From NCBI GenBank assembly GCA_026003395.1, contig BPHE01000006.1, positions 1 through 64,000 on the forward strand: DNA of 64,000 bases, written 5' to 3'. How positions within the stretch are numbered: position 1 is the stretch's first letter; each line of letters starts with the position of its first letter. The notes below the pieces were generated by a model, which saw nothing but the letters and a program-made list of their open reading frames with translations, searched no databases and had not been told where the DNA came from. Positions 1 to 64,000 of this stretch are shown here, piece after piece. The stretch is from Vicingaceae bacterium. Its GTDB lineage: Bacteria > Bacteroidota > Bacteroidia > Flavobacteriales_E > Vicingaceae. Position numbers and translations under genes: made by a program.

Positions 1-23
1 AATAAAAGTCAAATGAATGGTTT

Positions 24-809
24 ATGAAAATGAGATTTATATTCTTGTTCATCATATTTATAACATCTCCCGGATTTGTTAATTCACAAGAAAACAACCT
101 TGATAAATATATTCCACAATCTAATAAAGCGAAGGAATACTATAATAATGAAGAAATGCCTGTTAATATTATGTCGAAGAAAAACTACATATTTTCTGAT
201 TTGTTATTACTCAGGGGCATTGCGTCCATATCTTATGACAGACTTATTTCTAATAGGTTAATTATTGGCATGGGCATTGGTTCTGTATTATATAAGGATT
301 TGATGCTTTCTCTTTCTTTAGACATTATAAATATGGATAATTCCACAGGAAATACCATTGGTTTTACCTCATTATTTTCAAGAGGAGAATTTAATAAAGG
401 ATTAATTTATATTAATCCTAATATAAAATATATCATAGGAGATTATTATAATGACAGTTATAAATATGTTTCATTGGACTTCAGAAAATGGGGGTTTAAA
501 AGTAAATTGATAAACAATGAACCAGCTCCAGCAATATTCTTACCAAACAATACAATTGATTTTAATGTGTATTCTTTTAACTTCAAATATGGCTCAAGAG
601 TCCTGTTTAATAGTAAATCAAAATTAAATTTGTTTACAGATATTTACTCTGGAATAGGTGTTAAATTTTATAAATATTCCGAATTCCAATATTCTTATGA
701 ATACGATTCAATAATGAATACTTACTTTACTTACTACAGGAAATTAGAGGATTATAATATAGTACGACCATTTTTTTTATTTGGCTTTAGCTTAGGAGTT
801 GCTTTTTAA
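24..809 (+). CDS. Putative outer-membrane beta-barrel protein, unknown function
   Basis: The 261-residue product starts with a hydrophobic signal peptide ending near residue 22 (...FVNSQ), so it is exported. The rest alternates short polar and aromatic stretches in the manner of amphipathic beta strands, and the protein ends in phenylalanine (GVAF), as many outer-membrane barrels do. I do not recognise the family. It lies 19 bases upstream of another exported protein on the same strand, so the two may be cotranscribed. Both genes are noticeably richer in A+T, Asn, Ile and Lys codons than the core genes further right, which hints at different ancestry. The barrel assignment is an inference from composition only. 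Confidence 0.6.
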   Translation: MKMRFIFLFIIFITSPGFVNSQENNLDKYIPQSNKAKEYYNNEEMPVNIMSKKNYIFSDLLLLRGIASISYDRLISNRLIIGMGIGSVLYKDLMLSLSLDIINMDNSTGNTIGFTSLFSRGEFNKGLIYINPNIKYIIGDYYNDSYKYVSLDFRKWGFKSKLINNEPAPAIFLPNNTIDFNVYSFNFKYGSRVLFNSKSKLNLFTDIYSGIGVKFYKYSEFQYSYEYDSIMNTYFTYYRKLEDYNIVRPFFLFGFSLGVAF

Positions 810-828
810 TAATTAAAAATATACAATT

Positions 829-2427
829 ATGAAAAATTTTAGCAAATTTATTACCGGAATCATTGCATTACTAAATTTAAATTTTGGAAGCTCTCAAAAT
901 GCCTTAAATGTTCGTTTTTCTACCAAGGCGCCGAGAAAGATATCATACATTTCGACATTAGGAAGTTTTAAAGAAATTGGCAACTACTATGTAAATAATT
1001 ACATAAGTGTGACAAATAGTGCTTATTTATTCAAAATGCATAAAGAAAATTTGGAAGGTAATGAGATAAAATTAGATCATACGTTTATTGAAAAAACAAT
1101 ATATAAACAAACAAAAAAAATATTAAAATCGATAACTTATGGTAGTGCTCAATTTGTAGACGAAAACACCATCGAATGTGTTTATTCCTATATTGAAGAT
1201 GATAAATCAGGTGATAAAGTAAATTCAGTAGTAGTATTCAAACTAAATGACAAAAAAGAATGCATTTATTTCAAAAAATTATATAAATTACCTGTATTGG
1301 TAAATTTTATTGGGCTAAGAGGCAATATCCTGTCAGTAGTCCATAATCAAGATAAGTCAAAAATTTGTATTATAAACTCTATACCAAACAAAGATGGACA
1401 AATCTCTATTGATGTTCGTATTTTTGATACCAAAGATTACAATCTAATTGAAACAAAACAGGCAGAAATTCCTATCAAATTTAAAAATACTAATGTCAGC
1501 TTAATATCATTCAAAAGTTTAAGACAGAAAAAAAATTATTTATTATATACAAGTATAAGTCTACAAGATGAAAATAAAAAATGGAGAAAGGGATTTTTGA
1601 TTTTTAGTTTTAAAGAAAATGAAAACTTTTCTCCAAAAATATTATTTGTAGAAACGTCAGATGATGAATATGATGATGAATATGTTGATATATCATCAGG
1701 TAATATCTATTATAGACCCAACCCTAAAATCATAGCTCCAGATTTATCGAGTGAATTTAATGCATCTGTTTATGCCATTTTATATAAAAAAGTGAATAAC
1801 TCTAACGAAAAAGAAATTATTTTAAAACAAATTTATCTTGATTTTGAAAATGACAAAATACATGAACCTAGAATAATACCTTTAAATCATAACCAATCAT
1901 ACCCAAACAAATTTAACTATGTATATTTAAAATGCTTCAACTTAGATAAAGACAAAAGTATAGTTCTTTTTGAAGGTTATGTTGATAAATTCACATCTCC
2001 TCACTTTTCTATCTCTTTAGATCTAATCGAAAATGGGAAAATAAATAATCTTTTAAACTATAGTATTAATCCCAGAAATTACATTTCTCCCAAATTTTAT
2101 TTCATTAATGAATCTTTTGATAAATTTATTTTGCTACTTCCTATAGAAAAATATAAATCTTTAATGAAAAAACTGGCTATCAATAATTTCAAAAAACAAC
2201 CAACAAAACCGAAAAATACCGGTATTGAGGGTCTTGGATATTTTATTGTAGATACCAAAGGAGATTACAATTTCGAATTTTTTACAATGAAAAACCCTCA
2301 AAATAATAAAAATATTGATATAGAGTATGTTATGTATGTAACTAAGAATAATGATATAATTTTGGATAAAATATTGACTATTTCAAGTAATAAAAAGTAT
2401 ATTTCATTTATAGATATTTTAAAATAG
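829..2427 (+). CDS. Hypothetical exported protein
   Basis: A 532-residue protein with an N-terminal signal peptide (hydrophobic up to about residue 22, ...NFGSSQ). The remainder is rich in Lys, Asn, Ile and Tyr with no motif I can name; segments such as KIDFKKLYKLPVL-like strands and repeated 'KLYK/IIPN' turns could suggest beta-propeller or sandwich structure, but this is weak. An acidic patch (DDEYDDEYVD) occurs near residue 285. It follows the putative barrel protein by 19 bases and ends 37 bases before the convergent rpe gene. No function is assigned. Confidence 0.6.
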   Translation: MKNFSKFITGIIALLNLNFGSSQNALNVRFSTKAPRKISYISTLGSFKEIGNYYVNNYISVTNSAYLFKMHKENLEGNEIKLDHTFIEKTIYKQTKKILKSITYGSAQFVDENTIECVYSYIEDDKSGDKVNSVVVFKLNDKKECIYFKKLYKLPVLVNFIGLRGNILSVVHNQDKSKICIINSIPNKDGQISIDVRIFDTKDYNLIETKQAEIPIKFKNTNVSLISFKSLRQKKNYLLYTSISLQDENKKWRKGFLIFSFKENENFSPKILFVETSDDEYDDEYVDISSGNIYYRPNPKIIAPDLSSEFNASVYAILYKKVNNSNEKEIILKQIYLDFENDKIHEPRIIPLNHNQSYPNKFNYVYLKCFNLDKDKSIVLFEGYVDKFTSPHFSISLDLIENGKINNLLNYSINPRNYISPKFYFINESFDKFILLLPIEKYKSLMKKLAINNFKKQPTKPKNTGIEGLGYFIVDTKGDYNFEFFTMKNPQNNKNIDIEYVMYVTKNNDIILDKILTISSNKKYISFIDILK

Positions 2428-2464
2428 TTTTTTGAGTTATACTAAACAAATTGAACAAAATCAG

Positions 2465-3118
2465 TCAGAACTGTTTAAACTTCGCAATGACATCCAATAT
2501 TTTTTCCGGTTCGGATTGATTTAAGATAGCATTGCCGGCCACTAATATATCTGCGCCGGCTTTAATTACCTCTTTTGCATTCGACAAATTAATTCCACCA
2601 TCCACTTCGATCATTGTAGATAGATTGTTTTTATTGATTAGTGTTTTGAGTTGAGTTATTTTTTTCAACGTAGAAGTTATAAACGACTGTCCGCCAAAGC
2701 CGGGATTAACCGACATTATCAATACCCAATCGATCATTGGAAGAATTTCCTCTAAAACAGAAACCGGTGTGTGTGGATTGATGGCAACTCCGGCTTTCAT
2801 ATCCAAATCTTTTATGTTTTGAATGGTCCGGTGTAGATGTATGGCACCCTCCCAATGCACGGTGAGCCCATCTGCCCCGGCCTTTTTAAACCTATCTATA
2901 TAACGTCCCGGATCGTGAATCATTAAATGAACATCAAAAAATTTCTTTGTCAATGGGCGTAACGCTTCTATGACCGGAAATCCAAAGGATATATTTGGGA
3001 CAAACAGACCATCCATTACATCAATATGAATCCAATCACATGCACTTTTGTCCAATAATGCAACTTGTCGGCCCAGTTGTGTAAAATCAGCTGATAAAAT
3101 AGAAGGTGCAAGAATCAT
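2465..3118 (-). CDS. rpe: Ribulose-phosphate 3-epimerase
   Basis: Interconverts D-ribulose 5-phosphate and D-xylulose 5-phosphate in the pentose phosphate pathway (cytoplasm). The 217-residue length fits the family. Seen in the sequence: start LAPSILSADF; metal-binding and catalytic segment HIDVMDG (His31, Asp33); HLMI (His64); phosphate-binding SVNPGFGGQ at 136-144; second catalytic Asp173 in EVDGGI; and the C-terminal phosphate loop ILVAGNAI. All expected active-site residues are present. It lies 58 bases downstream of the sigma factor gene on the same strand and may be cotranscribed with it. Confidence 0.97.
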   Translation of the reverse strand: MILAPSILSADFTQLGRQVALLDKSACDWIHIDVMDGLFVPNISFGFPVIEALRPLTKKFFDVHLMIHDPGRYIDRFKKAGADGLTVHWEGAIHLHRTIQNIKDLDMKAGVAINPHTPVSVLEEILPMIDWVLIMSVNPGFGGQSFITSTLKKITQLKTLINKNNLSTMIEVDGGINLSNAKEVIKAGADILVAGNAILNQSEPEKILDVIAKFKQF

Positions 3119-3176
3119 GATTAATATTTTTTTGATTCTTGCAAAACTATCAAAAACTTAATTTCAAGCATCTATA

Positions 3177-4040
3177 TTAAAGATACATTCGGAGTTTTTT
3201 GCATTTAGCATGATATTTAATGCGTCTCAGGGCTTTTTCTTTTATCTGTCTGACTCTTTCTCTTGTCAGGTCAAACTTCATGGCGATTTCCTCGAGTGAA
3301 TGAGGAGTATATCCATTCAATCCATAAAACATTCGCAAAATCTCGGCTTCTCTGTGTGATAGTTCCGATAACAAATTATTCAAATCATGTCGCAAACTCT
3401 CCATGTGCATTTCTTTGGCGGGGTCCAAGTCCTGATGATTGGGTAGCAAATCCAATAATGTGCTGCTATCTTCATCATTGCTCACAGGTGCATCAATAGA
3501 CACATGTTTGCCATAGTTTTTCATTATACTCACCACCTCTGCCTCCGGTATGTCTAGAATCTCTGCAACCTCTGCAGGAGTTGGCTCTCTTTCAAACTGC
3601 TGCTCCAACTCCTGAAAAGTTCTCATGATTTTATTTAAGGAACCTATTTTGTTTAATGGCAATCTGACGATCCTCGCTTGCTCGGCTATGGCTTGCAAAA
3701 TCGATTGGCGGATCCACCAAACTGCATAAGAAATAAATTTAAATCCTCGTGTTTCGTCAAATCTTTGAGCAGCTTTTATCAAGCCCAGATTACCTTCATT
3801 GATAAGATCCGGCAATGTTAACCCCTGATTTTGATATTGTTTGGCCACCGAAATCACAAATCTTAAATTGGCTCTCACCAATTTATCCAAGGCATCTTGA
3901 TCCCCCAATTTGATTCGCCTTGCCAGTTCCACTTCTTCTTCTGCTGTGATTAATTCCTCTCTACTGATTTCCTGCAAATATTTTTCTACCGATACAGTAT
4001 CCCTGTTGGTTACTTGTTTTGAAATTTTTAGTTGTCTCAT
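3177..4040 (-). CDS. rpoD: Primary RNA polymerase sigma factor (RpoD/SigA), canonical copy
   Basis: The housekeeping sigma-70 subunit, which directs RNA polymerase to promoters. At 287 residues it has the short form typical of Bacteroidota, lacking most of region 1.1. Region 1.2 (VEKYLQEISREELIT), region 2 (RANLRFVISVAKQYQNQGL, DLINEGNLGLIKAAQRFD, FKFISYAVWWIRQSI), region 3 and region 4 (LTRERVRQIKEKALRRI) are all recognisable. The start MRQLKISKQVTNRD matches the conserved Bacteroidota N-terminus. The segment LPDLINEGNLGLIKAAQRFD and the RIVRLPLNKIGS linker are very close to the usual Bacteroidota RpoD, so I take this as the main copy; a divergent paralogue of identical length is at 54966-55829. 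Confidence 0.96.
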   Translation of the reverse strand: MRQLKISKQVTNRDTVSVEKYLQEISREELITAEEEVELARRIKLGDQDALDKLVRANLRFVISVAKQYQNQGLTLPDLINEGNLGLIKAAQRFDETRGFKFISYAVWWIRQSILQAIAEQARIVRLPLNKIGSLNKIMRTFQELEQQFEREPTPAEVAEILDIPEAEVVSIMKNYGKHVSIDAPVSNDEDSSTLLDLLPNHQDLDPAKEMHMESLRHDLNNLLSELSHREAEILRMFYGLNGYTPHSLEEIAMKFDLTRERVRQIKEKALRRIKYHAKCKKLRMYL

Positions 4041-4748
4041 AAACTTATTTTTTCTGCATTTTACGAATAAATGTTTTGAATGTTACATTTTCATTGACAA
4101 ATTTTAACATTTTATCCATACAATTCAAGTTTTTATCGAAAAACTTTTAAAAACATTTTGATTGTTGTGGCTTTATTAAAATTTTACTTTGTGTAATCAT
4201 AATGTAATGATATCAAAACAAAATATAAATAACATTGATCATTAATAAAATTTAAATTTTAAACATTTGAAAATCAATAAAAATTTCAATTTAACATAAG
4301 AATAATTAACGAGATCATTACATGAAACTGATCACAAAATATTTATCAAATAAGATATAAAAAAATTTTGATTTTATCATCTCATCCACAACTTGATTAA
4401 CTTTACATATTGATAAATGCGACAAATAAGGTATCAAAAGAGAACAATAAAAATGCTAGAAGCTTTATCAAACTCCTAACTATCATTTTTTATAGAATTA
4501 TTCAGTTATGCAGCAATGAGGAAGAATACTCTCCATAGAAATCTCCTATGAGTAACTATGAAACAATAAATATAAATTCAGTATGATTGGAAGCTTCGTC
4601 TTTGACTACGCTTCCAATCATACTGAATTTATACCCAAACGTTATTATTTAGAATCATCACCAATCAATTGATGACATGAAAAGTATATGTATCTATGCA
4701 AACAATCTTTAATTAAAAATAAAATTCTGAAATTATAAGGCGTTATTA
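4041..4748. other. Gene-poor AT-rich intergenic region
   Basis: About 700 bases between the start of rpoD and the end of the first tandem lipoprotein gene. I see no convincing coding frame, tRNA or terminator with a T-tract. It is extremely A+T rich and should contain the rpoD promoter in its left part, though I could not find a clear TAnnTTTG element there. The only striking structure is the long perfect inverted repeat at 4571-4633, listed separately. Confidence 0.6.
4571..4633. repeat. Perfect 24-bp inverted repeat (long hairpin)
   Basis: Positions 4571-4594 (TATAAATTCAGTATGATTGG followed by AAGC) are exactly complementary to 4610-4633, separated by a 15-base loop. It lies about 115 bases past the stop of the minus-strand lipoprotein gene ending at 4749. 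It could serve as a terminator or 3' stabiliser for that transcript, but there is no clean run of T on either side, and the stem is longer than most intrinsic terminators. A small palindromic mobile element is an alternative. Confidence 0.85.
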
Positions 4749-5351
4749 TTATGATTGTGCTATATAAAATAACCAATATATAAAGTTATAAATTGAAAGT
4801 ATAAAAAAAATCAAACCAATGAATGCAAATGGTAAGAAATATACAGCAAGAAATAAAAAAAAGAAAGTAAGGATAAAAAAAATCAATGCTCTTTTCAAAT
4901 GTTTTTGAATGTATATAAATGAATTTTTACTTTCTTTTTTTATAAGATTTTTAATCTCCTTTCGAAGGTCTTTGACAGTCTCTTTTTGTTGCTTTAACTC
5001 TCTTTTGGTAACCGGGTTTGACTGTCCTTCAAAAACATTAGTTATTAGTTTATCTTCCTGATTATTTTCATTGCTTGAAATAACTTTTTTCGTTTCGCCC
5101 ACCTGTGCCATTACATGATTTGTTTCCTCTCTCATGTTGAGTTCTTCAGAATTACCTTCATTAACCAAAAGTTGATCATCATTTTTTTGAATAGCTGACT
5201 TTGGGCTATAATGCTCATCAATTTTTTTTGATTTTTTGGCAATTTGCTTGTGCCATTCGACATAATATCCACTCATGTACTGCCTTTTTTGAATCGTACA
5301 TGAGCCTAAGCTAACTAAAGCAAGAAAACCTAAAAATAATTTTTTGTTCAT
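4749..5351 (-). CDS. Tandem paralogous lipoprotein, copy 1
   Basis: A 200-residue predicted lipoprotein. The N-terminus has a lipobox (LVSLGSC) with Cys at residue 18, followed by TIQKRQYMSGYYVEWHK, a motif shared by all three neighbours and resembling an N-terminal motif seen in other Bacteroidota lipoproteins. A charged, helical middle region rich in Lys, Glu and Gln (about 35-145) probably forms a coiled coil. The C-terminal 50 residues are strongly hydrophobic, with two likely membrane helices. The middle part is almost identical to copy 2 at the DNA level, whereas the C-terminal membrane part is unrelated in detail. Function unknown. Confidence 0.8.
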   Translation of the reverse strand: MNKKLFLGFLALVSLGSCTIQKRQYMSGYYVEWHKQIAKKSKKIDEHYSPKSAIQKNDDQLLVNEGNSEELNMREETNHVMAQVGETKKVISSNENNQEDKLITNVFEGQSNPVTKRELKQQKETVKDLRKEIKNLIKKESKNSFIYIQKHLKRALIFFILTFFFLFLAVYFLPFAFIGLIFFILSIYNFIYWLFYIAQS

Positions 5352-5511
5352 AGCACAACTTTTATTGAATTAATAAACAAATTAACAAACATAATTAAAC
5401 TTATTTTATCTTTAATTTATTGGGCATTTCCGGAAAATCATATCTTATAACAATATAAAATATTTATTCTACCGGTTTATTTAACTTCTGTAATCAAAAT
5501 CAATTAAGATA

Positions 5512-6117
5512 TTAACTTGTTACTTCTTTAAACCATAAATATAAAAAGAAGACAGATGCCACAAAAAATAAATAAGAAAGGACAGATATTATGAATATTG
5601 ACATCGCTATACCAATGATCATACCAGCCAAACCAAAGATGAATGATAGTATAGATAACCGCAGATATAACTTCTCCTGGTCTGCTCCCTTTTTCCTTTC
5701 GTTTTTTATCAGATTTTTAATCTCCTTTCGAAAGTCTTTAACAGTCTCTTTTTGTTGCTTTAACTCTCTTTTGGTAACCGGGTTTGACTGTTCTTCAAAA
5801 ACATTAGTTATTAGTTTATCTTTCTGATTTTTTTCATTGCTTGAAATAACTTTTTTCGTTTCGCCCACCTGTGCCATTACATGATTTGTTTCCTCTCTCA
5901 TGTTGAGTTCTTCAGAATTACCTTCATTAACCAAAAGTTGATCATCATTTTTTTGAATAGCTGACTTTGGGCTATAATGCTCATCAATTTTTTTTGATTT
6001 TTTGGCAATTTGCTTGTGCCATTCGACATGATATCCACTCATGTACTGCCTTTTTTGAATCGTACATGAGCCTAAGGCGACTACTGCAATTAAACCTAAT
6101 AATAATTTTTTGTTCAT
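5512..6117 (-). CDS. Tandem paralogous lipoprotein, copy 2 (mosaic)
   Basis: A 201-residue lipoprotein; an in-frame upstream start exists at 6180, but the ATG at 6117 places MNKKLLLG and the lipobox (VVALGSC) in the same position as in the two neighbours, so I use that. Residues after the Cys (TIQKRQYMSGYHVEWHK) and the Lys/Glu-rich middle are nearly identical to copy 1. The signal-peptide segment is instead identical at the DNA level to copy 3 (compare 6074-6117 with 6814-6857). The C-terminus has two hydrophobic helices unlike copy 1. This patchwork is best explained by gene conversion between tandem copies. Confidence 0.8.
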   Translation of the reverse strand: MNKKLLLGLIAVVALGSCTIQKRQYMSGYHVEWHKQIAKKSKKIDEHYSPKSAIQKNDDQLLVNEGNSEELNMREETNHVMAQVGETKKVISSNEKNQKDKLITNVFEEQSNPVTKRELKQQKETVKDFRKEIKNLIKNERKKGADQEKLYLRLSILSFIFGLAGMIIGIAMSIFIISVLSYLFFVASVFFLYLWFKEVTS

Positions 6118-6257
6118 AATACTTTTTTTAAACAAAGTACAAATATAAATTCTTTTTAAAAAAAGAGAAATAAAAATCATTTTTATTACAATTCGAGATA
6201 TGAATTAAATCTCGGCATTTATATTAATCTTTCCATCAATTGAACTATCATTCTGAA

Positions 6258-6857
6258 TTATCCTAACTCTTCTACCAACCACAACAAAAAGAAAATAAAT
6301 GATGCCAAAAACAATAAATATGCAAGGTAAAAGAAGGGGAACAAGAAAAATCCAAAAAACCAAACTATCAATCCAATAGCAAATAATAATATCGCCGTTT
6401 TTAAATGTCTATGCAAAGAGCCGGCGTACTTTTTCTTTTCTTTTTTTATTTGCTTTTTAATCTCCTTTCTTATTTCTTTGGCTGTTTCTTTTTGTTGTTT
6501 TATCTGTTTTTTGGTTATCTGAATGGGCTGATCTTCAACAACATTAGTTTTTAAATTTTCTTTCTGATTTTTTTCATTTCTTAAGTTGACTTTTTTCAAT
6601 TCGTCTTTCTGTGCCATTGCATGGTTTGTTTCCACCCCCACGTTGAGGTCCTCGGAATTGCCGTCATTTGTTACAAGTTGATCATTATTCTCTTGAATGG
6701 CTTGCTTTTGACTGTAACTTTCATCAACTTTTTTTGATTTTTTGGCAATTGGCTTATGCCATTCGACATGGTAACCACTCATGTATTGCCTTTTTTGAAT
6801 CGTACATGAACCTAAGGCGACTACTGCAATTAAACCTAATAATAATTTTTTGTTCAT
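6258..6857 (-). CDS. Tandem paralogous lipoprotein, copy 3
   Basis: A 199-residue lipoprotein with the same plan as the two copies downstream: signal peptide and lipobox (VVALGSC), TIQKRQYMSGYHVEWHK, a charged helical middle (here more diverged, with KKQIKQQKETAKEIRKEIKK), then a C-terminal hydrophobic region with two probable membrane helices. It is the first gene of the tandem set in transcription order and is divergent from the thioredoxin-domain gene starting at 7003; the promoter should lie in 6858-7002. No function is known to me. Confidence 0.8.
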   Translation of the reverse strand: MNKKLLLGLIAVVALGSCTIQKRQYMSGYHVEWHKPIAKKSKKVDESYSQKQAIQENNDQLVTNDGNSEDLNVGVETNHAMAQKDELKKVNLRNEKNQKENLKTNVVEDQPIQITKKQIKQQKETAKEIRKEIKKQIKKEKKKYAGSLHRHLKTAILLFAIGLIVWFFGFFLFPFFYLAYLLFLASFIFFLLWLVEELG

Positions 6858-6947
6858 AGCATAAATGTTTTAAAATTTCTCAACAAAAATAAATTTATTT
6901 TTTTCTTTGTAAAAATTGATATGCACTATTTTTTTACATTTTTTAAA

Positions 6948-6955
6948 TACCTTTG
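6948..6955 (+). promoter_or_regulatory. Candidate -7 promoter element
   Basis: TACCTTTG matches the Bacteroidota -7 consensus TAnnTTTG and lies 47 bases before the chosen ATG (7003) of the thioredoxin-domain gene. I do not see a clear -33 TTG at the usual spacing, so this is tentative. Confidence 0.4.
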
Positions 6956-7002
6956 GCAACATTGTTGGATCTATCGTTGTAGTTTTGAAAATTAAAATAA
7001 CT

Positions 7003-8484
7003 ATGAAAAAGCTGATATTTTCTTCGCTCTTCTACAGTTTAATTATATTTTCTTCCTTTGCACAAAAAAACGCCTATCGGCTTACCATTAAAATACCTCA
7101 GTATCAAAGTGGTGTGGTTTACATAGCGAATTATTTTGGCGACAAACAATATTATGCCGACACTGCTTATTTCAACAAAAAAGGCGAGGCTATTTTTTCC
7201 AAAAAAGAGCGACTGCCCGGTGGTATTTATCTTGCCGTTTTGCCCGAACGTAAATTTTTTGAATTTGTCTTTGTAGAACCGGAGTTTACCCTGCAAACCG
7301 ACACCAACGACCTTGTGGGAAAAATGGTTGTTAAAGGTTCGAAAGAAAATCAACTTTTTTTTGACTACGTAAGGTTTGTCAATCAAAAAAGTGCAGAAAT
7401 GAAACCGCTGCAAGATTCTCTATCCAAAACCCGCGAAAAAGGAGATGATGCCACCGCCGCTAAACTTGTCAAACAATTAGAAGCAATAGACAATGAAGTG
7501 AAAGCATACCGTCTCAAGCTCATGCAACAAAATCCGGATGCATGGTTGACCAAAATGTTCAAAGCTATGGCCGAACCTGAATTTCCGGATCATCTCAAAA
7601 ACCCTCAAACTAAGGAAGATTCTTTGGCACGTTACGAATATTTTAAAAATCACTTTTGGGATGATTTCGATTTTGCCGACAGCACCATGGTGCGTACCCC
7701 CATCTACCACAATAAATTAAAAAAGTTTTTTGAACAAATTCTTATTCAACACCCCGACACCATTATCAAATATGCCGATGCAATCATCGAAAAAACCCGT
7801 CCATCCAAAGACATGTTCAAATATACCGTCCATTTTATCACTTCCTCTGCCGAAAAATCAAAGATTATGGGCATGGAAGCCGTTTTTGTGCACATGGGCA
7901 AAAAATACTACCTCTCCGGAGATGCTTTCTGGATCAGCAAAGAAAATCTCGAGAAATTCAAAGAGAGAGTAGAAAAACTTGAACCTCTTTTAATCGGAAA
8001 AAAAGTTCACAATCTTTCCCTGGCAGACACTACCGGTGAGCGATTTTTTCGTCTTTACGATATCAAAGCCCCACTGACAATACTGATTTTCTGGGATCCT
8101 GATTGTGGTCATTGTAAAAAAGAAATTCCCTTGATTGCCGAAAAGTTCAATGAAAAATGGAAAAACCAAAATGTCAAAGTATATGCTGTCAGCAGCGATG
8201 GAGACGAAAAATGGAAAAAATTTATCAAAGAACACCATCTGGAAAACTTCATCAACGTTGCCGTGCCGGTCAGAGTGTATAAAGATCAATCATACACCAA
8301 CGAGATCGTGTTGAGTGGCGTTACAGACCTGAAAAGCTTAAATTATCACGACACTTTTGACATTTATTCTACTCCCGTCATTTATTTACTTGATGCCGAT
8401 AAAAAAATTATTGCCAAACGGCTCGATCACGAAACTCTTGAAAAAGTCATCGATCTTGAATTAAAAAAGCTACAAAAACAATGA
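7003..8484 (+). CDS. Thioredoxin-fold (TlpA/AhpC-TSA-like) periplasmic protein with N-terminal DUF4369-like domain
   Basis: A 493-residue exported protein. I prefer the ATG at 7003 over the longer frame from 6916 because it gives a clean signal peptide (MKKLIFSS...FSSFAQ). The N-terminal 100 residues resemble the DUF4369 beta domain common in Bacteroidota thiol reductases (YRLTIKIPQYQSGVVYIANY). A helical middle follows, and a thioredoxin-like domain from about residue 330 carries the redox motif CGHC (Cys368, Cys371) in WDPDCGHCKKEIP. A family role in periplasmic thiol-disulfide exchange is expected. The stop overlaps the ATG of the SCO1-like gene by 4 bases, suggesting coupled expression and a link to cytochrome oxidase copper-site assembly. 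Confidence 0.88.
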   Translation: MKKLIFSSLFYSLIIFSSFAQKNAYRLTIKIPQYQSGVVYIANYFGDKQYYADTAYFNKKGEAIFSKKERLPGGIYLAVLPERKFFEFVFVEPEFTLQTDTNDLVGKMVVKGSKENQLFFDYVRFVNQKSAEMKPLQDSLSKTREKGDDATAAKLVKQLEAIDNEVKAYRLKLMQQNPDAWLTKMFKAMAEPEFPDHLKNPQTKEDSLARYEYFKNHFWDDFDFADSTMVRTPIYHNKLKKFFEQILIQHPDTIIKYADAIIEKTRPSKDMFKYTVHFITSSAEKSKIMGMEAVFVHMGKKYYLSGDAFWISKENLEKFKERVEKLEPLLIGKKVHNLSLADTTGERFFRLYDIKAPLTILIFWDPDCGHCKKEIPLIAEKFNEKWKNQNVKVYAVSSDGDEKWKKFIKEHHLENFINVAVPVRVYKDQSYTNEIVLSGVTDLKSLNYHDTFDIYSTPVIYLLDADKKIIAKRLDHETLEKVIDLELKKLQKQ

Positions 8485-9167
8485 ACCGTCATTGGAAGAA
8501 ATATTGGTGGATACCCGCTACCATCCTTTTGTTTGCTTTTGTTTCCATTTATGTTGTCAATCTCAAAAACTCCCAATCCCAATCTTTGCCTGTTTTTCAT
8601 CCTGCCGACATTAATCCCGATTTGGTTGACCCACACGTTGACAAAACCAAATCCGTTCACACCATTGGCGATTTTCATCTTACCGACCAGGAAGGCAACC
8701 CGGTGACTCCGGAAATATTCAAAAATAAAATTTATGTTGCGGATTTCTTTTTTGTCACTTGTCCAACCATCTGCCCAAAGATGACCAAAAACATGAAAAT
8801 CTTGCAAGACCGTTTTAAGAACGACGACCGAGTGCTTTTCATTTCTCATACCGTCATGCCTGAACACGATTCTGTGCCGGTTTTAAAACAATATGCCATT
8901 GAAAATGGCGTTATCTATGGCAAATGGTATCTAGTGACAGGTGATAAAAAGCACATTTACGACCTCGCAAGGAAACAATATTTTGCCGCTGTCAGTAAAG
9001 GCGACGGTGGACCGGGCGATTTTATCCACACCGAAAATTTTGTGCTGATTGATCCCGATAAACGCATTCGTGGCTTTTATGATGGAACTTCTGCCGAAGA
9101 AATTGATCGCTTAACCAATGATATCAGAACTTTACTCAAGGAATATGAAAAACAACATTTGCAATAG
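8481..9167 (+). CDS. SCO1/SenC family copper-delivery protein
   Basis: A 228-residue membrane-anchored thioredoxin-fold protein. An N-terminal transmembrane segment (about residues 8-25) anchors it. The copper-binding motif CPTICPKM supplies Cys94 and Cys98, and the third ligand His183 lies in DFIHTENF; these are the residues required for copper binding in SCO1 proteins. Family role: delivery of copper to, or reduction of, the CuA site of cytochrome c oxidase in the periplasm. It overlaps the upstream thioredoxin-domain gene by ATGA, and its 3' end overlaps a small lipoprotein gene, so the three form a probable operon. Confidence 0.93.
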   Translation: MNRHWKKYWWIPATILLFAFVSIYVVNLKNSQSQSLPVFHPADINPDLVDPHVDKTKSVHTIGDFHLTDQEGNPVTPEIFKNKIYVADFFFVTCPTICPKMTKNMKILQDRFKNDDRVLFISHTVMPEHDSVPVLKQYAIENGVIYGKWYLVTGDKKHIYDLARKQYFAAVSKGDGGPGDFIHTENFVLIDPDKRIRGFYDGTSAEEIDRLTNDIRTLLKEYEKQHLQ

Positions 9168-9522
9168 ATCATTTTTACATTTCCTACTGTTTTTGATAAC
9201 CGTTCTTGTGTTGTCTTGCAGAAGCAAGAAATTTACTGAAGATACATTTTTCTCCCATAAAAAAGTCAACAAAAAAGGAATTACTAAAGAATATGCCAAT
9301 TCCAAAAAACCACCCAGTGTTGTCATTGCCGAAGAATATCAAGACAATATAGCCACCGACCCCAAAAAAGCCGCCAAAGAATTGAACAAAGAAATGGAAC
9401 GTAGAAAACGCAAAGCCGATAAAAAAAGAGAAAAATACAACAAGAAAATTGAACGCAAGCGTAAACTCAAAAAATACCGCAAAAAAGGCAAAACACAACC
9501 CGAACCAGAAGCCGAACAATAA
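9145..9522 (+). CDS. Small Lys-rich lipoprotein, unknown function
   Basis: The product is 125 residues if translated from the ATG at 9145 (MKNNICNRS), chosen because it starts a proper lipoprotein signal with lipobox VLSC; a longer frame from 9118 adds nine residues without benefit. After the Cys (about residue 25) the protein is short and hydrophilic, and its C-terminal half is an extremely basic run of Lys and Arg (DKKREKYNKKIERKRKLKK). The start lies within the end of the SCO1-like gene, implying translational coupling. Family not recognised. Confidence 0.7.
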   Translation: MKNNICNRSFLHFLLFLITVLVLSCRSKKFTEDTFFSHKKVNKKGITKEYANSKKPPSVVIAEEYQDNIATDPKKAAKELNKEMERRKRKADKKREKYNKKIERKRKLKKYRKKGKTQPEPEAEQ

Positions 9523-9559
9523 TCTTTAATTTCTTTTACACATAAAATTGCCCGGCAAA

Positions 9560-10210
9560 TTATATGCTAAATTTGCTTGAAGAACGGCTGTTTTTCAACA
9601 AATATCTTAGTTCGCTGATTAAAATGCCTGTGGCGCCCCACACAATTTTTTGGTTTAATTCAAAACAAGGCACCTTCATAAAAAGACCGTTTCCGGTCTT
9701 TACTTTCTTTAATGTTACCCGGCAATCCATCAAATCATCCAAAGACACCGGCACAATTTCTTCCACTTCTGTCGGATCCGGTCTGAATATTGCCCGGTCA
9801 TGGTAGATTCCGGCAAACGGCCTCACCAAAAAATTGCTTGGCGGTATGTATAAATCTTCAAGCGTTCGTAAAATTTCAATTTTTCCGGGATTCAATCCGG
9901 TTTCTTCCATCGTCTCGCGCAGAGCGGCATCCTGCCATGTTTTATCTTTTTCATCCAAACTTCCACCGGGAAATGCTATCTGTCCTGAATGCACACCCCT
10001 GTATTTTTTCCGTTCGATCAGCAGCAAGAAAACCTTTTGATTTTCTTCATAAAACAATGCCAAAACCGCCGCTTTTCTCGCATCCTTCAAATATTCATGG
10101 GAAAAATCTACAGCCCTGCCCATAGGCGCCAACAATTCCCTTGCTTTCAACGCTTCCTCCCTCGTAATCTTTGTCTCTTTCAATTTTATGGACAATTCTT
10201 CCAATGTCAT
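9560..10210 (-). CDS. Nudix hydrolase, CoA pyrophosphatase (NudL/YeaB-like)
   Basis: A 216-residue cytoplasmic Nudix enzyme. The UPF0035/NudL signature is present: LLLIERKKYRGVHSGQIAFP followed by GGSLDEKDKTWQDAALRE and TMEETGL, with exactly the spacing of E. coli NudL, in which an Asp stands where other Nudix boxes have Glu. Family activity: cleavage of CoA and its derivatives to 3',5'-ADP and phosphopantetheine. It lies 22 bases downstream of the WG-repeat gene on the same strand and may be cotranscribed with it. Confidence 0.9.
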   Translation of the reverse strand: MTLEELSIKLKETKITREEALKARELLAPMGRAVDFSHEYLKDARKAAVLALFYEENQKVFLLLIERKKYRGVHSGQIAFPGGSLDEKDKTWQDAALRETMEETGLNPGKIEILRTLEDLYIPPSNFLVRPFAGIYHDRAIFRPDPTEVEEIVPVSLDDLMDCRVTLKKVKTGNGLFMKVPCFELNQKIVWGATGILISELRYLLKNSRSSSKFSI

Positions 10211-10232
10211 TCCATACTTTTCTGCTTCCCGT

Positions 10233-11768
10233 TCACAATTTGTTAAAATTCTTGTCGGTCAGGTAGAACTCCCCTTTACGGTCATAAAATATCAAGTATT
10301 TTCCTTCAATCATTTTAACCTCCTTAAACAAAAACGGCGTAAGTTTTCCGGTAGAAATTTTGTACAAACGCATTCGATCCTCTTCGGGAATTATCAAATA
10401 TTCTTTTTCCTTTGGTTCAAGTTTTTGGCAAGTGTCGGGCACCACCATTTCAGTGCTTACATGCATCACTCCATATTTTTCTTTATTGTTTTTTACAATC
10501 ATCAACGTATCGTTTATCCATCCCGTAAAATTCAACTTCAATTGTTTGGATTGTTTTTGATGTATATCGTAAAGCATCACCGGTGCACCCTTCTTTTGCA
10601 AAATCACATAATTTCGTTCAGGCGATGGTAGCATCAACACGTATTCCGGTTTGATAATTTGCTGGAAATTTACGTCTGCCATTCCCAATTTATTGTTTTT
10701 TGAAAAAACAAACAATCCTGCTTTTCCTTCAGGTTTGATCAGGTATTGAAAACCTGCATATTTTTCGGATACAAAATCTTCAAATTTTCTTTTTTTCAAA
10801 TGATAGAAATAAATCGTGTCATTTATCTCGACAATAACCATAGAATCCAATATATCAATGTAATTATACCGGGCAGGCAATAACGTATCTTGGACATACA
10901 TCAACCCCAACCGGTCATCCTCCTTGAATTTTATATAGGGATAATGATCGATATTTATCCAATCGTAAGCAGGTGGATGAATATTCTTCTGTTGTTTGTC
11001 GAAAATACCCATTTTATTGTTCATTTCAAACACCGCCCTACCATTTTTCAAATCACTCAAATTATCAAAAATAAAAGCGACCATTTCCCGACCCAACGTA
11101 TCTATATAACCATATTTGCCATTTTTGGCCGCCACACACCAACCTTCCTGCGGCAAATAAAGATCTTCATAATCAATCTCTGTTATCAATTTTCCTGTAA
11201 TATCCATCAATCCATACTTTTCATCTTTTTTCACAACCAAAAAAGGCCATTCATAATCATCAATTTCCAATTCTTCGGTTTTCAGCAACCATTGTCCGCT
11301 CCGGTTGATAATTCCTTTTGTTTCACCTTTCCTTGCCGGAGCCGTCCCATTTTTAAATTCCCCAATATTATCCCAGTATCCGGGCAAAAATTTGTGTTCT
11401 TCAATTGAATACAAATACCCCGTATCACGGCTTACAACAGCTATCACTTGTTTATTCAACCAATACAAATGCTCACCGATCATCGCTTTCATTTTGCAAT
11501 CGGGAAACTTCCGCAAAAAATTGTGTATCATCGACACATCATCCCAGTCGGATATTGACAGCAATGTAATTCTTCTCCATGCCTCTTTTTCCATTGGTGA
11601 TCCCGGAAATTTCTTCACAAACTGAAGCAACGAATCTACTGTTTGGCTTTTAGTATATAACTCAAACAAACGCGCAAATGCTTTCTCTCTCCACGGATGA
11701 TCGGGATATTGATTCAAAAATTTTTCAAATGCTTCTTTCGTGCCGGAAGCGGTCTGCACTTCATACAA
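10233..11768 (-). CDS. WG-repeat protein, C-terminal part of a probably frameshifted gene
   Basis: This frame of 511 residues has only a TTG start at 11768 and begins inside a helical repeat (LYEVQTASGTKEAFEKFLNQ, then YPDHP) that continues repeats at the end of the upstream lipoprotein frame (FFLENYPDS). From about residue 140 it contains WG/KWG repeats (KYGLMDITGKLI, KYGYIDTLGREM, KMGIFDKQ, RLGLMYVQ, KLGMADVNF), which form beta structures of unknown ligand. The frame is open upstream of the TTG and reads KNNYYKRLYEVQ. I infer that this and the 11761-12360 frame are one protein of about 710 residues broken by a single-base shift. Confidence 0.8.
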   Translation of the reverse strand: MYEVQTASGTKEAFEKFLNQYPDHPWREKAFARLFELYTKSQTVDSLLQFVKKFPGSPMEKEAWRRITLLSISDWDDVSMIHNFLRKFPDCKMKAMIGEHLYWLNKQVIAVVSRDTGYLYSIEEHKFLPGYWDNIGEFKNGTAPARKGETKGIINRSGQWLLKTEELEIDDYEWPFLVVKKDEKYGLMDITGKLITEIDYEDLYLPQEGWCVAAKNGKYGYIDTLGREMVAFIFDNLSDLKNGRAVFEMNNKMGIFDKQQKNIHPPAYDWINIDHYPYIKFKEDDRLGLMYVQDTLLPARYNYIDILDSMVIVEINDTIYFYHLKKRKFEDFVSEKYAGFQYLIKPEGKAGLFVFSKNNKLGMADVNFQQIIKPEYVLMLPSPERNYVILQKKGAPVMLYDIHQKQSKQLKLNFTGWINDTLMIVKNNKEKYGVMHVSTEMVVPDTCQKLEPKEKEYLIIPEEDRMRLYKISTGKLTPFLFKEVKMIEGKYLIFYDRKGEFYLTDKNFNKL

Positions 11769-12360
11769 CCTCTTGTAATAGTTGTTCTTCTGCCCATTGT
11801 TTCCAATATGAGTCCGGATAGTTTTCTAAAAAAAATTTCCACCCATCCGGTGTGTTTACCACAGTCAAAGAATCCACAATCAATTTGTCCCGGTAATACA
11901 GCGCACTATCCCTGTATGGATGATTTTTATATTCATTCAAAAATTTCTCCCAATACTCCCTTCTTCCGGTGTTTTTATACTGCTCAAAATGTTTCCGGCC
12001 AATCGATGCATACAAACTATCTATCATCAACGAATCTACACCCTGTTTCTCCTTCCATTTATTTTTAGTTTTTACCGGCACCCCGGGATACAAAATTTTT
12101 GCCTGATGTATATAATGAAAAGCCGAATCAAGATTGGTAAAAGGATTATCACTCCTTCCATAAATAATGGCGAGCCCTGTGTATGCAACAGTTTTTTTAC
12201 GTTTGTATCGGGCTAGCTTGTAAAAATTTTTTTTCGCCGCAAAATAATTATATACAGATAATTGACGATAAGCCCGCTTAGTATTCACACACGCACTCAT
12301 TAGCCACACCGACATTCCCGTCAGAGCCAGGCACTGCCATATCTTCCTTTTAACCTTCAC
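11761..12360 (-). CDS. Lipoprotein, N-terminal part of a probably frameshifted WG-repeat protein
   Basis: A 199-residue frame with a lipoprotein signal (WLMSAC, Cys24). After the Cys come YRQLSVYNYFAAKKNFYKLA and TVAYTGLAIIYGRSDNPF, an arrangement I associate with the N-termini of large Bacteroidota WG-repeat proteins, and then helical repeats with the recurring ending FLNEYKNHPYRDSAL / FFLENYPDSYW. The frame closes with WAEEQLLQEVV and a stop that overlaps the next frame by 8 bases; the same repeat pattern resumes in that frame. Probable single gene; either a sequence error, a true mutation, or translational coupling of two proteins. Confidence 0.75.
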   Translation of the reverse strand: MKVKRKIWQCLALTGMSVWLMSACVNTKRAYRQLSVYNYFAAKKNFYKLARYKRKKTVAYTGLAIIYGRSDNPFTNLDSAFHYIHQAKILYPGVPVKTKNKWKEKQGVDSLMIDSLYASIGRKHFEQYKNTGRREYWEKFLNEYKNHPYRDSALYYRDKLIVDSLTVVNTPDGWKFFLENYPDSYWKQWAEEQLLQEVV

Positions 12361-12548
12361 AAATATATGATTTGAAAATCAACTAAATTTTGCCGTAAAG
12401 ATACACAAAGCACACAATAAACTTCTCTATCAGAATAGTTTCGCTTACAAACCACACCCTTCACAAAATTTTTCAATTTATCTTTTTCACACTCCACTAT
12501 TCATCATTTATATCCAACATTCAAAGCCATTTATCCGGTTCATAATCA
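12361..12548. other. Intergenic stretch, promoter region of the divergent genes
   Basis: Between the minus-strand lipoprotein start (12360) and the GC-rich island. AT-rich, no coding frame seen; it probably holds the promoter of the WG-repeat operon, but I cannot point to a clear TAnnTTTG element. Confidence 0.4.
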
Positions 12549-12694
12549 GGGCGGCTTAACGGCGTTTCACTACAAGTCCGCGCGGCTCAGCCTCGGGCTG
12601 CATAGTCGCAAGGCGATCCTCCTGCCGTCGGCTGCCTTGCTCCTTGCCTCCCGGGCTTCGCCGCTTGCGGGCTTTCCGTTCACCGCCGGCCGCA
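12549..12694. repeat. Short GC-rich structured island
   Basis: A block of about 145 bases that is roughly two-thirds G+C by hand count (98 of 144 bases from 12551), inside a strongly AT-rich intergenic region. It contains several potential stems (CAGCCTCGGGCTG; GCAAGGC paired with GCCTTGC; repeated GGGCTT) and imperfectly matching ends (GCGGCTTAACGG against the complement of CCGTTCACCGCC). No coding frame. The appearance is that of an intergenic repeat or a structured element such as a degenerate attC site or mobile palindrome. GCTTAAC at 12554-12560 fits the RYYYAAC end of attC sites, but I found no GTTRRRY partner. Confidence 0.6.
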
Positions 12695-12749
12695 ATTAAA
12701 ATTCTTTCAGCATATAACATTTCGCTTCCATTTTGAGTATAACTAAAAT

Positions 12750-14141
12750 ATGAAAACTATCCGCATACATATCCCTTTGCATACATTTTGCTTTATTTTT
12801 CTTTTCATCCTCACCACTTGCCAACCACGCAATAAACAACCATCTGGCACGACTGCCCGCGATTGGCCCCAAATCATTAAAGATGGCGAACTAAAAGTAT
12901 TGATCGACCTCAGCCCTACCGGTTATTTCATCAAACAAGGCCAACCTACCGGTTTTGAATTCGAATTAATTTCTGCTTTCTGCAAAGACCACAACCTTTT
13001 TCTCAACACCATCATTATAGAAAACTTCGACCATATTTTCCACTACCTCGACAGTGGCTTGGTCGACCTTGCCGCTGCCAATCTCACCATCACATCCCAA
13101 CGCAAAAAAAAAGCACTTTTCACCACACCGGTCACCATTACGCAAATTCTTTTGATAAAAAACAAACATACACCCGACTCATCCCTCAAAGTATATCTCC
13201 GCAAAAACTCTTCTTATTCCCGGAATATTCAATCAATAAACCATTCTTTGCCCCTCACCTTTGAATTTGTATCGGGCAATATAGATGACTACGACATTCT
13301 TGATTCTGTCAATACAGGCAATTTTCAAGCAACACTGATTGATGAAAATACATTCAATATCTTTAAACATAAATTTCCCAACATTCAAATTGTCACAAAT
13401 CTTGGCATTCCACAAAAAATTGCTTGGGCTGTTTCTATCCGTTCCAAAAAACTGCATCAAAAACTCAACCATTGGTTGAAAAAATTTAAAAAAACCCGTC
13501 AATATCAACGTTTAATCCACAAATATTTTCGCCACTCACAATCATCCTATGTCAATCAATTTATTGCTTTAAAGAAAAAAAGACGCATAAACATTACACC
13601 ATTTGATGAAACTTTTAAAGGTGCAGCCAAACGCACCGGCGTCGATTGGCTTTTGTTGGCAGCCATTGCTTATAACGAAAGCCGTTTTAACGACTCGGCT
13701 GTTTCCCATAAAAATGCCACGGGCATTATGCAACTTATGCCTCAAACAGCCGCACAATTCAATATCGATAGTAGCAGCAGTCGTTATGAACATATTTTAG
13801 CCGGTGCCAAATTGTATAAAATTTTCTATAGTCGTTGGTTGAAAATAACCTCCGATTCTTCATTTGCCGTTAAGTTGGCATTGGCTTCTTACAATGCCGG
13901 TATGGGACACATCCTTGATGCCTACCGCCTTGCTGTGCATCTCAATAACAATCGACCCGATTGGTATGACATACAGTATTATCTATTGCACAAAAACAGG
14001 CCTGAATATTACAAGTCAGAGTGGGTGAAGCACGGCAGATGTTTTTGTAAAGAACCTGTAAACTTTGTACACAACGTTCTAAATATCTATCATCTCTACA
14101 AATCCATTGATAATTATATGCAGAACAAACAAAATGTTTAG
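12750..14141 (+). CDS. MltF-like membrane-bound lytic murein transglycosylase
   Basis: A 463-residue lipoprotein (lipobox LTTC). Residues about 45-260 form a periplasmic solute-binding protein family 3 domain (ELKVLIDLSPTGYFIKQGQP, GFEFELISAF, LAAANLTITSQRKKKALFT). Residues about 280-430 form an SLT lysozyme-like domain with the catalytic Glu in AIAYNESRFND, the motif GIMQLMPQTA and the ASYNAGMGH loop. This is the two-domain plan of MltF, which cleaves peptidoglycan glycan strands at the outer membrane and may be regulated by a ligand bound to the first domain. It ends convergently with the PorE-like gene, overlapping it by 4 bases. Confidence 0.93.
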   Translation: MKTIRIHIPLHTFCFIFLFILTTCQPRNKQPSGTTARDWPQIIKDGELKVLIDLSPTGYFIKQGQPTGFEFELISAFCKDHNLFLNTIIIENFDHIFHYLDSGLVDLAAANLTITSQRKKKALFTTPVTITQILLIKNKHTPDSSLKVYLRKNSSYSRNIQSINHSLPLTFEFVSGNIDDYDILDSVNTGNFQATLIDENTFNIFKHKFPNIQIVTNLGIPQKIAWAVSIRSKKLHQKLNHWLKKFKKTRQYQRLIHKYFRHSQSSYVNQFIALKKKRRINITPFDETFKGAAKRTGVDWLLLAAIAYNESRFNDSAVSHKNATGIMQLMPQTAAQFNIDSSSSRYEHILAGAKLYKIFYSRWLKITSDSSFAVKLALASYNAGMGHILDAYRLAVHLNNNRPDWYDIQYYLLHKNRPEYYKSEWVKHGRCFCKEPVNFVHNVLNIYHLYKSIDNYMQNKQNV

Positions 14142-16669
14142 TTTACACTTCGCCCATAGAAATTCACTTTTATCAAATCTTGCATCAACATCCTTTTTCC
14201 GTTGTAAAAAGGTGTAATCCATGCATCGGTCTGTCCGGCTTTGATTATTTTCTGCCTTAACGCTTCTGCTTCTCTGAGTGTTGTAAATCTTCCTTGTGTA
14301 AACCTGGTGATTCCATCAGGATAATCTCTGATAACCGGTTGCCCGAATTGTATCAAATGGTCATATTTATAATTCTCCGGATGGCGGTATGCGGCAATTT
14401 GCACTTCAAAATGCAATCCTTCTGCACAAATATTGCCTCCTTTGCTTAGCAGCAGATTATACCATTTTGGGTCGTTCAAATCCTTATCCACCAGGTCAGA
14501 AAAATCAACCGGTGGTTGATTGGGATTACACGGATAGTCGGCATACTCTTTCAATGTTTTACGTTGACCAAAAACAAATACCGTCACAAAAGCATCCTCG
14601 CTTTTCTTCTCTTTTTCTATCAACATTTTCCTGAATTCTTCGGCTTCTCTCAAAGTGTTGAACGGCCCGAATGCACATCTAGTCAAACCATCTTCCGGAT
14701 ATTTTTTACATTCTATGGGGCCATATTTTTCCCAATATTGACGGTCAAATTGCGAAACATCCGTATAACTGCCTATCTCAACTTTAAATGTCACTCCGTC
14801 AATGGGTGTGTCGTACACATTTTTCAATTTTTCCCTTTCAATTTTATCTTTATCAAATATTTTATCCGTATTCAATTCTGTCATTTTATCATTCACATAT
14901 TTTGCGGTGTCTTGCGGATTGATGATGCTGTTGTCTGTCCCTTTCACCACATCATTCAGGTTATAGTTTGTTTGGGTCACGTTGCTTCTGTTGTCTGTTT
15001 GTGCAATGCTTTTAAACTTGGCTATTTGCTGATTGAGTTTTTCTTGCAAAGACATGGGCTTTTCCACATCCTGCACCTTTGCCGCAAAATCTTTTGATTT
15101 CAAAGCAATATCATGCTCCAATTGTACGTATGTTTCAAGGTTTTCTACATTGAGATATTCGATTTGCGGTTCATAACCATCCAATTCTATGGCTATTTTA
15201 TATTTGTTTCCGGGGGTGAGTGCAAGCATATACTTTCCCGTAGCTTCATTTGATTTATATTTTCCAACCAATTCCCCGGTGTTTTCATTGGTAACGGTAA
15301 TGTCGGCTGCTGCAGGTTCATCATTTGCCGTCACAACCCCAAGCACCAAAGCCAGAATCGGTTTTTTGCCAAAATGGCCCGGTGTTACGGTGAAAATATC
15401 GTGTCCTCCCAAACTTTGCATTCTTGCCGATGAATAATATCCCGTATTTCCATCTGCCGAAAGCACATAAAACCTGTCATCATCAATCGTATTGACCGGA
15501 GCACCCACATTCACCGGCTTGGTCCATTGATTATTCTCCAAATTGCTGTAAAAAATATCATACCCACCCATGGAGTTATGACCTTCGGAACTAAAATACA
15601 AGGTCACGCCATCAGGGTGCCAATACGGCGAATCTTCGTTATACTTCGTATTGATTGTAGGACCCAGATTTTTCACGTTCCCATAGGTGCCATCCGGCAA
15701 TCTCTCTGCTATGTATAGGTCTCTACCTCCAAAACCTCCCGGCCGGTCCGATGCAAATATCATAAAACGCTCATCCGACGATAATGTAGCGCTGCCTTCC
15801 CAATAATTTGTGTTGATTTCTCCTTGCACTTTTACAGGCCTTGACCATTCTGTTCCCTGCAGGTAACTAATGTAAATGTCTCCGTTATCTTTTTTTGTAC
15901 TCTTAAAAATCAACAATTTTTGCCCATCTACGCTCAATGCAATACTCGCGTCATGTTTGGTGGTGTTGATATTGTTTCCAATACTGACCGGCTCACTCCA
16001 TTGACCATCTTTTTTGTAGCTGATCATGATATCCTCGAAATAATCTCCGTCGGGGTCCGGCTTTCCGTATTTGTTCTGCAGTCCACCCAAACTTTTTGGC
16101 CCTCTGTAGGTAAATATCAACACCGATTCATCCGGTGTAATCAATGGCACATACTCATGGTAGCGTGTATTGATTGGCGGCCCGACAGGATCAATGGATA
16201 TCTTTTCATTTACATCCGACGCAAGTTTTTTTGCATTTTCGCATTGCGATAAATATCTCTGTGCCGTCTCTTTATCTTCTTGCGCAATGTCCATTCGCAT
16301 GTATTTTTTGAAAGTTTTTATGGCCTCATCGAAATTTTTATTCAATTGATATGCCCGGGCCAAATAAAAAACCACATCCGGATTTTCTTTATTTTTTGCA
16401 TAAACATCTTCGATGAGTTTCAATGATTCGGAACGGTCGCCTTCTCCATACATTGAAGAAACGGCATACATCAATTGGTAGTAAACATTTTCCGGAAATG
16501 CTTTGTATAGTTTCTCATAATACTGCGCCGAACGTGTGAAATTCCCTTCTGAAAAATAATAATCTGCTTTCTCTTCGTTAATTTTAATTTCTTTTTTCGA
16601 CATTTGTTGGGCAAATGTGATGTTAAAACACATGATCAACAAAATGAAAATGGATTTCTTTTTAAACAT
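14138..16669 (-). CDS. PorE-like exported protein: TPR, PD40 propeller, carboxypeptidase-regulatory domain, two SPOR domains
   Basis: An 843-residue protein with signal peptide (cleavage near residue 21, ...FNITFAQ). Domains in order: TPR-like helices (about 25-130), PD40/WD40-like beta-propeller (about 165-430; repeated SADGQKLLIF, SSDERFMIFASDRPGG, HPDGVTLYFSSEGH), a carboxypeptidase-regulatory-like beta-sandwich (about 440-520), a Gln/Asn-rich linker, then two SPOR-type domains (about 640-735 and 750-840), each with FKVEIGSY or FEVQIAAY, a TRCAFGPF or TRFTQGRF turn, NTLREAE helix and a C-terminal AFVTVFVFGQRK or AWITPFYNGKR strand. The first three domains match the T9SS protein PorE and related proteins, which end in an OmpA-like peptidoglycan-binding domain; here SPOR domains, which bind denuded glycan, take that place. 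A role as periplasmic anchor is an inference. Confidence 0.85.
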   Translation of the reverse strand: MFKKKSIFILLIMCFNITFAQQMSKKEIKINEEKADYYFSEGNFTRSAQYYEKLYKAFPENVYYQLMYAVSSMYGEGDRSESLKLIEDVYAKNKENPDVVFYLARAYQLNKNFDEAIKTFKKYMRMDIAQEDKETAQRYLSQCENAKKLASDVNEKISIDPVGPPINTRYHEYVPLITPDESVLIFTYRGPKSLGGLQNKYGKPDPDGDYFEDIMISYKKDGQWSEPVSIGNNINTTKHDASIALSVDGQKLLIFKSTKKDNGDIYISYLQGTEWSRPVKVQGEINTNYWEGSATLSSDERFMIFASDRPGGFGGRDLYIAERLPDGTYGNVKNLGPTINTKYNEDSPYWHPDGVTLYFSSEGHNSMGGYDIFYSNLENNQWTKPVNVGAPVNTIDDDRFYVLSADGNTGYYSSARMQSLGGHDIFTVTPGHFGKKPILALVLGVVTANDEPAAADITVTNENTGELVGKYKSNEATGKYMLALTPGNKYKIAIELDGYEPQIEYLNVENLETYVQLEHDIALKSKDFAAKVQDVEKPMSLQEKLNQQIAKFKSIAQTDNRSNVTQTNYNLNDVVKGTDNSIINPQDTAKYVNDKMTELNTDKIFDKDKIEREKLKNVYDTPIDGVTFKVEIGSYTDVSQFDRQYWEKYGPIECKKYPEDGLTRCAFGPFNTLREAEEFRKMLIEKEKKSEDAFVTVFVFGQRKTLKEYADYPCNPNQPPVDFSDLVDKDLNDPKWYNLLLSKGGNICAEGLHFEVQIAAYRHPENYKYDHLIQFGQPVIRDYPDGITRFTQGRFTTLREAEALRQKIIKAGQTDAWITPFYNGKRMLMQDLIKVNFYGRSVN

Positions 16670-16764
16670 ATCATTGGTTTTTCACGAAACTATAATTTGT
16701 TTTGACATGATTTTATTAACACTTTATTAACTTTTAAACGGAGTTATTAACAACTTTTCGACAT

Positions 16765-17403
16765 ATGGAGTTTGTCAATGAATTAATAAGACAATTTACA
16801 GAGTTGTATACTTCTGATTCTCCGGCTGTTTTAAAAGAAATTGAAAACGAAACATGGAAAAAACAATTGATGCCCCGTATGATCTCCGGAGAATATCAGG
16901 GTAGAATTTTAAGTTTAATTAGTCGTATTAAGCAACCCGGCAAAATATTGGAAATTGGCACTTTCACCGGTTATTCTGCCATTTGCTTGGCCGAAGGTCT
17001 TAAAGAAGATGGTTGTTTAATTTCTATAGAAATCAATGACGAGTTGAAAAAAATCATCCTGGATAATTGGAAAAAAGCAGGTGTGGCAAATCGTTGCAAG
17101 TTATTTATCGGAAATGCTTTAGAAATTCTGCAAGACATTGACGATATTTTTGATTTGGTTTTTATCGATGCCGATAAAGAAAATTATCCGGATTATTTTA
17201 AAGCACTGCAAAAAAATTTGAAACCGGGTTCGATAATCATTGCCGACAATGTTTTATGGAACGGAAAAGTGCTAAAACCCTCATCCGCTGATGATGACAC
17301 GGCAGGTATAATCAAATATCTTAATTTACTAAAATCGAATGAGCAATTTTTTAACGTCCTTCTTCCTGTTAGAGATGGTTTAATGATTTCCCTCAAACTT
17401 TAA
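16765..17403 (+). CDS. Class I SAM-dependent O-methyltransferase (caffeoyl-CoA OMT-like)
   Basis: A 212-residue enzyme of the cation-dependent O-methyltransferase family. Seen: AdoMet-binding glycine motif ILEIGTFTGYSAICLAEGL (about 69-87), acidic residue at the end of strand 2 (LISIEINDEL), the metal-binding Asp in DLVFIDADKENY, and IIIADNVLWNGKV near residue 157. The natural substrate cannot be told from sequence; family members methylate catechols and related phenols. It lies 25 bases upstream of the HYC_CC_PP protein and metal-efflux genes on the same strand, but a separate TAATTTTG element at 17414-17421 suggests that they may have their own promoter. Confidence 0.93.
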   Translation: MEFVNELIRQFTELYTSDSPAVLKEIENETWKKQLMPRMISGEYQGRILSLISRIKQPGKILEIGTFTGYSAICLAEGLKEDGCLISIEINDELKKIILDNWKKAGVANRCKLFIGNALEILQDIDDIFDLVFIDADKENYPDYFKALQKNLKPGSIIIADNVLWNGKVLKPSSADDDTAGIIKYLNLLKSNEQFFNVLLPVRDGLMISLKL

Positions 17404-17428
17404 AAAAAATTATTAATTTTGTTTTGCA

Positions 17429-17845
17429 ATGCGGTCAATTTTTGCCATATTGTTTGCCATTTGGTATTTGTTTTTGTCTGTTGGTTTTAGTCACAATCGG
17501 CATTACTGTGGTGGCCGTTTGGTAAAAAACGATTGGCAAATCGTCTATCATGACCTTTCTTGCGGCATGATCCAAGACCGGTCCTATTCCTGTGAAAACA
17601 ATCCTGCTTTACAATCCAATTGTTGTCAAAACAAAATCGAAAAATTTCAAATAAACACACAAGCCGAAGTTGTTTCTTCTTTATTCAAAAATATTTCCGA
17701 AAAGTTTCATTTTGTCGATTTTATTCCTTTTTCATTTGTTTATGATTTAAATTGTATAGCCAATATCTCTTTTCATGATCCTCCATGCCTTCCGGAAAAA
17801 TTTCAATTACCTGCATTTCTAATTTTTTGCAACTTAAGATTGTGA
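17429..17845 (+). CDS. HYC_CC_PP family protein, linked to metal efflux
   Basis: A 138-residue exported or membrane-anchored protein (hydrophobic N-terminus, residues 1-20). It carries the three marks that give this Bacteroidota family its name: HYCGG (residues 26-30), a Cys pair in QSNCCQN (about 69-70) and a HDPPCLP segment near the C-terminus. Such genes commonly precede CusA-type efflux pumps, as here. The conserved His and Cys residues suggest binding of a soft metal such as copper, but this is inferred from residues and context rather than demonstrated. TAATTTTG lies only 7 bases before the ATG, implying a very short leader if used. Confidence 0.8.
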   Translation: MRSIFAILFAIWYLFLSVGFSHNRHYCGGRLVKNDWQIVYHDLSCGMIQDRSYSCENNPALQSNCCQNKIEKFQINTQAEVVSSLFKNISEKFHFVDFIPFSFVYDLNCIANISFHDPPCLPEKFQLPAFLIFCNLRL

Positions 17846-17939
17846 TGATTCTTTCTTTGGAGAACAAATTCTTTTCTTTTTGAGTTCTCCTGCACCATTT
17901 TCTTTTATCTGTCATTGGTTCATCAAAACTAATGATATT

Positions 17940-20900
17940 ATGAACAGAATCATAAAATATTTTTTAGAAAACCGTGTAATTACCTTTATATTGTTGCTTG
18001 CCATTATTTTTGGCGGGATTGCCACTGCCCCTTTTCCATGGGATATAGATTTTTTACCACGAAATCCCGTACCGGTTGACGCCATTCCTGATCTTGGCGA
18101 GAATCAACAAATTGTTTACACCGAATGGCCCGGACGTTCGCCTCAAGATGTCGAAGATCAAATAACTTATCCCCTCTCCACAGCATTGATGGGAGTGCCT
18201 GGCGTAAAAACCATTAGAAGCACCTCCATGTTTGGCGCTTCAGTGATATATGTTATCTTCAAAGAAAATGTTGAATTTTACTGGAGTAGAAGCCGGATAC
18301 TCGAAAAGTTAAATTCTTTGCCTGAAGGATTGCTTCCTCCTGATGCCACCCCAACATTAGGGCCTGATGCAACAGCACTTGGTCAAATCTTTTGGTATAC
18401 CCTCGAAGGCCTCGATCCAAAAACAGGGAAAAACGTGGGCGGCTGGGACCTACACGAACTTCGAACATTGCAGGATTTTTACATTAAATATCTTCTGACT
18501 GCCGTGGATGGCGTAGCAGAAGTTGCAGGTATCGGCGGTTATGTCAAAGAATATCAGATTGACCTCGACCCCGAAGCCATGAAAGCTTTTAATGTTACGG
18601 TTGAAGATGTTTACAAAGCCATTGTTCAAAGCAATCTGGATGTAGGAGCAAGAACTTTGGAATTCAACAAAGTGGAATATCTCATTCGCGGAATCGGCTA
18701 TATCCGGTCGCTTAATGATCTGGAACAAAGTGTGGTAAAAGAATATAACCACACGCCTGTGAGAATCAAGGATATTGCATACGTTTCTACCGGTCCGGCT
18801 CCACGCAGGGGGGGACTCGATAAAGACGGAATGGAAGCTGTTGGCGGGGTAGTAGTGGCGCGTTTTGGATCAAATCCAATGAAAACTATCGAAAATGTTA
18901 AAAATGCCATTAAAAAAATTCAACAAAGCTTGCCCAAAAAGCAACTAAGCGATGGTACCATCTCCCAATTAACCATTGTACCTTTTTACGATCGATCGGT
19001 TTTGATTAGAGAAACATTAGGCACTCTTGAATCGGCACTCAACCATGAAATCTTGATTACAATTCTGGTTGTTGTGGTTTTAATTTTTAATCTCAAGGCC
19101 TCTTTTATTATTTCAGGTCTTTTGCCGGTAGGAGTCCTCCTTAGCTTTATCTTTATGCGTTGGACAGGTGTTGAAGCCAACATCGTTGCTCTTTCCGGAA
19201 TTGCCATTGCGATAGGTGTGATGGTGGATATTGGCATTGTATTCACAGAAAATATAATTCGTCATATTGAATTGCTTCCGGAAGAAAATCCCTCAGGTAG
19301 AACCTTGTTGAATACTATTTTTCAAGCAACTTCAGAAGTTTCCGGCGCAATCCTGACAGCACTATCTACCACCTTAATCAGTTTTCTGCCTGTTTTTGCT
19401 CTTGAAGGCCCGGAAGGAAAACTTTTCCACCCTTTGGCAACAACCAAAACATTGGCACTTGCAGGTTCGTTTATTTTGGGTGTTTTCATTCTGCCTACTT
19501 TGGCTTATTGGTTCTTTTCCATCAGAATCACACGCCAAAAGTGGAAAAAAATCTCTTATTTGATTCTATGCTTGGCAGGTATTTACTTATTGATCTTTTT
19601 TAAAAACTTCCTTGGTCTAACAGCTCTTTTATATGGCTCTATTGCTTTGTTGGAAGATTATTGGCCTCAAAAAATTTGGTTCACTTCCACAAAAGCTCAA
19701 TTAATCGTGATTATTCTCACGGTGATCTATTATCTTACACACGAATGGTTGCCTCTAGGTCCACAACAATTGTTCATAGTTAATTTTCTGTTTGTCGGAT
19801 TTATTACAACTCTTGTATTGGGCGTGTTATATTTGATGGTATTTTTCTATGTGCCGGTGTTAAGGTGGGCGCTCGAAAACAAAGTCAAGTTTTTAATCAT
19901 TCCGGCTTTTACCATCTTTTTTGGATGCTTATCCTATTGGGGAGCAGACAAAATTTTCGGGTTTCTGCCCGAATCCATGAAAAAAACATCTTTGTTTCAT
20001 TATTTTAGTCAAACTTTCCCCGGACTTGGCAAAGAATTTATGCCCGATCTCGACGAAGGTTCATTCTTATTGATGCCGAGCACCATGCCTCACAGTGGAG
20101 TAGAAGAAAACACCGAAGTGATCGCTCAATTGGACCGTTCTGTTTCGTCAATTCCGGAAGTAGAACTAACGGTGGGCAAATGGGGGCGTGTCAATTCTGC
20201 TCTCGATCCTGCACCTATTTCAATGTTTGAAAATATCATCAATTATCTCCCGGAATACAAAACAGATCAAAACGGTCGGAGATTGCGCTTTAAAGTGGAT
20301 GAGCAAGGGCGATTTATTTTAAAAAACGGTCATAGATATGCTTATGGGAAAGCCCCATTTCGTAAGATTCCTACCGACAGTTTAATAATAGATCCTGATG
20401 GTGAATATTTCCGCCAATGGCGCCCACACATTCACTCCCCGGATGATATTTGGCAAGAGATTGTAGAAAAAACCGACTTTCCGGGTCTTACTTCGGCTCC
20501 AAAATTACAACCCATTCAAACCCGGCTGGTAATGTTGCAAACCGGTATGCGGGCTCCCATGGGAATCAAAATTTATGGACCTGATTTGAAAACATTGGAA
20601 CAAGCCGGACTCATGCTTGAAAAAGCACTCAAAGAAGTGCCCGGCATTGAACCTAATTCTGTATTTGCCGACAGGGTTGTGGGCAAGCCTTATTTGGAAA
20701 TCATTCCAAAACGCGAATGGTTGAGCCGTTATGGTTTAACCGTCAAACAATTTCAGGAACAATTGGAATTATTGGTTGGGGGCAAAACCATCACTACCAC
20801 CGTAGAAGGACGGGAACGCTATCCTGTGAGATTGCGTTATCCCCGCGAATGGTTGGATCAACCTGAACAGTTGAAAAAAATCTTGTTTTCTACTCCCTCG

Positions 20901-21743
20901 GGCTCTTTTGTCCCTTTGGAATTGATTGCAGACATAAAATTTGAACGCGGACCTCAAATGATCAAAAGTGAAAATACTTTCCTTACTTCTTATGTGATTT
21001 TTGACAAAAAAGAAAATTGGGCCGAAGTAAATGTTGTGGAACAAGCCAATAATTATTTGCAGAAAAAAATAAATTCCGGTCAATTAAAACTTCCGCAAGG
21101 TGTAACCTTTGAATTTACAGGTAACTATGAAAATCAAATTCGCGCCACCAAACGGTTGATGATAATTATTCCGGTCAGCTTGATTTTGATTTTTCTGCTT
21201 CTTTATATGCAATTTAAAAGCATCACGGCATCAACCATTCATTTTTCAGGAGTGTTTGTTGCCCTTGCCGGTGGGTTTATTATGCTATGGTTATATAGTC
21301 AACCATGGTTCCTCAATTTTGAAATTGCCGGTGTGCCAATGCGTGATTTGTTTCAAGTTCACACAATCAACATGAGTGTGGCCGTATGGGTGGGTTTTAT
21401 TTCATTGTTTGGTATTGCCACCGATGATGGCGTTATTATGGGTACTTATATTCACGAAACCTTTCTTAAAAACAATCCTCAAACTATTGAAGAAGTTAGA
21501 TTGTCGGTGATCGAAGCAGGTAAAAAACGCGTAAGACCGGCTATGATGACTGCTGCAACCACCATTATCTCCCTCATTCCGGTTATTACATCAACAGGCA
21601 AAGGTTCGGATATATTGGTGCCTATGGCTATTCCAACATTTGGCGGAATGCTCATCCAGCTGATGACTATGTTTATGGTGCCTGTCTTTCAATGCATTTG
21701 GAGAGAAAATGCCATTAAAAAACAAAAAACTTTAAACACATGA
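17940..21743 (+). CDS. cusA: CusA/CzcA-family heavy-metal efflux RND transporter
   Basis: The inner-membrane pump of a tripartite system exporting heavy-metal cations, 1267 residues. The ATG at 17940 is chosen over the in-frame 17880 because MNRIIKYFLENRVITFILLL begins the first transmembrane helix as in homologues. Landmarks: VDAIPDLGENQQIVYTEWPG near the start, TM4 with VMVDIGIVFTEN, MPDLDEGSFLLMPSTMP in the porter domain, DPAPISMFENII and RLVMLQTGMRAPMGIKI. Met residues sit at places corresponding to copper-binding Mets of CusA, in favour of monovalent copper or silver. It is about 220 residues longer than E. coli CusA, largely through extra hydrophobic segments (about residues 527-640). 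The stop overlaps the TolC-like gene (ATGA). Confidence 0.95.
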   Translation: MNRIIKYFLENRVITFILLLAIIFGGIATAPFPWDIDFLPRNPVPVDAIPDLGENQQIVYTEWPGRSPQDVEDQITYPLSTALMGVPGVKTIRSTSMFGASVIYVIFKENVEFYWSRSRILEKLNSLPEGLLPPDATPTLGPDATALGQIFWYTLEGLDPKTGKNVGGWDLHELRTLQDFYIKYLLTAVDGVAEVAGIGGYVKEYQIDLDPEAMKAFNVTVEDVYKAIVQSNLDVGARTLEFNKVEYLIRGIGYIRSLNDLEQSVVKEYNHTPVRIKDIAYVSTGPAPRRGGLDKDGMEAVGGVVVARFGSNPMKTIENVKNAIKKIQQSLPKKQLSDGTISQLTIVPFYDRSVLIRETLGTLESALNHEILITILVVVVLIFNLKASFIISGLLPVGVLLSFIFMRWTGVEANIVALSGIAIAIGVMVDIGIVFTENIIRHIELLPEENPSGRTLLNTIFQATSEVSGAILTALSTTLISFLPVFALEGPEGKLFHPLATTKTLALAGSFILGVFILPTLAYWFFSIRITRQKWKKISYLILCLAGIYLLIFFKNFLGLTALLYGSIALLEDYWPQKIWFTSTKAQLIVIILTVIYYLTHEWLPLGPQQLFIVNFLFVGFITTLVLGVLYLMVFFYVPVLRWALENKVKFLIIPAFTIFFGCLSYWGADKIFGFLPESMKKTSLFHYFSQTFPGLGKEFMPDLDEGSFLLMPSTMPHSGVEENTEVIAQLDRSVSSIPEVELTVGKWGRVNSALDPAPISMFENIINYLPEYKTDQNGRRLRFKVDEQGRFILKNGHRYAYGKAPFRKIPTDSLIIDPDGEYFRQWRPHIHSPDDIWQEIVEKTDFPGLTSAPKLQPIQTRLVMLQTGMRAPMGIKIYGPDLKTLEQAGLMLEKALKEVPGIEPNSVFADRVVGKPYLEIIPKREWLSRYGLTVKQFQEQLELLVGGKTITTTVEGRERYPVRLRYPREWLDQPEQLKKILFSTPSGSFVPLELIADIKFERGPQMIKSENTFLTSYVIFDKKENWAEVNVVEQANNYLQKKINSGQLKLPQGVTFEFTGNYENQIRATKRLMIIIPVSLILIFLLLYMQFKSITASTIHFSGVFVALAGGFIMLWLYSQPWFLNFEIAGVPMRDLFQVHTINMSVAVWVGFISLFGIATDDGVIMGTYIHETFLKNNPQTIEEVRLSVIEAGKKRVRPAMMTAATTIISLIPVITSTGKGSDILVPMAIPTFGGMLIQLMTMFMVPVFQCIWRENAIKKQKTLNT

Positions 21744-22990
21744 AAACCATCTGTTTACTGAAAAAGATTTATCTATTTGCATTTGTCATATTGGCTTGCC
21801 ATCAACTAATGTCTCAAAAGAGCATGAATGATTATTTAATTGCCGCAGCCAATAACAATCCGGGGTTGAAAGCAAAATTTTCTGAATACATGGCTGCCTT
21901 GAAACTTTTGCCCCAAGCCGGGCAACTCCCCGACCCACAAATAGCTTTCAATTATTTTATTCAAAGTCCGGACATGGGAATGGGACAACAACGTTGGTCC
22001 ATCACATTGATGCAACATTTTCCTTGGTTCGGATTGCTCAAAACACAACAAGATATTGCAACTATGGTTGCCCGCACACGTTATGAAGAATTTTTGACAG
22101 AAAAATCAAAATTGTTTTATGAAGTAAAAGAAACTTGCTATCAAATTTACTTTTTACAACAATCTATCGATATTGCCAAAGAAAACATACGGATTCTGGA
22201 AACCATTCGCAGTTACACCCTTATTAAGATTGAAGCCGGACAAACGACACTTGCCGACGAACTCCGAATTGAGATTGAAATCAACGATCTTAATTATCAA
22301 ATTCTATTGCTTCAAGATAAATTGCAAGATTTGATGGTTAAATTGAAAAATCTTACAGGTGTCGAAAATCCAATTTTACCCGGCATTCAAGACACCATCA
22401 CAATAGCTGAACTGCCCCGCAGTTTTTTGGATAGCATTTTAACCAACAGCCCCATGGTTAAATTGATCGAAAGAAAAATAGAAACTTATTTATTAGAGAC
22501 AAAAGCAGCATATCAAAGCAGCTTGCCATCTTTTTCTGCCGGAGCAGGATATACCTACATCAAGCCCTCGTCAAATCCCATGGCCGATGCATCCAACAAT
22601 GGCAAAGACATGATCATGTTTCCGATGATTACGGTTACGATACCTCTTTACCGTCAAAAATACAAAGCAATGATCGAAGAAGCACAAATAAAATATGATG
22701 GAAGCAAAAACCAACTGCAACAAACCGGTTATGATCTCGAAAACCTTTTTGAAAAAACCGAGACCGAATTTAAAGATGCTCAAAGAAGAAAATTACTATA
22801 TACAACTCAGGGTGCCCTGGCTGAAAAAACCATCAATATTTTGATGGAATCATACGCCAATGACAACAACAATTTTGACGAAATACTACGGATGGAGAAA
22901 CTACTCCTTCAATACCGGCTCGAAAAAGAAAAAGCCATTGTTGACAAACTGAGAGCGATGGCATTTTTGCAATATTTATTAGGGAATTAA
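21740..22990 (+). CDS. TolC-family outer-membrane efflux protein (CusC-like)
   Basis: The 416-residue outer-membrane channel partner of the RND pump. It has an N-terminal signal peptide (hydrophobic to about residue 24, ...LMSQK), then the duplicated long helical hairpins of the TolC/OEP fold (NNPGLKAKFSEYMAALKLLP; heptad-rich stretch around IAKENIRILETI). PDPQIAFNYFIQSPDMGMGQ is typical of the metal-efflux branch in Bacteroidota. Coupled to cusA by a 4-base overlap and followed 6 bases later by the adaptor gene. Confidence 0.92.
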   Translation: MKTICLLKKIYLFAFVILACHQLMSQKSMNDYLIAAANNNPGLKAKFSEYMAALKLLPQAGQLPDPQIAFNYFIQSPDMGMGQQRWSITLMQHFPWFGLLKTQQDIATMVARTRYEEFLTEKSKLFYEVKETCYQIYFLQQSIDIAKENIRILETIRSYTLIKIEAGQTTLADELRIEIEINDLNYQILLLQDKLQDLMVKLKNLTGVENPILPGIQDTITIAELPRSFLDSILTNSPMVKLIERKIETYLLETKAAYQSSLPSFSAGAGYTYIKPSSNPMADASNNGKDMIMFPMITVTIPLYRQKYKAMIEEAQIKYDGSKNQLQQTGYDLENLFEKTETEFKDAQRRKLLYTTQGALAEKTINILMESYANDNNNFDEILRMEKLLLQYRLEKEKAIVDKLRAMAFLQYLLGN

Positions 22991-22996
22991 AATTTT

Positions 22997-24307
22997 ATGA
23001 CCATGAAAAATATTTTAAAAAACCGTTTTATCCAACTATTTCTTGTATTTATTTTAGGTATCATCGTTGGATTATTTATTATATCGGGCTCATCTAAAAA
23101 AACCCGACAGAAAAAAACAAACATTGTGCAAAACGAAGAAGTTGTTTGGACTTGCTCTATGCATCCACAGATTAGAATGGATAAACCCGGTAAATGTCCG
23201 ATATGCGGCATGGATTTGATACCTGCCAATACACAAAAGAAAAAAAACAAACACCATCACGATCCAAATGAAATCAGTATAAGCCCGGAAGCTGCCCGTT
23301 TGGCAGGAATAGAAACAGATGTGGTAAGAAAATCTACGGCTCAGAAAGAAATTCGTTTATTGGGACGCATCAAACCCGATGAAAGATATCTCTATACACA
23401 ATCGGCACATATCCCCGGCCGAATCGAAAGATTGTATGTGAATTTCACAGGGGAACGTATCTTTAAAGGACAAAAATTGGCAAAAATTTATTCTCCCGAG
23501 TTGTTGACGGCACAAAAAGAATTATTTGAAGCCATGAAAATTAAATCAATCAACCCTCAATTGTATCAATCGGTGAGAAATAAATTGAAACTATGGAAAT
23601 TGACGGATGAACAAATTCAAATGATTGAACAAAAAGGTGAAATTGTAGAGTATATCGATATTCTTTCGGATTATGACGGAATTGTGATGAAACGAATGGT
23701 TGAAAATGGCGATCATGTAAAAGAAGGGCAAGGACTTTTTGAAATTGCCGATCTTTCTCATTTGTGGATATTACTTGAAGCATACGAATCTGACCTGCCC
23801 TGGATTAAATTAGGCAATAGCGTTGAATTTATGGTGCAAGGCAAAGGTAACCAATTGTATCGGGGCAAAGTAGATTACATCATGCCATTTATCGACCCTC
23901 AACGCAGAGTTGCTTTCATCAGGGTTGATTTTTATAATCCAAAACTCGATTTACTGCCGGAAATGTATGTTGATGGCCTGATCCGTTCAAAATTAAATAA
24001 TGACGTTGAACAATTGATCATTCCCAAATCAGCCGTTCTATGGACCGGCAAGCGTTCTATTGTTTATGTGGCTGTACCGGGGCGGTCCACTCCGACATTT
24101 TTAATGCGGGAAATAGAACTTGGAGCAGACATGGGTGATTTTTATATTGTCAAATCCGGCTTGAAAGAAGGAGAAGAAATTGCCGTAAACGGCACCTTCA
24201 GAATTGATGCGGCAGCCCAACTTTCCGGCAAAAAAAGCATGATGCAACCGGAAGAGTCCAAGCAGACAAATGCACAGAAAACCCGGTCACACCAACACAT
24301 ACATTAG
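22997..24307 (+). CDS. cusB: RND periplasmic adaptor (CusB-like) with heavy-metal-binding domain
   Basis: The 436-residue membrane-fusion protein linking CusA and the TolC-like channel. An N-terminal membrane segment (about 10-30) is followed by a heavy-metal-binding domain, WTCSMHPQI...GKCPICGMDLIP (about 52-76), then a His-rich linker (KKKNKHHHDPNE), and the lipoyl/barrel-sandwich, alpha-hairpin and beta-barrel parts (ERLYVNFTGERIFKGQKL; DGIVMKRMVENGDHVKEGQG). Cys, Met and His residues in the first domain would bind copper or silver. The C-terminus is again His-rich (HQHIH). Either Met1 or Met3 could be the start. Confidence 0.93.
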   Translation: MTMKNILKNRFIQLFLVFILGIIVGLFIISGSSKKTRQKKTNIVQNEEVVWTCSMHPQIRMDKPGKCPICGMDLIPANTQKKKNKHHHDPNEISISPEAARLAGIETDVVRKSTAQKEIRLLGRIKPDERYLYTQSAHIPGRIERLYVNFTGERIFKGQKLAKIYSPELLTAQKELFEAMKIKSINPQLYQSVRNKLKLWKLTDEQIQMIEQKGEIVEYIDILSDYDGIVMKRMVENGDHVKEGQGLFEIADLSHLWILLEAYESDLPWIKLGNSVEFMVQGKGNQLYRGKVDYIMPFIDPQRRVAFIRVDFYNPKLDLLPEMYVDGLIRSKLNNDVEQLIIPKSAVLWTGKRSIVYVAVPGRSTPTFLMREIELGADMGDFYIVKSGLKEGEEIAVNGTFRIDAAAQLSGKKSMMQPEESKQTNAQKTRSHQHIH

Positions 24308-24393
24308 TTCACTTCTAAATGACTTTTGAATTTTATGTTAAAAATATTTTTTAATTAGGATTTTTTACTAATTACGGACAAAAATTTACAAAT

Positions 24394-25683
24394 ATGGACC
24401 ATCAAATCCATGATGTTTTTATTCCGGAATCAAAACTTCCTAGAATTGTTGTCGTAGGATGTGGTTTTGCCGGTTTTTCATTTATCAAGGCCATGAAAGG
24501 TAAACCTTTTCAGATCGTTTTACTGGATCAAAACAATTTTCACCAATTCCAACCCTTGCTTTACCAAGTGGCCACCAGTGGCATAGAACCCGACAGTATT
24601 GTTTTTCCTGCAAGAAAAATGTTTGAAAATTATCCTAATTTTCATTTTCGAATGACTAAAGTTTTTTCGGTAAACTTTTCGGAAAAAACGCTCGATACCG
24701 AGATTGGACAAATACACTATGATTATTTGATTTTGGCGTCCGGAAGTTGTACAAATTTTTTTGGGTTAAATGATATTGAAAAAAATGCTGTCGGAATGAA
24801 AACCATTCAGGAAGCATTGGATATCAGATCCCTTATTCTACAAAATTTAGAAATGGCTGTTGCCATAGGCAATCCGGAAAAACGCAAATCGCTTTTAACT
24901 TTCGTAGTTGTAGGGGGTGGGCCTGCCGGAGTGGAAACTGCCGGCGCTCTGGCCGAGTTCAAAAAATATGTTGTCCCAAATGACTATCCCGATTTGGATT
25001 CAAATGAAATAAAGATTTTTTTGATTGAAGCCGGTGATCGTTTATTAAGAAATATGCACGAAAAACTTTCAAAAAAATCATTTAAATACCTTCAAGAAAT
25101 GGGGATTGAAATCATGTTGAATACCGTGGTAAAAAACTACGATGGCAATATCCTTACTACTGATAAACAGCAAACTATCAACGCCGGTGCCGTAATTTGG
25201 ACCGCAGGAGTAAAAGGCAATGCCCTGGCAGGTATTGAAAAAACATTACTCAGCAAGGATCATCGTATCATAGTAGACAAATATTTCAGAATACCTAATC
25301 TTGATAATGTATTTGCTATTGGCGATTTGGCTTTACAAACATCCGAGAACTTTCCACATGGTCATCCGATGGTTGCACCTGCCGCAATTCAACAAGGCAG
25401 ATATCTCGGCAAAAATTTTCAAGACATTATTCAAAATAAAAACGTTCCTGTCTTTGAGTATATTGACAAAGGAAGCATGTCGGCCATTGGCCGTAAAAAA
25501 GCCGTGGCGCAAATTAAAAACATGCTTTTCTCCGGTTATTTTGCCTGGTTGCTTTGGTCTGTTATTCACCTTATTTCTATCAGTGGTTTTAAAAACAAAC
25601 TTATTGTTGGAATTGATTGGATTGTGAGCTATTTCTCATATGAAAAAAGCAACCGCTTTATCATTCGTAAATTTAAAAAATAA
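24394..25683 (+). CDS. ndh: NAD(P)/FAD-dependent oxidoreductase, type II NADH:quinone dehydrogenase-like
   Basis: A 429-residue flavoprotein with an N-terminal FAD-binding Rossmann motif (IVVVGCGFAGFSFIKAM), a second dinucleotide motif for NADH (TFVVVGGGPAGVETAGALAE, about 170-189), FHQFQPLLYQVAT near the start and the FAIGDLAL segment near residue 309 that closes the FAD site; these are family marks of NDH-2. A hydrophobic C-terminal stretch (ILPGYFAWLLWSVIHLISI-like, about 375-400) would attach it to the membrane. NDH-2 passes electrons from NADH to quinone without proton pumping. It sits between the metal efflux operon and a copper ATPase, after an 86-base gap. Confidence 0.92.
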   Translation: MDHQIHDVFIPESKLPRIVVVGCGFAGFSFIKAMKGKPFQIVLLDQNNFHQFQPLLYQVATSGIEPDSIVFPARKMFENYPNFHFRMTKVFSVNFSEKTLDTEIGQIHYDYLILASGSCTNFFGLNDIEKNAVGMKTIQEALDIRSLILQNLEMAVAIGNPEKRKSLLTFVVVGGGPAGVETAGALAEFKKYVVPNDYPDLDSNEIKIFLIEAGDRLLRNMHEKLSKKSFKYLQEMGIEIMLNTVVKNYDGNILTTDKQQTINAGAVIWTAGVKGNALAGIEKTLLSKDHRIIVDKYFRIPNLDNVFAIGDLALQTSENFPHGHPMVAPAAIQQGRYLGKNFQDIIQNKNVPVFEYIDKGSMSAIGRKKAVAQIKNMLFSGYFAWLLWSVIHLISISGFKNKLIVGIDWIVSYFSYEKSNRFIIRKFKK

Positions 25684-25695
25684 AAATATATTGCC

Positions 25696-27666
25696 ATGAA
25701 TCATCAACAACATCATTCGAATCATCACAAACAAATGGTTGAAGATTTTAGAAAACGCTTCTATGTTTCTTTAATTTTATCATTACCGGTTTTGGTATTT
25801 TCTCCCATGATTCAAAATTTTTTGGGCTATTCCCTTGAATTCTTTTTTCAAGATTATTTGTTGTTTGCTCTCTCATCCATCATCTTTATTTATGGTGGTC
25901 AACCATTTCTGAAAGGTTTTTATTCGGAAATAAAAAAAAGAGAGCCCGGCATGATGACACTAATAGCCATAGCTATTTCTGTTGCTTATATTTATAGTGG
26001 AGCAGTTGTGTTTGGATTAAAAGGTAAAATGTTTTTTTGGGAGTTGGTTACACTTATCGACATCATGTTGGCAGGCCATTGGATTGAGATGAAATCTGTC
26101 ATGGGTGCTTCAGGTTCTTTAGAATTACTCGTCAGTCTTATTCCGGACACAGCACACAAAATAACCGGAGATGAAATTATTGACATTTCGTTGGATCAAA
26201 TTAAAAAAGATGATATATTGCTTGTCAAACCCGGAGAAAAAATTCCGGCTGACGGCATTGTTATCGAAGGCGAGAGCGCCATCAATCAATCCATGTTGAC
26301 AGGCGAATCTATACCGGTAACCAAAATGAAAGGTGATGAAGTCATTGGCGGATCAATCAATGGAAATGGATCTTTAAAAATTAAAGTGGTAAATGCCGGG
26401 GATGACAGTTATTTGAAAAAAGTAATCCACCTGGTTGAAGAAGCACAAAAAACAAAATCAAAAACCCAACATTTGGCGAACAAAGCAGCCAAATGGTTGA
26501 CATTGGTTGCCATCGGAACGGGTATAATCACCTTTATTTCATGGATTATAGCGGGATATGACATTTCCTTTGCGATTGAGCGAATGGTCTCGGTCATGGT
26601 GATTTCATGTCCTCATGCCCTCGGATTGGCTATCCCTTTGGTAGTAGCAATTTCCACATCGGTTTCTGCACAACACGGTTTATTGATTCGCAATAGAACA
26701 GCTTTCGAAAATGCCCGTAAAATATCGGCTATTGTTTTTGATAAAACCGGCACCCTCACAAAAGGTGAATTTGAAGTTTCCCGCTATCATTCATTTTTGT
26801 CTGAATATTCTGATAAAGATATTTTAAAAATAGCGGCTTCATTAGAAGCAAATTCTGAACACCCTATCGCTCAAGGCATCATTCAAAAAGCCAAAGAACT
26901 GTCTATTGCCACATTTGACATTTCACAATTTGAATCAATGACAGGAAAAGGGATTAAAGCCGTCTGGAATGACCATGAAATCATGATTGTCAGTCCGGGT
27001 TATTTGAAAGAAAAAAATATAACTATACCCGCAACCGACAAGGAAAGCTCAATGGAAACAATCGTTTATCTGTTGATTGATGAAAAATTGGCTGGGTTGA
27101 TTGCTTTATCCGACAGCCTACGTTCTGAATCTAAAAGTGCAATTGAACAATTTAAAAAAGATGGCATTAAAGTATATATGGCAACGGGCGACAATAAAAA
27201 AGTGGCAATGGCCGTAGCCGATATTTTAAAATTAGATGGATTTTATGCCGAAGTTTTACCACACGAAAAAGTTGAAATTATCAAGAATTTACAATCACGT
27301 GGAGAATTTGTTGCCATGACCGGAGATGGTGTGAATGATGCGCCAGCGTTGGCTCAGGCCGATATAGGCATCGCTGTTGGTTCAGGCACCGATATCGCTG
27401 CCGAAACTGCTGATATTATCCTGGTCAAAAGCAATCCCATGGATATACTTCATTTAATACGATTTGGAAAAGCTACATATAAAAAAATGATACAAAACCT
27501 TGTTTGGGCAACAGGATATAATGCTCTTACCATCCCCCTGGCAGCCGGCATACTTTTTCCTTTTGGTATTTTAATGAGTCCCGCAGCCGGCGCCATATTG
27601 ATGAGTTTAAGCACCGTCATTGTGGCTATCAACGCACGCCTATTAAAGTATAGCATAAAAAATTAA
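25696..27666 (+). CDS. copB: CopB-type copper-translocating P1B ATPase (CPH motif)
   Basis: A 656-residue inner-membrane pump. It begins with a His-rich stretch (MNHQQHHSNHHKQ) rather than a Cys-type metal-binding domain. Catalytic parts seen: actuator TGES, the transmembrane metal motif CPH in MVISCPHALGLAIP, phosphorylation motif DKTGTLTKG, the HP dipeptide of the nucleotide domain (SEHPIAQG) and hinge GDGVNDAPALAQAD. CPH rather than CPC places it in the CopB/P1B-3-like group, which exports copper or silver to the periplasm. It follows the NDH-2 gene by 12 bases and so probably belongs to the same transcript. Confidence 0.95.
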   Translation: MNHQQHHSNHHKQMVEDFRKRFYVSLILSLPVLVFSPMIQNFLGYSLEFFFQDYLLFALSSIIFIYGGQPFLKGFYSEIKKREPGMMTLIAIAISVAYIYSGAVVFGLKGKMFFWELVTLIDIMLAGHWIEMKSVMGASGSLELLVSLIPDTAHKITGDEIIDISLDQIKKDDILLVKPGEKIPADGIVIEGESAINQSMLTGESIPVTKMKGDEVIGGSINGNGSLKIKVVNAGDDSYLKKVIHLVEEAQKTKSKTQHLANKAAKWLTLVAIGTGIITFISWIIAGYDISFAIERMVSVMVISCPHALGLAIPLVVAISTSVSAQHGLLIRNRTAFENARKISAIVFDKTGTLTKGEFEVSRYHSFLSEYSDKDILKIAASLEANSEHPIAQGIIQKAKELSIATFDISQFESMTGKGIKAVWNDHEIMIVSPGYLKEKNITIPATDKESSMETIVYLLIDEKLAGLIALSDSLRSESKSAIEQFKKDGIKVYMATGDNKKVAMAVADILKLDGFYAEVLPHEKVEIIKNLQSRGEFVAMTGDGVNDAPALAQADIGIAVGSGTDIAAETADIILVKSNPMDILHLIRFGKATYKKMIQNLVWATGYNALTIPLAAGILFPFGILMSPAAGAILMSLSTVIVAINARLLKYSIKN

Positions 27667-27695
27667 TTCGAATAAAAATTTTTCATGCTTTTTTT

Positions 27696-27703
27696 TAACT
27701 TTG
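27696..27703 (+). promoter_or_regulatory. Candidate -7 promoter element before the B12 riboswitch
   Basis: TAACTTTG fits TAnnTTTG and lies about 30 bases before the first conserved riboswitch bases, a suitable place for the start of the riboswitch transcript. A convincing -33 element is not evident. Confidence 0.5.
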
Positions 27704-27731
27704 CCGCAAACGTTCATTTTGATTTCAATCG

Positions 27732-27901
27732 CCTTGCAGGTTCCCCGTAAACCGGGGGTGAAAAGGGAATTCCGTGAAAATCGGAAGCTATGCCCGTAGC
27801 TGTGAGCTTCAAATATATTTATTGCCAATAACGGCCACTGTTCGCTTTTTGCGAATGGGAAGGCGGCAATAAAGAAGCGAGCCAGAAGACCTGCCTGCAT
27901 T
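27732..27901 (+). promoter_or_regulatory. Cobalamin (B12) riboswitch aptamer
   Basis: Conserved elements of the cobalamin aptamer occur in order: GCAGGTTCC, GGTGAAAAGGGAA, a CCGTGAAAATCGG-like segment followed by GAAGCTATGCCCGTAGCTGTG, then the variable arm, GGGAAGGC, GCGAGCCAGAAGACCTGCC. The outer stem pairs TTGCAGG with CCTGC at the end. The class senses cobalamin derivatives and lowers expression of uptake genes when B12 is plentiful. The gene downstream is a BtuB-like receptor, fully consistent with this. Confidence 0.95.
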
Positions 27902-27915
27902 GGCTTTTGCGATCA

Positions 27916-27944
27916 ATTGCCTTCGGGACCAAAGGCAAATTGAA
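27916..27944 (+). promoter_or_regulatory. Hairpin downstream of the riboswitch
   Basis: CAATTGCCTT and AAGGCAAATTG flank CGGGACCA, forming an imperfect stem (one unpaired base) directly after the aptamer. There is no long T run after it. It could be part of the riboswitch expression platform or a loop partner. Confidence 0.5.
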
Positions 27945-27992
27945 ATGCTCTCAAGGAGTATTCTTTCCTTTTGATGTTTTTCTTTTGCTATG

Positions 27993-28025
27993 TCCCGTGG
28001 GCTTTGAATGTTGACACTCACGGGA
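27993..28025 (+). promoter_or_regulatory. Hairpin next to the btuB start codon, possible translational expression platform
   Basis: TCCCGTG (27993-27999) is complementary to CACGGGA (28019-28025), which ends one base before the ATG at 28027. A stem here would cover the initiation region, as expected for a riboswitch that acts on translation. The link to the aptamer fold is inferred. Confidence 0.55.
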
Positions 28026-28026
28026 A

Positions 28027-29937
28027 ATGAGAATTGTATTTTACATATCTATTTGTTGGTTGGTTAATCCCTTCCATCTTTTTGGTCAAAATGTACCAAT
28101 CGTGCAATCATTGCCGGAATTTACCATTGAATCGCAACGGCTGGATATCGACTCCAATGATTTCGAAAAACTTGTAAAACCCGACAGTGCGTGGTCAAAA
28201 ATCTACTCCCAACAAAACATACATCAGTGGTTAAGTATGGAAGGCATTTCTTTTGTACGCAACTATGGCGTTTCAAATCTTGCCACCATTTCTCTCAGGG
28301 GTGGCAATGCCGCTCAAACTGCCGTAGTAATCGATGGTATAAATGTAAACAATCCGATGAACGGACAAACAGATTTTAACGCGATACCTCTGTTTTTTTT
28401 CAATGACATTTACCTATTTGCCGGTGGAAATGCTGCTTCGTGGGGTAGTGGTGCGGTGACCGGTACTATCCATCTCAATCAAAACACCGGTAAAGATTCT
28501 GTTGCCTCTATCTCTTTAACGCAAGATTTCAACTCTCTACAAAATTATACTGCAGGTTTAAAAACAATATTGGTCAAACCTTCTCTAAAAATTTCATCCA
28601 ATGTATTATGGCAATTTCAAACCAATCGGTTTTCGCTTAGCCATTATGATATCGATACAGCTATAGAGGCCTCTTCCCGGCAAAAAGGGTTAAACTTTTC
28701 AATTGTAGGCAATATCAAAACACATTGGACAATTATTGCAAAAATTTATGCTGTCGATTTAAAAGCCAAAATTGCCCCAACGCTTAATTTAACTGATACA
28801 GGGCAATATCAAAACACCGGTTTTGTATTATCTTACATGCGTTTTATGCGTCAAAAAAATAAAAGAAAATGGGTGCAAACGTTGGCTCACAATTATCAAA
28901 GCATTGATTATTTCGACAAAAAAATTGGCTTAGAATCCGACAACTCGGTCAACTTTATTTTATACGAACATGAGTATTCGATGCCGGTTAAATCATGGCA
29001 TTTATCCGGTGGATTGAACTCTCAATATGAATGGGCTCAATCGCCCGGATATGAAAACACAAAAAACCGCATGAAATCGGCATTGTTTTTAAGTACGAAA
29101 AAACCATTTCACAAAAATATGTTTCTCCATTTGAATGCACGGCAGGAATTTTCGTTTTTTAACCAAAATTTCATTCATGCCAATGTGTATGATATTCGTC
29201 TGACCAAAAACTTCAACAGGCATTTTGAGATGATGGCTGCAACGTCCAAAGTATTCCGTTTGCCAACATTCAACGACTTGTTTTGGCAACCGGGAGGATC
29301 TCCTTATTTAAAACCTGAAAAAGGTTTCAGACATGAATTAGGTTTTTCATTTAAAACATTAGGCAATAATCAAACATTCCGTCATCAATCACAGATATTT
29401 TACGGCATCATGAACAACCAACTTGTATGGACACCTGAAGGCACCATCTGGACCGCAAAAAATATCCTGCATACTCAAAATTTCGGGCTTGAAACCCAAA
29501 CATCCTATCAATATCATTGGAGTCAAAACAATTCAATGTTCTGGCAAGTCCGGACATACTACACCATTGCCGATGAAATCAATCCCGGGGAAAATCCTTG
29601 GGAAATTTCCAAGATACAGCAATTAATTTACATACCGATGTATCGTTACCATTTTGGAGTGGGAATAAATGTGGACCGATGGTCAGTCAGATGGTACAGC
29701 AATTACACGGGTTATATCTACACACTTTCCGATCACTCTCAATGGTTGGAACCGTTTTGGCTACATCATATACTCTTGGGAAAAAACTTCCGGATGAACC
29801 ACAATCACACGATTTCATGCAACATTTATGTGCAAAATGTCTTCAATAATGCATATCAAACAATGAGCAACAGACCTATGCCCGGTCGAACAATCGGAAT
29901 AATGTTAAACCTAAACCATAAAAACAATAAACTATGA
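28027..29937 (+). CDS. btuB: BtuB-like TonB-dependent cobalamin receptor
   Basis: A 636-residue outer-membrane receptor. Signal peptide to about residue 21 (FHLFGQ). The plug domain covers about residues 45-155 (ISLRGGNAAQTAVVIDGINV, SWGSGAVTGTIHL), followed by a 22-strand barrel. It lacks the N-terminal carboxypeptidase-regulatory domain of SusC-type receptors. Preceded by a cobalamin riboswitch, so the substrate is almost certainly a cobamide, imported with TonB energy. The stop overlaps the next gene by 4 bases, forming an operon with two T9SS-sorted proteins. Confidence 0.93.
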   Translation: MRIVFYISICWLVNPFHLFGQNVPIVQSLPEFTIESQRLDIDSNDFEKLVKPDSAWSKIYSQQNIHQWLSMEGISFVRNYGVSNLATISLRGGNAAQTAVVIDGINVNNPMNGQTDFNAIPLFFFNDIYLFAGGNAASWGSGAVTGTIHLNQNTGKDSVASISLTQDFNSLQNYTAGLKTILVKPSLKISSNVLWQFQTNRFSLSHYDIDTAIEASSRQKGLNFSIVGNIKTHWTIIAKIYAVDLKAKIAPTLNLTDTGQYQNTGFVLSYMRFMRQKNKRKWVQTLAHNYQSIDYFDKKIGLESDNSVNFILYEHEYSMPVKSWHLSGGLNSQYEWAQSPGYENTKNRMKSALFLSTKKPFHKNMFLHLNARQEFSFFNQNFIHANVYDIRLTKNFNRHFEMMAATSKVFRLPTFNDLFWQPGGSPYLKPEKGFRHELGFSFKTLGNNQTFRHQSQIFYGIMNNQLVWTPEGTIWTAKNILHTQNFGLETQTSYQYHWSQNNSMFWQVRTYYTIADEINPGENPWEISKIQQLIYIPMYRYHFGVGINVDRWSVRWYSNYTGYIYTLSDHSQWLEPFWLHHILLGKNFRMNHNHTISCNIYVQNVFNNAYQTMSNRPMPGRTIGIMLNLNHKNNKL

Positions 29938-30923
29938 AAAAAATTATGCTTTTGGCCGGTTTTATTGCCGGAATTTCAGTAAACAGCCAAACTACGGCTG
30001 ATTTTGAAAATCTTAACCTTCCCAACGATTCTTATTGGAATGGTTCTTCGCAACCATTGGGAAGCGGATTCTCAAGTGGAAATGTTTACATGCCCAATTA
30101 TTATGATACGGCATGGGGTGGTTATTGGGCATCCGGATGGGCCTATAGCAATAAAACCGACAGCACCACACCGGGTTATGGCAACATGTATTCGGCCCGT
30201 GCCGGAAGTGGCTACAACCAATCTTCCATTTATGCTATCGGACAAAACAATGCAAAAATTATTTTAACAGGAAACGCTCTCGGCAAAGTAGTGGAAGGAT
30301 TGTATGTAACCAACTCCACTTATGCCTATTATAGCATGAAAGATGGAGATATGTTTGCCCGTAAATTTGGTGACACAACAGGAACAGGCTGCCTTTGCCC
30401 TCAAGGATCTTATCCCGACTGGTTTAAATTGACAATTAAAAAATACTACAATGGAACACTTGCCAATGATTCGGTTGAATTTTATTTGGCTGATTACCGT
30501 TTTAGCGACAATTCGCAAGATTATATTATCAAAGATTGGACATGGGTAGACCTAAGTTCTCTGGGAAATGCCGACAGCTTATTATTTACGCTTTCATCTT
30601 CTGACGTAGGACAATGGGGCATGAATACTCCCGCCTTCTTTTGTGTAGATAATATTGTTACCCGCGATGCAGGGGTGGGCATATCCGAACATTTACCGGC
30701 TATTGTAAATGTTTATCCTAACCCGGCTAATGATTTTGTATACATAGACAACACCGGAAACAACATGCTTTGTTTTTTGCAAGATGCTACCGGTAGATTA
30801 ATCCACACATTCACAGTTTATAAAGGACAAAACCGCCTGGATTTGCAAGATTTAACACCCGGAATTTATTTTCTAACAACGAATTCCACAAATAACACTC
30901 CTGTTAAAATCATTAAAAAATGA
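29934..30923 (+). CDS. DUF4465 domain protein with T9SS type A sorting tail, in the B12 operon
   Basis: A 329-residue secreted protein. Signal peptide (MKKIMLLAGF...VNSQ), then a DUF4465 beta-sandwich domain (about 22-245; TADFENLNLPNDSYWNGS, GGYWASGWAYSNKTD, the VYVTNSTYAYYSM-like strand, FCVDNI). A Cys pair occurs in GTGCLCPQG. The C-terminal ~75 residues are a T9SS type A sorting domain (NVYPNPANDFVYIDN ... GIYFLTT ... VKIIKK), so the protein is sent through the type IX system and attached or released at the cell surface. Translational overlap with btuB under the riboswitch suggests that it helps capture cobamides. Confidence 0.88.
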   Translation: MKKIMLLAGFIAGISVNSQTTADFENLNLPNDSYWNGSSQPLGSGFSSGNVYMPNYYDTAWGGYWASGWAYSNKTDSTTPGYGNMYSARAGSGYNQSSIYAIGQNNAKIILTGNALGKVVEGLYVTNSTYAYYSMKDGDMFARKFGDTTGTGCLCPQGSYPDWFKLTIKKYYNGTLANDSVEFYLADYRFSDNSQDYIIKDWTWVDLSSLGNADSLLFTLSSSDVGQWGMNTPAFFCVDNIVTRDAGVGISEHLPAIVNVYPNPANDFVYIDNTGNNMLCFLQDATGRLIHTFTVYKGQNRLDLQDLTPGIYFLTTNSTNNTPVKIIKK

Positions 30924-31909
30924 AAAAAAATCTGTTTTTGGTATTGTTGGTTACCGGGTTGCATGCGGATGTGAAGGCACAATTCCCTCCGCCCGCAGGT
31001 CAACCCGGCACCACTGCCATTCATAAAGACAGCAGTATTTTTTCCGGCTGGGCATCCCATGTGCAAATCATTCGTGGATGGCAAAATATTGCAGACACAA
31101 CATTGGGTAAAACAACTGTCGGGGATAGCACCAAAGCTACCGGGAAAGCCGATGGCAGTGTTGTGAGCTTGGGTGACGGTGGCATGGCTATTGTGTATTG
31201 CGACCCTCCAATAAAAGATATTCCCGGTTGGGACTTTGCCATTTTTGAAAACGGGTTTAGCGACTCTTTTCTCGAATTGGCTTTTGTAGAAGTAAGCTCT
31301 GACGGGCAAAACTTTTTCAGATTTCCGGCCGTTTCTTACACACAAACATCCACGCAGATCGGGGGTTTTGACACCTTGGATGCCACAAAAATTAACAATT
31401 TTGCAGGAAAATACCGTATTTATTACGGAACTCCTTTCGATTTAAACGAATTAAAAAATACCACCGGATTGGACATAAACAACATTACCCATATTCGCAT
31501 CATAGATGTGGTAGGCAGCATCAATCCTCAATATGCCACATACGATCAATATGGCAATCCTGTTAATGACCCCTGGCCAACACCTTATGCTTCCGGGGGA
31601 TTTGATCTTGATGCTATTGGGTTCATTCAAACTCCTTTAAGCATCGATCGGCATGAATACAGCCATCAAATCAAAGCATATCCGAATCCGGCCTCACATT
31701 TTATTCATTTGTTGATCCCACAGGAACTTCTGAACAATGGAAATACTTATGTAGAAATTATCGAATTGCCAACCGGTCAAACACTAAAAAAATTAACCTT
31801 GAACGAAACACAACAACCAATGAATATTGCCGACATCAAACCAGGACTATATCTTTTTAAAATAACAACGGTCAAAGAAATTTATTTTGTAAGATGGTTG
31901 AAAGTTTGA
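30920..31909 (+). CDS. T9SS-sorted surface protein, in the B12 operon
   Basis: A 329-residue secreted protein with signal peptide (LHADVKAQ) and a C-terminal T9SS type A sorting domain (IKAYPNPASHFIHLL ... GLYLFKITTV). The central domain (about 35-240) has a beta-sandwich look with GSVVSLGDGGMAIVYCDPPI, DFAIFENGFSDSFLELAFVE and VSSDGQNFFRFP, a pattern seen in uncharacterised Bacteroidota surface proteins. ATG overlaps the preceding stop, so the three genes are one transcript. A role in cobamide binding or handling is inferred from position only. Confidence 0.85.
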   Translation: MKKNLFLVLLVTGLHADVKAQFPPPAGQPGTTAIHKDSSIFSGWASHVQIIRGWQNIADTTLGKTTVGDSTKATGKADGSVVSLGDGGMAIVYCDPPIKDIPGWDFAIFENGFSDSFLELAFVEVSSDGQNFFRFPAVSYTQTSTQIGGFDTLDATKINNFAGKYRIYYGTPFDLNELKNTTGLDINNITHIRIIDVVGSINPQYATYDQYGNPVNDPWPTPYASGGFDLDAIGFIQTPLSIDRHEYSHQIKAYPNPASHFIHLLIPQELLNNGNTYVEIIELPTGQTLKKLTLNETQQPMNIADIKPGLYLFKITTVKEIYFVRWLKV

Positions 31910-31970
31910 AATAAATCTAACTTTTTTATTTTATTCTTATGATGCAGTAAAAATATAATTGAATCGCATG

Positions 31971-32003
31971 CAATCTTTAGAAATATAACAAAACTAAAGA
32001 TTG
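31971..32003. repeat. 10-bp inverted repeat after the B12 operon
   Basis: CAATCTTTAG (31971-31980) is exactly complementary to CTAAAGATTG (31994-32003), with a 13-base loop. Situated 61 bases after the last stop of the B12 operon. It may end or protect that transcript, but there is no T run, so an intrinsic terminator is not certain. Confidence 0.55.
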
Positions 32004-32044
32004 AGAAAACCATAATACGCAAAGCATTAGAATATGGTTTTTAT

Positions 32045-32070
32045 AAAAAAAGGGATCATAAATGACCCCT
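32045..32070 (-). terminator. Intrinsic terminator of pnp
   Basis: On the minus strand, GGGGTCA, loop TTTA, then TGATCCC (one mismatch) followed by seven T. It lies 35 bases after the pnp stop. Confidence 0.75.
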
Positions 32071-32104
32071 TCTATTTTATGAGTGTAGAAATATTATCTT
32101 CTCC

Positions 32105-34276
32105 TTATCTTCTCCTGTCGTGCGTGGGGGTAGGTTTTTGTGAAAGATGTTTTGGTTTTTCCAGTAACGCTTTTCGCGACAATTTCATTTTGCCGGTTTT
32201 ACTATCTACTCCTATAAGTTTCACCATCACTTCATCTCCTTCTTTCAACACATCTTCCACTTTTTCCGTTTTTTTCCAGTCAATTTCAGAGATATGCAGC
32301 AGCCCATCTTTGCCGGGTAGTATTTCAATAAATGCACCAAAGGGCATAATTGCTTTCACTTTACCTTTGTAAACTTCTCCCACCTCAGGAACAGTTATGA
32401 TAGCCCTGATTCTCTCCATGGCTTCCGCACCTGCACTTTCGTCTACAGCTGCTATTTCTACCACACCCACACCGTTTTTCTCTTCAATGGTAATAGTAGT
32501 CTTGGTTTCTTGTTGGATGGATTGTATAATTTTTCCTCCGGGTCCAATCACAGCCCCTATCATATCTTTGGGAATTTCCAAAGACAATATACGCGGCACA
32601 TGGGGTTTATAATTATCCCTTGGTTTGTCGATAATTTTGTTCATTTCTTCAAGGATGTGTAAACGGCCTCTTTTTGCTTGTTCGAGAGCTTTTTCAAGTA
32701 TTTCGAAATTCAATCCTTGAATTTTTATATCCATCTGACAGGCAGTAATACCCTCGGATGTCCCTGCCACTTTAAAATCCATATCTCCCAAATGGTCTTC
32801 ATCGCCAAGAATATCGGACAATACCGCCCAACGTCCTGTTTTTTCATCTGTAATCAAGCCCATGGCAATACCCGATACCGCAGATTTAATTTTAACCCCT
32901 GCATCCATCAACGCCATCGAACCGGCACAAACAGTAGCCATTGAGGACGATCCGTTTGATTCCAATATATCTGAAACCACACGTATGGTATATGGATTTT
33001 CATCATCTCCGGGTATGACATATTTTAATGCACGCATGGCAAGGTTCCCATGACCTATTTCTCTTCTTCCCGGACCGCGGTTTGGTTTGATTTCTCCGGT
33101 TGAGAATGCAGGGAAGTTATAGTGTAAGATAAATTTATCCGAACCTTGATAGAGGGCTCCGTCTACTGTTTGTTCATCGAGTTTTGTACCAAGAGTGACG
33201 GTAGTCAACGATTGGGTTTCTCCACGTGTGAATATGGCCGACCCATGCGGTATAGGCAAATAATCTACCTCTCCCCAAATGGGACGAATTTCATCGGTTT
33301 TTCGGCCATCCAATCTTTTTCCGTGCTCAAGAATGACTTCTCTGACTGCTTCTTTTTGTACGTTATGAAAGTATTTCTTTATCAAAAATGCTTTTTCGGC
33401 TAATTCTTCGGGTGTCAACATCTGTTCAAACTCATCCTGTACGGTTTTAAATAACTCTTTGCGTTTATGTTTATCGGCTATGCCTTGAAGTGCAATGCTT
33501 TTATATTTTTCATATGCAAAATCACGTATGCGTTTTTCCAATTCTTCATCATGCGTTTCATGTTGATACTCTCTTTTAATATTAGCGCCCGGCACTTTTG
33601 CAGCCAATCGTTCCAAGGCCTCACATTGTTTTTTTATGGCTTCGTGTGCTTGTTTGATTGCTTCGATCATATCTTTTTCCTGTACTTCTTTCATTTCTCC
33701 TTCTACCATCACAATGCTGTCTTTCGTGCCGGCCACAATCAAATCTATATCTGCCTGTTCCATATCTGTTGCATCCGGATTTATCCTCCATTGACCGTTG
33801 ATTCTGGCTACCCGCACTTCTGAAACGGGACCATTGAAAGGTATGTCGGAGACAGCCAATGCTGCGGCTGCAGCCAAGCAAGCAAGTGCATCCGGATTGT
33901 CTCCTTCTTTGGCAGAAATCAAAGTTACTTGCACTTGAGTTTCAGCATGATAATCTTCAGGAAACAAAGGTCTCAAAGCACGGTCAATCAATCTGGAAAT
34001 CAATATCTCATTATCACTGGGTCGGTTTTCGCGTTTTAAAAAGCCTCCGGGAAATCTGCCGGTTGCAGAAAATTTTTCTCTGTAATCCACCGTCAAAGGC
34101 ATAAAATCGATGTTATCTGCGGCTTCTTTAGCTGAGACAACCGTAGCCAACAACATTGTCGTGCCCAGTTTAACTACTGCTGCTCCATCAGCTTGTTTGG
34201 CCAGACGGCCTGTTTCAATTTCTATCACCCTGCCATCGGGTAAGTTTACTTTTTCAATAATCGCTTCTGGTTTCAT
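32105..34276 (-). CDS. pnp: Polyribonucleotide nucleotidyltransferase (PNPase)
   Basis: A 723-residue phosphorolytic 3'-5' exoribonuclease that degrades mRNA in the cytoplasm as a trimer. Two RNase PH-like domains (about 5-230 and 310-540; second core with [20 protein letters not shown] and [17 protein letters not shown]), a KH domain with [14 protein letters not shown] (about 563-576), then an S1 domain ([20 protein letters not shown]). Full family length. It follows rpsO, the classic order, with a terminator-like hairpin in between. Confidence 0.98.
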
Positions 34277-34300
34277 AATATTTTATATTTTAACAAAAAA

Positions 34301-34325
34301 GGGGGGTAAATTTTCCTTGCCCCCC
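34301..34325 (-). terminator. Hairpin terminator between rpsO and pnp
   Basis: Six G at 34301-34306 pair with six C at 34320-34325; on the minus strand the stem is followed by TTTTTTG. It lies 39 bases beyond the rpsO stop and 24 bases before the pnp start, and may partly separate rpsO from pnp expression. Confidence 0.75.
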
Positions 34326-34364
34326 TCCAAAAAAACTTATATAAATTTTCAAAATTTATTCAAA

Positions 34365-34634
34365 TTATCTTCTTAAAGACAACTCTTCCAATATTTTTCT
34401 GTATTCTTCGAAATTCTTTCTTTTCAAGTAATCCAAAAGTTTTCTTCTTTTACCGACCAACAAAACAAGAGACCTTTCGGTAACTTTGTCTTTTTTATTT
34501 TTTTTCAAATGTTCTGTAAGGTGATTGATTCTTTCGGTAAAAATAGCTATCTGCGTGCGTGAATCACCGGTATTTTTTTCATCGCCGGTCATTTTTTTTG
34601 CAATCTCCGCTTTTTTTTCTTTTGTTAAATACAT
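34365..34634 (-). CDS. rpsO: 30S ribosomal protein S15
   Basis: An 89-residue ribosomal protein, the exact usual length. Family marks: TGDSRTQIAIFTERINHLTE, HLKKNKKDKVTERSLVLLVG and KRRKLLDYLKRKNFEEYRKI. It binds 16S rRNA during assembly of the 30S central domain. It has its own near-consensus promoter at 34654-34683 and is followed by pnp. Confidence 0.98.
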   Translation of the reverse strand: MYLTKEKKAEIAKKMTGDEKNTGDSRTQIAIFTERINHLTEHLKKNKKDKVTERSLVLLVGKRRKLLDYLKRKNFEEYRKILEELSLRR

Positions 34635-34653
34635 AGCTTCAAAAATTAGGCTG

Positions 34654-34683
34654 CAAATTTAATATTTTTATTGTTATTAACAA
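34654..34683 (-). promoter_or_regulatory. Near-consensus Bacteroidota promoter of rpsO
   Basis: On the minus strand: TTG (34681-34683), 19 bases, then TAAATTTG (34654-34661), which matches the TTG/TAnnTTTG type, 19 bases before the rpsO ATG. It begins immediately after the accD stop codon. Confidence 0.75.
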
Positions 34684-35529
34684 TTACTTTTCGAAAAAAT
34701 TTAACATTAAATCGATTTTTGATTTTAAATCTTTACGATGAACAATAAAATCAAGGAATCCGTGTTCCAACAAAAATTCCGATGTTTGGAATCCTTCGGG
34801 CAATTCTTTTCTTATAGTTTCTTTTACCACTCTTGGACCGGCAAAACCAATCAATGCACCCGGTTCGGCTATATTTATATCTCCCAACATGGCAAAGGAT
34901 GCTGTAACACCCCCGGTAGTAGGATCGGTCAACACTGAAATGTAAGGTAATTTCGCATCTGCCATTTGTGTGAGTTTCGCTGACGTCTTGGCCATCTGCA
35001 TAAGTGAAAATGCCGCTTCCATCATTCTGGCACCCCCCGATTTTGAAATAATGATTAAGGGTAATTTCTCTTTAAGGCAATAATCGATGCTTCTTGCTAT
35101 TTTTTCTCCCACCACGCTCCCCATGCTGCCTCCGATAAAAGCAAAATCCATACAATCAATAACTACTTTTCGTCCATTGAGCTTGCCATGAGCTGCACGG
35201 ATGGCATCTTTCAATCCGGTTTTTTTGATGGTTTCTTGTATTCTGTCTTTATATTTTTTGGTATCTTCAAAATTCAAAGGGTCTTCCGAAATCAAATTGG
35301 GTGCAATTTCCGTATATTTACCTTCATCAAATAAAAAAGAAAAATATTCGGCCGAGCCTATTCTTTCATGGTAATCACATTTATTACAAACCCAAAGATT
35401 GTTTTCAAAATCTTCTTTTGGCATCAAATGCTTACACTCAGGACATTTATACCACAACCCTTCGGGTGTTTCTTTTTTCTGGCTCGACGGTGTTAATATA
35501 CCTGACTTTATTCTCTTAAACCAACCCAT
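34684..35529 (-). CDS. accD: Acetyl-CoA carboxylase carboxyltransferase subunit beta
   Basis: A 281-residue subunit of the enzyme that makes malonyl-CoA for fatty acid synthesis. The N-terminal four-Cys zinc ribbon is present (CPECKHL ... WVCNKCDYH, residues about 29-52), and the crotonase-like carboxyltransferase core shows [40 protein letters not shown] and [20 protein letters not shown]. It starts 9 bases after the aldolase stop on the same strand. Confidence 0.97.
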
Positions 35530-35538
35530 TTGTTTGAT

Positions 35539-36591
35539 TTATGCAATGGTTATATCTTTGTTGAAATAAACATCTTGGATGGCATGCAACAGTTCGACTC
35601 CCTCTTTCATAGGACGTTGAAACGCCTTTCTTCCCGAAATTAAGCCGTGTCCTCCTGCTCTTTTGTTAATCACTGCTGTTTTTACTGCTTCTTTCAGATC
35701 GCTTTCTCCGGATGATGCACCACCTGAGTTTATAAGGCCTATTTTACCCGAATAGCAATTTACCACTTGATAGCGGCAAAGATCTATTGGATGTTCAGTA
35801 GTCAATTCACTGTATACTTTTTTGTGAGTTTTACCAAAATTCAACGCCAAATACCCACCATTGGTTTCAGGTAGTTTTTGTTTGATGATATCTGCCTGGA
35901 TGGTAACTCCCAGATGATTGGCCTGGCCGGTTAAATCTGCAGCAGTATGATAATCTGTTCCATCTTTTTTAAATGCGGAATTTCGCAAATAACACCATAA
36001 AACGGTTGCCATTCCTAATTCATGGGCTCTTTCGAATGCTTGAGAAATTTCTACAATTTGTCTTGAAGATTCTTCCGAACCAAAATATATCGTTGCTCCA
36101 ATTGCCGCTGCACCTAAATTCCATGCCTCCTCAACGGTGCCAAACAAAATTTGATCATATTTGTTGGGATAGGTCAATAATTCATTGTGATTTATTTTAA
36201 CGATAAAAGGTATTTTATGGGCATATTTTCTGGAACACTGGGCCAAAACGCCAAATGTGGAAGCCACTGCATTACACCCACCTTCTATTGCCAATTTGAC
36301 AATATTTTCAGGGTCAAAATATGCCGGATTGGGTGCAAATGATGCACCTGCCGAGTGCTCTATACCTTGATCCACAGGCAGGATGCTCAAATAACCGGTT
36401 CCACCCAGACGTCCATGATTATAAATTCTTTGAAGATTGATCAAAACTTGATTGTTTCTATTGGAAGGGCCAAACGATTTGTCTATAAAATCGGGTCCTG
36501 GCAGCATCAATGTTTCTTTAGGAATAGTTTTGCATTCATGTTGAAGCAAAAAGTTTGCTTCTTCTCCAAGAATTTTTTCTATATCGATCAT
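35539..36591 (-). CDS. fbaB: Class I fructose-bisphosphate aldolase (FbaB/DhnA type)
   Basis: A 350-residue aldolase of the archaeal-type class I family, which uses a lysine Schiff base rather than zinc. I use the ATG at 36591 ([11 protein letters not shown]); a TTG-started longer frame from 36612 adds seven residues without support. Seen: [32 protein letters not shown]-like barrel strand, [12 protein letters not shown], and the phosphate loop [14 protein letters not shown] near the C-terminus. It interconverts fructose 1,6-bisphosphate and triose phosphates in glycolysis or gluconeogenesis. Confidence 0.95.
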
Positions 36592-36645
36592 TGCTTTAAA
36601 ATTTGTCGGCAAATATACATCAATTTTTCTATTCGCTTGTTTAAA

Positions 36646-39066
36646 TTAAAACGGATACCCAATTCCTAAACTCAACGGCGTGCGTTTGATATCCGGTTTG
36701 ATTTGATATGGGTTGGCAGAATTGGGATTTTTAAATGGTACACCAAAGTCAAATCTGATCAAAAAGAAATCAAAATCCAAACGTATACCTATTCCCGAAC
36801 CTATTGCCAGATCTCTCCAGAGCCGATTAATGGCAAATTCGGCATAGGGTTTGGCAGGATCCTTTTTCAATTGCCATATATTTCCCACATCAATAAAGTA
36901 TGCGCCTTTTATAAATCCTGAAATGGGAAACCTAAACTCAAAATTGCCCTCTAACTGAACATTCCCCAACCTGTTGATTGGCGATGATATCAAGGAATCG
37001 GGCATCGAACCCGGACCCAGCGTTCTTACCTGCCATGCCTTGATTCCATTGGCTCCTCCGGCAAAAAAGTTTTTCTCAAACGGCAGAGTATTTACATTTC
37101 CATAAGGAATTCCAATGCCTCCAAAAAACCTGTAAGCAAATGTGGTTTTCGGATACTTGAAGTAATAACGCAGGTCCAATATTGCCCTGACATATTGTGA
37201 ATAACGAATGCCAAATATCTTATGACTGCCCTGCTCATCTAATGGAAGTTTTTGCACATTACTGTATAACTGCAGTAAATTTCCGGCTGTTTCAAGCTCT
37301 GTACGTATAAACCAAAAATCTATCATTTTTGGTTTGGATTGTGTGTTATATATAAAACTGTATTTTAACGCCGGTATCAATTGATTTCTAAATGTATTGA
37401 CAATGAACAAATCGGTGGTTGTATCCAAAAAGGCCTGGAATGTAGGATCGGGATTTAATTTCAATAGAGAAATTTCAAATGGTGTTACGGTATGTTTTTT
37501 ATAATCGGTTTCATTCCAACTGTATTCCAAAAACCCTCCGGACAATGTCCTTTGATAATCAGGGCGCTGTTGAAAATTATACAGGGCGCTGAAGCGGGTT
37601 TTGGGTGAAGACCGCTGGGAAACTTTATCAATGCGCATGGGTAGCAAAAATCTTGGTATTTCTAAATCAATTTGCGGGGCATATTCAAATGTATTGAATG
37701 GTAAATTATTGATAATTTCATTCTGAGAGTTTTTCTGAAATATCAATGGTTGGGCTTCAATCCCACCTTTAAATTTCAGATTTAAGATTTCTGCACTGCC
37801 AAACAAATTCCTGTTTTGATAATTGATATTACCGGATGTACCTAAAAACCCACCCGAGTTGTATCCCTCCACCTCAAGATTGACAGAATGTGTTGGGGCA
37901 GGCGAAAGCAATATAAAACAATTGATTACATTCTTTTTCACCGGGTCTTCTTCAAACCGGATATTGACATATCTAAATGTTTTCATGGCATTCAAACGGG
38001 AATACGTAAGCAAATGTTTGGTCTCGTTGTATAATTCACCTTCTTTCATCAAAATCTGAAAAGCTATGGCCTTAGGGTTATATAATGCATTTTTGTTCTG
38101 AATAAAATAAATACCGTTAATTTCAAGTGTGTCGGTAAAATTTAGTTCGGGTTGGGAAGGATCATATTGCTGTTTGACATAAATTTTGCCTATGTAAACA
38201 GGCCGGTGATTTCTTAAAATGATAGTATCTTTTCCTTCAGACGTAATAACTTTTTCACGCAATTTTTTCACATTGATATACAGGTCTACTTTTTGTGGTT
38301 TGCGGCTTGTGTCTGCTTCGAAATAAATATGGTCTTTTGAAAAGTAATAATACCCGCTATTTTTGATAGCTTTCGCAAATTTTTCGCGTTCTGCATCCAA
38401 TCTGTCAAGATCAAATGGTTTGCCTTTTAGATTAAAGAAACTTAAACATTCCGAAAGTATGATTTTTGCAAGATCCCTATTGTCTAACCTAAATCCAATG
38501 CTATCAATGATATACAAAGGACCTGGATGTATCTTGTAAATAACCTTGGCTTTTTTGGCTTTGTCTTTTCTAAATGCAGGTTTTGGTATGACTTCATAAT
38601 CAACTGCCGCATAAAAATAACCTTTATTTTTCATAAATGCCGACATATTCTCACATGTTTTGCGGGCTTGCATAGTGTCTATCAAAACAGGGGGCTCCCC
38701 AATTGTACGGGTAATCCAACTTTTAAAGGTTTTTGGTTCTAGGTCTAAGGGCTCTTTTCCTTTGGCTATTCTTTTTGCATTTTTTTTATCAATTTTTCTT
38801 TGTTTTTTTTCAAGCGATGCATCTACTTTTTCCGGTTTATAGAAATAATACATCCAAAGGTTGAATTTGAAAAACAAAATTTTCCTGTTGGGTTTTTGAC
38901 GGATTATCGGTTCCAAATCATCGGCAGAGATGTATTTTGGAACGCCTTTAATTTCATTTTTTACCAATAATTTTTTTCCGGGTGGAATATTTTTGGTTAT
39001 GCGGCAAGATATTATCGTGAACAACGATGCTATTATACACAAAATATGTCGCCATCTGCAAAACAT
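36646..39066 (-). CDS. tamL: TamL-type BamA-family outer-membrane lipoprotein
   Basis: An 806-residue protein with a lipoprotein signal (LFTIISC, Cys at about 21) followed by RITKNIPPGKKLLVKNEI, the usual start of Bacteroidota TamL. The N-terminal half contains POTRA-like modules (IDSIGFRLDNRDLAKII; LTYSRLNAMKTFRYVNIRFE), and the C-terminal half is a 16-strand Omp85 barrel (KTTFAYRFFGGIGIPYGN, FFAGGANGIKAWQVRTLGPG with the conserved RG-like turn region, FRFDFGVPFKNP-like last strands) ending in aromatic-rich YPF. It probably works with TamB in outer-membrane assembly. Confidence 0.88.
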   Translation of the reverse strand: MFCRWRHILCIIASLFTIISCRITKNIPPGKKLLVKNEIKGVPKYISADDLEPIIRQKPNRKILFFKFNLWMYYFYKPEKVDASLEKKQRKIDKKNAKRIAKGKEPLDLEPKTFKSWITRTIGEPPVLIDTMQARKTCENMSAFMKNKGYFYAAVDYEVIPKPAFRKDKAKKAKVIYKIHPGPLYIIDSIGFRLDNRDLAKIILSECLSFFNLKGKPFDLDRLDAEREKFAKAIKNSGYYYFSKDHIYFEADTSRKPQKVDLYINVKKLREKVITSEGKDTIILRNHRPVYIGKIYVKQQYDPSQPELNFTDTLEINGIYFIQNKNALYNPKAIAFQILMKEGELYNETKHLLTYSRLNAMKTFRYVNIRFEEDPVKKNVINCFILLSPAPTHSVNLEVEGYNSGGFLGTSGNINYQNRNLFGSAEILNLKFKGGIEAQPLIFQKNSQNEIINNLPFNTFEYAPQIDLEIPRFLLPMRIDKVSQRSSPKTRFSALYNFQQRPDYQRTLSGGFLEYSWNETDYKKHTVTPFEISLLKLNPDPTFQAFLDTTTDLFIVNTFRNQLIPALKYSFIYNTQSKPKMIDFWFIRTELETAGNLLQLYSNVQKLPLDEQGSHKIFGIRYSQYVRAILDLRYYFKYPKTTFAYRFFGGIGIPYGNVNTLPFEKNFFAGGANGIKAWQVRTLGPGSMPDSLISSPINRLGNVQLEGNFEFRFPISGFIKGAYFIDVGNIWQLKKDPAKPYAEFAINRLWRDLAIGSGIGIRLDFDFFLIRFDFGVPFKNPNSANPYQIKPDIKRTPLSLGIGYPF

Positions 39067-39163
39067 TGTGTAAAATTAGGATAATTGAATCTAAATCCTT
39101 CCATCTTTTTATTTTTACGGACACAAAATCTTTTTAATGAAAAAAGGAAAAATACTGTATGAA

Positions 39164-41665
39164 TTATCGATTTGATCTTACTTGCTTACTTTGATTTTCA
39201 AAAGTTTCGATTCCTTCTAACAACCATTGTAAATAAGCATTTATGTCAGGTTCATAACCGATAGGCTGATTCAATGTATTTTCTTGATGGTCAACCAATA
39301 CGTAATATGGTTGGGAATTGGTTCCATACCGTTGTGCCTGCATCACGGACCATTTGTTTCCGATCGTTTTCACTTTTTTGATTCTCCCTCCTATTTCAAC
39401 TTCTGTTTGTTGATCGATGGGAAGTTCTCTCTTATCGTCTACATAGAGAGACACCAACACGATTTTATTTCTTAAAACATCTAGCACTCTTGGATCTGAC
39501 CACACATTCTCTTCCATTTTCCTACAATTGACACATGCCCACCCGGTAAAATCAATCAACAATGGTTTGTTTACTTTTTTGGCATAAGCCAATGCAGTTT
39601 CATAATCGTGAAAACAATTCAAAGCATGGGGACAATGTTCCGGATCAGCTCCGATCGGCACATCGTTGTCGTTTGACACTTGTGTGGCAATGCTTACTGT
39701 TTTGCCCACACCCTCCGGCGATTCGCTATAAAAAGCCGGCGGCGGAAAACCACTGATCAACTTCAAAGGCGCTCCCCACAATCCGGGAATTAAATAAATG
39801 ACAAAAGCAAGGACAAGAGTGGCAAGCATGGCACGGCCTACAGAAAGTTTCTCAACTTTTTCATCGTGGGGCAAACGGATAAATCCAAATAAATATAGCG
39901 CCAATGTACCAAAAATGGCTATCCATAGAGCAATGAACAATTCTCTTGTCAACCAACCGGCTTGTATCACCAAGTCGGCATTAGATAAAAATTTGAGTGC
40001 AAAAGCTATTTCAAGAAAACCCAAAAACACCTTGATGCTGACCATCCATCCTCCGGATTTGGGCAGCGATTGCAACCACCCGGGAAATGCTGCAAATAAT
40101 GCAAATGGCAATGCAAGGGCCAGAGAGAAGCCAAACATGCCAATCACCGGGCCCCAACCACCTACCGTGGCAGCTTGTACGAGCAAAGGACCGGCCACAG
40201 GGCCTGTACAACTGAAAGATACCAACGCCAACGTAAAAGCCATAAAAAATATCCCTATCAATCCACCTTTGTCCGACATACGATCCATTTTATTGGTCCA
40301 GGATGAAGGAAGGGTAATTTCAAAAGCCCCCAAAAAGCTGATTCCAAAAAGCAGCAATAGAATAAAGAAAAATAAATTAAACCAAAGATTGGTAGATAAT
40401 GCATTTAAAGAATCAAAACCAAAGATGGCCGTTACGACTGTTCCCAAAACCACATAAATGACTATGATAGAAATTCCATAAAAAACAGCATTTCTAATAG
40501 TTTGTATTTTTGTTTTGCTTTGTTTGGTAAAAAAACTTACGGTCAACGGTATCATCGGAAAAACACAGGGGGTAAATAATACCACCAAACCACCCAAAAA
40601 TGACAAGAAAAATAATTCCCAGAACCCCATTTGATTTGAATCAAAATTCTGTGCATTTGTAATGGATGTTTTACTATCCGGCGGCAATACCACATAAAAT
40701 TCTTGCTCATCAGGCGGCAAGCAACGTTCAGCATCACACACCATAAATTCAATGTTTAGTTTTCCCTCTCCTTGTTCACCGGTTAATTTTAGTTTTTGAC
40801 GTATGGTATAAACACTGTCAAATGTTGCAAGATTGAGCAAAAAATTAGGGTCGTACTCTTTTTTCAAATTACCAATTTCTTCAGGATCGCCTACTACTTC
40901 AAGATTCTTCAAATCTTTCCAACGAACCGATGTAGGCACAGGTCCTTCTTCGGTTTCCTGATGCATGGAATATATGTGCCATCCTTTTTCGAGTTTGGCA
41001 GTGACCAACACATAAAATTCCTTGTTTGAGATTTTTTCAATGTTTATCGACCAGCTGTATGGCTCAAGGATTCCTTGCGAATTGTTTTTCGGGTCTTTGT
41101 CAGGTATTTGCTGTTCTTTGTCAGTATTAGTGATGTTTGTTTCGAGTTGACCCTCATTTTTATCAACGGTTGATTCATTTTTATCTGCGTGTACCGTTGA
41201 ATTTCCTGTATGTTCAAACTCTATATCAAATTCACGAATATCCGGTGGCAAACATTGTGATTCGTTACACAACATAAATTCTACCGAACCTTTGAAACGT
41301 ATTTTGCCGATAGATTTTACCGTAAATTTTTGTTTAAACACTGCTTTATTTTCAAAGAATGCCAATTCGATGTTATCAAATACAGGTTCCTTCTTTACGA
41401 TGGGTTTGGATTCCTCTAGCTTGCCGGTTATTTGATATTGATTCGATTTTTCGAATGTAAAAGATGTAGGAATAGGGCCATCCCCCTCGACAGGTCTTGT
41501 GGAATATAAATGCCAACCGGGTTCTATCTTGCATTCTGCCACAAAAACATAATTATCACCTTTGAGATGCTTCACAGAAAAATTCCACCGGGTAGGGTCC
41601 AAGATTTGAGCATTTAAAGCAATAAAAGAAAACAGCAGGTATAGAAACCAAAAAAACTTTTTCAT
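39164..41665 (-). CDS. dsbD: DsbD-type thiol:disulfide interchange protein with two N-terminal sensor domains
   Basis: An 833-residue membrane protein passing electrons from cytoplasmic thioredoxin to the periplasm. Start is taken at ATG 41665, which gives a signal peptide; the frame continues upstream to 41725. Two copies of the N-terminal DsbD-alpha-like domain are visible (about 20-150 and 205-335), each with the pattern Cys-x5-CLPP (MLCNESQCLPP; MVCDAERCLPP). The membrane part has its two redox Cys in FTPCVFPM and SFSCTGPVAG. The C-terminal thioredoxin domain carries CVNC in GWACVNCRKMEENVW. Escherichia coli DsbD has one such N-terminal domain, so this one is duplicated. Confidence 0.93.
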   Translation of the reverse strand: MKKFFWFLYLLFSFIALNAQILDPTRWNFSVKHLKGDNYVFVAECKIEPGWHLYSTRPVEGDGPIPTSFTFEKSNQYQITGKLEESKPIVKKEPVFDNIELAFFENKAVFKQKFTVKSIGKIRFKGSVEFMLCNESQCLPPDIREFDIEFEHTGNSTVHADKNESTVDKNEGQLETNITNTDKEQQIPDKDPKNNSQGILEPYSWSINIEKISNKEFYVLVTAKLEKGWHIYSMHQETEEGPVPTSVRWKDLKNLEVVGDPEEIGNLKKEYDPNFLLNLATFDSVYTIRQKLKLTGEQGEGKLNIEFMVCDAERCLPPDEQEFYVVLPPDSKTSITNAQNFDSNQMGFWELFFLSFLGGLVVLFTPCVFPMIPLTVSFFTKQSKTKIQTIRNAVFYGISIIVIYVVLGTVVTAIFGFDSLNALSTNLWFNLFFFILLLLFGISFLGAFEITLPSSWTNKMDRMSDKGGLIGIFFMAFTLALVSFSCTGPVAGPLLVQAATVGGWGPVIGMFGFSLALALPFALFAAFPGWLQSLPKSGGWMVSIKVFLGFLEIAFALKFLSNADLVIQAGWLTRELFIALWIAIFGTLALYLFGFIRLPHDEKVEKLSVGRAMLATLVLAFVIYLIPGLWGAPLKLISGFPPPAFYSESPEGVGKTVSIATQVSNDNDVPIGADPEHCPHALNCFHDYETALAYAKKVNKPLLIDFTGWACVNCRKMEENVWSDPRVLDVLRNKIVLVSLYVDDKRELPIDQQTEVEIGGRIKKVKTIGNKWSVMQAQRYGTNSQPYYVLVDHQENTLNQPIGYEPDINAYLQWLLEGIETFENQSKQVRSNR

Positions 41666-41805
41666 GACACAATTTATTTTTTCTTTAGTGTCAAATAAAA
41701 GAAATCCTGACAATTTGCAAAACAAATCGATCTTTTTAAAGTATAAAATTTAATTTTTTTAATAAATGGAATTCTTAAAATGAATGGATGATAAATTAAA
41801 GTAAA

Positions 41806-42096
41806 TTAAATCAATCGAACCTCTATGATACGGCATATAGGAATCATCACACCTTTTTTAAGGATAACTCTGTCTTCGGTCAGACCCCATATAGTGGTTT
41901 CTACCTGCTTTGTGGACTGATCGTCAATAAAAATTATTTTGACTTTTGATTTCGAACCATTTCCTAAAATCAATGCACGTTCCAAATCCAGTTTCCGTTG
42001 CAATTTCTTTTGATTGTCTTCTAAAACTTCTGTTTTAGGGAAATGCAGTTCAGGTATTTTTTCTTTTTCAATGGTTTGAATAGTTGTAGCACTCAT
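41806..42096 (-). CDS. Conserved small hypothetical protein
   Basis: A 96-residue soluble protein, no signal peptide. The C-terminal half (VKIIFIDDQSTKQVETTIWG, ILKKGVMIPICRIIEV) reads like a short beta-barrel, with the feel of a small SH3/Sm-type fold, and the N-terminal half is helical and charged (DNQKKLQRKLDLERALILGN). This pattern is familiar to me from uncharacterised Bacteroidota proteins, but I cannot name a family or function. It is upstream of dsbD by about 140 bases. Confidence 0.75.
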   Translation of the reverse strand: MSATTIQTIEKEKIPELHFPKTEVLEDNQKKLQRKLDLERALILGNGSKSKVKIIFIDDQSTKQVETTIWGLTEDRVILKKGVMIPICRIIEVRLI

Positions 42097-42174
42097 AACC
42101 TCTTTTTTTTATAATATACGAATATAAAAAAAATTTGTTTACATACAATAAAAAATTTTTATTTTAAAAATTTT

Positions 42175-43545
42175 TCATTCAAGCAAATAAAATTTTATGA
42201 TTCTTTGTGTTTGCAGGGGATTTACTCTAAAACGTTGGTCAATACGATAGCCGGCTACCCAAAATATATTGTTTTCACTCAAAAATATCCATGTGTTTTT
42301 TTTCTCCTCTTCATTTAGTTTTTGATCGATAAAAAAATCGCTCAATTTCTTTCTGCCCTTCATGCCTAAAGGAATAAAACTATCTCCGGGTTGCCAATGT
42401 CTAATCAAAATGGATTTTTCTAACTTGCCATAATCGATATAGGCAACTCTTGGATCTTTATCAAAATTGAAATCAAATTCCTTAATATCAATTATTTCCC
42501 ATCTTAATTTGAAAGGTTTGGAAATTTCTCCTGAAGCACGAATATCAAGTTGTAAAAAAATTTTTTCATTCAATGTTTGAGATTCTGTCAAAATAAAATG
42601 TTTACGATCGATTACTAATTGCTTTTTGTTGTTCAATGTAAGATTGCGTGTTTCGGTGGAGTACATTCCTTTTTCCAGCAGATATTGTATTTGATCCCAC
42701 CGGATACCGTATGGATTTAACCAATGATAAAAAAACAATGCCGGATGATTCATCTCACGTATCAATGCTTTGTCTACAATTTCCATCCCATCTTTTTTCA
42801 TGATTTTGCCATCTGTCAAAACATATTGAAACACTTCATGCGTAAATGAAAAATATTCTCCGGCCACCATTGCCGTTTGATTCACATGTTCCTGCCATTT
42901 AGGATTAATTTTTTCCAACAATGGTGCTATCTGATTTCTCAAAAAATTTCGTTGATAATAATTTTCTTGATTTGACTTATCTTCTCTCCATTCAAGTTTA
43001 TTTCTTTCGGCAAATGCGAGAATTTCCTGTTTCCTTACTTGCAATAACGGACGAAACAACCGGCGTTGTTGGTCCAGAATCTGCATCCCCATGATACCTT
43101 TCAACCCACTGCCACGCAGTAAATTGAGCAAAATTGTTTCGGCATTATCCTGAAAATGATGCCCGGTGACAATAAAATCGCATTGATGATGCTGTCTGAT
43201 CTCTTCAAACCATTGATAACGGATTTCTCTTGCAAGTTCTTGAATGCCTTTTTGATTATTTTCTGCCATTTTTTTCAAATCAACTTTCTTAAATAAGGCA
43301 AATAAATGATGTTGAGAAGCTGTATTTCTTACTAATTTTTCGTCCAAATCCGAATCTTTACCTCTTAATCCATAATTTACGTGAGCTACATATATCCTGT
43401 CATGAGGCAACACCTGCCTCATCAATTCCAGCAGCACCATACTGTCGACGCCTCCGCTTACCGCCAAAAGAAACCTTTTTTCCAAATATCCCGGTAACCA
43501 GCGATCTAAAATTGATTTAAATTTATCTGCCGTCAATGATTCCAT
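42175..43545 (-). CDS. tilS: tRNA(Ile)-lysidine synthase
   Basis: A 456-residue PP-loop ATPase that converts C34 of the minor tRNA-Ile2 anticodon to lysidine, so that it reads AUA. The ATP-binding P-loop SGGVDSM is at about residues 29-35. Other family marks: HVNYGLRGKDSDLDE, VTGHHFQDNAETILLNLLRG and SGLKGIMGM, with a C-terminal TilS domain including WQPGDSFIPLGMKGRKKLSD and WVAGYRID. It overlaps the 3' end of pabB by 23 bases. Confidence 0.96.
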   Translation of the reverse strand: MESLTADKFKSILDRWLPGYLEKRFLLAVSGGVDSMVLLELMRQVLPHDRIYVAHVNYGLRGKDSDLDEKLVRNTASQHHLFALFKKVDLKKMAENNQKGIQELAREIRYQWFEEIRQHHQCDFIVTGHHFQDNAETILLNLLRGSGLKGIMGMQILDQQRRLFRPLLQVRKQEILAFAERNKLEWREDKSNQENYYQRNFLRNQIAPLLEKINPKWQEHVNQTAMVAGEYFSFTHEVFQYVLTDGKIMKKDGMEIVDKALIREMNHPALFFYHWLNPYGIRWDQIQYLLEKGMYSTETRNLTLNNKKQLVIDRKHFILTESQTLNEKIFLQLDIRASGEISKPFKLRWEIIDIKEFDFNFDKDPRVAYIDYGKLEKSILIRHWQPGDSFIPLGMKGRKKLSDFFIDQKLNEEEKKNTWIFLSENNIFWVAGYRIDQRFRVNPLQTQRIIKFYLLE

Positions 43546-44587
43546 TCAATATTTGAATAACTGAATTTGCTTTTATATGACATTCTTCCCATTCTTTTTC
43601 TGCAGTTGTATGGACGGTTATGGCTCCTCCTGCCCATACACTCAAATATCCTGTTATTGCATTGTATTGTATGGCACGAATCACCACATTCAAATCAAAA
43701 TTACCATTTTGATCCAAATAACCAACCGATCCCGAAAACAAACCTCTTGACGATTTTTCCAAATTGTCGATTATTTTCATTGCGCTGAATTTTGGTGCGC
43801 CTGTCATGCTGCCCATTGGAAATGTTGCTTCGATAATATGGTCAAAGCAGATGTCATCTTTTAACTCTGCTTCTACTGTCGAAATCATTTGATGGACACT
43901 TTCAAATGTATACACTTCACAAAGTCCGGAGACCTTCACACTATCCCGTTTGGCAATTTTGGAAAGATCATTTCTCACCAAATCTACGATCATAATGTTT
44001 TCTGAAATATCTTTGACACTGTTTTTGAGATTTTCTTTCAGCCATTGATCTTCCTTGGCATTTTTACCTCTTGGTGCTGTCCCCTTGATTGGTTGTGAAA
44101 TTATCTTATTTCCTGTTTTTTGCAAAAAACGCTCAGGGCTTGCAGTAATGAGAAACCAATCACCCCATCTGACAAAGGCGCTAAATGGTTGATGGAGCCG
44201 TTCCAATACATTTAAATAGGTGGCATACGGATTAATTATCACATTCTCTGCATAAAATTCTATACAAAAATTCACTTCATAGATATCTCCCCGTTGCAAA
44301 TGTTTTTGAATTATGTCGAATTTTTGTCGGTATTCTTCAAATGAATGATCGGCTTGAAATAGTATTCTTTGCCGGGTTGAAGAAACGCTGTAGTTTGTTG
44401 ACAATCGTTTGATTTCGTCAATACCCAACACCGACATCTCCGGATATAAAAATCTATTTGAATTAAATGGCATTGAATTTTTACAATCCAATTCAGGTAG
44501 TAGATAAAATTTATTTTTGGCAGTATAAGGAATAATTACCGGAGTATATTCTCCGGTGTTGGAAAAAAAAAGATGTATTTGCTTCAT
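43523..44587 (-). CDS. pabB: Aminodeoxychorismate synthase component I (PabB-like)
   Basis: A 354-residue chorismate-binding enzyme. I take ATG 44587 ([10 protein letters not shown]) because the longer frame from 44629 would run through the rpmA terminator. Motifs: [11 protein letters not shown] with the Lys typical of ADC synthase (anthranilate synthases have Ala here), [15 protein letters not shown], and [19 protein letters not shown]. It lacks a long N-terminal domain, being somewhat shorter than E. coli PabB (453). It makes 4-amino-4-deoxychorismate for folate synthesis, together with a glutaminase subunit not in this window. Confidence 0.88.
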
Positions 44588-44591
44588 AAAC

Positions 44592-44617
44592 AAAAAAAGC
44601 CGGACAATAGCCGGCTT
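44592..44617 (-). terminator. Intrinsic terminator of rplU-rpmA
   Basis: On the minus strand AAGCCGGC, loop TATT, then GCCGGCTT-like pairing (GTCCGGCTT) and a run of seven T. It lies just past the rpmA stop (44644) and before the pabB ATG (44587). Confidence 0.85.
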
Positions 44618-44643
44618 CAAATTTAACAAACAAGTTTTAAAGT

Positions 44644-44898
44644 TTAGTTGGGCAACACGTTAACAATGTTTTTGTCGTTTTTGCCTTTTTTGAAATGAAC
44701 TACGCCATCGACCAGGGCAAACAAAGTATGATCCTTACCCATACCCACGTTTAGTCCGGGATGGTATTTTGTACCTCTTTGCCTTACGATGATGTTACCG
44801 GCGATACATTTTTGACCACCGAATATTTTCACGCCTAAGCGCTTGGATTCTGATTCACGACCGTTTTTAGTACTTCCTAAACCTTTCTTGTGTGCCAT
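44644..44898 (-). CDS. rpmA: 50S ribosomal protein L27
   Basis: An 84-residue protein, usual length. [20 protein letters not shown] and [28 protein letters not shown] are the family signature. N-terminus near the peptidyl transferase centre. Follows rplU by 12 bases. Confidence 0.98.
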
Positions 44899-44910
44899 GG
44901 TTATAAAATT

Positions 44911-45222
44911 TTAAGCGTTAATTTTTTCAATTTTAATTTGAGTCATATGTTGTCTATGCCCTCTTTTCACTTTATAGCCCTTTCTTCTTTTCTTTTTAAA
45001 AACAATCACCTTGTCGGCTTTCAAATGTTTTAAAACAGAAGCTTCTACAGACGCATTGTCAACATAAGGAGCACCTACGGTTATTTTACCATCATTATCA
45101 ACCAACAAAACTTTATCAATTTTTACTTTTTCTCCTTCTTTGGCTTCCAGGGCATGCACATAAATGCTTTTATCCTTTTCCACTTTAAATTGTTGACCTG
45201 CTATTTCTACTATGGCGTACAT
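44911..45222 (-). CDS. rplU: 50S ribosomal protein L21
   Basis: A 103-residue ribosomal protein: MYAIVEIAGQQFKVEKDKSI at the start, VLKHLKADKVIVFKKKRRKG and YKVKRGHRQHMTQIKIEKI at the end. Paired with rpmA in the usual order, with its own promoter at 45246-45274. Confidence 0.98.
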   Translation of the reverse strand: MYAIVEIAGQQFKVEKDKSIYVHALEAKEGEKVKIDKVLLVDNDGKITVGAPYVDNASVEASVLKHLKADKVIVFKKKRRKGYKVKRGHRQHMTQIKIEKINA

Positions 45223-45245
45223 GATGTTATTTTTTAAAATGGGTG

Positions 45246-45274
45246 CAAATATACTACTTTTTTTATTTATGCAA
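45246..45274 (-). promoter_or_regulatory. Near-consensus promoter of rplU-rpmA
   Basis: On the minus strand TTG (45272-45274), 18 bases, then TATATTTG (45246-45253), matching TAnnTTTG, 23 bases upstream of the rplU ATG. Confidence 0.65.
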
Positions 45275-45290
45275 TCCGTTTCTTGAAAAT

Positions 45291-46109
45291 TTATTTCTCT
45301 GATGAAAATTTTTCCATTACTTCCATGCTGATGCCGGTGGTAGAATATCCACCATCGTTGTAAATATTTTGCATTGTAACACCTTTCGTCAGATCAGAGA
45401 AAAGTGCAACGCACAGTCCTGCACATGACTCAGCAGATGCATTTCCCAATGGCGACATCATGTCGGCAAACCGATAGAAATCCTCAAAACCTTTAATTCC
45501 GCTTCCGGCAGTGGTCTTTGTGGGCGATTGGGAAACCGAGTTGACTCTTACTTTTTTTGCTTTGCCATAATGATAACCAAAACTTCTCACGATCGACTCC
45601 AGCAATGCTTTGGCTTCAGCCATATCGTTATAGAAAGGGTAAGCGCGTTGCGCTGCAATGTATGACAAAGCGACCACACTACCCCCTTCATTGATAAAGT
45701 CCATTTTCATGGCAACAGACAGCATCTTATGCAATGAGATTGCCGAAACATCCAAACTTTTGAAAAAGAAATCATAATTAAGATCTGTATATGGCAAATT
45801 TTTTCTTACGTTGGGAGACATTCCGATGGAATGAAGCATAAAATCAATGTTTCCTCCCAATATTTCACGGGATTTTTCATACAGATTTTTAATGTCCTCC
45901 ACATTTGTGGCATCCGCAGGAATGATTTCGGCTTTGATTTTTTCAGCCAATTGTTTTATTTCACCCATGCGCATAGCAATGGGGGCATTGGTTAAAACAA
46001 TTTGGGCTCCTTGCTCATATGCAAGTTCTGCTACTTTCCATGCTATGGAATTATGATCCAATGCTCCGGTTATAATCCCCTTTTTTCCTTTTAACAAATT
46101 TCCGGTCAT
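45291..46109 (-). CDS. fabI: Enoyl-[acyl-carrier-protein] reductase [NADH]
   Basis: A 272-residue short-chain dehydrogenase-type reductase catalysing the final step of fatty-acid elongation. The FabI start signature is LLKGKKGIITGALDHNSIAW, and the catalytic Tyr-x6-Lys is present in PFYNDMAEAKALLES. HSIGMSPN and SQSPTKTTAGSGIKGF are also as in Bacteroidota FabI. The start codon follows a small lipoprotein-like frame (46114-46335). Confidence 0.97.
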   Translation of the reverse strand: MTGNLLKGKKGIITGALDHNSIAWKVAELAYEQGAQIVLTNAPIAMRMGEIKQLAEKIKAEIIPADATNVEDIKNLYEKSREILGGNIDFMLHSIGMSPNVRKNLPYTDLNYDFFFKSLDVSAISLHKMLSVAMKMDFINEGGSVVALSYIAAQRAYPFYNDMAEAKALLESIVRSFGYHYGKAKKVRVNSVSQSPTKTTAGSGIKGFEDFYRFADMMSPLGNASAESCAGLCVALFSDLTKGVTMQNIYNDGGYSTTGISMEVMEKFSSEK

Positions 46110-46194
46110 ATAATTATTTTTTAAGTTGATTTACCATCCGGTGCCCCGGGCAATCCTTTTTTTTCTTTTATATGCTTTTCTGCCTTTATACGGC

Positions 46195-46335
46195 TTACTT
46201 CCATATGATCTTACCTACCCGGCTTCCACCTGAATATTCAGATCCTGCATACTTCTGGGCAACTGTGCTGCCTCCACAGGCAGAAAACAAAAATAAATTA
46301 AGTAAAATCACCAATATCGTATAATACTTTAACAT
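46195..46335 (-). CDS. Small lipoprotein (46 aa), possibly frameshifted
   Basis: A short frame read directly on the minus strand: a hydrophobic signal and lipobox, MLKYYTILVILLNLFLFSAC, then GGSTVAQKYAGSEYSGG and a stop after KIIWK. A promoter-like TTG-20-TACTTTTG precedes it. After the stop, the +1 frame reads SYGSKPYKGRKAYKRKKK, DCPGHRM and ends at 46114, 4 bases before fabI. The basic, Gly/Tyr-rich continuation looks like the natural C-terminus, so a single-base shift near 46205 may have shortened a protein of about 70 residues. Either way, a lipid-anchored small protein is likely. Confidence 0.6.
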   Translation of the reverse strand: MLKYYTILVILLNLFLFSACGGSTVAQKYAGSEYSGGSRVGKIIWK

Positions 46336-46340
46336 TTGTG

Positions 46341-46371
46341 CAAAAGTACAATAATTTTACTTGTTGATCAA
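46341..46371 (-). promoter_or_regulatory. Promoter-like element before the small lipoprotein
   Basis: On the minus strand TTG (46369-46371), 20 bases, TACTTTTG (46341-46348). The ATG at 46335 would be only about 5 bases from the -7 element, implying an almost leaderless transcript. It lies directly after the recN stop. Confidence 0.5.
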
Positions 46372-48018
46372 CAATACTTTTGCATTTTCAATGGCAGCTT
46401 CACTCAAGGTATCCCCACTGATCATTCCGGCAATACATAGTATTCTTTCTTCTTGATTAAGTTTTTTTACCGACGAGATTGTTTTATCCCCGATAGTTTG
46501 TTTAGAAACCATGAAATGTGTTTGACCTTTTGAAGCCATTTGTGGTAAATGGGTAATCACTATTACTTGCATTTTTTTTGCCATATTTTCGACAAATGAT
46601 GCCACTTTGGCAGCAGTATCCCCGGAAATTCCCGTATCTATTTCATCCAAAATAAGTACCGGTAATGTTTTTTTTCCGGACAACATATATTTTATGGCCA
46701 ACATCAATCTTGATTTTTCACCTCCGGATGCAACTTTGGCCAACGATGACGGCGACAACCCTTTATTGGCAGAAAAAAGAAAATCTGTTTGTGTATACCC
46801 TTTATCAAACAATTCGTTGGTTTTTTGTATGTTTAATTTGAAAACAGGTTCTGTAAAATTGAGTTTATGTAAAATTTCCTGCATTTGCTTTTCAAAATCC
46901 CTTGCATGATTAATGCGGATTTGATGCAATTCTCCGGCTTTTCTTTGTAGAGCTTCACCCAACTCTTTGAATCTTTTTTCCAGGTCTGCTTTTTTTTCTT
47001 CCAATTCCTCACTATAGATTAAGTTTTGTTCAAGATGCTTTTGCACTTGCAACAATTCTTTCCAATCGTTTTTTTGATGTTTTAATAAAAGACGGTTTAG
47101 CTCAGTATGTTTTTCTTTGAGTATTGCGGCTTTTTCAGGATCAATCTCCACTTCTGCCGATAATCTTTCTATCTCTTCCAAAATATCCTTCAATTCTAAA
47201 TACACACTTTCAAACCTGTCGGCAAGTTGGCTGTATTCTGTATTGAATTTCGACAGATTTGCAAGTGTTTGTCTAATCATTGTCAATTGATGCGATATGC
47301 TGTATTCCTCATGTGTGTCTAATTGAAGTATTTTTTGAAATCCGAGTAAAATCTCTTCGGCATGATCTATCTTGTTGATTTCTTGTTCCAACGAATCCCA
47401 AAATTCTTCATCCTCAAGTTGTAACTGTTTGAGTTCTTCCAATAAAAAAAGATGGTAATCATATTGGGCCTTTGCTTCATTTATTTGCCTATCCAACTCT
47501 TGCAATTCCTTGATCATTTTTTTGTATTGACGGAAGTCGGCAGAAAATGCTTCCACATCTGCCGTCAATCCGGCAAACGTGTCGATTACATCAAGGGCAA
47601 ACCAGGGCTTACGTATAAAAATAGTGTCTTGCTGTGAATGTATATCCACCAATAATGACGCCAGATCTTTCACCTGACTGATTTGTGCAGGGGTATCATT
47701 GATAAAAATTCGGCTTTTACCCGTTTGTAATAATTCTCTTCTTAAAACTAGATCTGTAGAATAATCAAAATCATTTTGTAAAAACCAATCCTTCATGTCC
47801 AGAGCGGAAATATCAAATTCGGCTTCAATAACAGATTTCTCGCCCTGAATACTGTTATCAGTAAAATCGGCTCTTTCGCCAAGAGCCAATCCCAAAGCAT
47901 CCATCAAAATGGACTTACCTGCTCCTGTTTCGCCGGTAATGATATTCAATCCGGGGTCAAAAATTACTTCAGTTTCTTTTATTAGAGCATAGTTCTTGAC
48001 TACCAATTTTTTCAGCAT
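46357..48018 (-). CDS. recN: DNA repair protein RecN
   Basis: A 553-residue SMC-like ATPase for double-strand break repair. Walker A GETGAGKSILMDALGL (about 30-45), long coiled-coil middle, ABC signature SLAKVASGGEKSRLMLAIK, Walker B with PVLILDEIDTGISG, and the HLPQMA segment. Normal length. Last gene of the bamD-rpoZ-coaBC-porD-recN operon. Confidence 0.97.
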   Translation of the reverse strand: MLKKLVVKNYALIKETEVIFDPGLNIITGETGAGKSILMDALGLALGERADFTDNSIQGEKSVIEAEFDISALDMKDWFLQNDFDYSTDLVLRRELLQTGKSRIFINDTPAQISQVKDLASLLVDIHSQQDTIFIRKPWFALDVIDTFAGLTADVEAFSADFRQYKKMIKELQELDRQINEAKAQYDYHLFLLEELKQLQLEDEEFWDSLEQEINKIDHAEEILLGFQKILQLDTHEEYSISHQLTMIRQTLANLSKFNTEYSQLADRFESVYLELKDILEEIERLSAEVEIDPEKAAILKEKHTELNRLLLKHQKNDWKELLQVQKHLEQNLIYSEELEEKKADLEKRFKELGEALQRKAGELHQIRINHARDFEKQMQEILHKLNFTEPVFKLNIQKTNELFDKGYTQTDFLFSANKGLSPSSLAKVASGGEKSRLMLAIKYMLSGKKTLPVLILDEIDTGISGDTAAKVASFVENMAKKMQVIVITHLPQMASKGQTHFMVSKQTIGDKTISSVKKLNQEERILCIAGMISGDTLSEAAIENAKVLLINK

Positions 48019-48034
48019 AGTGTTCGTCTTAAAA

Positions 48035-48970
48035 TTATCGGTTTAAAATTTCGCGGTATTTTGATGCATTTTGCGGATTGATTTTAGACAATAGTTGTAC
48101 AACTTCTTGTTTTTGATTAGGATCGGCTTTGGAAAAAATGTTGATAATTTCTTGTGATTTGGCGTTGAAAAACATTTGCAATTGAAAATTTCCGGGTCTT
48201 TGATCAAATACTTTTTCCAACAGTTTTAGTGCCTCAAAAATTTCTTTTCTTGCTTTCTCGGGGTCTTGAGCCATTATGTCAAGCCCAAGTCGATGATATT
48301 TATATAAACAAACTCTTATGGGTTCAAAATATTGATTCAACATATTTTCTACTATCCAGTAACGGTTGTTTTGATCCGGCGCATCGAAGGCCTTCCACCC
48401 CGGTTCGGGTGTATTTTGCGCAAGATTGACGATATTTTGTGCTTTTTGAAAATATGGTGTGCCTCCTTTCAAAGAAAAGGTTTCATAATCCATTGCTATG
48501 ATATAATAGGCATAAAATGCCAATACTGCCGTCAAATTACTTAAAAAAGTAGTATTGGAAAATTCAAGCGGCTGAAATTCAACATATTTAAATTGAAAAT
48601 TTTTGTCATTATAATTTAATATCGTGCTGTTATATGCCGTGTTATATACCGGCCGGGTAGATTGCACTTGTATGGTTGCCATAAACTCAGAATTATTGAT
48701 GGCAGAATTGACGGTTATCAATATGTTGCATTCGATTCTCTCTTCAGGCTTAAATACATCATCGGTCCATTTTGTATTGTTCATAAATTCGTAAATCGCT
48801 TTCTCCAATGTTTCAAAAATCCTTTTGTTGACATTGGGAACTTGATCTGCATTTACCTTTACATTACAGTTTAATTCTTGTGATAAAACCGGCATTTGAC
48901 ATAACAGCAAACACACAACAAGCCACAATAAATTGACCTTTGATGAAATATGTCCAATATTTGAGTTCAT
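48035..48970 (-). CDS. porD: PorD family protein (DUF4835), type IX secretion system-linked
   Basis: A 311-residue exported protein with signal peptide (about residues 15-31, ...PVLSQ) and mature start ELNCNVKVNADQV. Conserved DUF4835 marks are EFMNNTKWTDDVF, ERIECNILITV, YEFQPLEF-like and YYIIAMDYETFSLKGGTPYF. This family is annotated as PorD in Bacteroidota because of its association with T9SS; its molecular role is not well established. Its neighbourhood (coaBC upstream, recN downstream) is the usual one in this phylum. T9SS cargo is encoded elsewhere in the window. Confidence 0.9.
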   Translation of the reverse strand: MNSNIGHISSKVNLLWLVVCLLLCQMPVLSQELNCNVKVNADQVPNVNKRIFETLEKAIYEFMNNTKWTDDVFKPEERIECNILITVNSAINNSEFMATIQVQSTRPVYNTAYNSTILNYNDKNFQFKYVEFQPLEFSNTTFLSNLTAVLAFYAYYIIAMDYETFSLKGGTPYFQKAQNIVNLAQNTPEPGWKAFDAPDQNNRYWIVENMLNQYFEPIRVCLYKYHRLGLDIMAQDPEKARKEIFEALKLLEKVFDQRPGNFQLQMFFNAKSQEIINIFSKADPNQKQEVVQLLSKINPQNASKYREILNR

Positions 48971-48989
48971 TTGAAGGGCAATTTATTTA

Positions 48990-50207
48990 TTATTTTTTAT
49001 TCTCTTGTTTGTCTGTAAATTTATTTTGCAACAGCTCAAATATATCAAAAGCCAATTCTCTTTTGCTTTTCAATGAAAAAGGATGCGCCCGGTCATTTTC
49101 GTCAAAAATAACAATTTGATTAGTATCCGTGCCAAACCCCGATCCGGGAATTTTTAATGAATTTAAAACGATCCAATCGGCATTTTTATTTTTCTTTTTT
49201 TGCAAGGCATGATATTCTTCATTTTCTGTTTCCAATGCAAAACCTATGACCCATTGATGGTTTTTTATAGCTCCGCAGGCGGCAAGTATGTCCGGATTTT
49301 TTTCCAATTCTATGCTCAAAAACTCCTGACCGTCTTTTTTGAATTTCTCAGAATAAGTAGTTTTTGGCTTGAAGTCGGCCACAGCAGCGGCAAAAACAGC
49401 AATATCAACTTTTGGAAATATCTCCATACATGCATCATACATTTCAACGGCAGTTTGAACCTTAGTAAAATGATCGACACCGGCAGGTGGATTTAATGCT
49501 ACGGGGCCGCTCACCAAATATACTTCCATACCTCTCTTTACCGCCTCCTCAGCCAAAGCATAACCCATTTTTCCACTTGAATGATTTCCAATATATCTGA
49601 CGGGATCAATTGGTTCAAAAGTAGGTCCTGCGGTGATCAAAATTTTTTTTCCGGAAAAAGGGGTTGTCGGGAAAAACGTATCGATCTTCAAAAATATTTC
49701 TTCGGGCTCGGCCATTCTTCCGTCGCCTTCAATTCCGGACGCCAACGATCCATATCCGGGTGAGATGATTCCACAGCCATTTTTTTTCAATAGTTTAATA
49801 TTGGTTTGTGTCACAACATGATGATACATCTCATGATCCATGGCAGGTGCGACAAGCACGGGGCATCTTGCAGAAAGATAGACAGCAGTCAGCAAATTAT
49901 CACAAACTCCATGGGCCATTTTGTGAATCGTCTGAGCCGTGCATGGGGCAATGACCATAAGATCGGCCCACGTACCCAATTCAACATGATTGTTCCAACT
50001 ACCATTTTCCGGATTAAAATAATCGACCAAGACAGGATTTTTTGAAAGCGTGGATAAAGTCAAAGGTGTAACAAAATTTTTGGCATCGGGTGTCATCACG
50101 ACTCTTACCTCGGCCCCTGATTTGACAAGCATTCTAACAAGAATAGCGGCTTTATATGCCGCTATACTTCCAGTTATTCCCAATAAGATTTTTTTGTTTT
50201 TAATCAT
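48990..50207 (-). CDS. coaBC: Bifunctional phosphopantothenoylcysteine decarboxylase/phosphopantothenate-cysteine ligase
   Basis: A 405-residue bifunctional enzyme for coenzyme A synthesis. CoaC flavoprotein half: GITGSIAAYKAAILVRMLVK (about 9-28) and PCTAQTIHKMAHGVCDNLLT; CoaB half: ITAGPTFEPIDPVRYIGNHS, SGKMGYALAEEA, and VDIAVFAAAVADFKPK. The ATG overlaps the rpoZ stop by 4 bases. Confidence 0.97.
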   Translation of the reverse strand: MIKNKKILLGITGSIAAYKAAILVRMLVKSGAEVRVVMTPDAKNFVTPLTLSTLSKNPVLVDYFNPENGSWNNHVELGTWADLMVIAPCTAQTIHKMAHGVCDNLLTAVYLSARCPVLVAPAMDHEMYHHVVTQTNIKLLKKNGCGIISPGYGSLASGIEGDGRMAEPEEIFLKIDTFFPTTPFSGKKILITAGPTFEPIDPVRYIGNHSSGKMGYALAEEAVKRGMEVYLVSGPVALNPPAGVDHFTKVQTAVEMYDACMEIFPKVDIAVFAAAVADFKPKTTYSEKFKKDGQEFLSIELEKNPDILAACGAIKNHQWVIGFALETENEEYHALQKKKNKNADWIVLNSLKIPGSGFGTDTNQIVIFDENDRAHPFSLKSKRELAFDIFELLQNKFTDKQENKK

Positions 50208-50554
50208 GAATTTGTTTCGCTGCCGTTTGATTCTTTAGCAGGATTACGAAAATAGACATCGCCTTCCAAAAATTCTTCGGTAGCAATAATCCAGGGTTTG
50301 GGCAATTTTTCATAAAACTTCGAAACTTCTATTTGCTCTTTATTTTCCAAAATATCGTCAAACGAATCGGTATAAGATGAAAATTCCTCAAGTTTTTCAT
50401 GAAGTTCTTCTTTCATCTCATCGGCAATTTGATTGGCTCGCTTGGCAATGATTGCCACCGATTCATACAAATTACCGGTTTTTTCGGCAATTCTGTTTAA
50501 ATCACGGGTTATGGTTGTTACCGGAATGTCGGTTCTTTTAAATTTTGTTGACAT
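50204..50554 (-). CDS. rpoZ: RNA polymerase omega subunit (Rpb6-like)
   Basis: A 116-residue protein of the omega/Rpb6 family in Bacteroidota form. TGNLYESVAIIAKRANQIAD matches the omega core that contacts the beta' C-terminus. The acidic C-terminus and KPWIIATEEFLEGDVYFRNP tail are as in phylum members. Located 5 bases after the bamD stop and overlapping coaBC; rpoZ next to coaBC is a very common arrangement. Confidence 0.9.
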   Translation of the reverse strand: MSTKFKRTDIPVTTITRDLNRIAEKTGNLYESVAIIAKRANQIADEMKEELHEKLEEFSSYTDSFDDILENKEQIEVSKFYEKLPKPWIIATEEFLEGDVYFRNPAKESNGSETNS

Positions 50555-50559
50555 AATAT

Positions 50560-51390
50560 TTAGGTTTTTGAATTTGCAAATTTCTGTTTTTCTTTTGAAA
50601 TATCGTCATAAATTTTCTCTAAATCTTTCAAATATACAGAATTGGGGAATTTATCCACAAAATTCAAGTATGATTCCAATGTTTCTTCCAAACGCTCGGC
50701 TTTTTTGCTTTCAATTGAGTTGGAATACAATACATACCAGGACTTTACGATTAAATACATTGCCTCTTCCACTCTTGTAGATGCAGGCCAATCTTTTATA
50801 AAGTTCTGCAATGCCACAATGGCTGCCTGGTAGTATTCGGTTTTATAATACAAATATGCATTTTCATAATCTTTTCTCTCGAGCTTGGCAAAAAGTTTAT
50901 CCAATAAAACACTGCAAGAATCCTTTAATGCCGATTGCGGGTATTTATTGATAAATTGTTGTAAATACTGAATACTCTTGTAAGTATCTTCCTGGTCCAA
51001 CGAATATGGAGGGGATAACAGATAATAACATCTTGCCGCCAGGAATAAGGCCTCTTCGGCTCGGGGAGAAGTTGGAAAAGTTTCGTGAAAACGACCGAAA
51101 TGATATGATGCAAGTATATAATCACCTTGTTTGTATAATGTTTGGCAATAGTAATAATAAACATCTTCAGACCTTTGTGTACCTCTAAAATACGGCAACA
51201 AATCTTCAAACAGCGGCAACGCTCTGACATAATCACCTTTCTCGTAATATTTCAATGCGCCTTGATACTTTGCTTCAAAATCCGATGATTTTACCAATTT
51301 TTGATATTCACTGCAATTGGTAAAGAACATCAAGAAAAAGATCAGACCTAAGATGGAAACTGCCAATTTGTTATTTCTTACACCAATCAT
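50560..51390 (-). CDS. bamD: Outer-membrane assembly lipoprotein BamD
   Basis: A 276-residue lipoprotein. The ATG at 51390 is used since the longer frame starts with GTG at 51429. The lipobox FFTNC precedes SEYQKLVKSSDFEAKYQGAL, the usual Bacteroidota BamD start. TPR repeats fill the rest (YEKGDYVRALPLFEDLLPYF, YILASYHFGRFHETFPTSP, YKSIQYLQQFINKYPQSA). BamD works with BamA in inserting barrel proteins into the outer membrane. First gene of the operon. Confidence 0.95.
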   Translation of the reverse strand: MIGVRNNKLAVSILGLIFFLMFFTNCSEYQKLVKSSDFEAKYQGALKYYEKGDYVRALPLFEDLLPYFRGTQRSEDVYYYYCQTLYKQGDYILASYHFGRFHETFPTSPRAEEALFLAARCYYLLSPPYSLDQEDTYKSIQYLQQFINKYPQSALKDSCSVLLDKLFAKLERKDYENAYLYYKTEYYQAAIVALQNFIKDWPASTRVEEAMYLIVKSWYVLYSNSIESKKAERLEETLESYLNFVDKFPNSVYLKDLEKIYDDISKEKQKFANSKT

Positions 51391-51551
51391 CAATAAATAA
51401 AATTGACTGCGAAAATACAATATTTTCACAATATAAACCCTTCAAAATTTTAAGACCGATTGAAAACACCCAATGAAAATCTGTTTCTATTGATACCTAA
51501 ATAATAAAGTAGTACCAAATGTTTAAAAAAATCATGGAAAGAAAAAATACT

Positions 51552-51559
51552 TATCTTTG
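51552..51559 (+). promoter_or_regulatory. Candidate -7 element for serine palmitoyltransferase
   Basis: TATCTTTG matches TAnnTTTG, 17 bases before the ATG at 51577. No clear -33 TTG at the usual distance. Confidence 0.5.
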
Positions 51560-51576
51560 CGTCAAATTTTTACATT

Positions 51577-52992
51577 ATGTCGGCAGTAGATTTACTTGAA
51601 AAAATCAATTCCAAAGAAGGACCCATTGGTCAATACGCTAAATATGCACATGGATATTTTACTTTCCCCAAATTGGAAGGACCCATTGCAGCAAGAATGA
51701 AATTTCGTGGCAAAGAAGTGTTGCAATGGAGTTTAAACAATTATCTTGGTTTGGCTAACGAACCCGAAGTAAGGGAAGTCGATGCCAAAGCTGCCGCCGA
51801 CTGGGGTTTAGCTTATCCTATGGGTGCACGCATGATGACCGGAAATACAAAATATCATGAACAACTCGAAGCCGAACTTGCCGCTTTCGTCGGCAAAGAA
51901 GACGCCGTGTTGTTTAATTACGGTTATCAAGGCATTATGTCTACCATCGATACATTGGTCGACAGGAAAGATGTGATAGTTTATGACGCCGAGTCACATG
52001 CCTGTATTGTTGACGGAGTTCGCTTGCATCAAGGCAAAAGATTTGTTTTTAAGCACAACGATATCGAGAGTTTTGAAACACAAATCAAAAGAGCCGGAAA
52101 ACTGGCTGATGAAACCGGTGGTGGAATCTTGGTGATTACCGAAGGAGTCTTTGGCATGAATAGTCACCAAGGAATTTTAAAGGAAATTGTGTCTTTAAAA
52201 CAAAAATACGGCTTCAGGATATTGGTTGATGATGCACATGGCTTTGGTGCACTGGGCAAAACCGGAGCCGGCACAGGAGAAGAACAAGGAGTGCAGGATG
52301 AAATAGATTTTTATTGTGCCACATTTGCCAAATCTATGGCTTTGATAGGCGGATTTCTTGCTTCCTCCGAGAAAGTATGCCAATATGTTCGATACAATAT
52401 CCGCTCCCAAATATATGCCAAATCTCTGCCTTTGCCATTGGTCATTGGTGCTTTGAAAAGATTGGAATTAATCAAAAGAGACGCCTGGAGACGTGAAAAA
52501 CTATGGGAAATCACGCATGCGCTTCAAGAAGGACTCAAAAAAGAAGGTTTTAACATCGGAACACCTCAAAGCCCTGTCACTCCTGTGTACCTGAGTGGCG
52601 ACCCAACTGAAGCATCTAACCTAGCATTCGATCTTCGTGAAAATTACAATCTCTTTTGCAGCATAGTTGTATATCCTGTTATACCCAAAGGGCAAATTAT
52701 CTTCCGGTTAATTCCGACAGTGATGCATTCGCTTGATGATGTTAAATATACAGTAGAAACTTTTGCCAAGGTTAAAGAAAAATTGTTTAAAGGCGAATAC
52801 AAGTCTGAAGCAATGAAAAAAGTCTTGATTCTTAATTACAAACCACTCTTCATCATTTTCATCAACTCGCCAATATGCATCCGGACCATCAGGTACGTCG
52901 CTGTCATCCCACTCTTGTACAATTTATCTTTCAGTCCGTCATTTTTAAACACAAATGCCAGCAAAATTCCCGAAATCAGTCCCCATGCATGA
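51577..52992 (+). CDS. spt: Serine palmitoyltransferase-like alpha-oxoamine synthase, with an abnormal C-terminal extension
   Basis: A PLP enzyme of the alpha-oxoamine synthase family that condenses serine and a fatty acyl-CoA to start sphingolipid synthesis, as in other Bacteroidota. Seen: LQWSLNNYLGLANEPEVREV, GARMMTGNTKYHEQLEAELA, the cofactor-contact segment VDDAHGFGALG, and the PLP-lysine in ATFAKSMALIGGFLAS. Related KBL-type enzymes are an alternative. The first ~413 residues have the length of the family; the last ~58 (from VLILNYKPLFIIF) match nothing expected and are antisense to the convergent rhomboid gene. Deleting one A in the run 52816-52821 gives a stop TGA at 52826-52828, so the true protein probably ends there. 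Confidence 0.93.
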   Translation: MSAVDLLEKINSKEGPIGQYAKYAHGYFTFPKLEGPIAARMKFRGKEVLQWSLNNYLGLANEPEVREVDAKAAADWGLAYPMGARMMTGNTKYHEQLEAELAAFVGKEDAVLFNYGYQGIMSTIDTLVDRKDVIVYDAESHACIVDGVRLHQGKRFVFKHNDIESFETQIKRAGKLADETGGGILVITEGVFGMNSHQGILKEIVSLKQKYGFRILVDDAHGFGALGKTGAGTGEEQGVQDEIDFYCATFAKSMALIGGFLASSEKVCQYVRYNIRSQIYAKSLPLPLVIGALKRLELIKRDAWRREKLWEITHALQEGLKKEGFNIGTPQSPVTPVYLSGDPTEASNLAFDLRENYNLFCSIVVYPVIPKGQIIFRLIPTVMHSLDDVKYTVETFAKVKEKLFKGEYKSEAMKKVLILNYKPLFIIFINSPICIRTIRYVAVIPLLYNLSFSPSFLNTNASKIPEISPHA

Positions 52993-53501
52993 GATTCCCA
53001 CGAGATTTCTTGTTTAATGGGCAAAATCCCCCATACCATGCTTCCGTATTCAAAAATGGTTAAAAAGGAAATCCATATCATTGATTTGCTTTGTTTGATA
53101 AAACCGGAAATAGCCAAAAAGCCAAACAACATATAAACTATGCCGCTGGCACCAATGTGATATGCCTCTCTTGCCGCCAACCATGTCCAAAAACCGGTAA
53201 ATATCCAACCCGACAATAATATGATACCCCATCGTTTTGGATAGGTATAACGCAATAAAGCACCTAACACAATCAATGGAATTATATTGGAAATCAAATG
53301 GGACCATGAACCATGAAAAAAAGGGGCAAACAACACTCCTTTTAAATAATGTAAATCATGTGGTTTAACAGCGCCCCAATTTGACGGCCAAAATTCTTTA
53401 ATGCATGCAACATAATTTAACATCATCAAAAAAGACAAGATAAGAAAAGGCATGCTATAATCAACAGCCCTGAAAATGATTCTTTTTTCTCTTGCGGGCA
53501 T
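52836..53501 (-). CDS. Rhomboid family intramembrane serine protease
   Basis: A 221-residue inner-membrane protein with about six transmembrane helices. Catalytic Ser is in HIGASGIVYMLFGFLA and catalytic His in WESHAWGLISG, the rhomboid dyad; GSWSHLISNIIPLIVLGALL is the usual second-helix His/Asn region. Such proteases cut membrane proteins within the bilayer, but the substrate is unknown. Its stop is only 8 bases from the probable true end of the spt gene, and it overlaps the upstream J-domain gene by one base. Confidence 0.93.
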   Translation of the reverse strand: MPAREKRIIFRAVDYSMPFLILSFLMMLNYVACIKEFWPSNWGAVKPHDLHYLKGVLFAPFFHGSWSHLISNIIPLIVLGALLRYTYPKRWGIILLSGWIFTGFWTWLAAREAYHIGASGIVYMLFGFLAISGFIKQSKSMIWISFLTIFEYGSMVWGILPIKQEISWESHAWGLISGILLAFVFKNDGLKDKLYKSGMTATYLMVRMHIGELMKMMKSGL

Positions 53502-54325
53502 TATTGTCTGATTCTTTTTAAAATAATCATTTTTGCTTTCTGCAACAATTTGAATTGATTTGTCATTTTTTGTTTTGTTTTTTCATCAGTGTATAAATCG
53601 GGGTGCAACATTTTTGCCAATTGATAATATCTTTGTTTAAACTGCGACATATTGACAGGATGTGTCAGTCCCATAAATTTCAAAGCCCAGTTGTATTCAT
53701 CCGGTAAACTGCCGACCATTTGTTTGCGTTTGTTTTCATATCGTATAATTATGAGTTTAAAATAATTTTCAATGCTTCCGGTTTCAATTTGCAGATTCTT
53801 GCAAAATTGCAGAATGAGTGGAAAAATTATTTGTTTCATTTCATATTCCGAACTTGCATCATAAAATAATTCGAGGATGTATTTCACTACACTTACTTTT
53901 TCTTTATCTTCAGAATTCAAAAAGTACTTTTGAATAAATTTTTGCGTTCTATTGACATTTACAAAAAAATGGTGGTATAACTTCATTTTTTTAATAAAAT
54001 CTCCCTTGCTTTCTTTTGATATCATTGCATTTCTAAGATTTTTATAAAAGACATTTTTTTTGGGGAGATTGATTGTCACCCAGGCAAGAAAAGCCATTTG
54101 TAAATAATACAACTGAGGAATCTCCAATTCGGCAAAAGGATAATCCAAAGAATTTTTCGAAGCGTAAAAGTAATAAACCCAAACATGGACCAACCAGGCC
54201 AAAAAAGCAAGAACAGGATAATCAATCCATAAAAAAATTATTACTGACACCAATGAAACAACTGATGCAACATCTTGAAGTTCTTTACGTTTATATTTGG
54301 AAAACATTTGACTGAGCTCGTGCAA
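53501..54325 (-). CDS. Membrane-anchored J-domain protein
   Basis: A 274-residue protein with two N-terminal hydrophobic segments (about 22-60), a helical charged middle (about 95-200), and a C-terminal J domain containing the essential HPD tripeptide (YYQLAKMLHPDLYTDE) followed by MTNQFKLLQKAKMII. The plan resembles DjlA-type proteins that recruit DnaK at the membrane, with the J domain at the end. The middle may be TerB-like, but I am not sure. It is coupled to the rhomboid gene (1-base overlap). Confidence 0.85.
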   Translation of the reverse strand: MHELSQMFSKYKRKELQDVASVVSLVSVIIFLWIDYPVLAFLAWLVHVWVYYFYASKNSLDYPFAELEIPQLYYLQMAFLAWVTINLPKKNVFYKNLRNAMISKESKGDFIKKMKLYHHFFVNVNRTQKFIQKYFLNSEDKEKVSVVKYILELFYDASSEYEMKQIIFPLILQFCKNLQIETGSIENYFKLIIIRYENKRKQMVGSLPDEYNWALKFMGLTHPVNMSQFKQRYYQLAKMLHPDLYTDEKTKQKMTNQFKLLQKAKMIILKRIRQ

Positions 54326-54390
54326 TGTTATTGTTCAAATATAATTTAATGTATTTATTTTGTGAATTAATTTTGCCAAATATTTTTAAA

Positions 54391-54822
54391 ATGCCCGGAA
54401 TTGAAACGTATTCTTATAAAAAACCCACATTTCCCGGTCATTATTTCTATCATTTCACCAACAGGTTTGGCGATAAATATGAAGTAACCATCGGGCGTAA
54501 GGCCCATGATTATTTCCACATTTCTATTTCTTTTGGTGTAATCAATGAAGAATATCAAGATGAAGAATACACATTGACAAACAAGGGAGATATCTTCAGA
54601 GTATTACACACTGTTTGTAAAATCCTTTGCGATTACCTTGAAGAACACCCAAATGTGCATACCATTGAATATTCCGGTGAAGCCAAAAAAGGAGAAAAAA
54701 TATTACCTTCAAAAGCCACTTCCAGAACTCTTGTATTTACCAGATTTGCCAAACAATATTTCAAACCGCCAAAATGGCAGTTCAAATTTAAAGACAATCA
54801 CGTGTTTATCGTTCGAAAATAA
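54391..54822 (+). CDS. Conserved hypothetical protein
   Basis: 143 residues from the ATG at 54391 (MPGIETYSYKK); the longer frame from 54325 starts within the divergent gene's start region and is less likely. It is soluble, rich in aromatic and charged residues (YFYHFTNRFGDKYEVTIG, TNKGDIFRVLHTVCKILCDY, TIEYSGEAKK). The alternation of strands and one helix suggests a compact alpha/beta domain. I do not recognise a function. Sigma-70-type gene follows after 143 bases. Confidence 0.7.
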   Translation: MPGIETYSYKKPTFPGHYFYHFTNRFGDKYEVTIGRKAHDYFHISISFGVINEEYQDEEYTLTNKGDIFRVLHTVCKILCDYLEEHPNVHTIEYSGEAKKGEKILPSKATSRTLVFTRFAKQYFKPPKWQFKFKDNHVFIVRK

Positions 54823-54913
54823 AAAAATGTTAATTTGTCGAAACAATACAACTTTTTGCGTTAATAATACGTCTAATTAACGAAAATTAGCAAGGGAAGA
54901 TAGTTTAAATTAT

Positions 54914-54921
54914 TAATTTTG
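54914..54921 (+). promoter_or_regulatory. Candidate -7 element of the second sigma gene
   Basis: TAATTTTG fits TAnnTTTG and lies 44 bases before the ATG at 54966. A -33 element is not clear. Confidence 0.45.
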
Positions 54922-54965
54922 CATACTTTTTGCTTAAAAATAATAAAAACCAAAAATTAATATTC

Positions 54966-55829
54966 ATGAGACAGCTTAAGATTACACAACAGATTACAAA
55001 AAGGGAGAGTAGATCATTGGAAAAGTATTTGCAGGAAGTTTCAAAGGAAGAAATGATCACTCCCGAAGAAGAAGTTGAATTGGCATACAGAATCCAGAAG
55101 GGCGACAAAGAAGCTTTAAGCAAGATGGTTCGCGCCAATCTTAGATTTGTCATCTCCGTGGCAAAGCAATACCAGAATACGGGACTTACCTTAGAAGACC
55201 TTATCAATGAAGGCAATTTAGGTCTAATTGAAGCCGCAAGAAGATATGACCCAACCAAAGGTTTTAAATTTATCTCTTATGCCGTTTGGTGGATACGTCA
55301 ATCCATCTTGAAAGCTGCAGCAGACAACTCACGCACCATACGTCTACCACACAACCGTCTTGGTGAGATTCAAAAAATTAACCGTGCTACTATAGAATTC
55401 GAGCAAAAATACGAAAGAGAACCAACCCCTGAAGAATTGGCAGAAATCCTTGACATGGAGCTTGAAAAAGTGGAATTGTCTCTCAAAATGTCTAAAAAAC
55501 AAACCTCGCTCGATGCCCCCATGGCCAACGATGAAGACAACAACAGTTTGATAAGCGTTTTAGAAAATACCGACACACCCTTGCCAACTGATGAGCTTAT
55601 TAAGCAATCGCTTGCCGAGGACATAGAGCGTTCGCTTAAACACCTTAAAGGGATAGAAGCCGAAGTGATCAGAATGTTTTTCGGTTTGGGCGGACGTCCT
55701 GAAATGACGCTCGAAGAGATTGGCAATGTTTTCGGCCTGACCAGAGAAAGGATTCGCCAAATCAAAGAAAGAGGCCTTAGAAGATTGAAAAAGCTTTCAA
55801 AAACCTATAATCTTCATTCCTACTTATAA
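54966..55829 (+). CDS. Second sigma-70 (RpoD/SigA-type) factor, divergent paralogue
   Basis: A 287-residue sigma factor, exactly the length of the copy at 3177-4040. The ATG at 54966 gives MRQLKITQQITKRES, aligned with the canonical start. Regions 1.2, 2 (LTLEDLINEGNLGLIEAARR, FKFISYAVWWIRQSI), 3 and 4 (LTRERIRQIKERGLRRL) are complete, so it can bind both core enzyme and promoters. It differs from the canonical copy in the region 2/3 linker (KAAADNSRTIRLPHNRLGEI) and in the less conserved region 4 helices. It may be a stress or growth-phase sigma factor; function is not established here. A terminator follows at 55851. Confidence 0.94.
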   Translation: MRQLKITQQITKRESRSLEKYLQEVSKEEMITPEEEVELAYRIQKGDKEALSKMVRANLRFVISVAKQYQNTGLTLEDLINEGNLGLIEAARRYDPTKGFKFISYAVWWIRQSILKAAADNSRTIRLPHNRLGEIQKINRATIEFEQKYEREPTPEELAEILDMELEKVELSLKMSKKQTSLDAPMANDEDNNSLISVLENTDTPLPTDELIKQSLAEDIERSLKHLKGIEAEVIRMFFGLGGRPEMTLEEIGNVFGLTRERIRQIKERGLRRLKKLSKTYNLHSYL

Positions 55830-55850
55830 CCATTTAAAAATTTATAATAA

Positions 55851-55878
55851 AAAAAGCACCTTGAAAGGTGCTTTTTTT
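55851..55878. terminator. Bidirectional intrinsic terminator
   Basis: AAAGCACC and GGTGCTTT flank TTGAAA, with A-runs on the left and T-runs on the right, so it works for the sigma gene on the plus strand and the convergent glycosyltransferase gene on the minus strand. Confidence 0.85.
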
Positions 55879-55904
55879 ATTATAGAAAACAAACTTTAAA
55901 AAAA

Positions 55905-56651
55905 CTACTGAAAGTATTGTGGCAATTTACGGATTGGCTTCAACCATAAAGTAAAAAAAAATGGTTTTAAATGATTCAGTTTCCAGGCAAGCCGGTCTTC
56001 TTTGTTAGCCAAAATTCTGTTTAAAAAGCTTCGGTTGCTTTTGCCGCCTGTACGCATCAAAACGGCAATTTTCGGAATATAACACAATTGAATTTTATGC
56101 TTATGGATAAACCTCAGCATTAATTCATAATCTGCTGCCGATCTCAGACGAAGGTCAAACATGCCGTATTTATCATATACCTCCTTTTTGGCATAAAAAG
56201 TGGGGTGAGGAGGCATCCAACCCCACAAAAAATCACCTTCTTTGTATTCACCGGACCTCCATCTGCGAATGATCTTGCCGGGATTGTTTCGGTCGACATA
56301 GAGCAAATCTGCATACACTGCATCACATCTACCAGGCTTGAATTGCTTGGCCACATCATGAAGAAAATCAGGATATGCAAACATATCGTCGGCATGTAAG
56401 AAACCGATGATTTCACCTGTTGCCAATTTTATTCCCTTGTTTAATGCATCATAGATGCCATTATCGGGCTCACTGACAACAATATGGATATGCTTTTTAT
56501 AGTGATTGATTATATCCAATGTGCGATCAGTCGATTGACCATCGACGACAATGTATTCAAGATCCGGATAATTTTGTTTTATTACAGATTCGATGGTGCC
56601 TGCAATGGTTGATTCATTATTTTTACAAGCTGTGATTAAAGATATTTTCAT
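55905..56651 (-). CDS. Glycosyltransferase family 2
   Basis: A 248-residue GT-A fold glycosyltransferase. The ATG at 56651 (MKISLITACKNNESTIAGTI) is chosen; it overlaps the carbamoyltransferase stop by 4 bases. Family marks: EYIVVDGQSTDRTLDIINHY, VSEPDNGIYDALNKGI, and the donor/metal DxD-like segment HADDMFAYPD (about 82-91). It probably transfers a sugar during polysaccharide assembly on the cytoplasmic side of the membrane. Last gene of the cluster. Confidence 0.93.
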   Translation of the reverse strand: MKISLITACKNNESTIAGTIESVIKQNYPDLEYIVVDGQSTDRTLDIINHYKKHIHIVVSEPDNGIYDALNKGIKLATGEIIGFLHADDMFAYPDFLHDVAKQFKPGRCDAVYADLLYVDRNNPGKIIRRWRSGEYKEGDFLWGWMPPHPTFYAKKEVYDKYGMFDLRLRSAADYELMLRFIHKHKIQLCYIPKIAVLMRTGGKSNRSFLNRILANKEDRLAWKLNHLKPFFFTLWLKPIRKLPQYFQ

Positions 56652-58366
56652 CTTTCGATCCAATGATTTTCCAAAACCAATACATCCATTTGGGTACGTA
56701 AAAAGCAATCAATGGCCTCTTGTGGTGAATTGACGATAGGTTCATTTTCATTAAAAGAAGTATTCAGTAAAACAGGCACCCCGGTAATTTTATAAAACTC
56801 TTCGATAAGTTGATAATATCTATCTCCTTTCATTACTGTTTGGAGACGTCCCGTTCCATCCACGTGTGTCACAGCCGGTATTTCATTTTGTTTTTCGGGT
56901 ATAATGGGATAAACTTTCTCCATGAACGGTACACGATCGGCATCTACAAAATATTCATCCTTGTATTCTTCAAGAATCGAAGGGGCAAAAGGTCTGAAAC
57001 TTTCGCGGCGTTTTATTTTAAGGTTAAGCAGGTCTTTGGCATCCTTTCTTCTCGGGTCAGCCAGGATGGAACGATGTCCCAAAGCACGTGGCCCGAATTC
57101 CGACCGCCCCTGAAACCAGCCAACCACTTTGCCATCTGCCAACGCCTTAGCAACTTTGGGCAACAAATCTTTGTCGGTTATCAATTGGGAGGTCAAACCT
57201 GCAGAACGGATAGCTTGGTCAATTTCATCATTGGTATATTTTGCACCCGTATAGGCGTGCCATACGGGTTCTCTTTGCCGGTTTCCCAATTCTTGAAAAT
57301 AATAATAGAATGCAGATCCCACCGATGTGCCGGCATCATGACCCGCACTGGGGATGTATATATTTTTAAAAGGTGTGTTTTTTCTTATTTTTCCGTTAGC
57401 CACCGAATTTTGAGCAACTCCTCCGGCAACACACAAATTGTCTACAGGAATTTTTTTATGTAGATGTTGAATCATGTGGAAAATAATCTCCTCCGTAAGA
57501 CGTTGAGTGGATGCTGCTATATCGCGATGGTATTCGTTTATCTGATCCTGTTTTTTTCTTGGAGGACCTAAAAGTTCTATCAATTCTTCCGAATACAATG
57601 TGTCAATATGAGGCGACCCACCATCCCAAGACATTGAAACTCCTGCATGATGATGAACAAAATATTTAAGATTCAAACGGAAAAGACCGTCATCGGTTTC
57701 ATAAATAATGTTTCTCAGTTTTTCGGTATATACTGGTTTTCCATAGGGGGCCAACCCCATCACTTTGTATTCATCGCCATAATGAGGGAATCCTAAAAAT
57801 TGTGTCATGGCCGTGTAAAATATACCTAAAGAATGTGGGAAAAAAACTTGTTGTAGAGGAATGATTTTATTATCCAACCCATGGCCTGACATCATAGAAG
57901 AAAAATCTCCAAAACCATCAATCGAGATCAATGCCGCTTCTTTAAATGGAGATGCATAAAAAGCCGAAGCCAAATGGCTGCGGTGATGCTCAATGAATTT
58001 TATTTTACGCCGTATTAAAGAGGGGTCTATGTCGAAATCCCGGGCAAAATGGTTTTCCAATGCAAGGATATTTTTACGATTTTTCCATCTATCCAATGCC
58101 GCAGGCCAGATTGCCGGATTAAGTATAATTCTTTTGACCTTTTTGAAGAAATGCTTGGTCGGATCACGTGAAACGGTAATGTAATCGACATCGGAGAGCG
58201 ATATTTTTTCTTCTTCCAAACAAAAACGTATGGCTTCGGAAGGGAATCCCGCCCAATGTTTCACTCTTCTGAACCGTTCTTCTTCTATTGCATATAACAA
58301 TTTGCCGTCTTTAATCAAACAGGCGGAAGAATCGCCATGAAACGCATTTATGCCCAGAATATACAT
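56648..58366 (-). CDS. Carbamoyltransferase (NodU/CmcH/TobZ family)
   Basis: A 572-residue enzyme that transfers a carbamoyl group from carbamoyl phosphate, via carbamoyl-adenylate, to a hydroxyl of a sugar or natural product. N-terminal Kae1-like domain: ILGINAFHGDSSACLIKDGK and EHHRSHLASAFYASPF with the metal His residues; C-terminal domain: GRSEFGPRALGHRSILADPR and LLNTSFNENEPIVNSPQEAI. In this cluster the likely target is a glycan sugar. Full family length. Confidence 0.95.
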   Translation of the reverse strand: MYILGINAFHGDSSACLIKDGKLLYAIEEERFRRVKHWAGFPSEAIRFCLEEEKISLSDVDYITVSRDPTKHFFKKVKRIILNPAIWPAALDRWKNRKNILALENHFARDFDIDPSLIRRKIKFIEHHRSHLASAFYASPFKEAALISIDGFGDFSSMMSGHGLDNKIIPLQQVFFPHSLGIFYTAMTQFLGFPHYGDEYKVMGLAPYGKPVYTEKLRNIIYETDDGLFRLNLKYFVHHHAGVSMSWDGGSPHIDTLYSEELIELLGPPRKKQDQINEYHRDIAASTQRLTEEIIFHMIQHLHKKIPVDNLCVAGGVAQNSVANGKIRKNTPFKNIYIPSAGHDAGTSVGSAFYYYFQELGNRQREPVWHAYTGAKYTNDEIDQAIRSAGLTSQLITDKDLLPKVAKALADGKVVGWFQGRSEFGPRALGHRSILADPRRKDAKDLLNLKIKRRESFRPFAPSILEEYKDEYFVDADRVPFMEKVYPIIPEKQNEIPAVTHVDGTGRLQTVMKGDRYYQLIEEFYKITGVPVLLNTSFNENEPIVNSPQEAIDCFLRTQMDVLVLENHWIER

Positions 58367-58466
58367 TTGTCTGCTTTTAAGCCACGAAGGTAATGAATTT
58401 GATTTTTTGCGTCAAAACATTCTTAAAATTAAGAGTATTAATTTTCAACAGGCATCGTTCTACCAT
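58367..58466. other. Short gap inside the polysaccharide cluster
   Basis: One hundred AT-rich bases between the 381-residue glycosyltransferase stop and the carbamoyltransferase start, without a visible terminator or coding frame. Possibly an internal promoter. Confidence 0.3.
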
Positions 58467-59612
58467 TTATTTTGATGCTTCAAGCAATTTTATATATTGT
58501 TTTTTTAATTCTCCGGTATTTAATTTTTTAAATGGATAAAGTTTGGCATTTTGATGCCATCTGAACCAATCATGATGTTTCATTTCATAAAACCGATTCA
58601 ATGCATTTATCCATGCTTCTTTATTATGCAAAGACAATACATAACCTGCATTGTACTGTTTCAAATCATTCCATGGAGTGTTGTCGGAGATCAAAGACGG
58701 TAGGCCTAATGAAAGTAATTCAATAATAGTGTGGGCATAATTTTCGTGTTTTGTAGGCAGGACGCTCAAATGTGCCCTTTGAATGATCCCGGCAGCATCT
58801 TCCAGAGTCATTGCTCCATGATACAATACTCGCGAGGATGATTGATTAAGTGCATTTATCAATGTTTTGCACTCTTCAAAGTACCTGTTATCTTCTATCG
58901 GACCAATGATGTGAAGTTGCCAGTTGTTTTTATCCCATTCTTGCAATATTTGTAACAAATAGTCCAAATTTTTCTTTCTTGCCAAACGGGCATAAAAGAC
59001 CATATTGAGTTGATTGGCCGGTTTTTCCTTCAGTTGTACATCCGTAAAGGTAAATGGGAGATTAGGAATTTCATTGATTTTGGTTGACAAAACCGGATAC
59101 CATTGGATTAAATCTTTTGATTCTTCCGGTGATGTTGTATGCCAGATATCTATTTTATTGTAAACTCCAAGATGTTTCATCATACCTAAAAACACTGTTT
59201 TTTTCAATCGCTTCTCGTTTCTTGCATTTTTAAGCAACATGCCTCTTGGGGCAATTATCCATCGTGGAATATGACGTTTGAGAAATAACGATTGAATCAC
59301 CGGTAAAATGGAATATTTGAAAGAAAACATGCCATTAATATACACTGTGCCGGGCTCAATGGATTTGATTAATTGTTTCAAGAGCGCGGATGTCAAATTG
59401 GTTGCATAATAAACTTGGGCATTGCCTTGTTTAGTCCATTGATCTAAGGGCACATTTAAAAGTGTTTTGTCCACATCAAAAGATGAAGTGATGATATAAA
59501 AGTCAAAATGATCATGCAAAAGATTTACAAGATTTTGCATTGACCTGACAGGGCCTCCGGCTTTAAATGCAGGGGTATACCAATCAATCAATATGACTAC
59601 TTTTGTTTTCAA
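58467..59612 (-). CDS. Glycosyltransferase family 4-like
   Basis: A 381-residue GT-B fold enzyme. N-terminal: LIDWYTPAFKAGGPVRSMQN, a common start in polysaccharide glycosyltransferases. C-terminal Rossmann half: LNMVFYARLARKKNLDYLLQ, LHIIGPIEDNRYFEECKTLI, and the nucleotide-sugar region LSVLPTKHENYAHTIIELLS with the Glu of the EX7E motif, then LGLPSLISDNTPW. Its ATG overlaps the stop of the upstream GNAT half by 4 bases, typical of a compact operon. Confidence 0.93.
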   Translation of the reverse strand: MKTKVVILIDWYTPAFKAGGPVRSMQNLVNLLHDHFDFYIITSSFDVDKTLLNVPLDQWTKQGNAQVYYATNLTSALLKQLIKSIEPGTVYINGMFSFKYSILPVIQSLFLKRHIPRWIIAPRGMLLKNARNEKRLKKTVFLGMMKHLGVYNKIDIWHTTSPEESKDLIQWYPVLSTKINEIPNLPFTFTDVQLKEKPANQLNMVFYARLARKKNLDYLLQILQEWDKNNWQLHIIGPIEDNRYFEECKTLINALNQSSSRVLYHGAMTLEDAAGIIQRAHLSVLPTKHENYAHTIIELLSLGLPSLISDNTPWNDLKQYNAGYVLSLHNKEAWINALNRFYEMKHHDWFRWHQNAKLYPFKKLNTGELKKQYIKLLEASK

Positions 59613-60064
59613 TAGCGGTGAAATAATGCCGGTGAAATTATCCAGGGGATTGATTCAAAATCTGTTTTGGTGGCATCATTTAATCCATAAACACAAAAAT
59701 GAATCTTTGACTTGAAAAAAAACATACCCGAACGGGCAAGGATTGGCTTTAAAGGATGCTGATTGCTACAGGTAAATGAAAAAAACACCGGTTTTAATTC
59801 TTTATGCATCATGTTAAAAACCTGTTTGATATCATTCACAGATGGTAATTGTGTAAATAAAATTTCCATGATTTGAGCTTCGGGCAACCCAAATCGTCTT
59901 CCCATTCTTGCTATTAAGGCAATATCTTTATAAAGCACAACCCTGTAGTCAAATAAAGGAAAAGAGAAAAACCTCCACATAAGAAATTCTTTTGTATATC
60001 GGGGAGATAAAAAGCCGGGGTAGATATACAGTTTATCTCCATGTTTATCGATAAATTGAATCAA
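59609..60064 (-). pseudogene. C-terminal half of a frameshifted GNAT-family protein
   Basis: A 151-residue frame with only a TTG start at 60064. It continues a reading frame that is open upstream: RWRYQKNFSPDSAGQI, then NAKEKNKLIQFIDKHGDKLY, which looks natural and follows the other half. The part DFMWRFFSFP-like (FLMWRFFSFPLFDYRVV) is a common second-half motif of GNAT proteins in polysaccharide loci. I infer that it belongs with 60102-60599 as one protein of about 330 residues, interrupted by one base. Confidence 0.75.
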
Positions 60065-60101
60065 CTTGTTTTTTTCTTTGGCATTGATTTGACCGGCTGA
60101 A

Positions 60102-60599
60102 TCAGGTGAAAAATTTTTTTGATACCGCCACCTGATAAAAATTCTTCAGCAACAAAAGAAAATTAATTTTCAGTCCCTGCATAATTCCCTCCAATGGTTT
60201 GTACCCAAGTGAAAGAAAAGGTTGAAAACTATTATTGTTGGGAAAATTAAAAATTCCATCCACTCCCGCTTCCTTCATTGCTTCAAACAATTGATGATGG
60301 AGGTTTTTAAAAACCCCTTTTCTACGGGCTGAGGCATCCGTCATGGTTTGGTATGAATAAGCAGCATGATATATTTTGTTATTACCTTGAATTTGCATCC
60401 GGCCATAGGTACATTCGCCCCAGAAATTGCCATCGTCTGAAAATGCCGCAAAACCTATAACCGGCCCAAAAGGTGAAGAAAAATATTTCCACTGCATCCA
60501 TTCCAAAGTATCGGCTTTTCTGTGATGAATCTCTGCTGCCTTTTTCAACAACAATGCTTGTAATTCTTTATTTTCGGAATCTATTTTTACAAATTTCAT
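60102..60599 (-). pseudogene. N-terminal half of a frameshifted GNAT-family acetyltransferase
   Basis: A 165-residue frame with GNAT features: KADTLEWMQWKYFSSPFGPV, AAYSYQTMTDASARRKGVF (the acetyl-CoA pyrophosphate loop region), FKNLHHQLFEAMKEAGVDGI and NFPNNNSFQPFLSLGYKPLE. It ends abnormally with QVAVSKKFFT, while the +1/-1 frame at the same place reads FIRWRYQKNFSPD and continues into 59609-60064. The start overlaps the upstream glycosyltransferase stop by 4 bases. Either a sequencing indel in an A-run or a real inactivation. Confidence 0.75.
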
Positions 60600-61594
60600 G
60601 ACAACAATTTTAAGTAAATTTCTTCCAATTGATCGGCAATTTTTTCGGGATAAAACCGCTTAACATTTTCCCGACCTTTTTCCACATAAGATTGGTATAA
60701 TTCTTTGTCATTCATCATTCGCACAATAGCATTTTTCCATCCATTGATGTCACCGGGGTCTATCCATATAGCACTTTGACCTGTCACTTCAGGCAATGAA
60801 GTAGTATTTGCCACCAACACCGGAAGTCCCATGGCCTGGGCTTCGATCACAGGCAATCCGAATCCTTCACGCAAGGAAGGGAAACAAAGTAAATGAGACA
60901 TTTGATATAATTGTTTCAATCGATCATTGCTTATCCCTGTTTCATTTATTACGTCCAATCCAAAATCTTTGATGATATTTTTTTGCAAGGGTGATAATGG
61001 CCCCACGATGATCAAACGCACGGGCAGTTCTTTGACGGCATTCAATACTGTTTCGATGTTTTTATTTTTTTTTGTGCCTACCAAGATGATGGTGAATTTT
61101 TCCGGTTTATGACTAAGCTCTCTGCCGGCATTGATAAAAATTCGGCTGACCGGATTGTGAATGACCATGATTTTATTGGGAGTTACATTAAAATTTTTGA
61201 TCAATTTATTTTTTGAATAGCCGGAAACTGTGGTTATAACATGGGAGAAATAAATTCCCAAACGGTAGAATATCCATCCATGCAACATTTTTTTCCACCC
61301 CGAAAGGTCAAAATCATAGTGATGTGTATCATGATAAGTGACCACCACTTTTTTACCCAAAAGACGGTACCAAATTGCCCAATATGTATTCCCCCCCGTA
61401 AGATGAACAATCTCAAACCCATTGGCAAACAACACTCCGGCCGGACCGGGATTATAGGCACTTTTCATACGATGCATGGTTACGTGAAACGGTTCGGCAA
61501 AGTGTGGATATATAGCCCGGTATACTTGTTCTATACTGAAACCTTGAACCATCTTAGGGCGCATCAACCAGAGTATGTTTACAGATTTATTCAT
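60596..61594 (-). CDS. Glycosyltransferase family 1/4
   Basis: A 332-residue GT-B glycosyltransferase. Marks: VVVTYHDTHHYDFDLSGWKK, VTPNKIMVIHNPVSRIF, FTIILVGTKKNKNIETVLNA, and the donor site CFPSLREGFGLPVIEAQAMG (EX7E), followed by LPVLVANTTSLPEVTG. It overlaps the sulfotransferase gene by 8 bases. Probable role: sugar transfer in surface polysaccharide assembly. Confidence 0.95.
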   Translation of the reverse strand: MNKSVNILWLMRPKMVQGFSIEQVYRAIYPHFAEPFHVTMHRMKSAYNPGPAGVLFANGFEIVHLTGGNTYWAIWYRLLGKKVVVTYHDTHHYDFDLSGWKKMLHGWIFYRLGIYFSHVITTVSGYSKNKLIKNFNVTPNKIMVIHNPVSRIFINAGRELSHKPEKFTIILVGTKKNKNIETVLNAVKELPVRLIIVGPLSPLQKNIIKDFGLDVINETGISNDRLKQLYQMSHLLCFPSLREGFGLPVIEAQAMGLPVLVANTTSLPEVTGQSAIWIDPGDINGWKNAIVRMMNDKELYQSYVEKGRENVKRFYPEKIADQLEEIYLKLLS

Positions 61595-62294
61595 GTGTCA
61601 TTTCCAAATATGTTTGCAAAGCCAATTCCCTCAGTTTTTTATTATTTTTATCAAAATATTCATTTTTGACTTGCATTTTGATTTTATTTCTCAATTCACT
61701 TGGGGCTAAATGAAAGCGGGCATTTTCAATTATCTTAAACTCATTTTCTTTTGTATGGCCGAAAGGATGAAATGCCGTATTAAATTTCTTATTAATATTT
61801 TCGATCACTATATCTATGTTGCTTGTCACATCGTCAAACTTAGCCAACACAAATTTCGATTTATAAGGCAACAGACCGGAATAAAAACGGATATACCAAT
61901 CCATCATCAAGTGTATGGGCATCTGCGGGTAGGAATTGTTTCCTTTTCCTGCCGATTCAATGAAGAGTGCTTTCAAGGATACGATAGCTTCATCAGGATG
62001 ACGAATCAATACTACCACAGGTTTCTGTCTTTTTATCGCTTCCAGTACATGCACATGAGAATGCACATGGGTGGCTATGTTAACCTGATGGTTTTGGGCC
62101 AATGCAAATGCTTTGACAAAAAAACTGTTGGCCGACCGGGGGAAACCTTCAATAACAATATCGGTATTTTCATTGATTATTCTCTTTTTAAACCAATGAT
62201 TGCGGTATTTCCATCTCAATAGAGAAATATAAAGGGCCGGAAAATTTTCCAATTGTTTTTTTAAAGCATAATTCAAATATACTTGAAATTTCAT
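61587..62294 (-). CDS. Sulfotransferase family protein
   Basis: A 235-residue protein with the PAPS-binding 5'-loop GFPRSANSFFVKAF (about 49-62) and the 3'-phosphate region VVVLIRHPDEAIVSLKALFI (about 94-113), both as in sulfotransferases. Likely adds sulfate to a glycan using PAPS. Located between a polymerase-like gene and a glycosyltransferase in an overlapping run, so it probably modifies the same polysaccharide. Confidence 0.88.
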   Translation of the reverse strand: MKFQVYLNYALKKQLENFPALYISLLRWKYRNHWFKKRIINENTDIVIEGFPRSANSFFVKAFALAQNHQVNIATHVHSHVHVLEAIKRQKPVVVLIRHPDEAIVSLKALFIESAGKGNNSYPQMPIHLMMDWYIRFYSGLLPYKSKFVLAKFDDVTSNIDIVIENINKKFNTAFHPFGHTKENEFKIIENARFHLAPSELRNKIKMQVKNEYFDKNNKKLRELALQTYLEMTHE

Positions 62295-63604
62295 ACCTCA
62301 TTTGTTGGAGCATTCTTAGCCATTGCGAGTATCAATGCAAAGTTAAACCAATAGACAAAATTATCCATGTAATTATAAACTGTATTGCTTAACAATAAAA
62401 CGTGGGGTATTTGATAAATTGTCATTGCATAAAGAATAATTTTCAAGAGTGGGTGACGTGTGGCATACCATACATTTAAAGAATGAAAAAATATAAATAT
62501 ACGCATCAAAACCACAATCGTGATGCCTATAAGTCCGAGGTCAATAGACAATCTTTCTCCTTCTTCCTCGTAATATTCCGGAAATCTGCTTTTCAAACGT
62601 TTATCATTTCCTTGATATGCCACCCCCACACCCCATCCTTGCAAACCTGTGAGTGTGGCGTACTTTAAAAAATCCAAGCGGTCAACACTCCGATTATATA
62701 CATCTATATAGGCCCCTTCTTCGGTTTTATATTTTGCACCCGCCCGCTGAAAACGAACCATAAAAGAATCCACGGCATTTCTGGCAATGTCGGTAGTGTT
62801 GTATAATACAATAAAAACTGCCGGTATAATGATCATTCCGATGGAAACATAATAACGCATATTGGCATATACGGTGAATACATAAAACGCTATCAAAGCG
62901 ATATTGAAAAAAGTGAGGAACAAACTCAAACGGCTACCCGTCATAAAGGTAGAAATTATTGCCAGAGCCCAAACTACCAAATGAAACATGTATGGCATCC
63001 GGTTTCTTATCAAATAAAACAAATATGCTGTGATTATCGTGGTGTAAAACAACAAGTAGACATTGTATAGTTTTACAAAAGTAAATACTGACGTAACCCT
63101 TGTAAATCCAAGACCTGTGCGTGTTATTAACTGTTCTTCATTGATAAATTTGTTTAAAATATGATCGTGCGGCAAATAAAATTGAAACATGGATAAAATA
63201 ACTAATGGCAATGTTATTCTCGACAACCACACGATACCTTTTTGAAACTTATTAAAATCAAGATACTCAGGCACAATGCCGATTAATGGAATATAAATTA
63301 AATGTACAAACAAACCAATTATGTATACATCCCAAGGATTTGGATGCTCATTCAAAAATATGGTTAAAAACGACCATGTAAAATATAAGAAAATAAAGAT
63401 TTGGTAGGGATACCGAAAAGAAATCTTTAACCTTCCGGACAAAAAATAATAAGAAAAATAAAGCATCAAACAAATGACCCACTTTCCCAAAAACAACACA
63501 TTGGACAAACCCGGTAAAAACCAACGGCGGAAAGCTCCCTCAAAAATCATCCAGAACAAAAGGAGTAACAATAAACTTTGATTGAGCCGGGGAAGTGTTA
63601 TCAT
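62291..63604 (-). CDS. O-antigen polymerase/ligase-like membrane protein (Wzy/WaaL)
   Basis: A 437-residue protein with 10-12 hydrophobic helices. The ATG at 63604 (MITLPRLNQSLL) is taken, since it overlaps the upstream gene by 4 bases; the frame runs on to 63634. The large periplasmic loop (about 300-370, KTEEGAYIDVYNRSVDRLDF) and HxxYL-like region are usual for O-antigen polymerases. It may polymerise or ligate repeat units. Sequence alone cannot tell Wzy from WaaL. Confidence 0.85.
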   Translation of the reverse strand: MITLPRLNQSLLLLLLFWMIFEGAFRRWFLPGLSNVLFLGKWVICLMLYFSYYFLSGRLKISFRYPYQIFIFLYFTWSFLTIFLNEHPNPWDVYIIGLFVHLIYIPLIGIVPEYLDFNKFQKGIVWLSRITLPLVILSMFQFYLPHDHILNKFINEEQLITRTGLGFTRVTSVFTFVKLYNVYLLFYTTIITAYLFYLIRNRMPYMFHLVVWALAIISTFMTGSRLSLFLTFFNIALIAFYVFTVYANMRYYVSIGMIIIPAVFIVLYNTTDIARNAVDSFMVRFQRAGAKYKTEEGAYIDVYNRSVDRLDFLKYATLTGLQGWGVGVAYQGNDKRLKSRFPEYYEEEGERLSIDLGLIGITIVVLMRIFIFFHSLNVWYATRHPLLKIILYAMTIYQIPHVLLLSNTVYNYMDNFVYWFNFALILAMAKNAPTNEV

Positions 63605-64000
63605 AATGATTCTTTCGTAAGGTTTTGAACACAATTTTTTTCAAATTCTTCTATCAACCTACTCCAACTATATGGCGCCCAATATTCCGATATAACCTCT
63701 CTGAGCCGTGTCTTGTCCATCTCTTTCCAACTATTATATGCTTTTTGTAACTGAGGATATGTAAAATCATCTACTTTCATCACACCCGGAATGTTTTTTT
63801 CATCAATGACCTTTATAGGCAAAGATATCACGGGAACTCCACAATAGCCATATTGCACCATTTTCAATGGAAATGCATGGTCAACATTGTCCCCTCTTTT
63901 CCTTAATATCATACCGAGATCCGAGGCCCAAAAATAAACTGGGACAATTCCGGGTGAAACAATTCCTGTATAGTGGCATCTTGGATGATCGACAAATTTC
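63601..64000 (-). CDS. Glycosyltransferase, C-terminal part (gene runs off the window)
   Basis: The frame is open through the right edge of the window; the upstream bases to 64000 read KFVDHPRCHYTGIVSPGIVP, then VYFWASDLGMILRKRGDNVD and AFPLKMVQYGYCGVPVISLP. These are characteristic of a family 4 glycosyltransferase, in which the acidic residue precedes the PLKMVQYG helix. The apparent start at 63912 is an internal Met. The stop overlaps the Wzy-like gene by 4 bases, so this is the first recorded gene of the operon within the window. Confidence 0.88.
   Translation of the reverse strand, partial: KFVDHPRCHYTGIVSPGIVPVYFWASDLGMILRKRGDNVDHAFPLKMVQYGYCGVPVISLPIKVIDEKNIPGVMKVDDFTYPQLQKAYNSWKEMDKTRLREVISEYWAPYSWSRLIEEFEKNCVQNLTKESL

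Follow-up and report, generated by a model that had tools for sequence, protein, structure and literature searches.

A PorE-related protein of a Vicingaceae bacterium ends in two SPOR folds that differ at the predicted glycan site

The 64,000-nucleotide stretch of Vicingaceae contig BPHE01000006.1 analysed here (the window) carries, at 14138-16669 on the minus strand, a gene with an ATG start for a protein of 843 amino acids, in which the open reading frame, Pfam and an AlphaFold2 model delimit TPR, PD40 and carboxypeptidase-regulatory-like (CRD) domains followed by two SPOR domains; the coordinates and strand given in the original prediction are correct. The protein represents a Bacteroidota family of its own, with a patchy distribution, and its two SPOR domains are unequal at the residues expected to contact glycan. 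The explanation that we favour, and hold to be somewhat probable, is a PorE-superfamily scaffold that sits in the periplasm, docks on denuded glycan through its last SPOR domain (SPOR2) and keeps the first (SPOR1) for another contact.

The domain order proposed from the sequence, TPR, PD40, CRD and SPOR, was confirmed by Pfam and AlphaFold2. The N-terminus resembles a Sec signal peptide, as judged by eye, and is followed by a TPR domain at residues 26-150 (16220-16594, minus strand, as are all the features of this gene), recognised by the Pfam models TPR_19 and TPR_16 as stretches within residues 34-124 and modelled as helices at 25-151. The PD40 beta-propeller occupies residues 156-432 (15374-16204; Pfam PD40, 67.5 bits), and the best Foldseek match of the full model is a TolB model (E 1.7e-7), with many further propellers matching too. 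The CRD, at residues 438-528 (15086-15358), stays below the cut-off of Pfam PF13620 (21.4 against 32.3 bits) and is all-beta in the model. A variable linker, residues 530-622 (14804-15082), has pLDDT below 50 at 559-616 and a mean identity of 34% in 20 members, and leads to SPOR1 at residues 626-705 (14555-14794), a helical spacer at 713-750 (14420-14533) and SPOR2 at 752-834 (14168-14416). At least two Cys lie within the 49 residues preceding SPOR2 in 44/44 members, and Cys714 and Cys748 of the spacer are invariant in all 30 rows of the alignment. The predicted absence of an OmpA domain also stood, a Pfam search of the protein giving no such match at E<=1.

That the C-terminus holds two SPOR folds is borne out by Pfam for SPOR1, by a repeat profile and by structural comparison. 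Pfam SPOR (PF05036) scores the whole protein at 23.9 bits against a cut-off of 21, its best stretch, 655-689, lying in SPOR1 but missing most of it; of 34 proteins from the family and its paralogues, 23 match the model at E<=0.01. The original prediction had staked the SPOR assignment on profile searches scoring the C-terminal repeats; SPOR1 is scored, whereas the Pfam scan of the 843-aa protein reports no separate stretch at SPOR2. A SPOR2-derived profile, based on alignment columns of 30 family members that leave out SPOR1, nevertheless scores SPOR1 at 51.3 bits (E 2e-16). Of 2000 shuffled versions of the SPOR1 stretch, 1940 received a score, at most 9.2 bits, and the profile finds zero domains at E<0.1 in seven searched paralogues without SPOR from the same genome. 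AlphaFold2 predicts two distinct beta-alpha-beta-beta-alpha-beta domains, at about 626-704 and 752-834, and solved SPOR structures rank among the top fold matches of the C-terminal model. With VIA-align, SPOR1 matches the RlpA SPOR domain (6i09) at Z 8.0, model positions 12-88 pairing with RlpA 266-342, and SPOR2 matches CwlC (1x60) at Z 8.7 over model range 94-207; DamX (6.5) and DedD (6.1) follow, so that the named SPOR domains span Z 6.1-8.7 against 4.8 for the next unrelated row, FtsN aside (3.9, within background), and a Z below 8, where several SPOR rows fall, may reflect a common arrangement alone. The top row of the same alignment is 6ozd, an exported protein, at Z 9.5. Plain Foldseek places CwlC at rank 9 for the C-terminal model (E 5e-3, prob 1.00), with unrelated folds ranking higher. 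A sequence search of the PDB with the C-terminal module gave three weak matches only, taken as chance (KillerRed and a turret protein among them), and the SPOR homology thus depends on the fold and the repeat profile.

The original prediction implied glycan binding by both repeats, but the two are not equivalent: SPOR2 retains the key Gln, for which SPOR1 has Glu. SPOR2 keeps Gln757 (codon 14399-14401), Ala760, Tyr761 and Arg789, and the corresponding Gln/Ala/Tyr/Arg set is retained in 44/44 members. In SPOR1, Glu631 (codon 14777-14779) replaces the Gln of ordinary SPOR domains, as Glu does in 35/35 tandem members (22 from family f1, 10 from f21 and one each from f6, f7 and f19), which are kin sequences and not 35 independent events. 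Glu631 falls on RlpA Gln270 if the VIA-align row is ungapped at its start. The aromatic residue of the glycan site is missing in 30/35, most relatives having Val there and the 843-aa protein Tyr635, and SPOR1 otherwise carries Arg in 32/35 and a small residue (A/S/T) in 35/35. These counts take in 44 of the 45 known members, leaving out G035, for which there is a short locus only, and rely mainly on genome-set searches instead of a peptide-pattern scan of contigs. Mean identity among 20 members is 70% for SPOR1, 74% for SPOR2, 69% for the propeller and 52% for the TPR domain; SPOR1, being about as conserved as SPOR2, is constrained and thus looks repurposed rather than decaying. At the position that we take to be that of Trp283 in the FtsN SPOR domain, the 843-aa protein has Ile. 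The glycan contact expected of Gln757 follows the RlpA SPOR domain, for which PMC6895207 describes roles of Gln270, Phe274 and a basic patch in glycan binding.

In the favoured explanation, Sec would export the scaffold to the periplasm, where the TPR domain and the TolB-like propeller would bind partner envelope proteins and the flexible linker would lead to the C-terminal SPOR2. This domain would dock, through Gln757, the main chain near Ala760, Tyr761 and Arg789, on peptidoglycan glycan stripped of stem peptides by amidases; the genome encodes one Amidase_3. SPOR1 keeps its predicted fold, and Glu631 in place of Gln should prevent it from binding ordinary denuded glycan, the Val for an aromatic residue in most relatives also counting against such binding, so that the domain would be retained for another contact, most likely protein or domain-domain. 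Partners would thereby be placed where the wall is remodelled, such as septa and insertion sites, whereas an OmpA-type anchor would spread evenly over the sacculus. Also in favour of this explanation, the genome has SprA and 67 Por_Secre_tail matches, 65 of them above cut-off, and 12 loci have a PorE-like gene third downstream; against it, glutamine synthetase lies between the two genes, these PorE-like genes reach 545-587 bits, below the cut-off of 600, and the PorE of this genome is on another contig.

Alternatively, both SPOR domains may bind denuded glycan and act as a pair by avidity, Glu631 being tolerated, which we judge unlikely. PMC6895207 attributes most polar glycan contacts to the SPOR backbone, and the Arg, the small residue and Tyr635 of SPOR1 would suit this explanation, but Glu in every SPOR1 against Gln in every SPOR2 and the scarcity of aromatic residues in SPOR1 argue against it, and the Glu carboxylate would presumably face the lactyl carboxylate of the glycan. 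A far bolder idea, and a long shot, is that the fixed Glu gives SPOR1 a new ligand, by pairing with the free amino group of N-deacetylated glucosamine, and that the two domains together sense how stripped glycan has been modified: in RlpA the N-acetyl group is contacted by the Gln, and N-deacetylated glycan did not stay in the site during simulation, according to PMC6895207, and the genome has two polysaccharide-deacetylase matches. A Tol-Pal-like envelope or division protein, whose propeller and SPOR domains would couple outer membrane and wall at the constriction with no tie to type IX secretion (T9SS), is very unlikely. TolB is the top fold match and SPOR proteins are mainly tied to division according to PMC6895207, but many non-TolB propellers match as well, and no recurrent division-gene neighbour was recognised among the minority of neighbours given identities.

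It is also rather unlikely that the protein is a dedicated T9SS accessory that, together with PorE, fixes secretion machines to the remodelling wall, an adjacent OmpA-family gene supplying stem-peptide binding. Twelve loci share the order SPOR gene, OmpA-family gene, glutamine synthetase and, third downstream, a PorE-like gene, but a metabolic gene thus intervenes and the order is absent from loci outside family f1. SprA occurs in 59/60 genomes of the relatives set and a PorE-model match at E<=1e-100 in 57/60 (own genome included; seven of these exceed the curated cut-off), and the three without one (G001, G037 and G057) also lack the module. Against this, a PorE match occurs in 29, and SprA in 31, of the 32 genomes that lack the module at E<1e-40, so T9SS presence does not track the module.

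As predicted, the convergent neighbour at 12750-14141 (plus strand), which overlaps the scaffold gene by 4 bases, encodes a lytic transglycosylase, MltF-like by its SBP_bac_3 and SLT domains in Pfam. As a functional partner it was rejected, being a neighbour in 3/35 tandem loci, beyond this one only in G011 and G020. The divergent O-methyltransferase gene at 16765-17403 (plus strand; Methyltransf_3, 158.7 bits) is a recurrent neighbour, first or second upstream in 27/34 other tandem loci against 0/9 single-SPOR loci. Single-SPOR relatives were considered as the ancestral state and set aside, the trees, with weak forks and midpoint roots, favouring loss of SPOR1 there.

The module was found in this genome alone among 296 sampled across the phylum, and at E<=1e-10 in 32/60 genomes of the relatives set (own included); 28 of these lie at E<1e-40, and the four weaker ones (G005, G007, G043 and G059) were taken as other SPOR paralogues. 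It is present in 26/50 genomes of the G056 set, in 13 of the 26 at E<1e-39, and the peptide-pattern scan of contigs gave nine loci, all MAG, whose high SPOR2 identity is biased because the pattern lies in SPOR2. A literature search, with most subscription journals outside its coverage, found no title or abstract on a TPR-PD40-CRD-SPOR protein. PorE-type scaffolds are described as OmpA-anchored, and a separate branch gripping stripped glycan would link such a scaffold to places of wall remodelling. The Gln/Glu pair is moreover a natural experiment on SPOR ligand choice, and two SPOR domains need not mean two glycan binders.

Among known proteins, PorE (PG1058) of the Porphyromonas gingivalis T9SS shares the order TPR, propeller and CRD, according to PMC5053529 and PMC7192894, and ends in an OmpA-like domain where the 843-aa protein has two SPOR domains. 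The likeness to PorE noted in the original prediction stands as kinship, but identity with PorE was rejected: the NCBIfam model NF052230 gives 181.6 bits over residues 24-529 against a cut-off of 600, and a true PorE (L049 protein, 625 bits) is encoded on another contig of the same genome. Similarly, SPOR folds do lie where OmpA is absent, but to say that they replace it is too simple and was rejected, as the relative L114:392-3754 carries OmpA plus two SPOR domains. A lipobox was seen by eye neither in this protein nor in the PorE of its genome, which makes it non-discriminating. PG1058 homologues number 2 to 13 in some species, some with C-terminal extensions, according to PMC5053529. The CHU_0125 family of OmpA-like outer-membrane integrity proteins is also similar (NF053607, 194.4 bits over residues 17-501), although this score is far under the cut-off of 620 and the 843-aa protein has no OmpA domain. 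TolB shares the beta-propeller fold by Foldseek, while the 843-aa protein has additional TPR, CRD and SPOR domains. The SPOR domains of CwlC, RlpA, DamX, DedD and FtsN are alike in fold, and SPOR2 keeps their Gln and Arg; the 843-aa protein differs from them in the Glu of SPOR1, the Cys-pair spacer and the fusion to a PorE-like scaffold.

The gene at 14138-16669 (minus strand) encodes an 843-residue protein in which Pfam finds TPR and PD40 domains, a carboxypeptidase-regulatory domain (CRD) below threshold and a single SPOR stretch, in agreement with the TPR-PD40-CRD order of the original prediction, the CRD remaining sub-threshold. The full-length AlphaFold2 model (34-sequence alignment, mean pLDDT 82.7) is helical up to residue 151, all-beta in the middle as far as about residue 523, of low confidence in the linker 559-616, and ends in two b-a-b-b-a-b domains; a separate model of residues 616-843 (30 sequences, pLDDT 86.5) agrees with it. 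That the C-terminal repeats are both SPOR, as had been proposed, is borne out by family profile and fold and only halfway by Pfam, which by itself credits the first repeat (SPOR1, residues 626-705), and that partially. A profile of the SPOR2 columns (residues 752-834 here; 30 members) scores SPOR1 at 51.3 bits, with 2000 shuffled versions of the stretch reaching at most 9.2 bits. Structure alignment places CwlC (Z 8.7), RlpA (8.0 and 7.8, two entries), DamX (6.5) and DedD (6.1) above the next unrelated row (4.8) and the FtsN SPOR (3.9) within background, the best row being 6ozd (9.5), a protein without assigned function; since the tool cautions that Z below 8 may reflect a common arrangement, the SPOR call needs fold and repeat profile jointly.

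The family is defined by a 131-residue C-terminal module, a two-Cys helical spacer followed by SPOR2, and 44 of its 45 known members (SPOR2 above 100 bits) were used. L036 and L088 are apparently one gene (same protein, both contigs of length 375830), of which L088 alone was counted. SPOR1 and SPOR2 occur together in 35 of the 44, and by profile test nine lack SPOR1, including two loci cut by a contig end (L034 and L115). A weak, mostly partial extra SPOR-like stretch lies upstream in 15 of 23 tandem members at E<0.1, and none was found at this threshold in the other eight, the window copy among them.

The two domains of the pair differ at the glycan site. The position matching RlpA Gln270, the sole highly conserved residue among SPORs of known structure, which makes contact with the lactyl and with an N-acetyl group (PMC6895207), is Gln in all 44 SPOR2 copies and Glu in all 35 SPOR1 copies (22 in family f1, ten in f21, and one each in f6, f7 and f19). 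The Phe274 position is Tyr in 44/44 SPOR2 and, in SPOR1, Val in 28 copies, Phe in four and Tyr (the window copy), Thr and Ser in one each, while the conserved Arg is present in 44/44 SPOR2 and 32/35 SPOR1, the other three having His. Among 25 weak upstream third copies the Gln position is readable in ten, as nine Glu and one Asp. A domain tree with many weak forks groups 20 of the 23 SPOR1 copies together and places the 30 SPOR2 copies in a second group. SPOR1, despite its Glu, is conserved about as well as SPOR2 (70% versus 74% in 20 members), and the residue pattern is read as a change of ligand rather than decay.

For the window protein the analysis shows its domains, predicted folds, residues and neighbours; we infer its export, location and partners, and SPOR2 would bind glycan, a capacity SPOR1 would have lost. 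Denuded glycan could come from the single Amidase_3 of the genome. The Cys pair ahead of SPOR2, found in 44/44 members, may form a local disulfide; disulfides between proteins are described for the machinery of gliding and T9SS in Bacteroidota (PMC12635249), and nothing connects the window protein with them.

A divergent O-methyltransferase is the first or second upstream gene in 27 of the 34 other tandem loci; of the remaining seven, L098, L100 and L151 begin at a contig end and L107, L109, L110 and L113 do not. It was found at none of the nine single-SPOR loci, though at three of these hardly any sequence precedes the gene. The convergent MltF-like gene (12750-14141, plus strand) recurs only at L094 and L096, the downstream sequence of L091 being too short to tell. 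Twelve loci, all f1, share the order SPOR gene, OmpA-family gene, glutamine synthetase III and PorE-like gene, the last scoring 545-587 bits, top in their genomes and below the 600 cut-off; a thirteenth, L089, has the OmpA-family gene, after which its contig ends. The 'PorE' label in f21 loci (122-140 bits) was rejected, the gene being a different SPOR paralogue. Elsewhere in the window lie three alike short lipoprotein-like genes in tandem (4749-6857; 200, 222 and 199 aa, N-termini nearly identical) and, by eye, a metal-efflux cluster (17880-27666) with RND pump, TolC-like, CusB-like and P-type ATPase genes.

The PorE-like assignment holds for the superfamily scaffold and fails for PorE itself, the window protein scoring 182 bits with the PorE model (cut-off 600) and 194 bits with the CHU_0125 model (cut-off 620). 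PorE of this genome is another single ORF (L049, 625 bits). PorE-model matches at E<=1e-100 occur in 57 of 60 genomes including this one, seven above the cut-off, and SprA in 59; of the 32 genomes that lack the module at E<1e-40, 29 have a PorE match and 31 have SprA. The genome carries 18 TPR/PD40 superfamily ORFs, two of which (on C14 and C18) share identical match scores. With the C14 copy of this pair left out, ends were read by Pfam or family profile in 17, of which seven are OmpA-ended and four SPOR-ended: the window protein, one each on C15 and C17, and a giant of 2239 aa on C14. Same-score pairs on separate contigs (C14:59723-61282/C18:31998-33557, C11:1766/C26:15084 and C5:670/C28:1140) are either recent duplications or assembly redundancy.

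The giant (L039:5194-11913) has a long middle part that looks coiled and two clear SPOR-like repeats besides one or two weak ones, and module-matching open frames of ~1800-2340 aa were seen in ~20 relatives. Two further proteins are encoded on C2: L025:1486-2874 (at ~117 kb; 462 aa), by eye a PorP/SprF-like outer-membrane barrel in its N-terminal part with a C-terminal SPOR (23.2 bits), which makes it a further T9SS-type protein with a fused SPOR, and L052:421-2511 (at ~76 kb; 696 aa), barrel-like with about three C-terminal SPOR-like repeats by eye, one scored by Pfam at 32.1 bits.

Outside the 44-member group, L114:392-3754 of genome G059 is a single 1120-residue open frame that encodes PD40, OmpA (78.8 bits) and then two SPORs, each at 72 bits with the family profile, with Gln in both and neither reported by Pfam at E<=0.001; thus one protein can hold OmpA and SPOR anchors together. 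This gene is the first in a row of three adjoining SPOR-ended paralogues (L114:392-8533).

Multiplicity of homologues per species is already known, PMC5053529 giving two to 13 PG1058 homologues in some species; the window protein is a PorE-superfamily scaffold that ends in a pair of SPOR domains, and these have diverged from each other at the glycan site.
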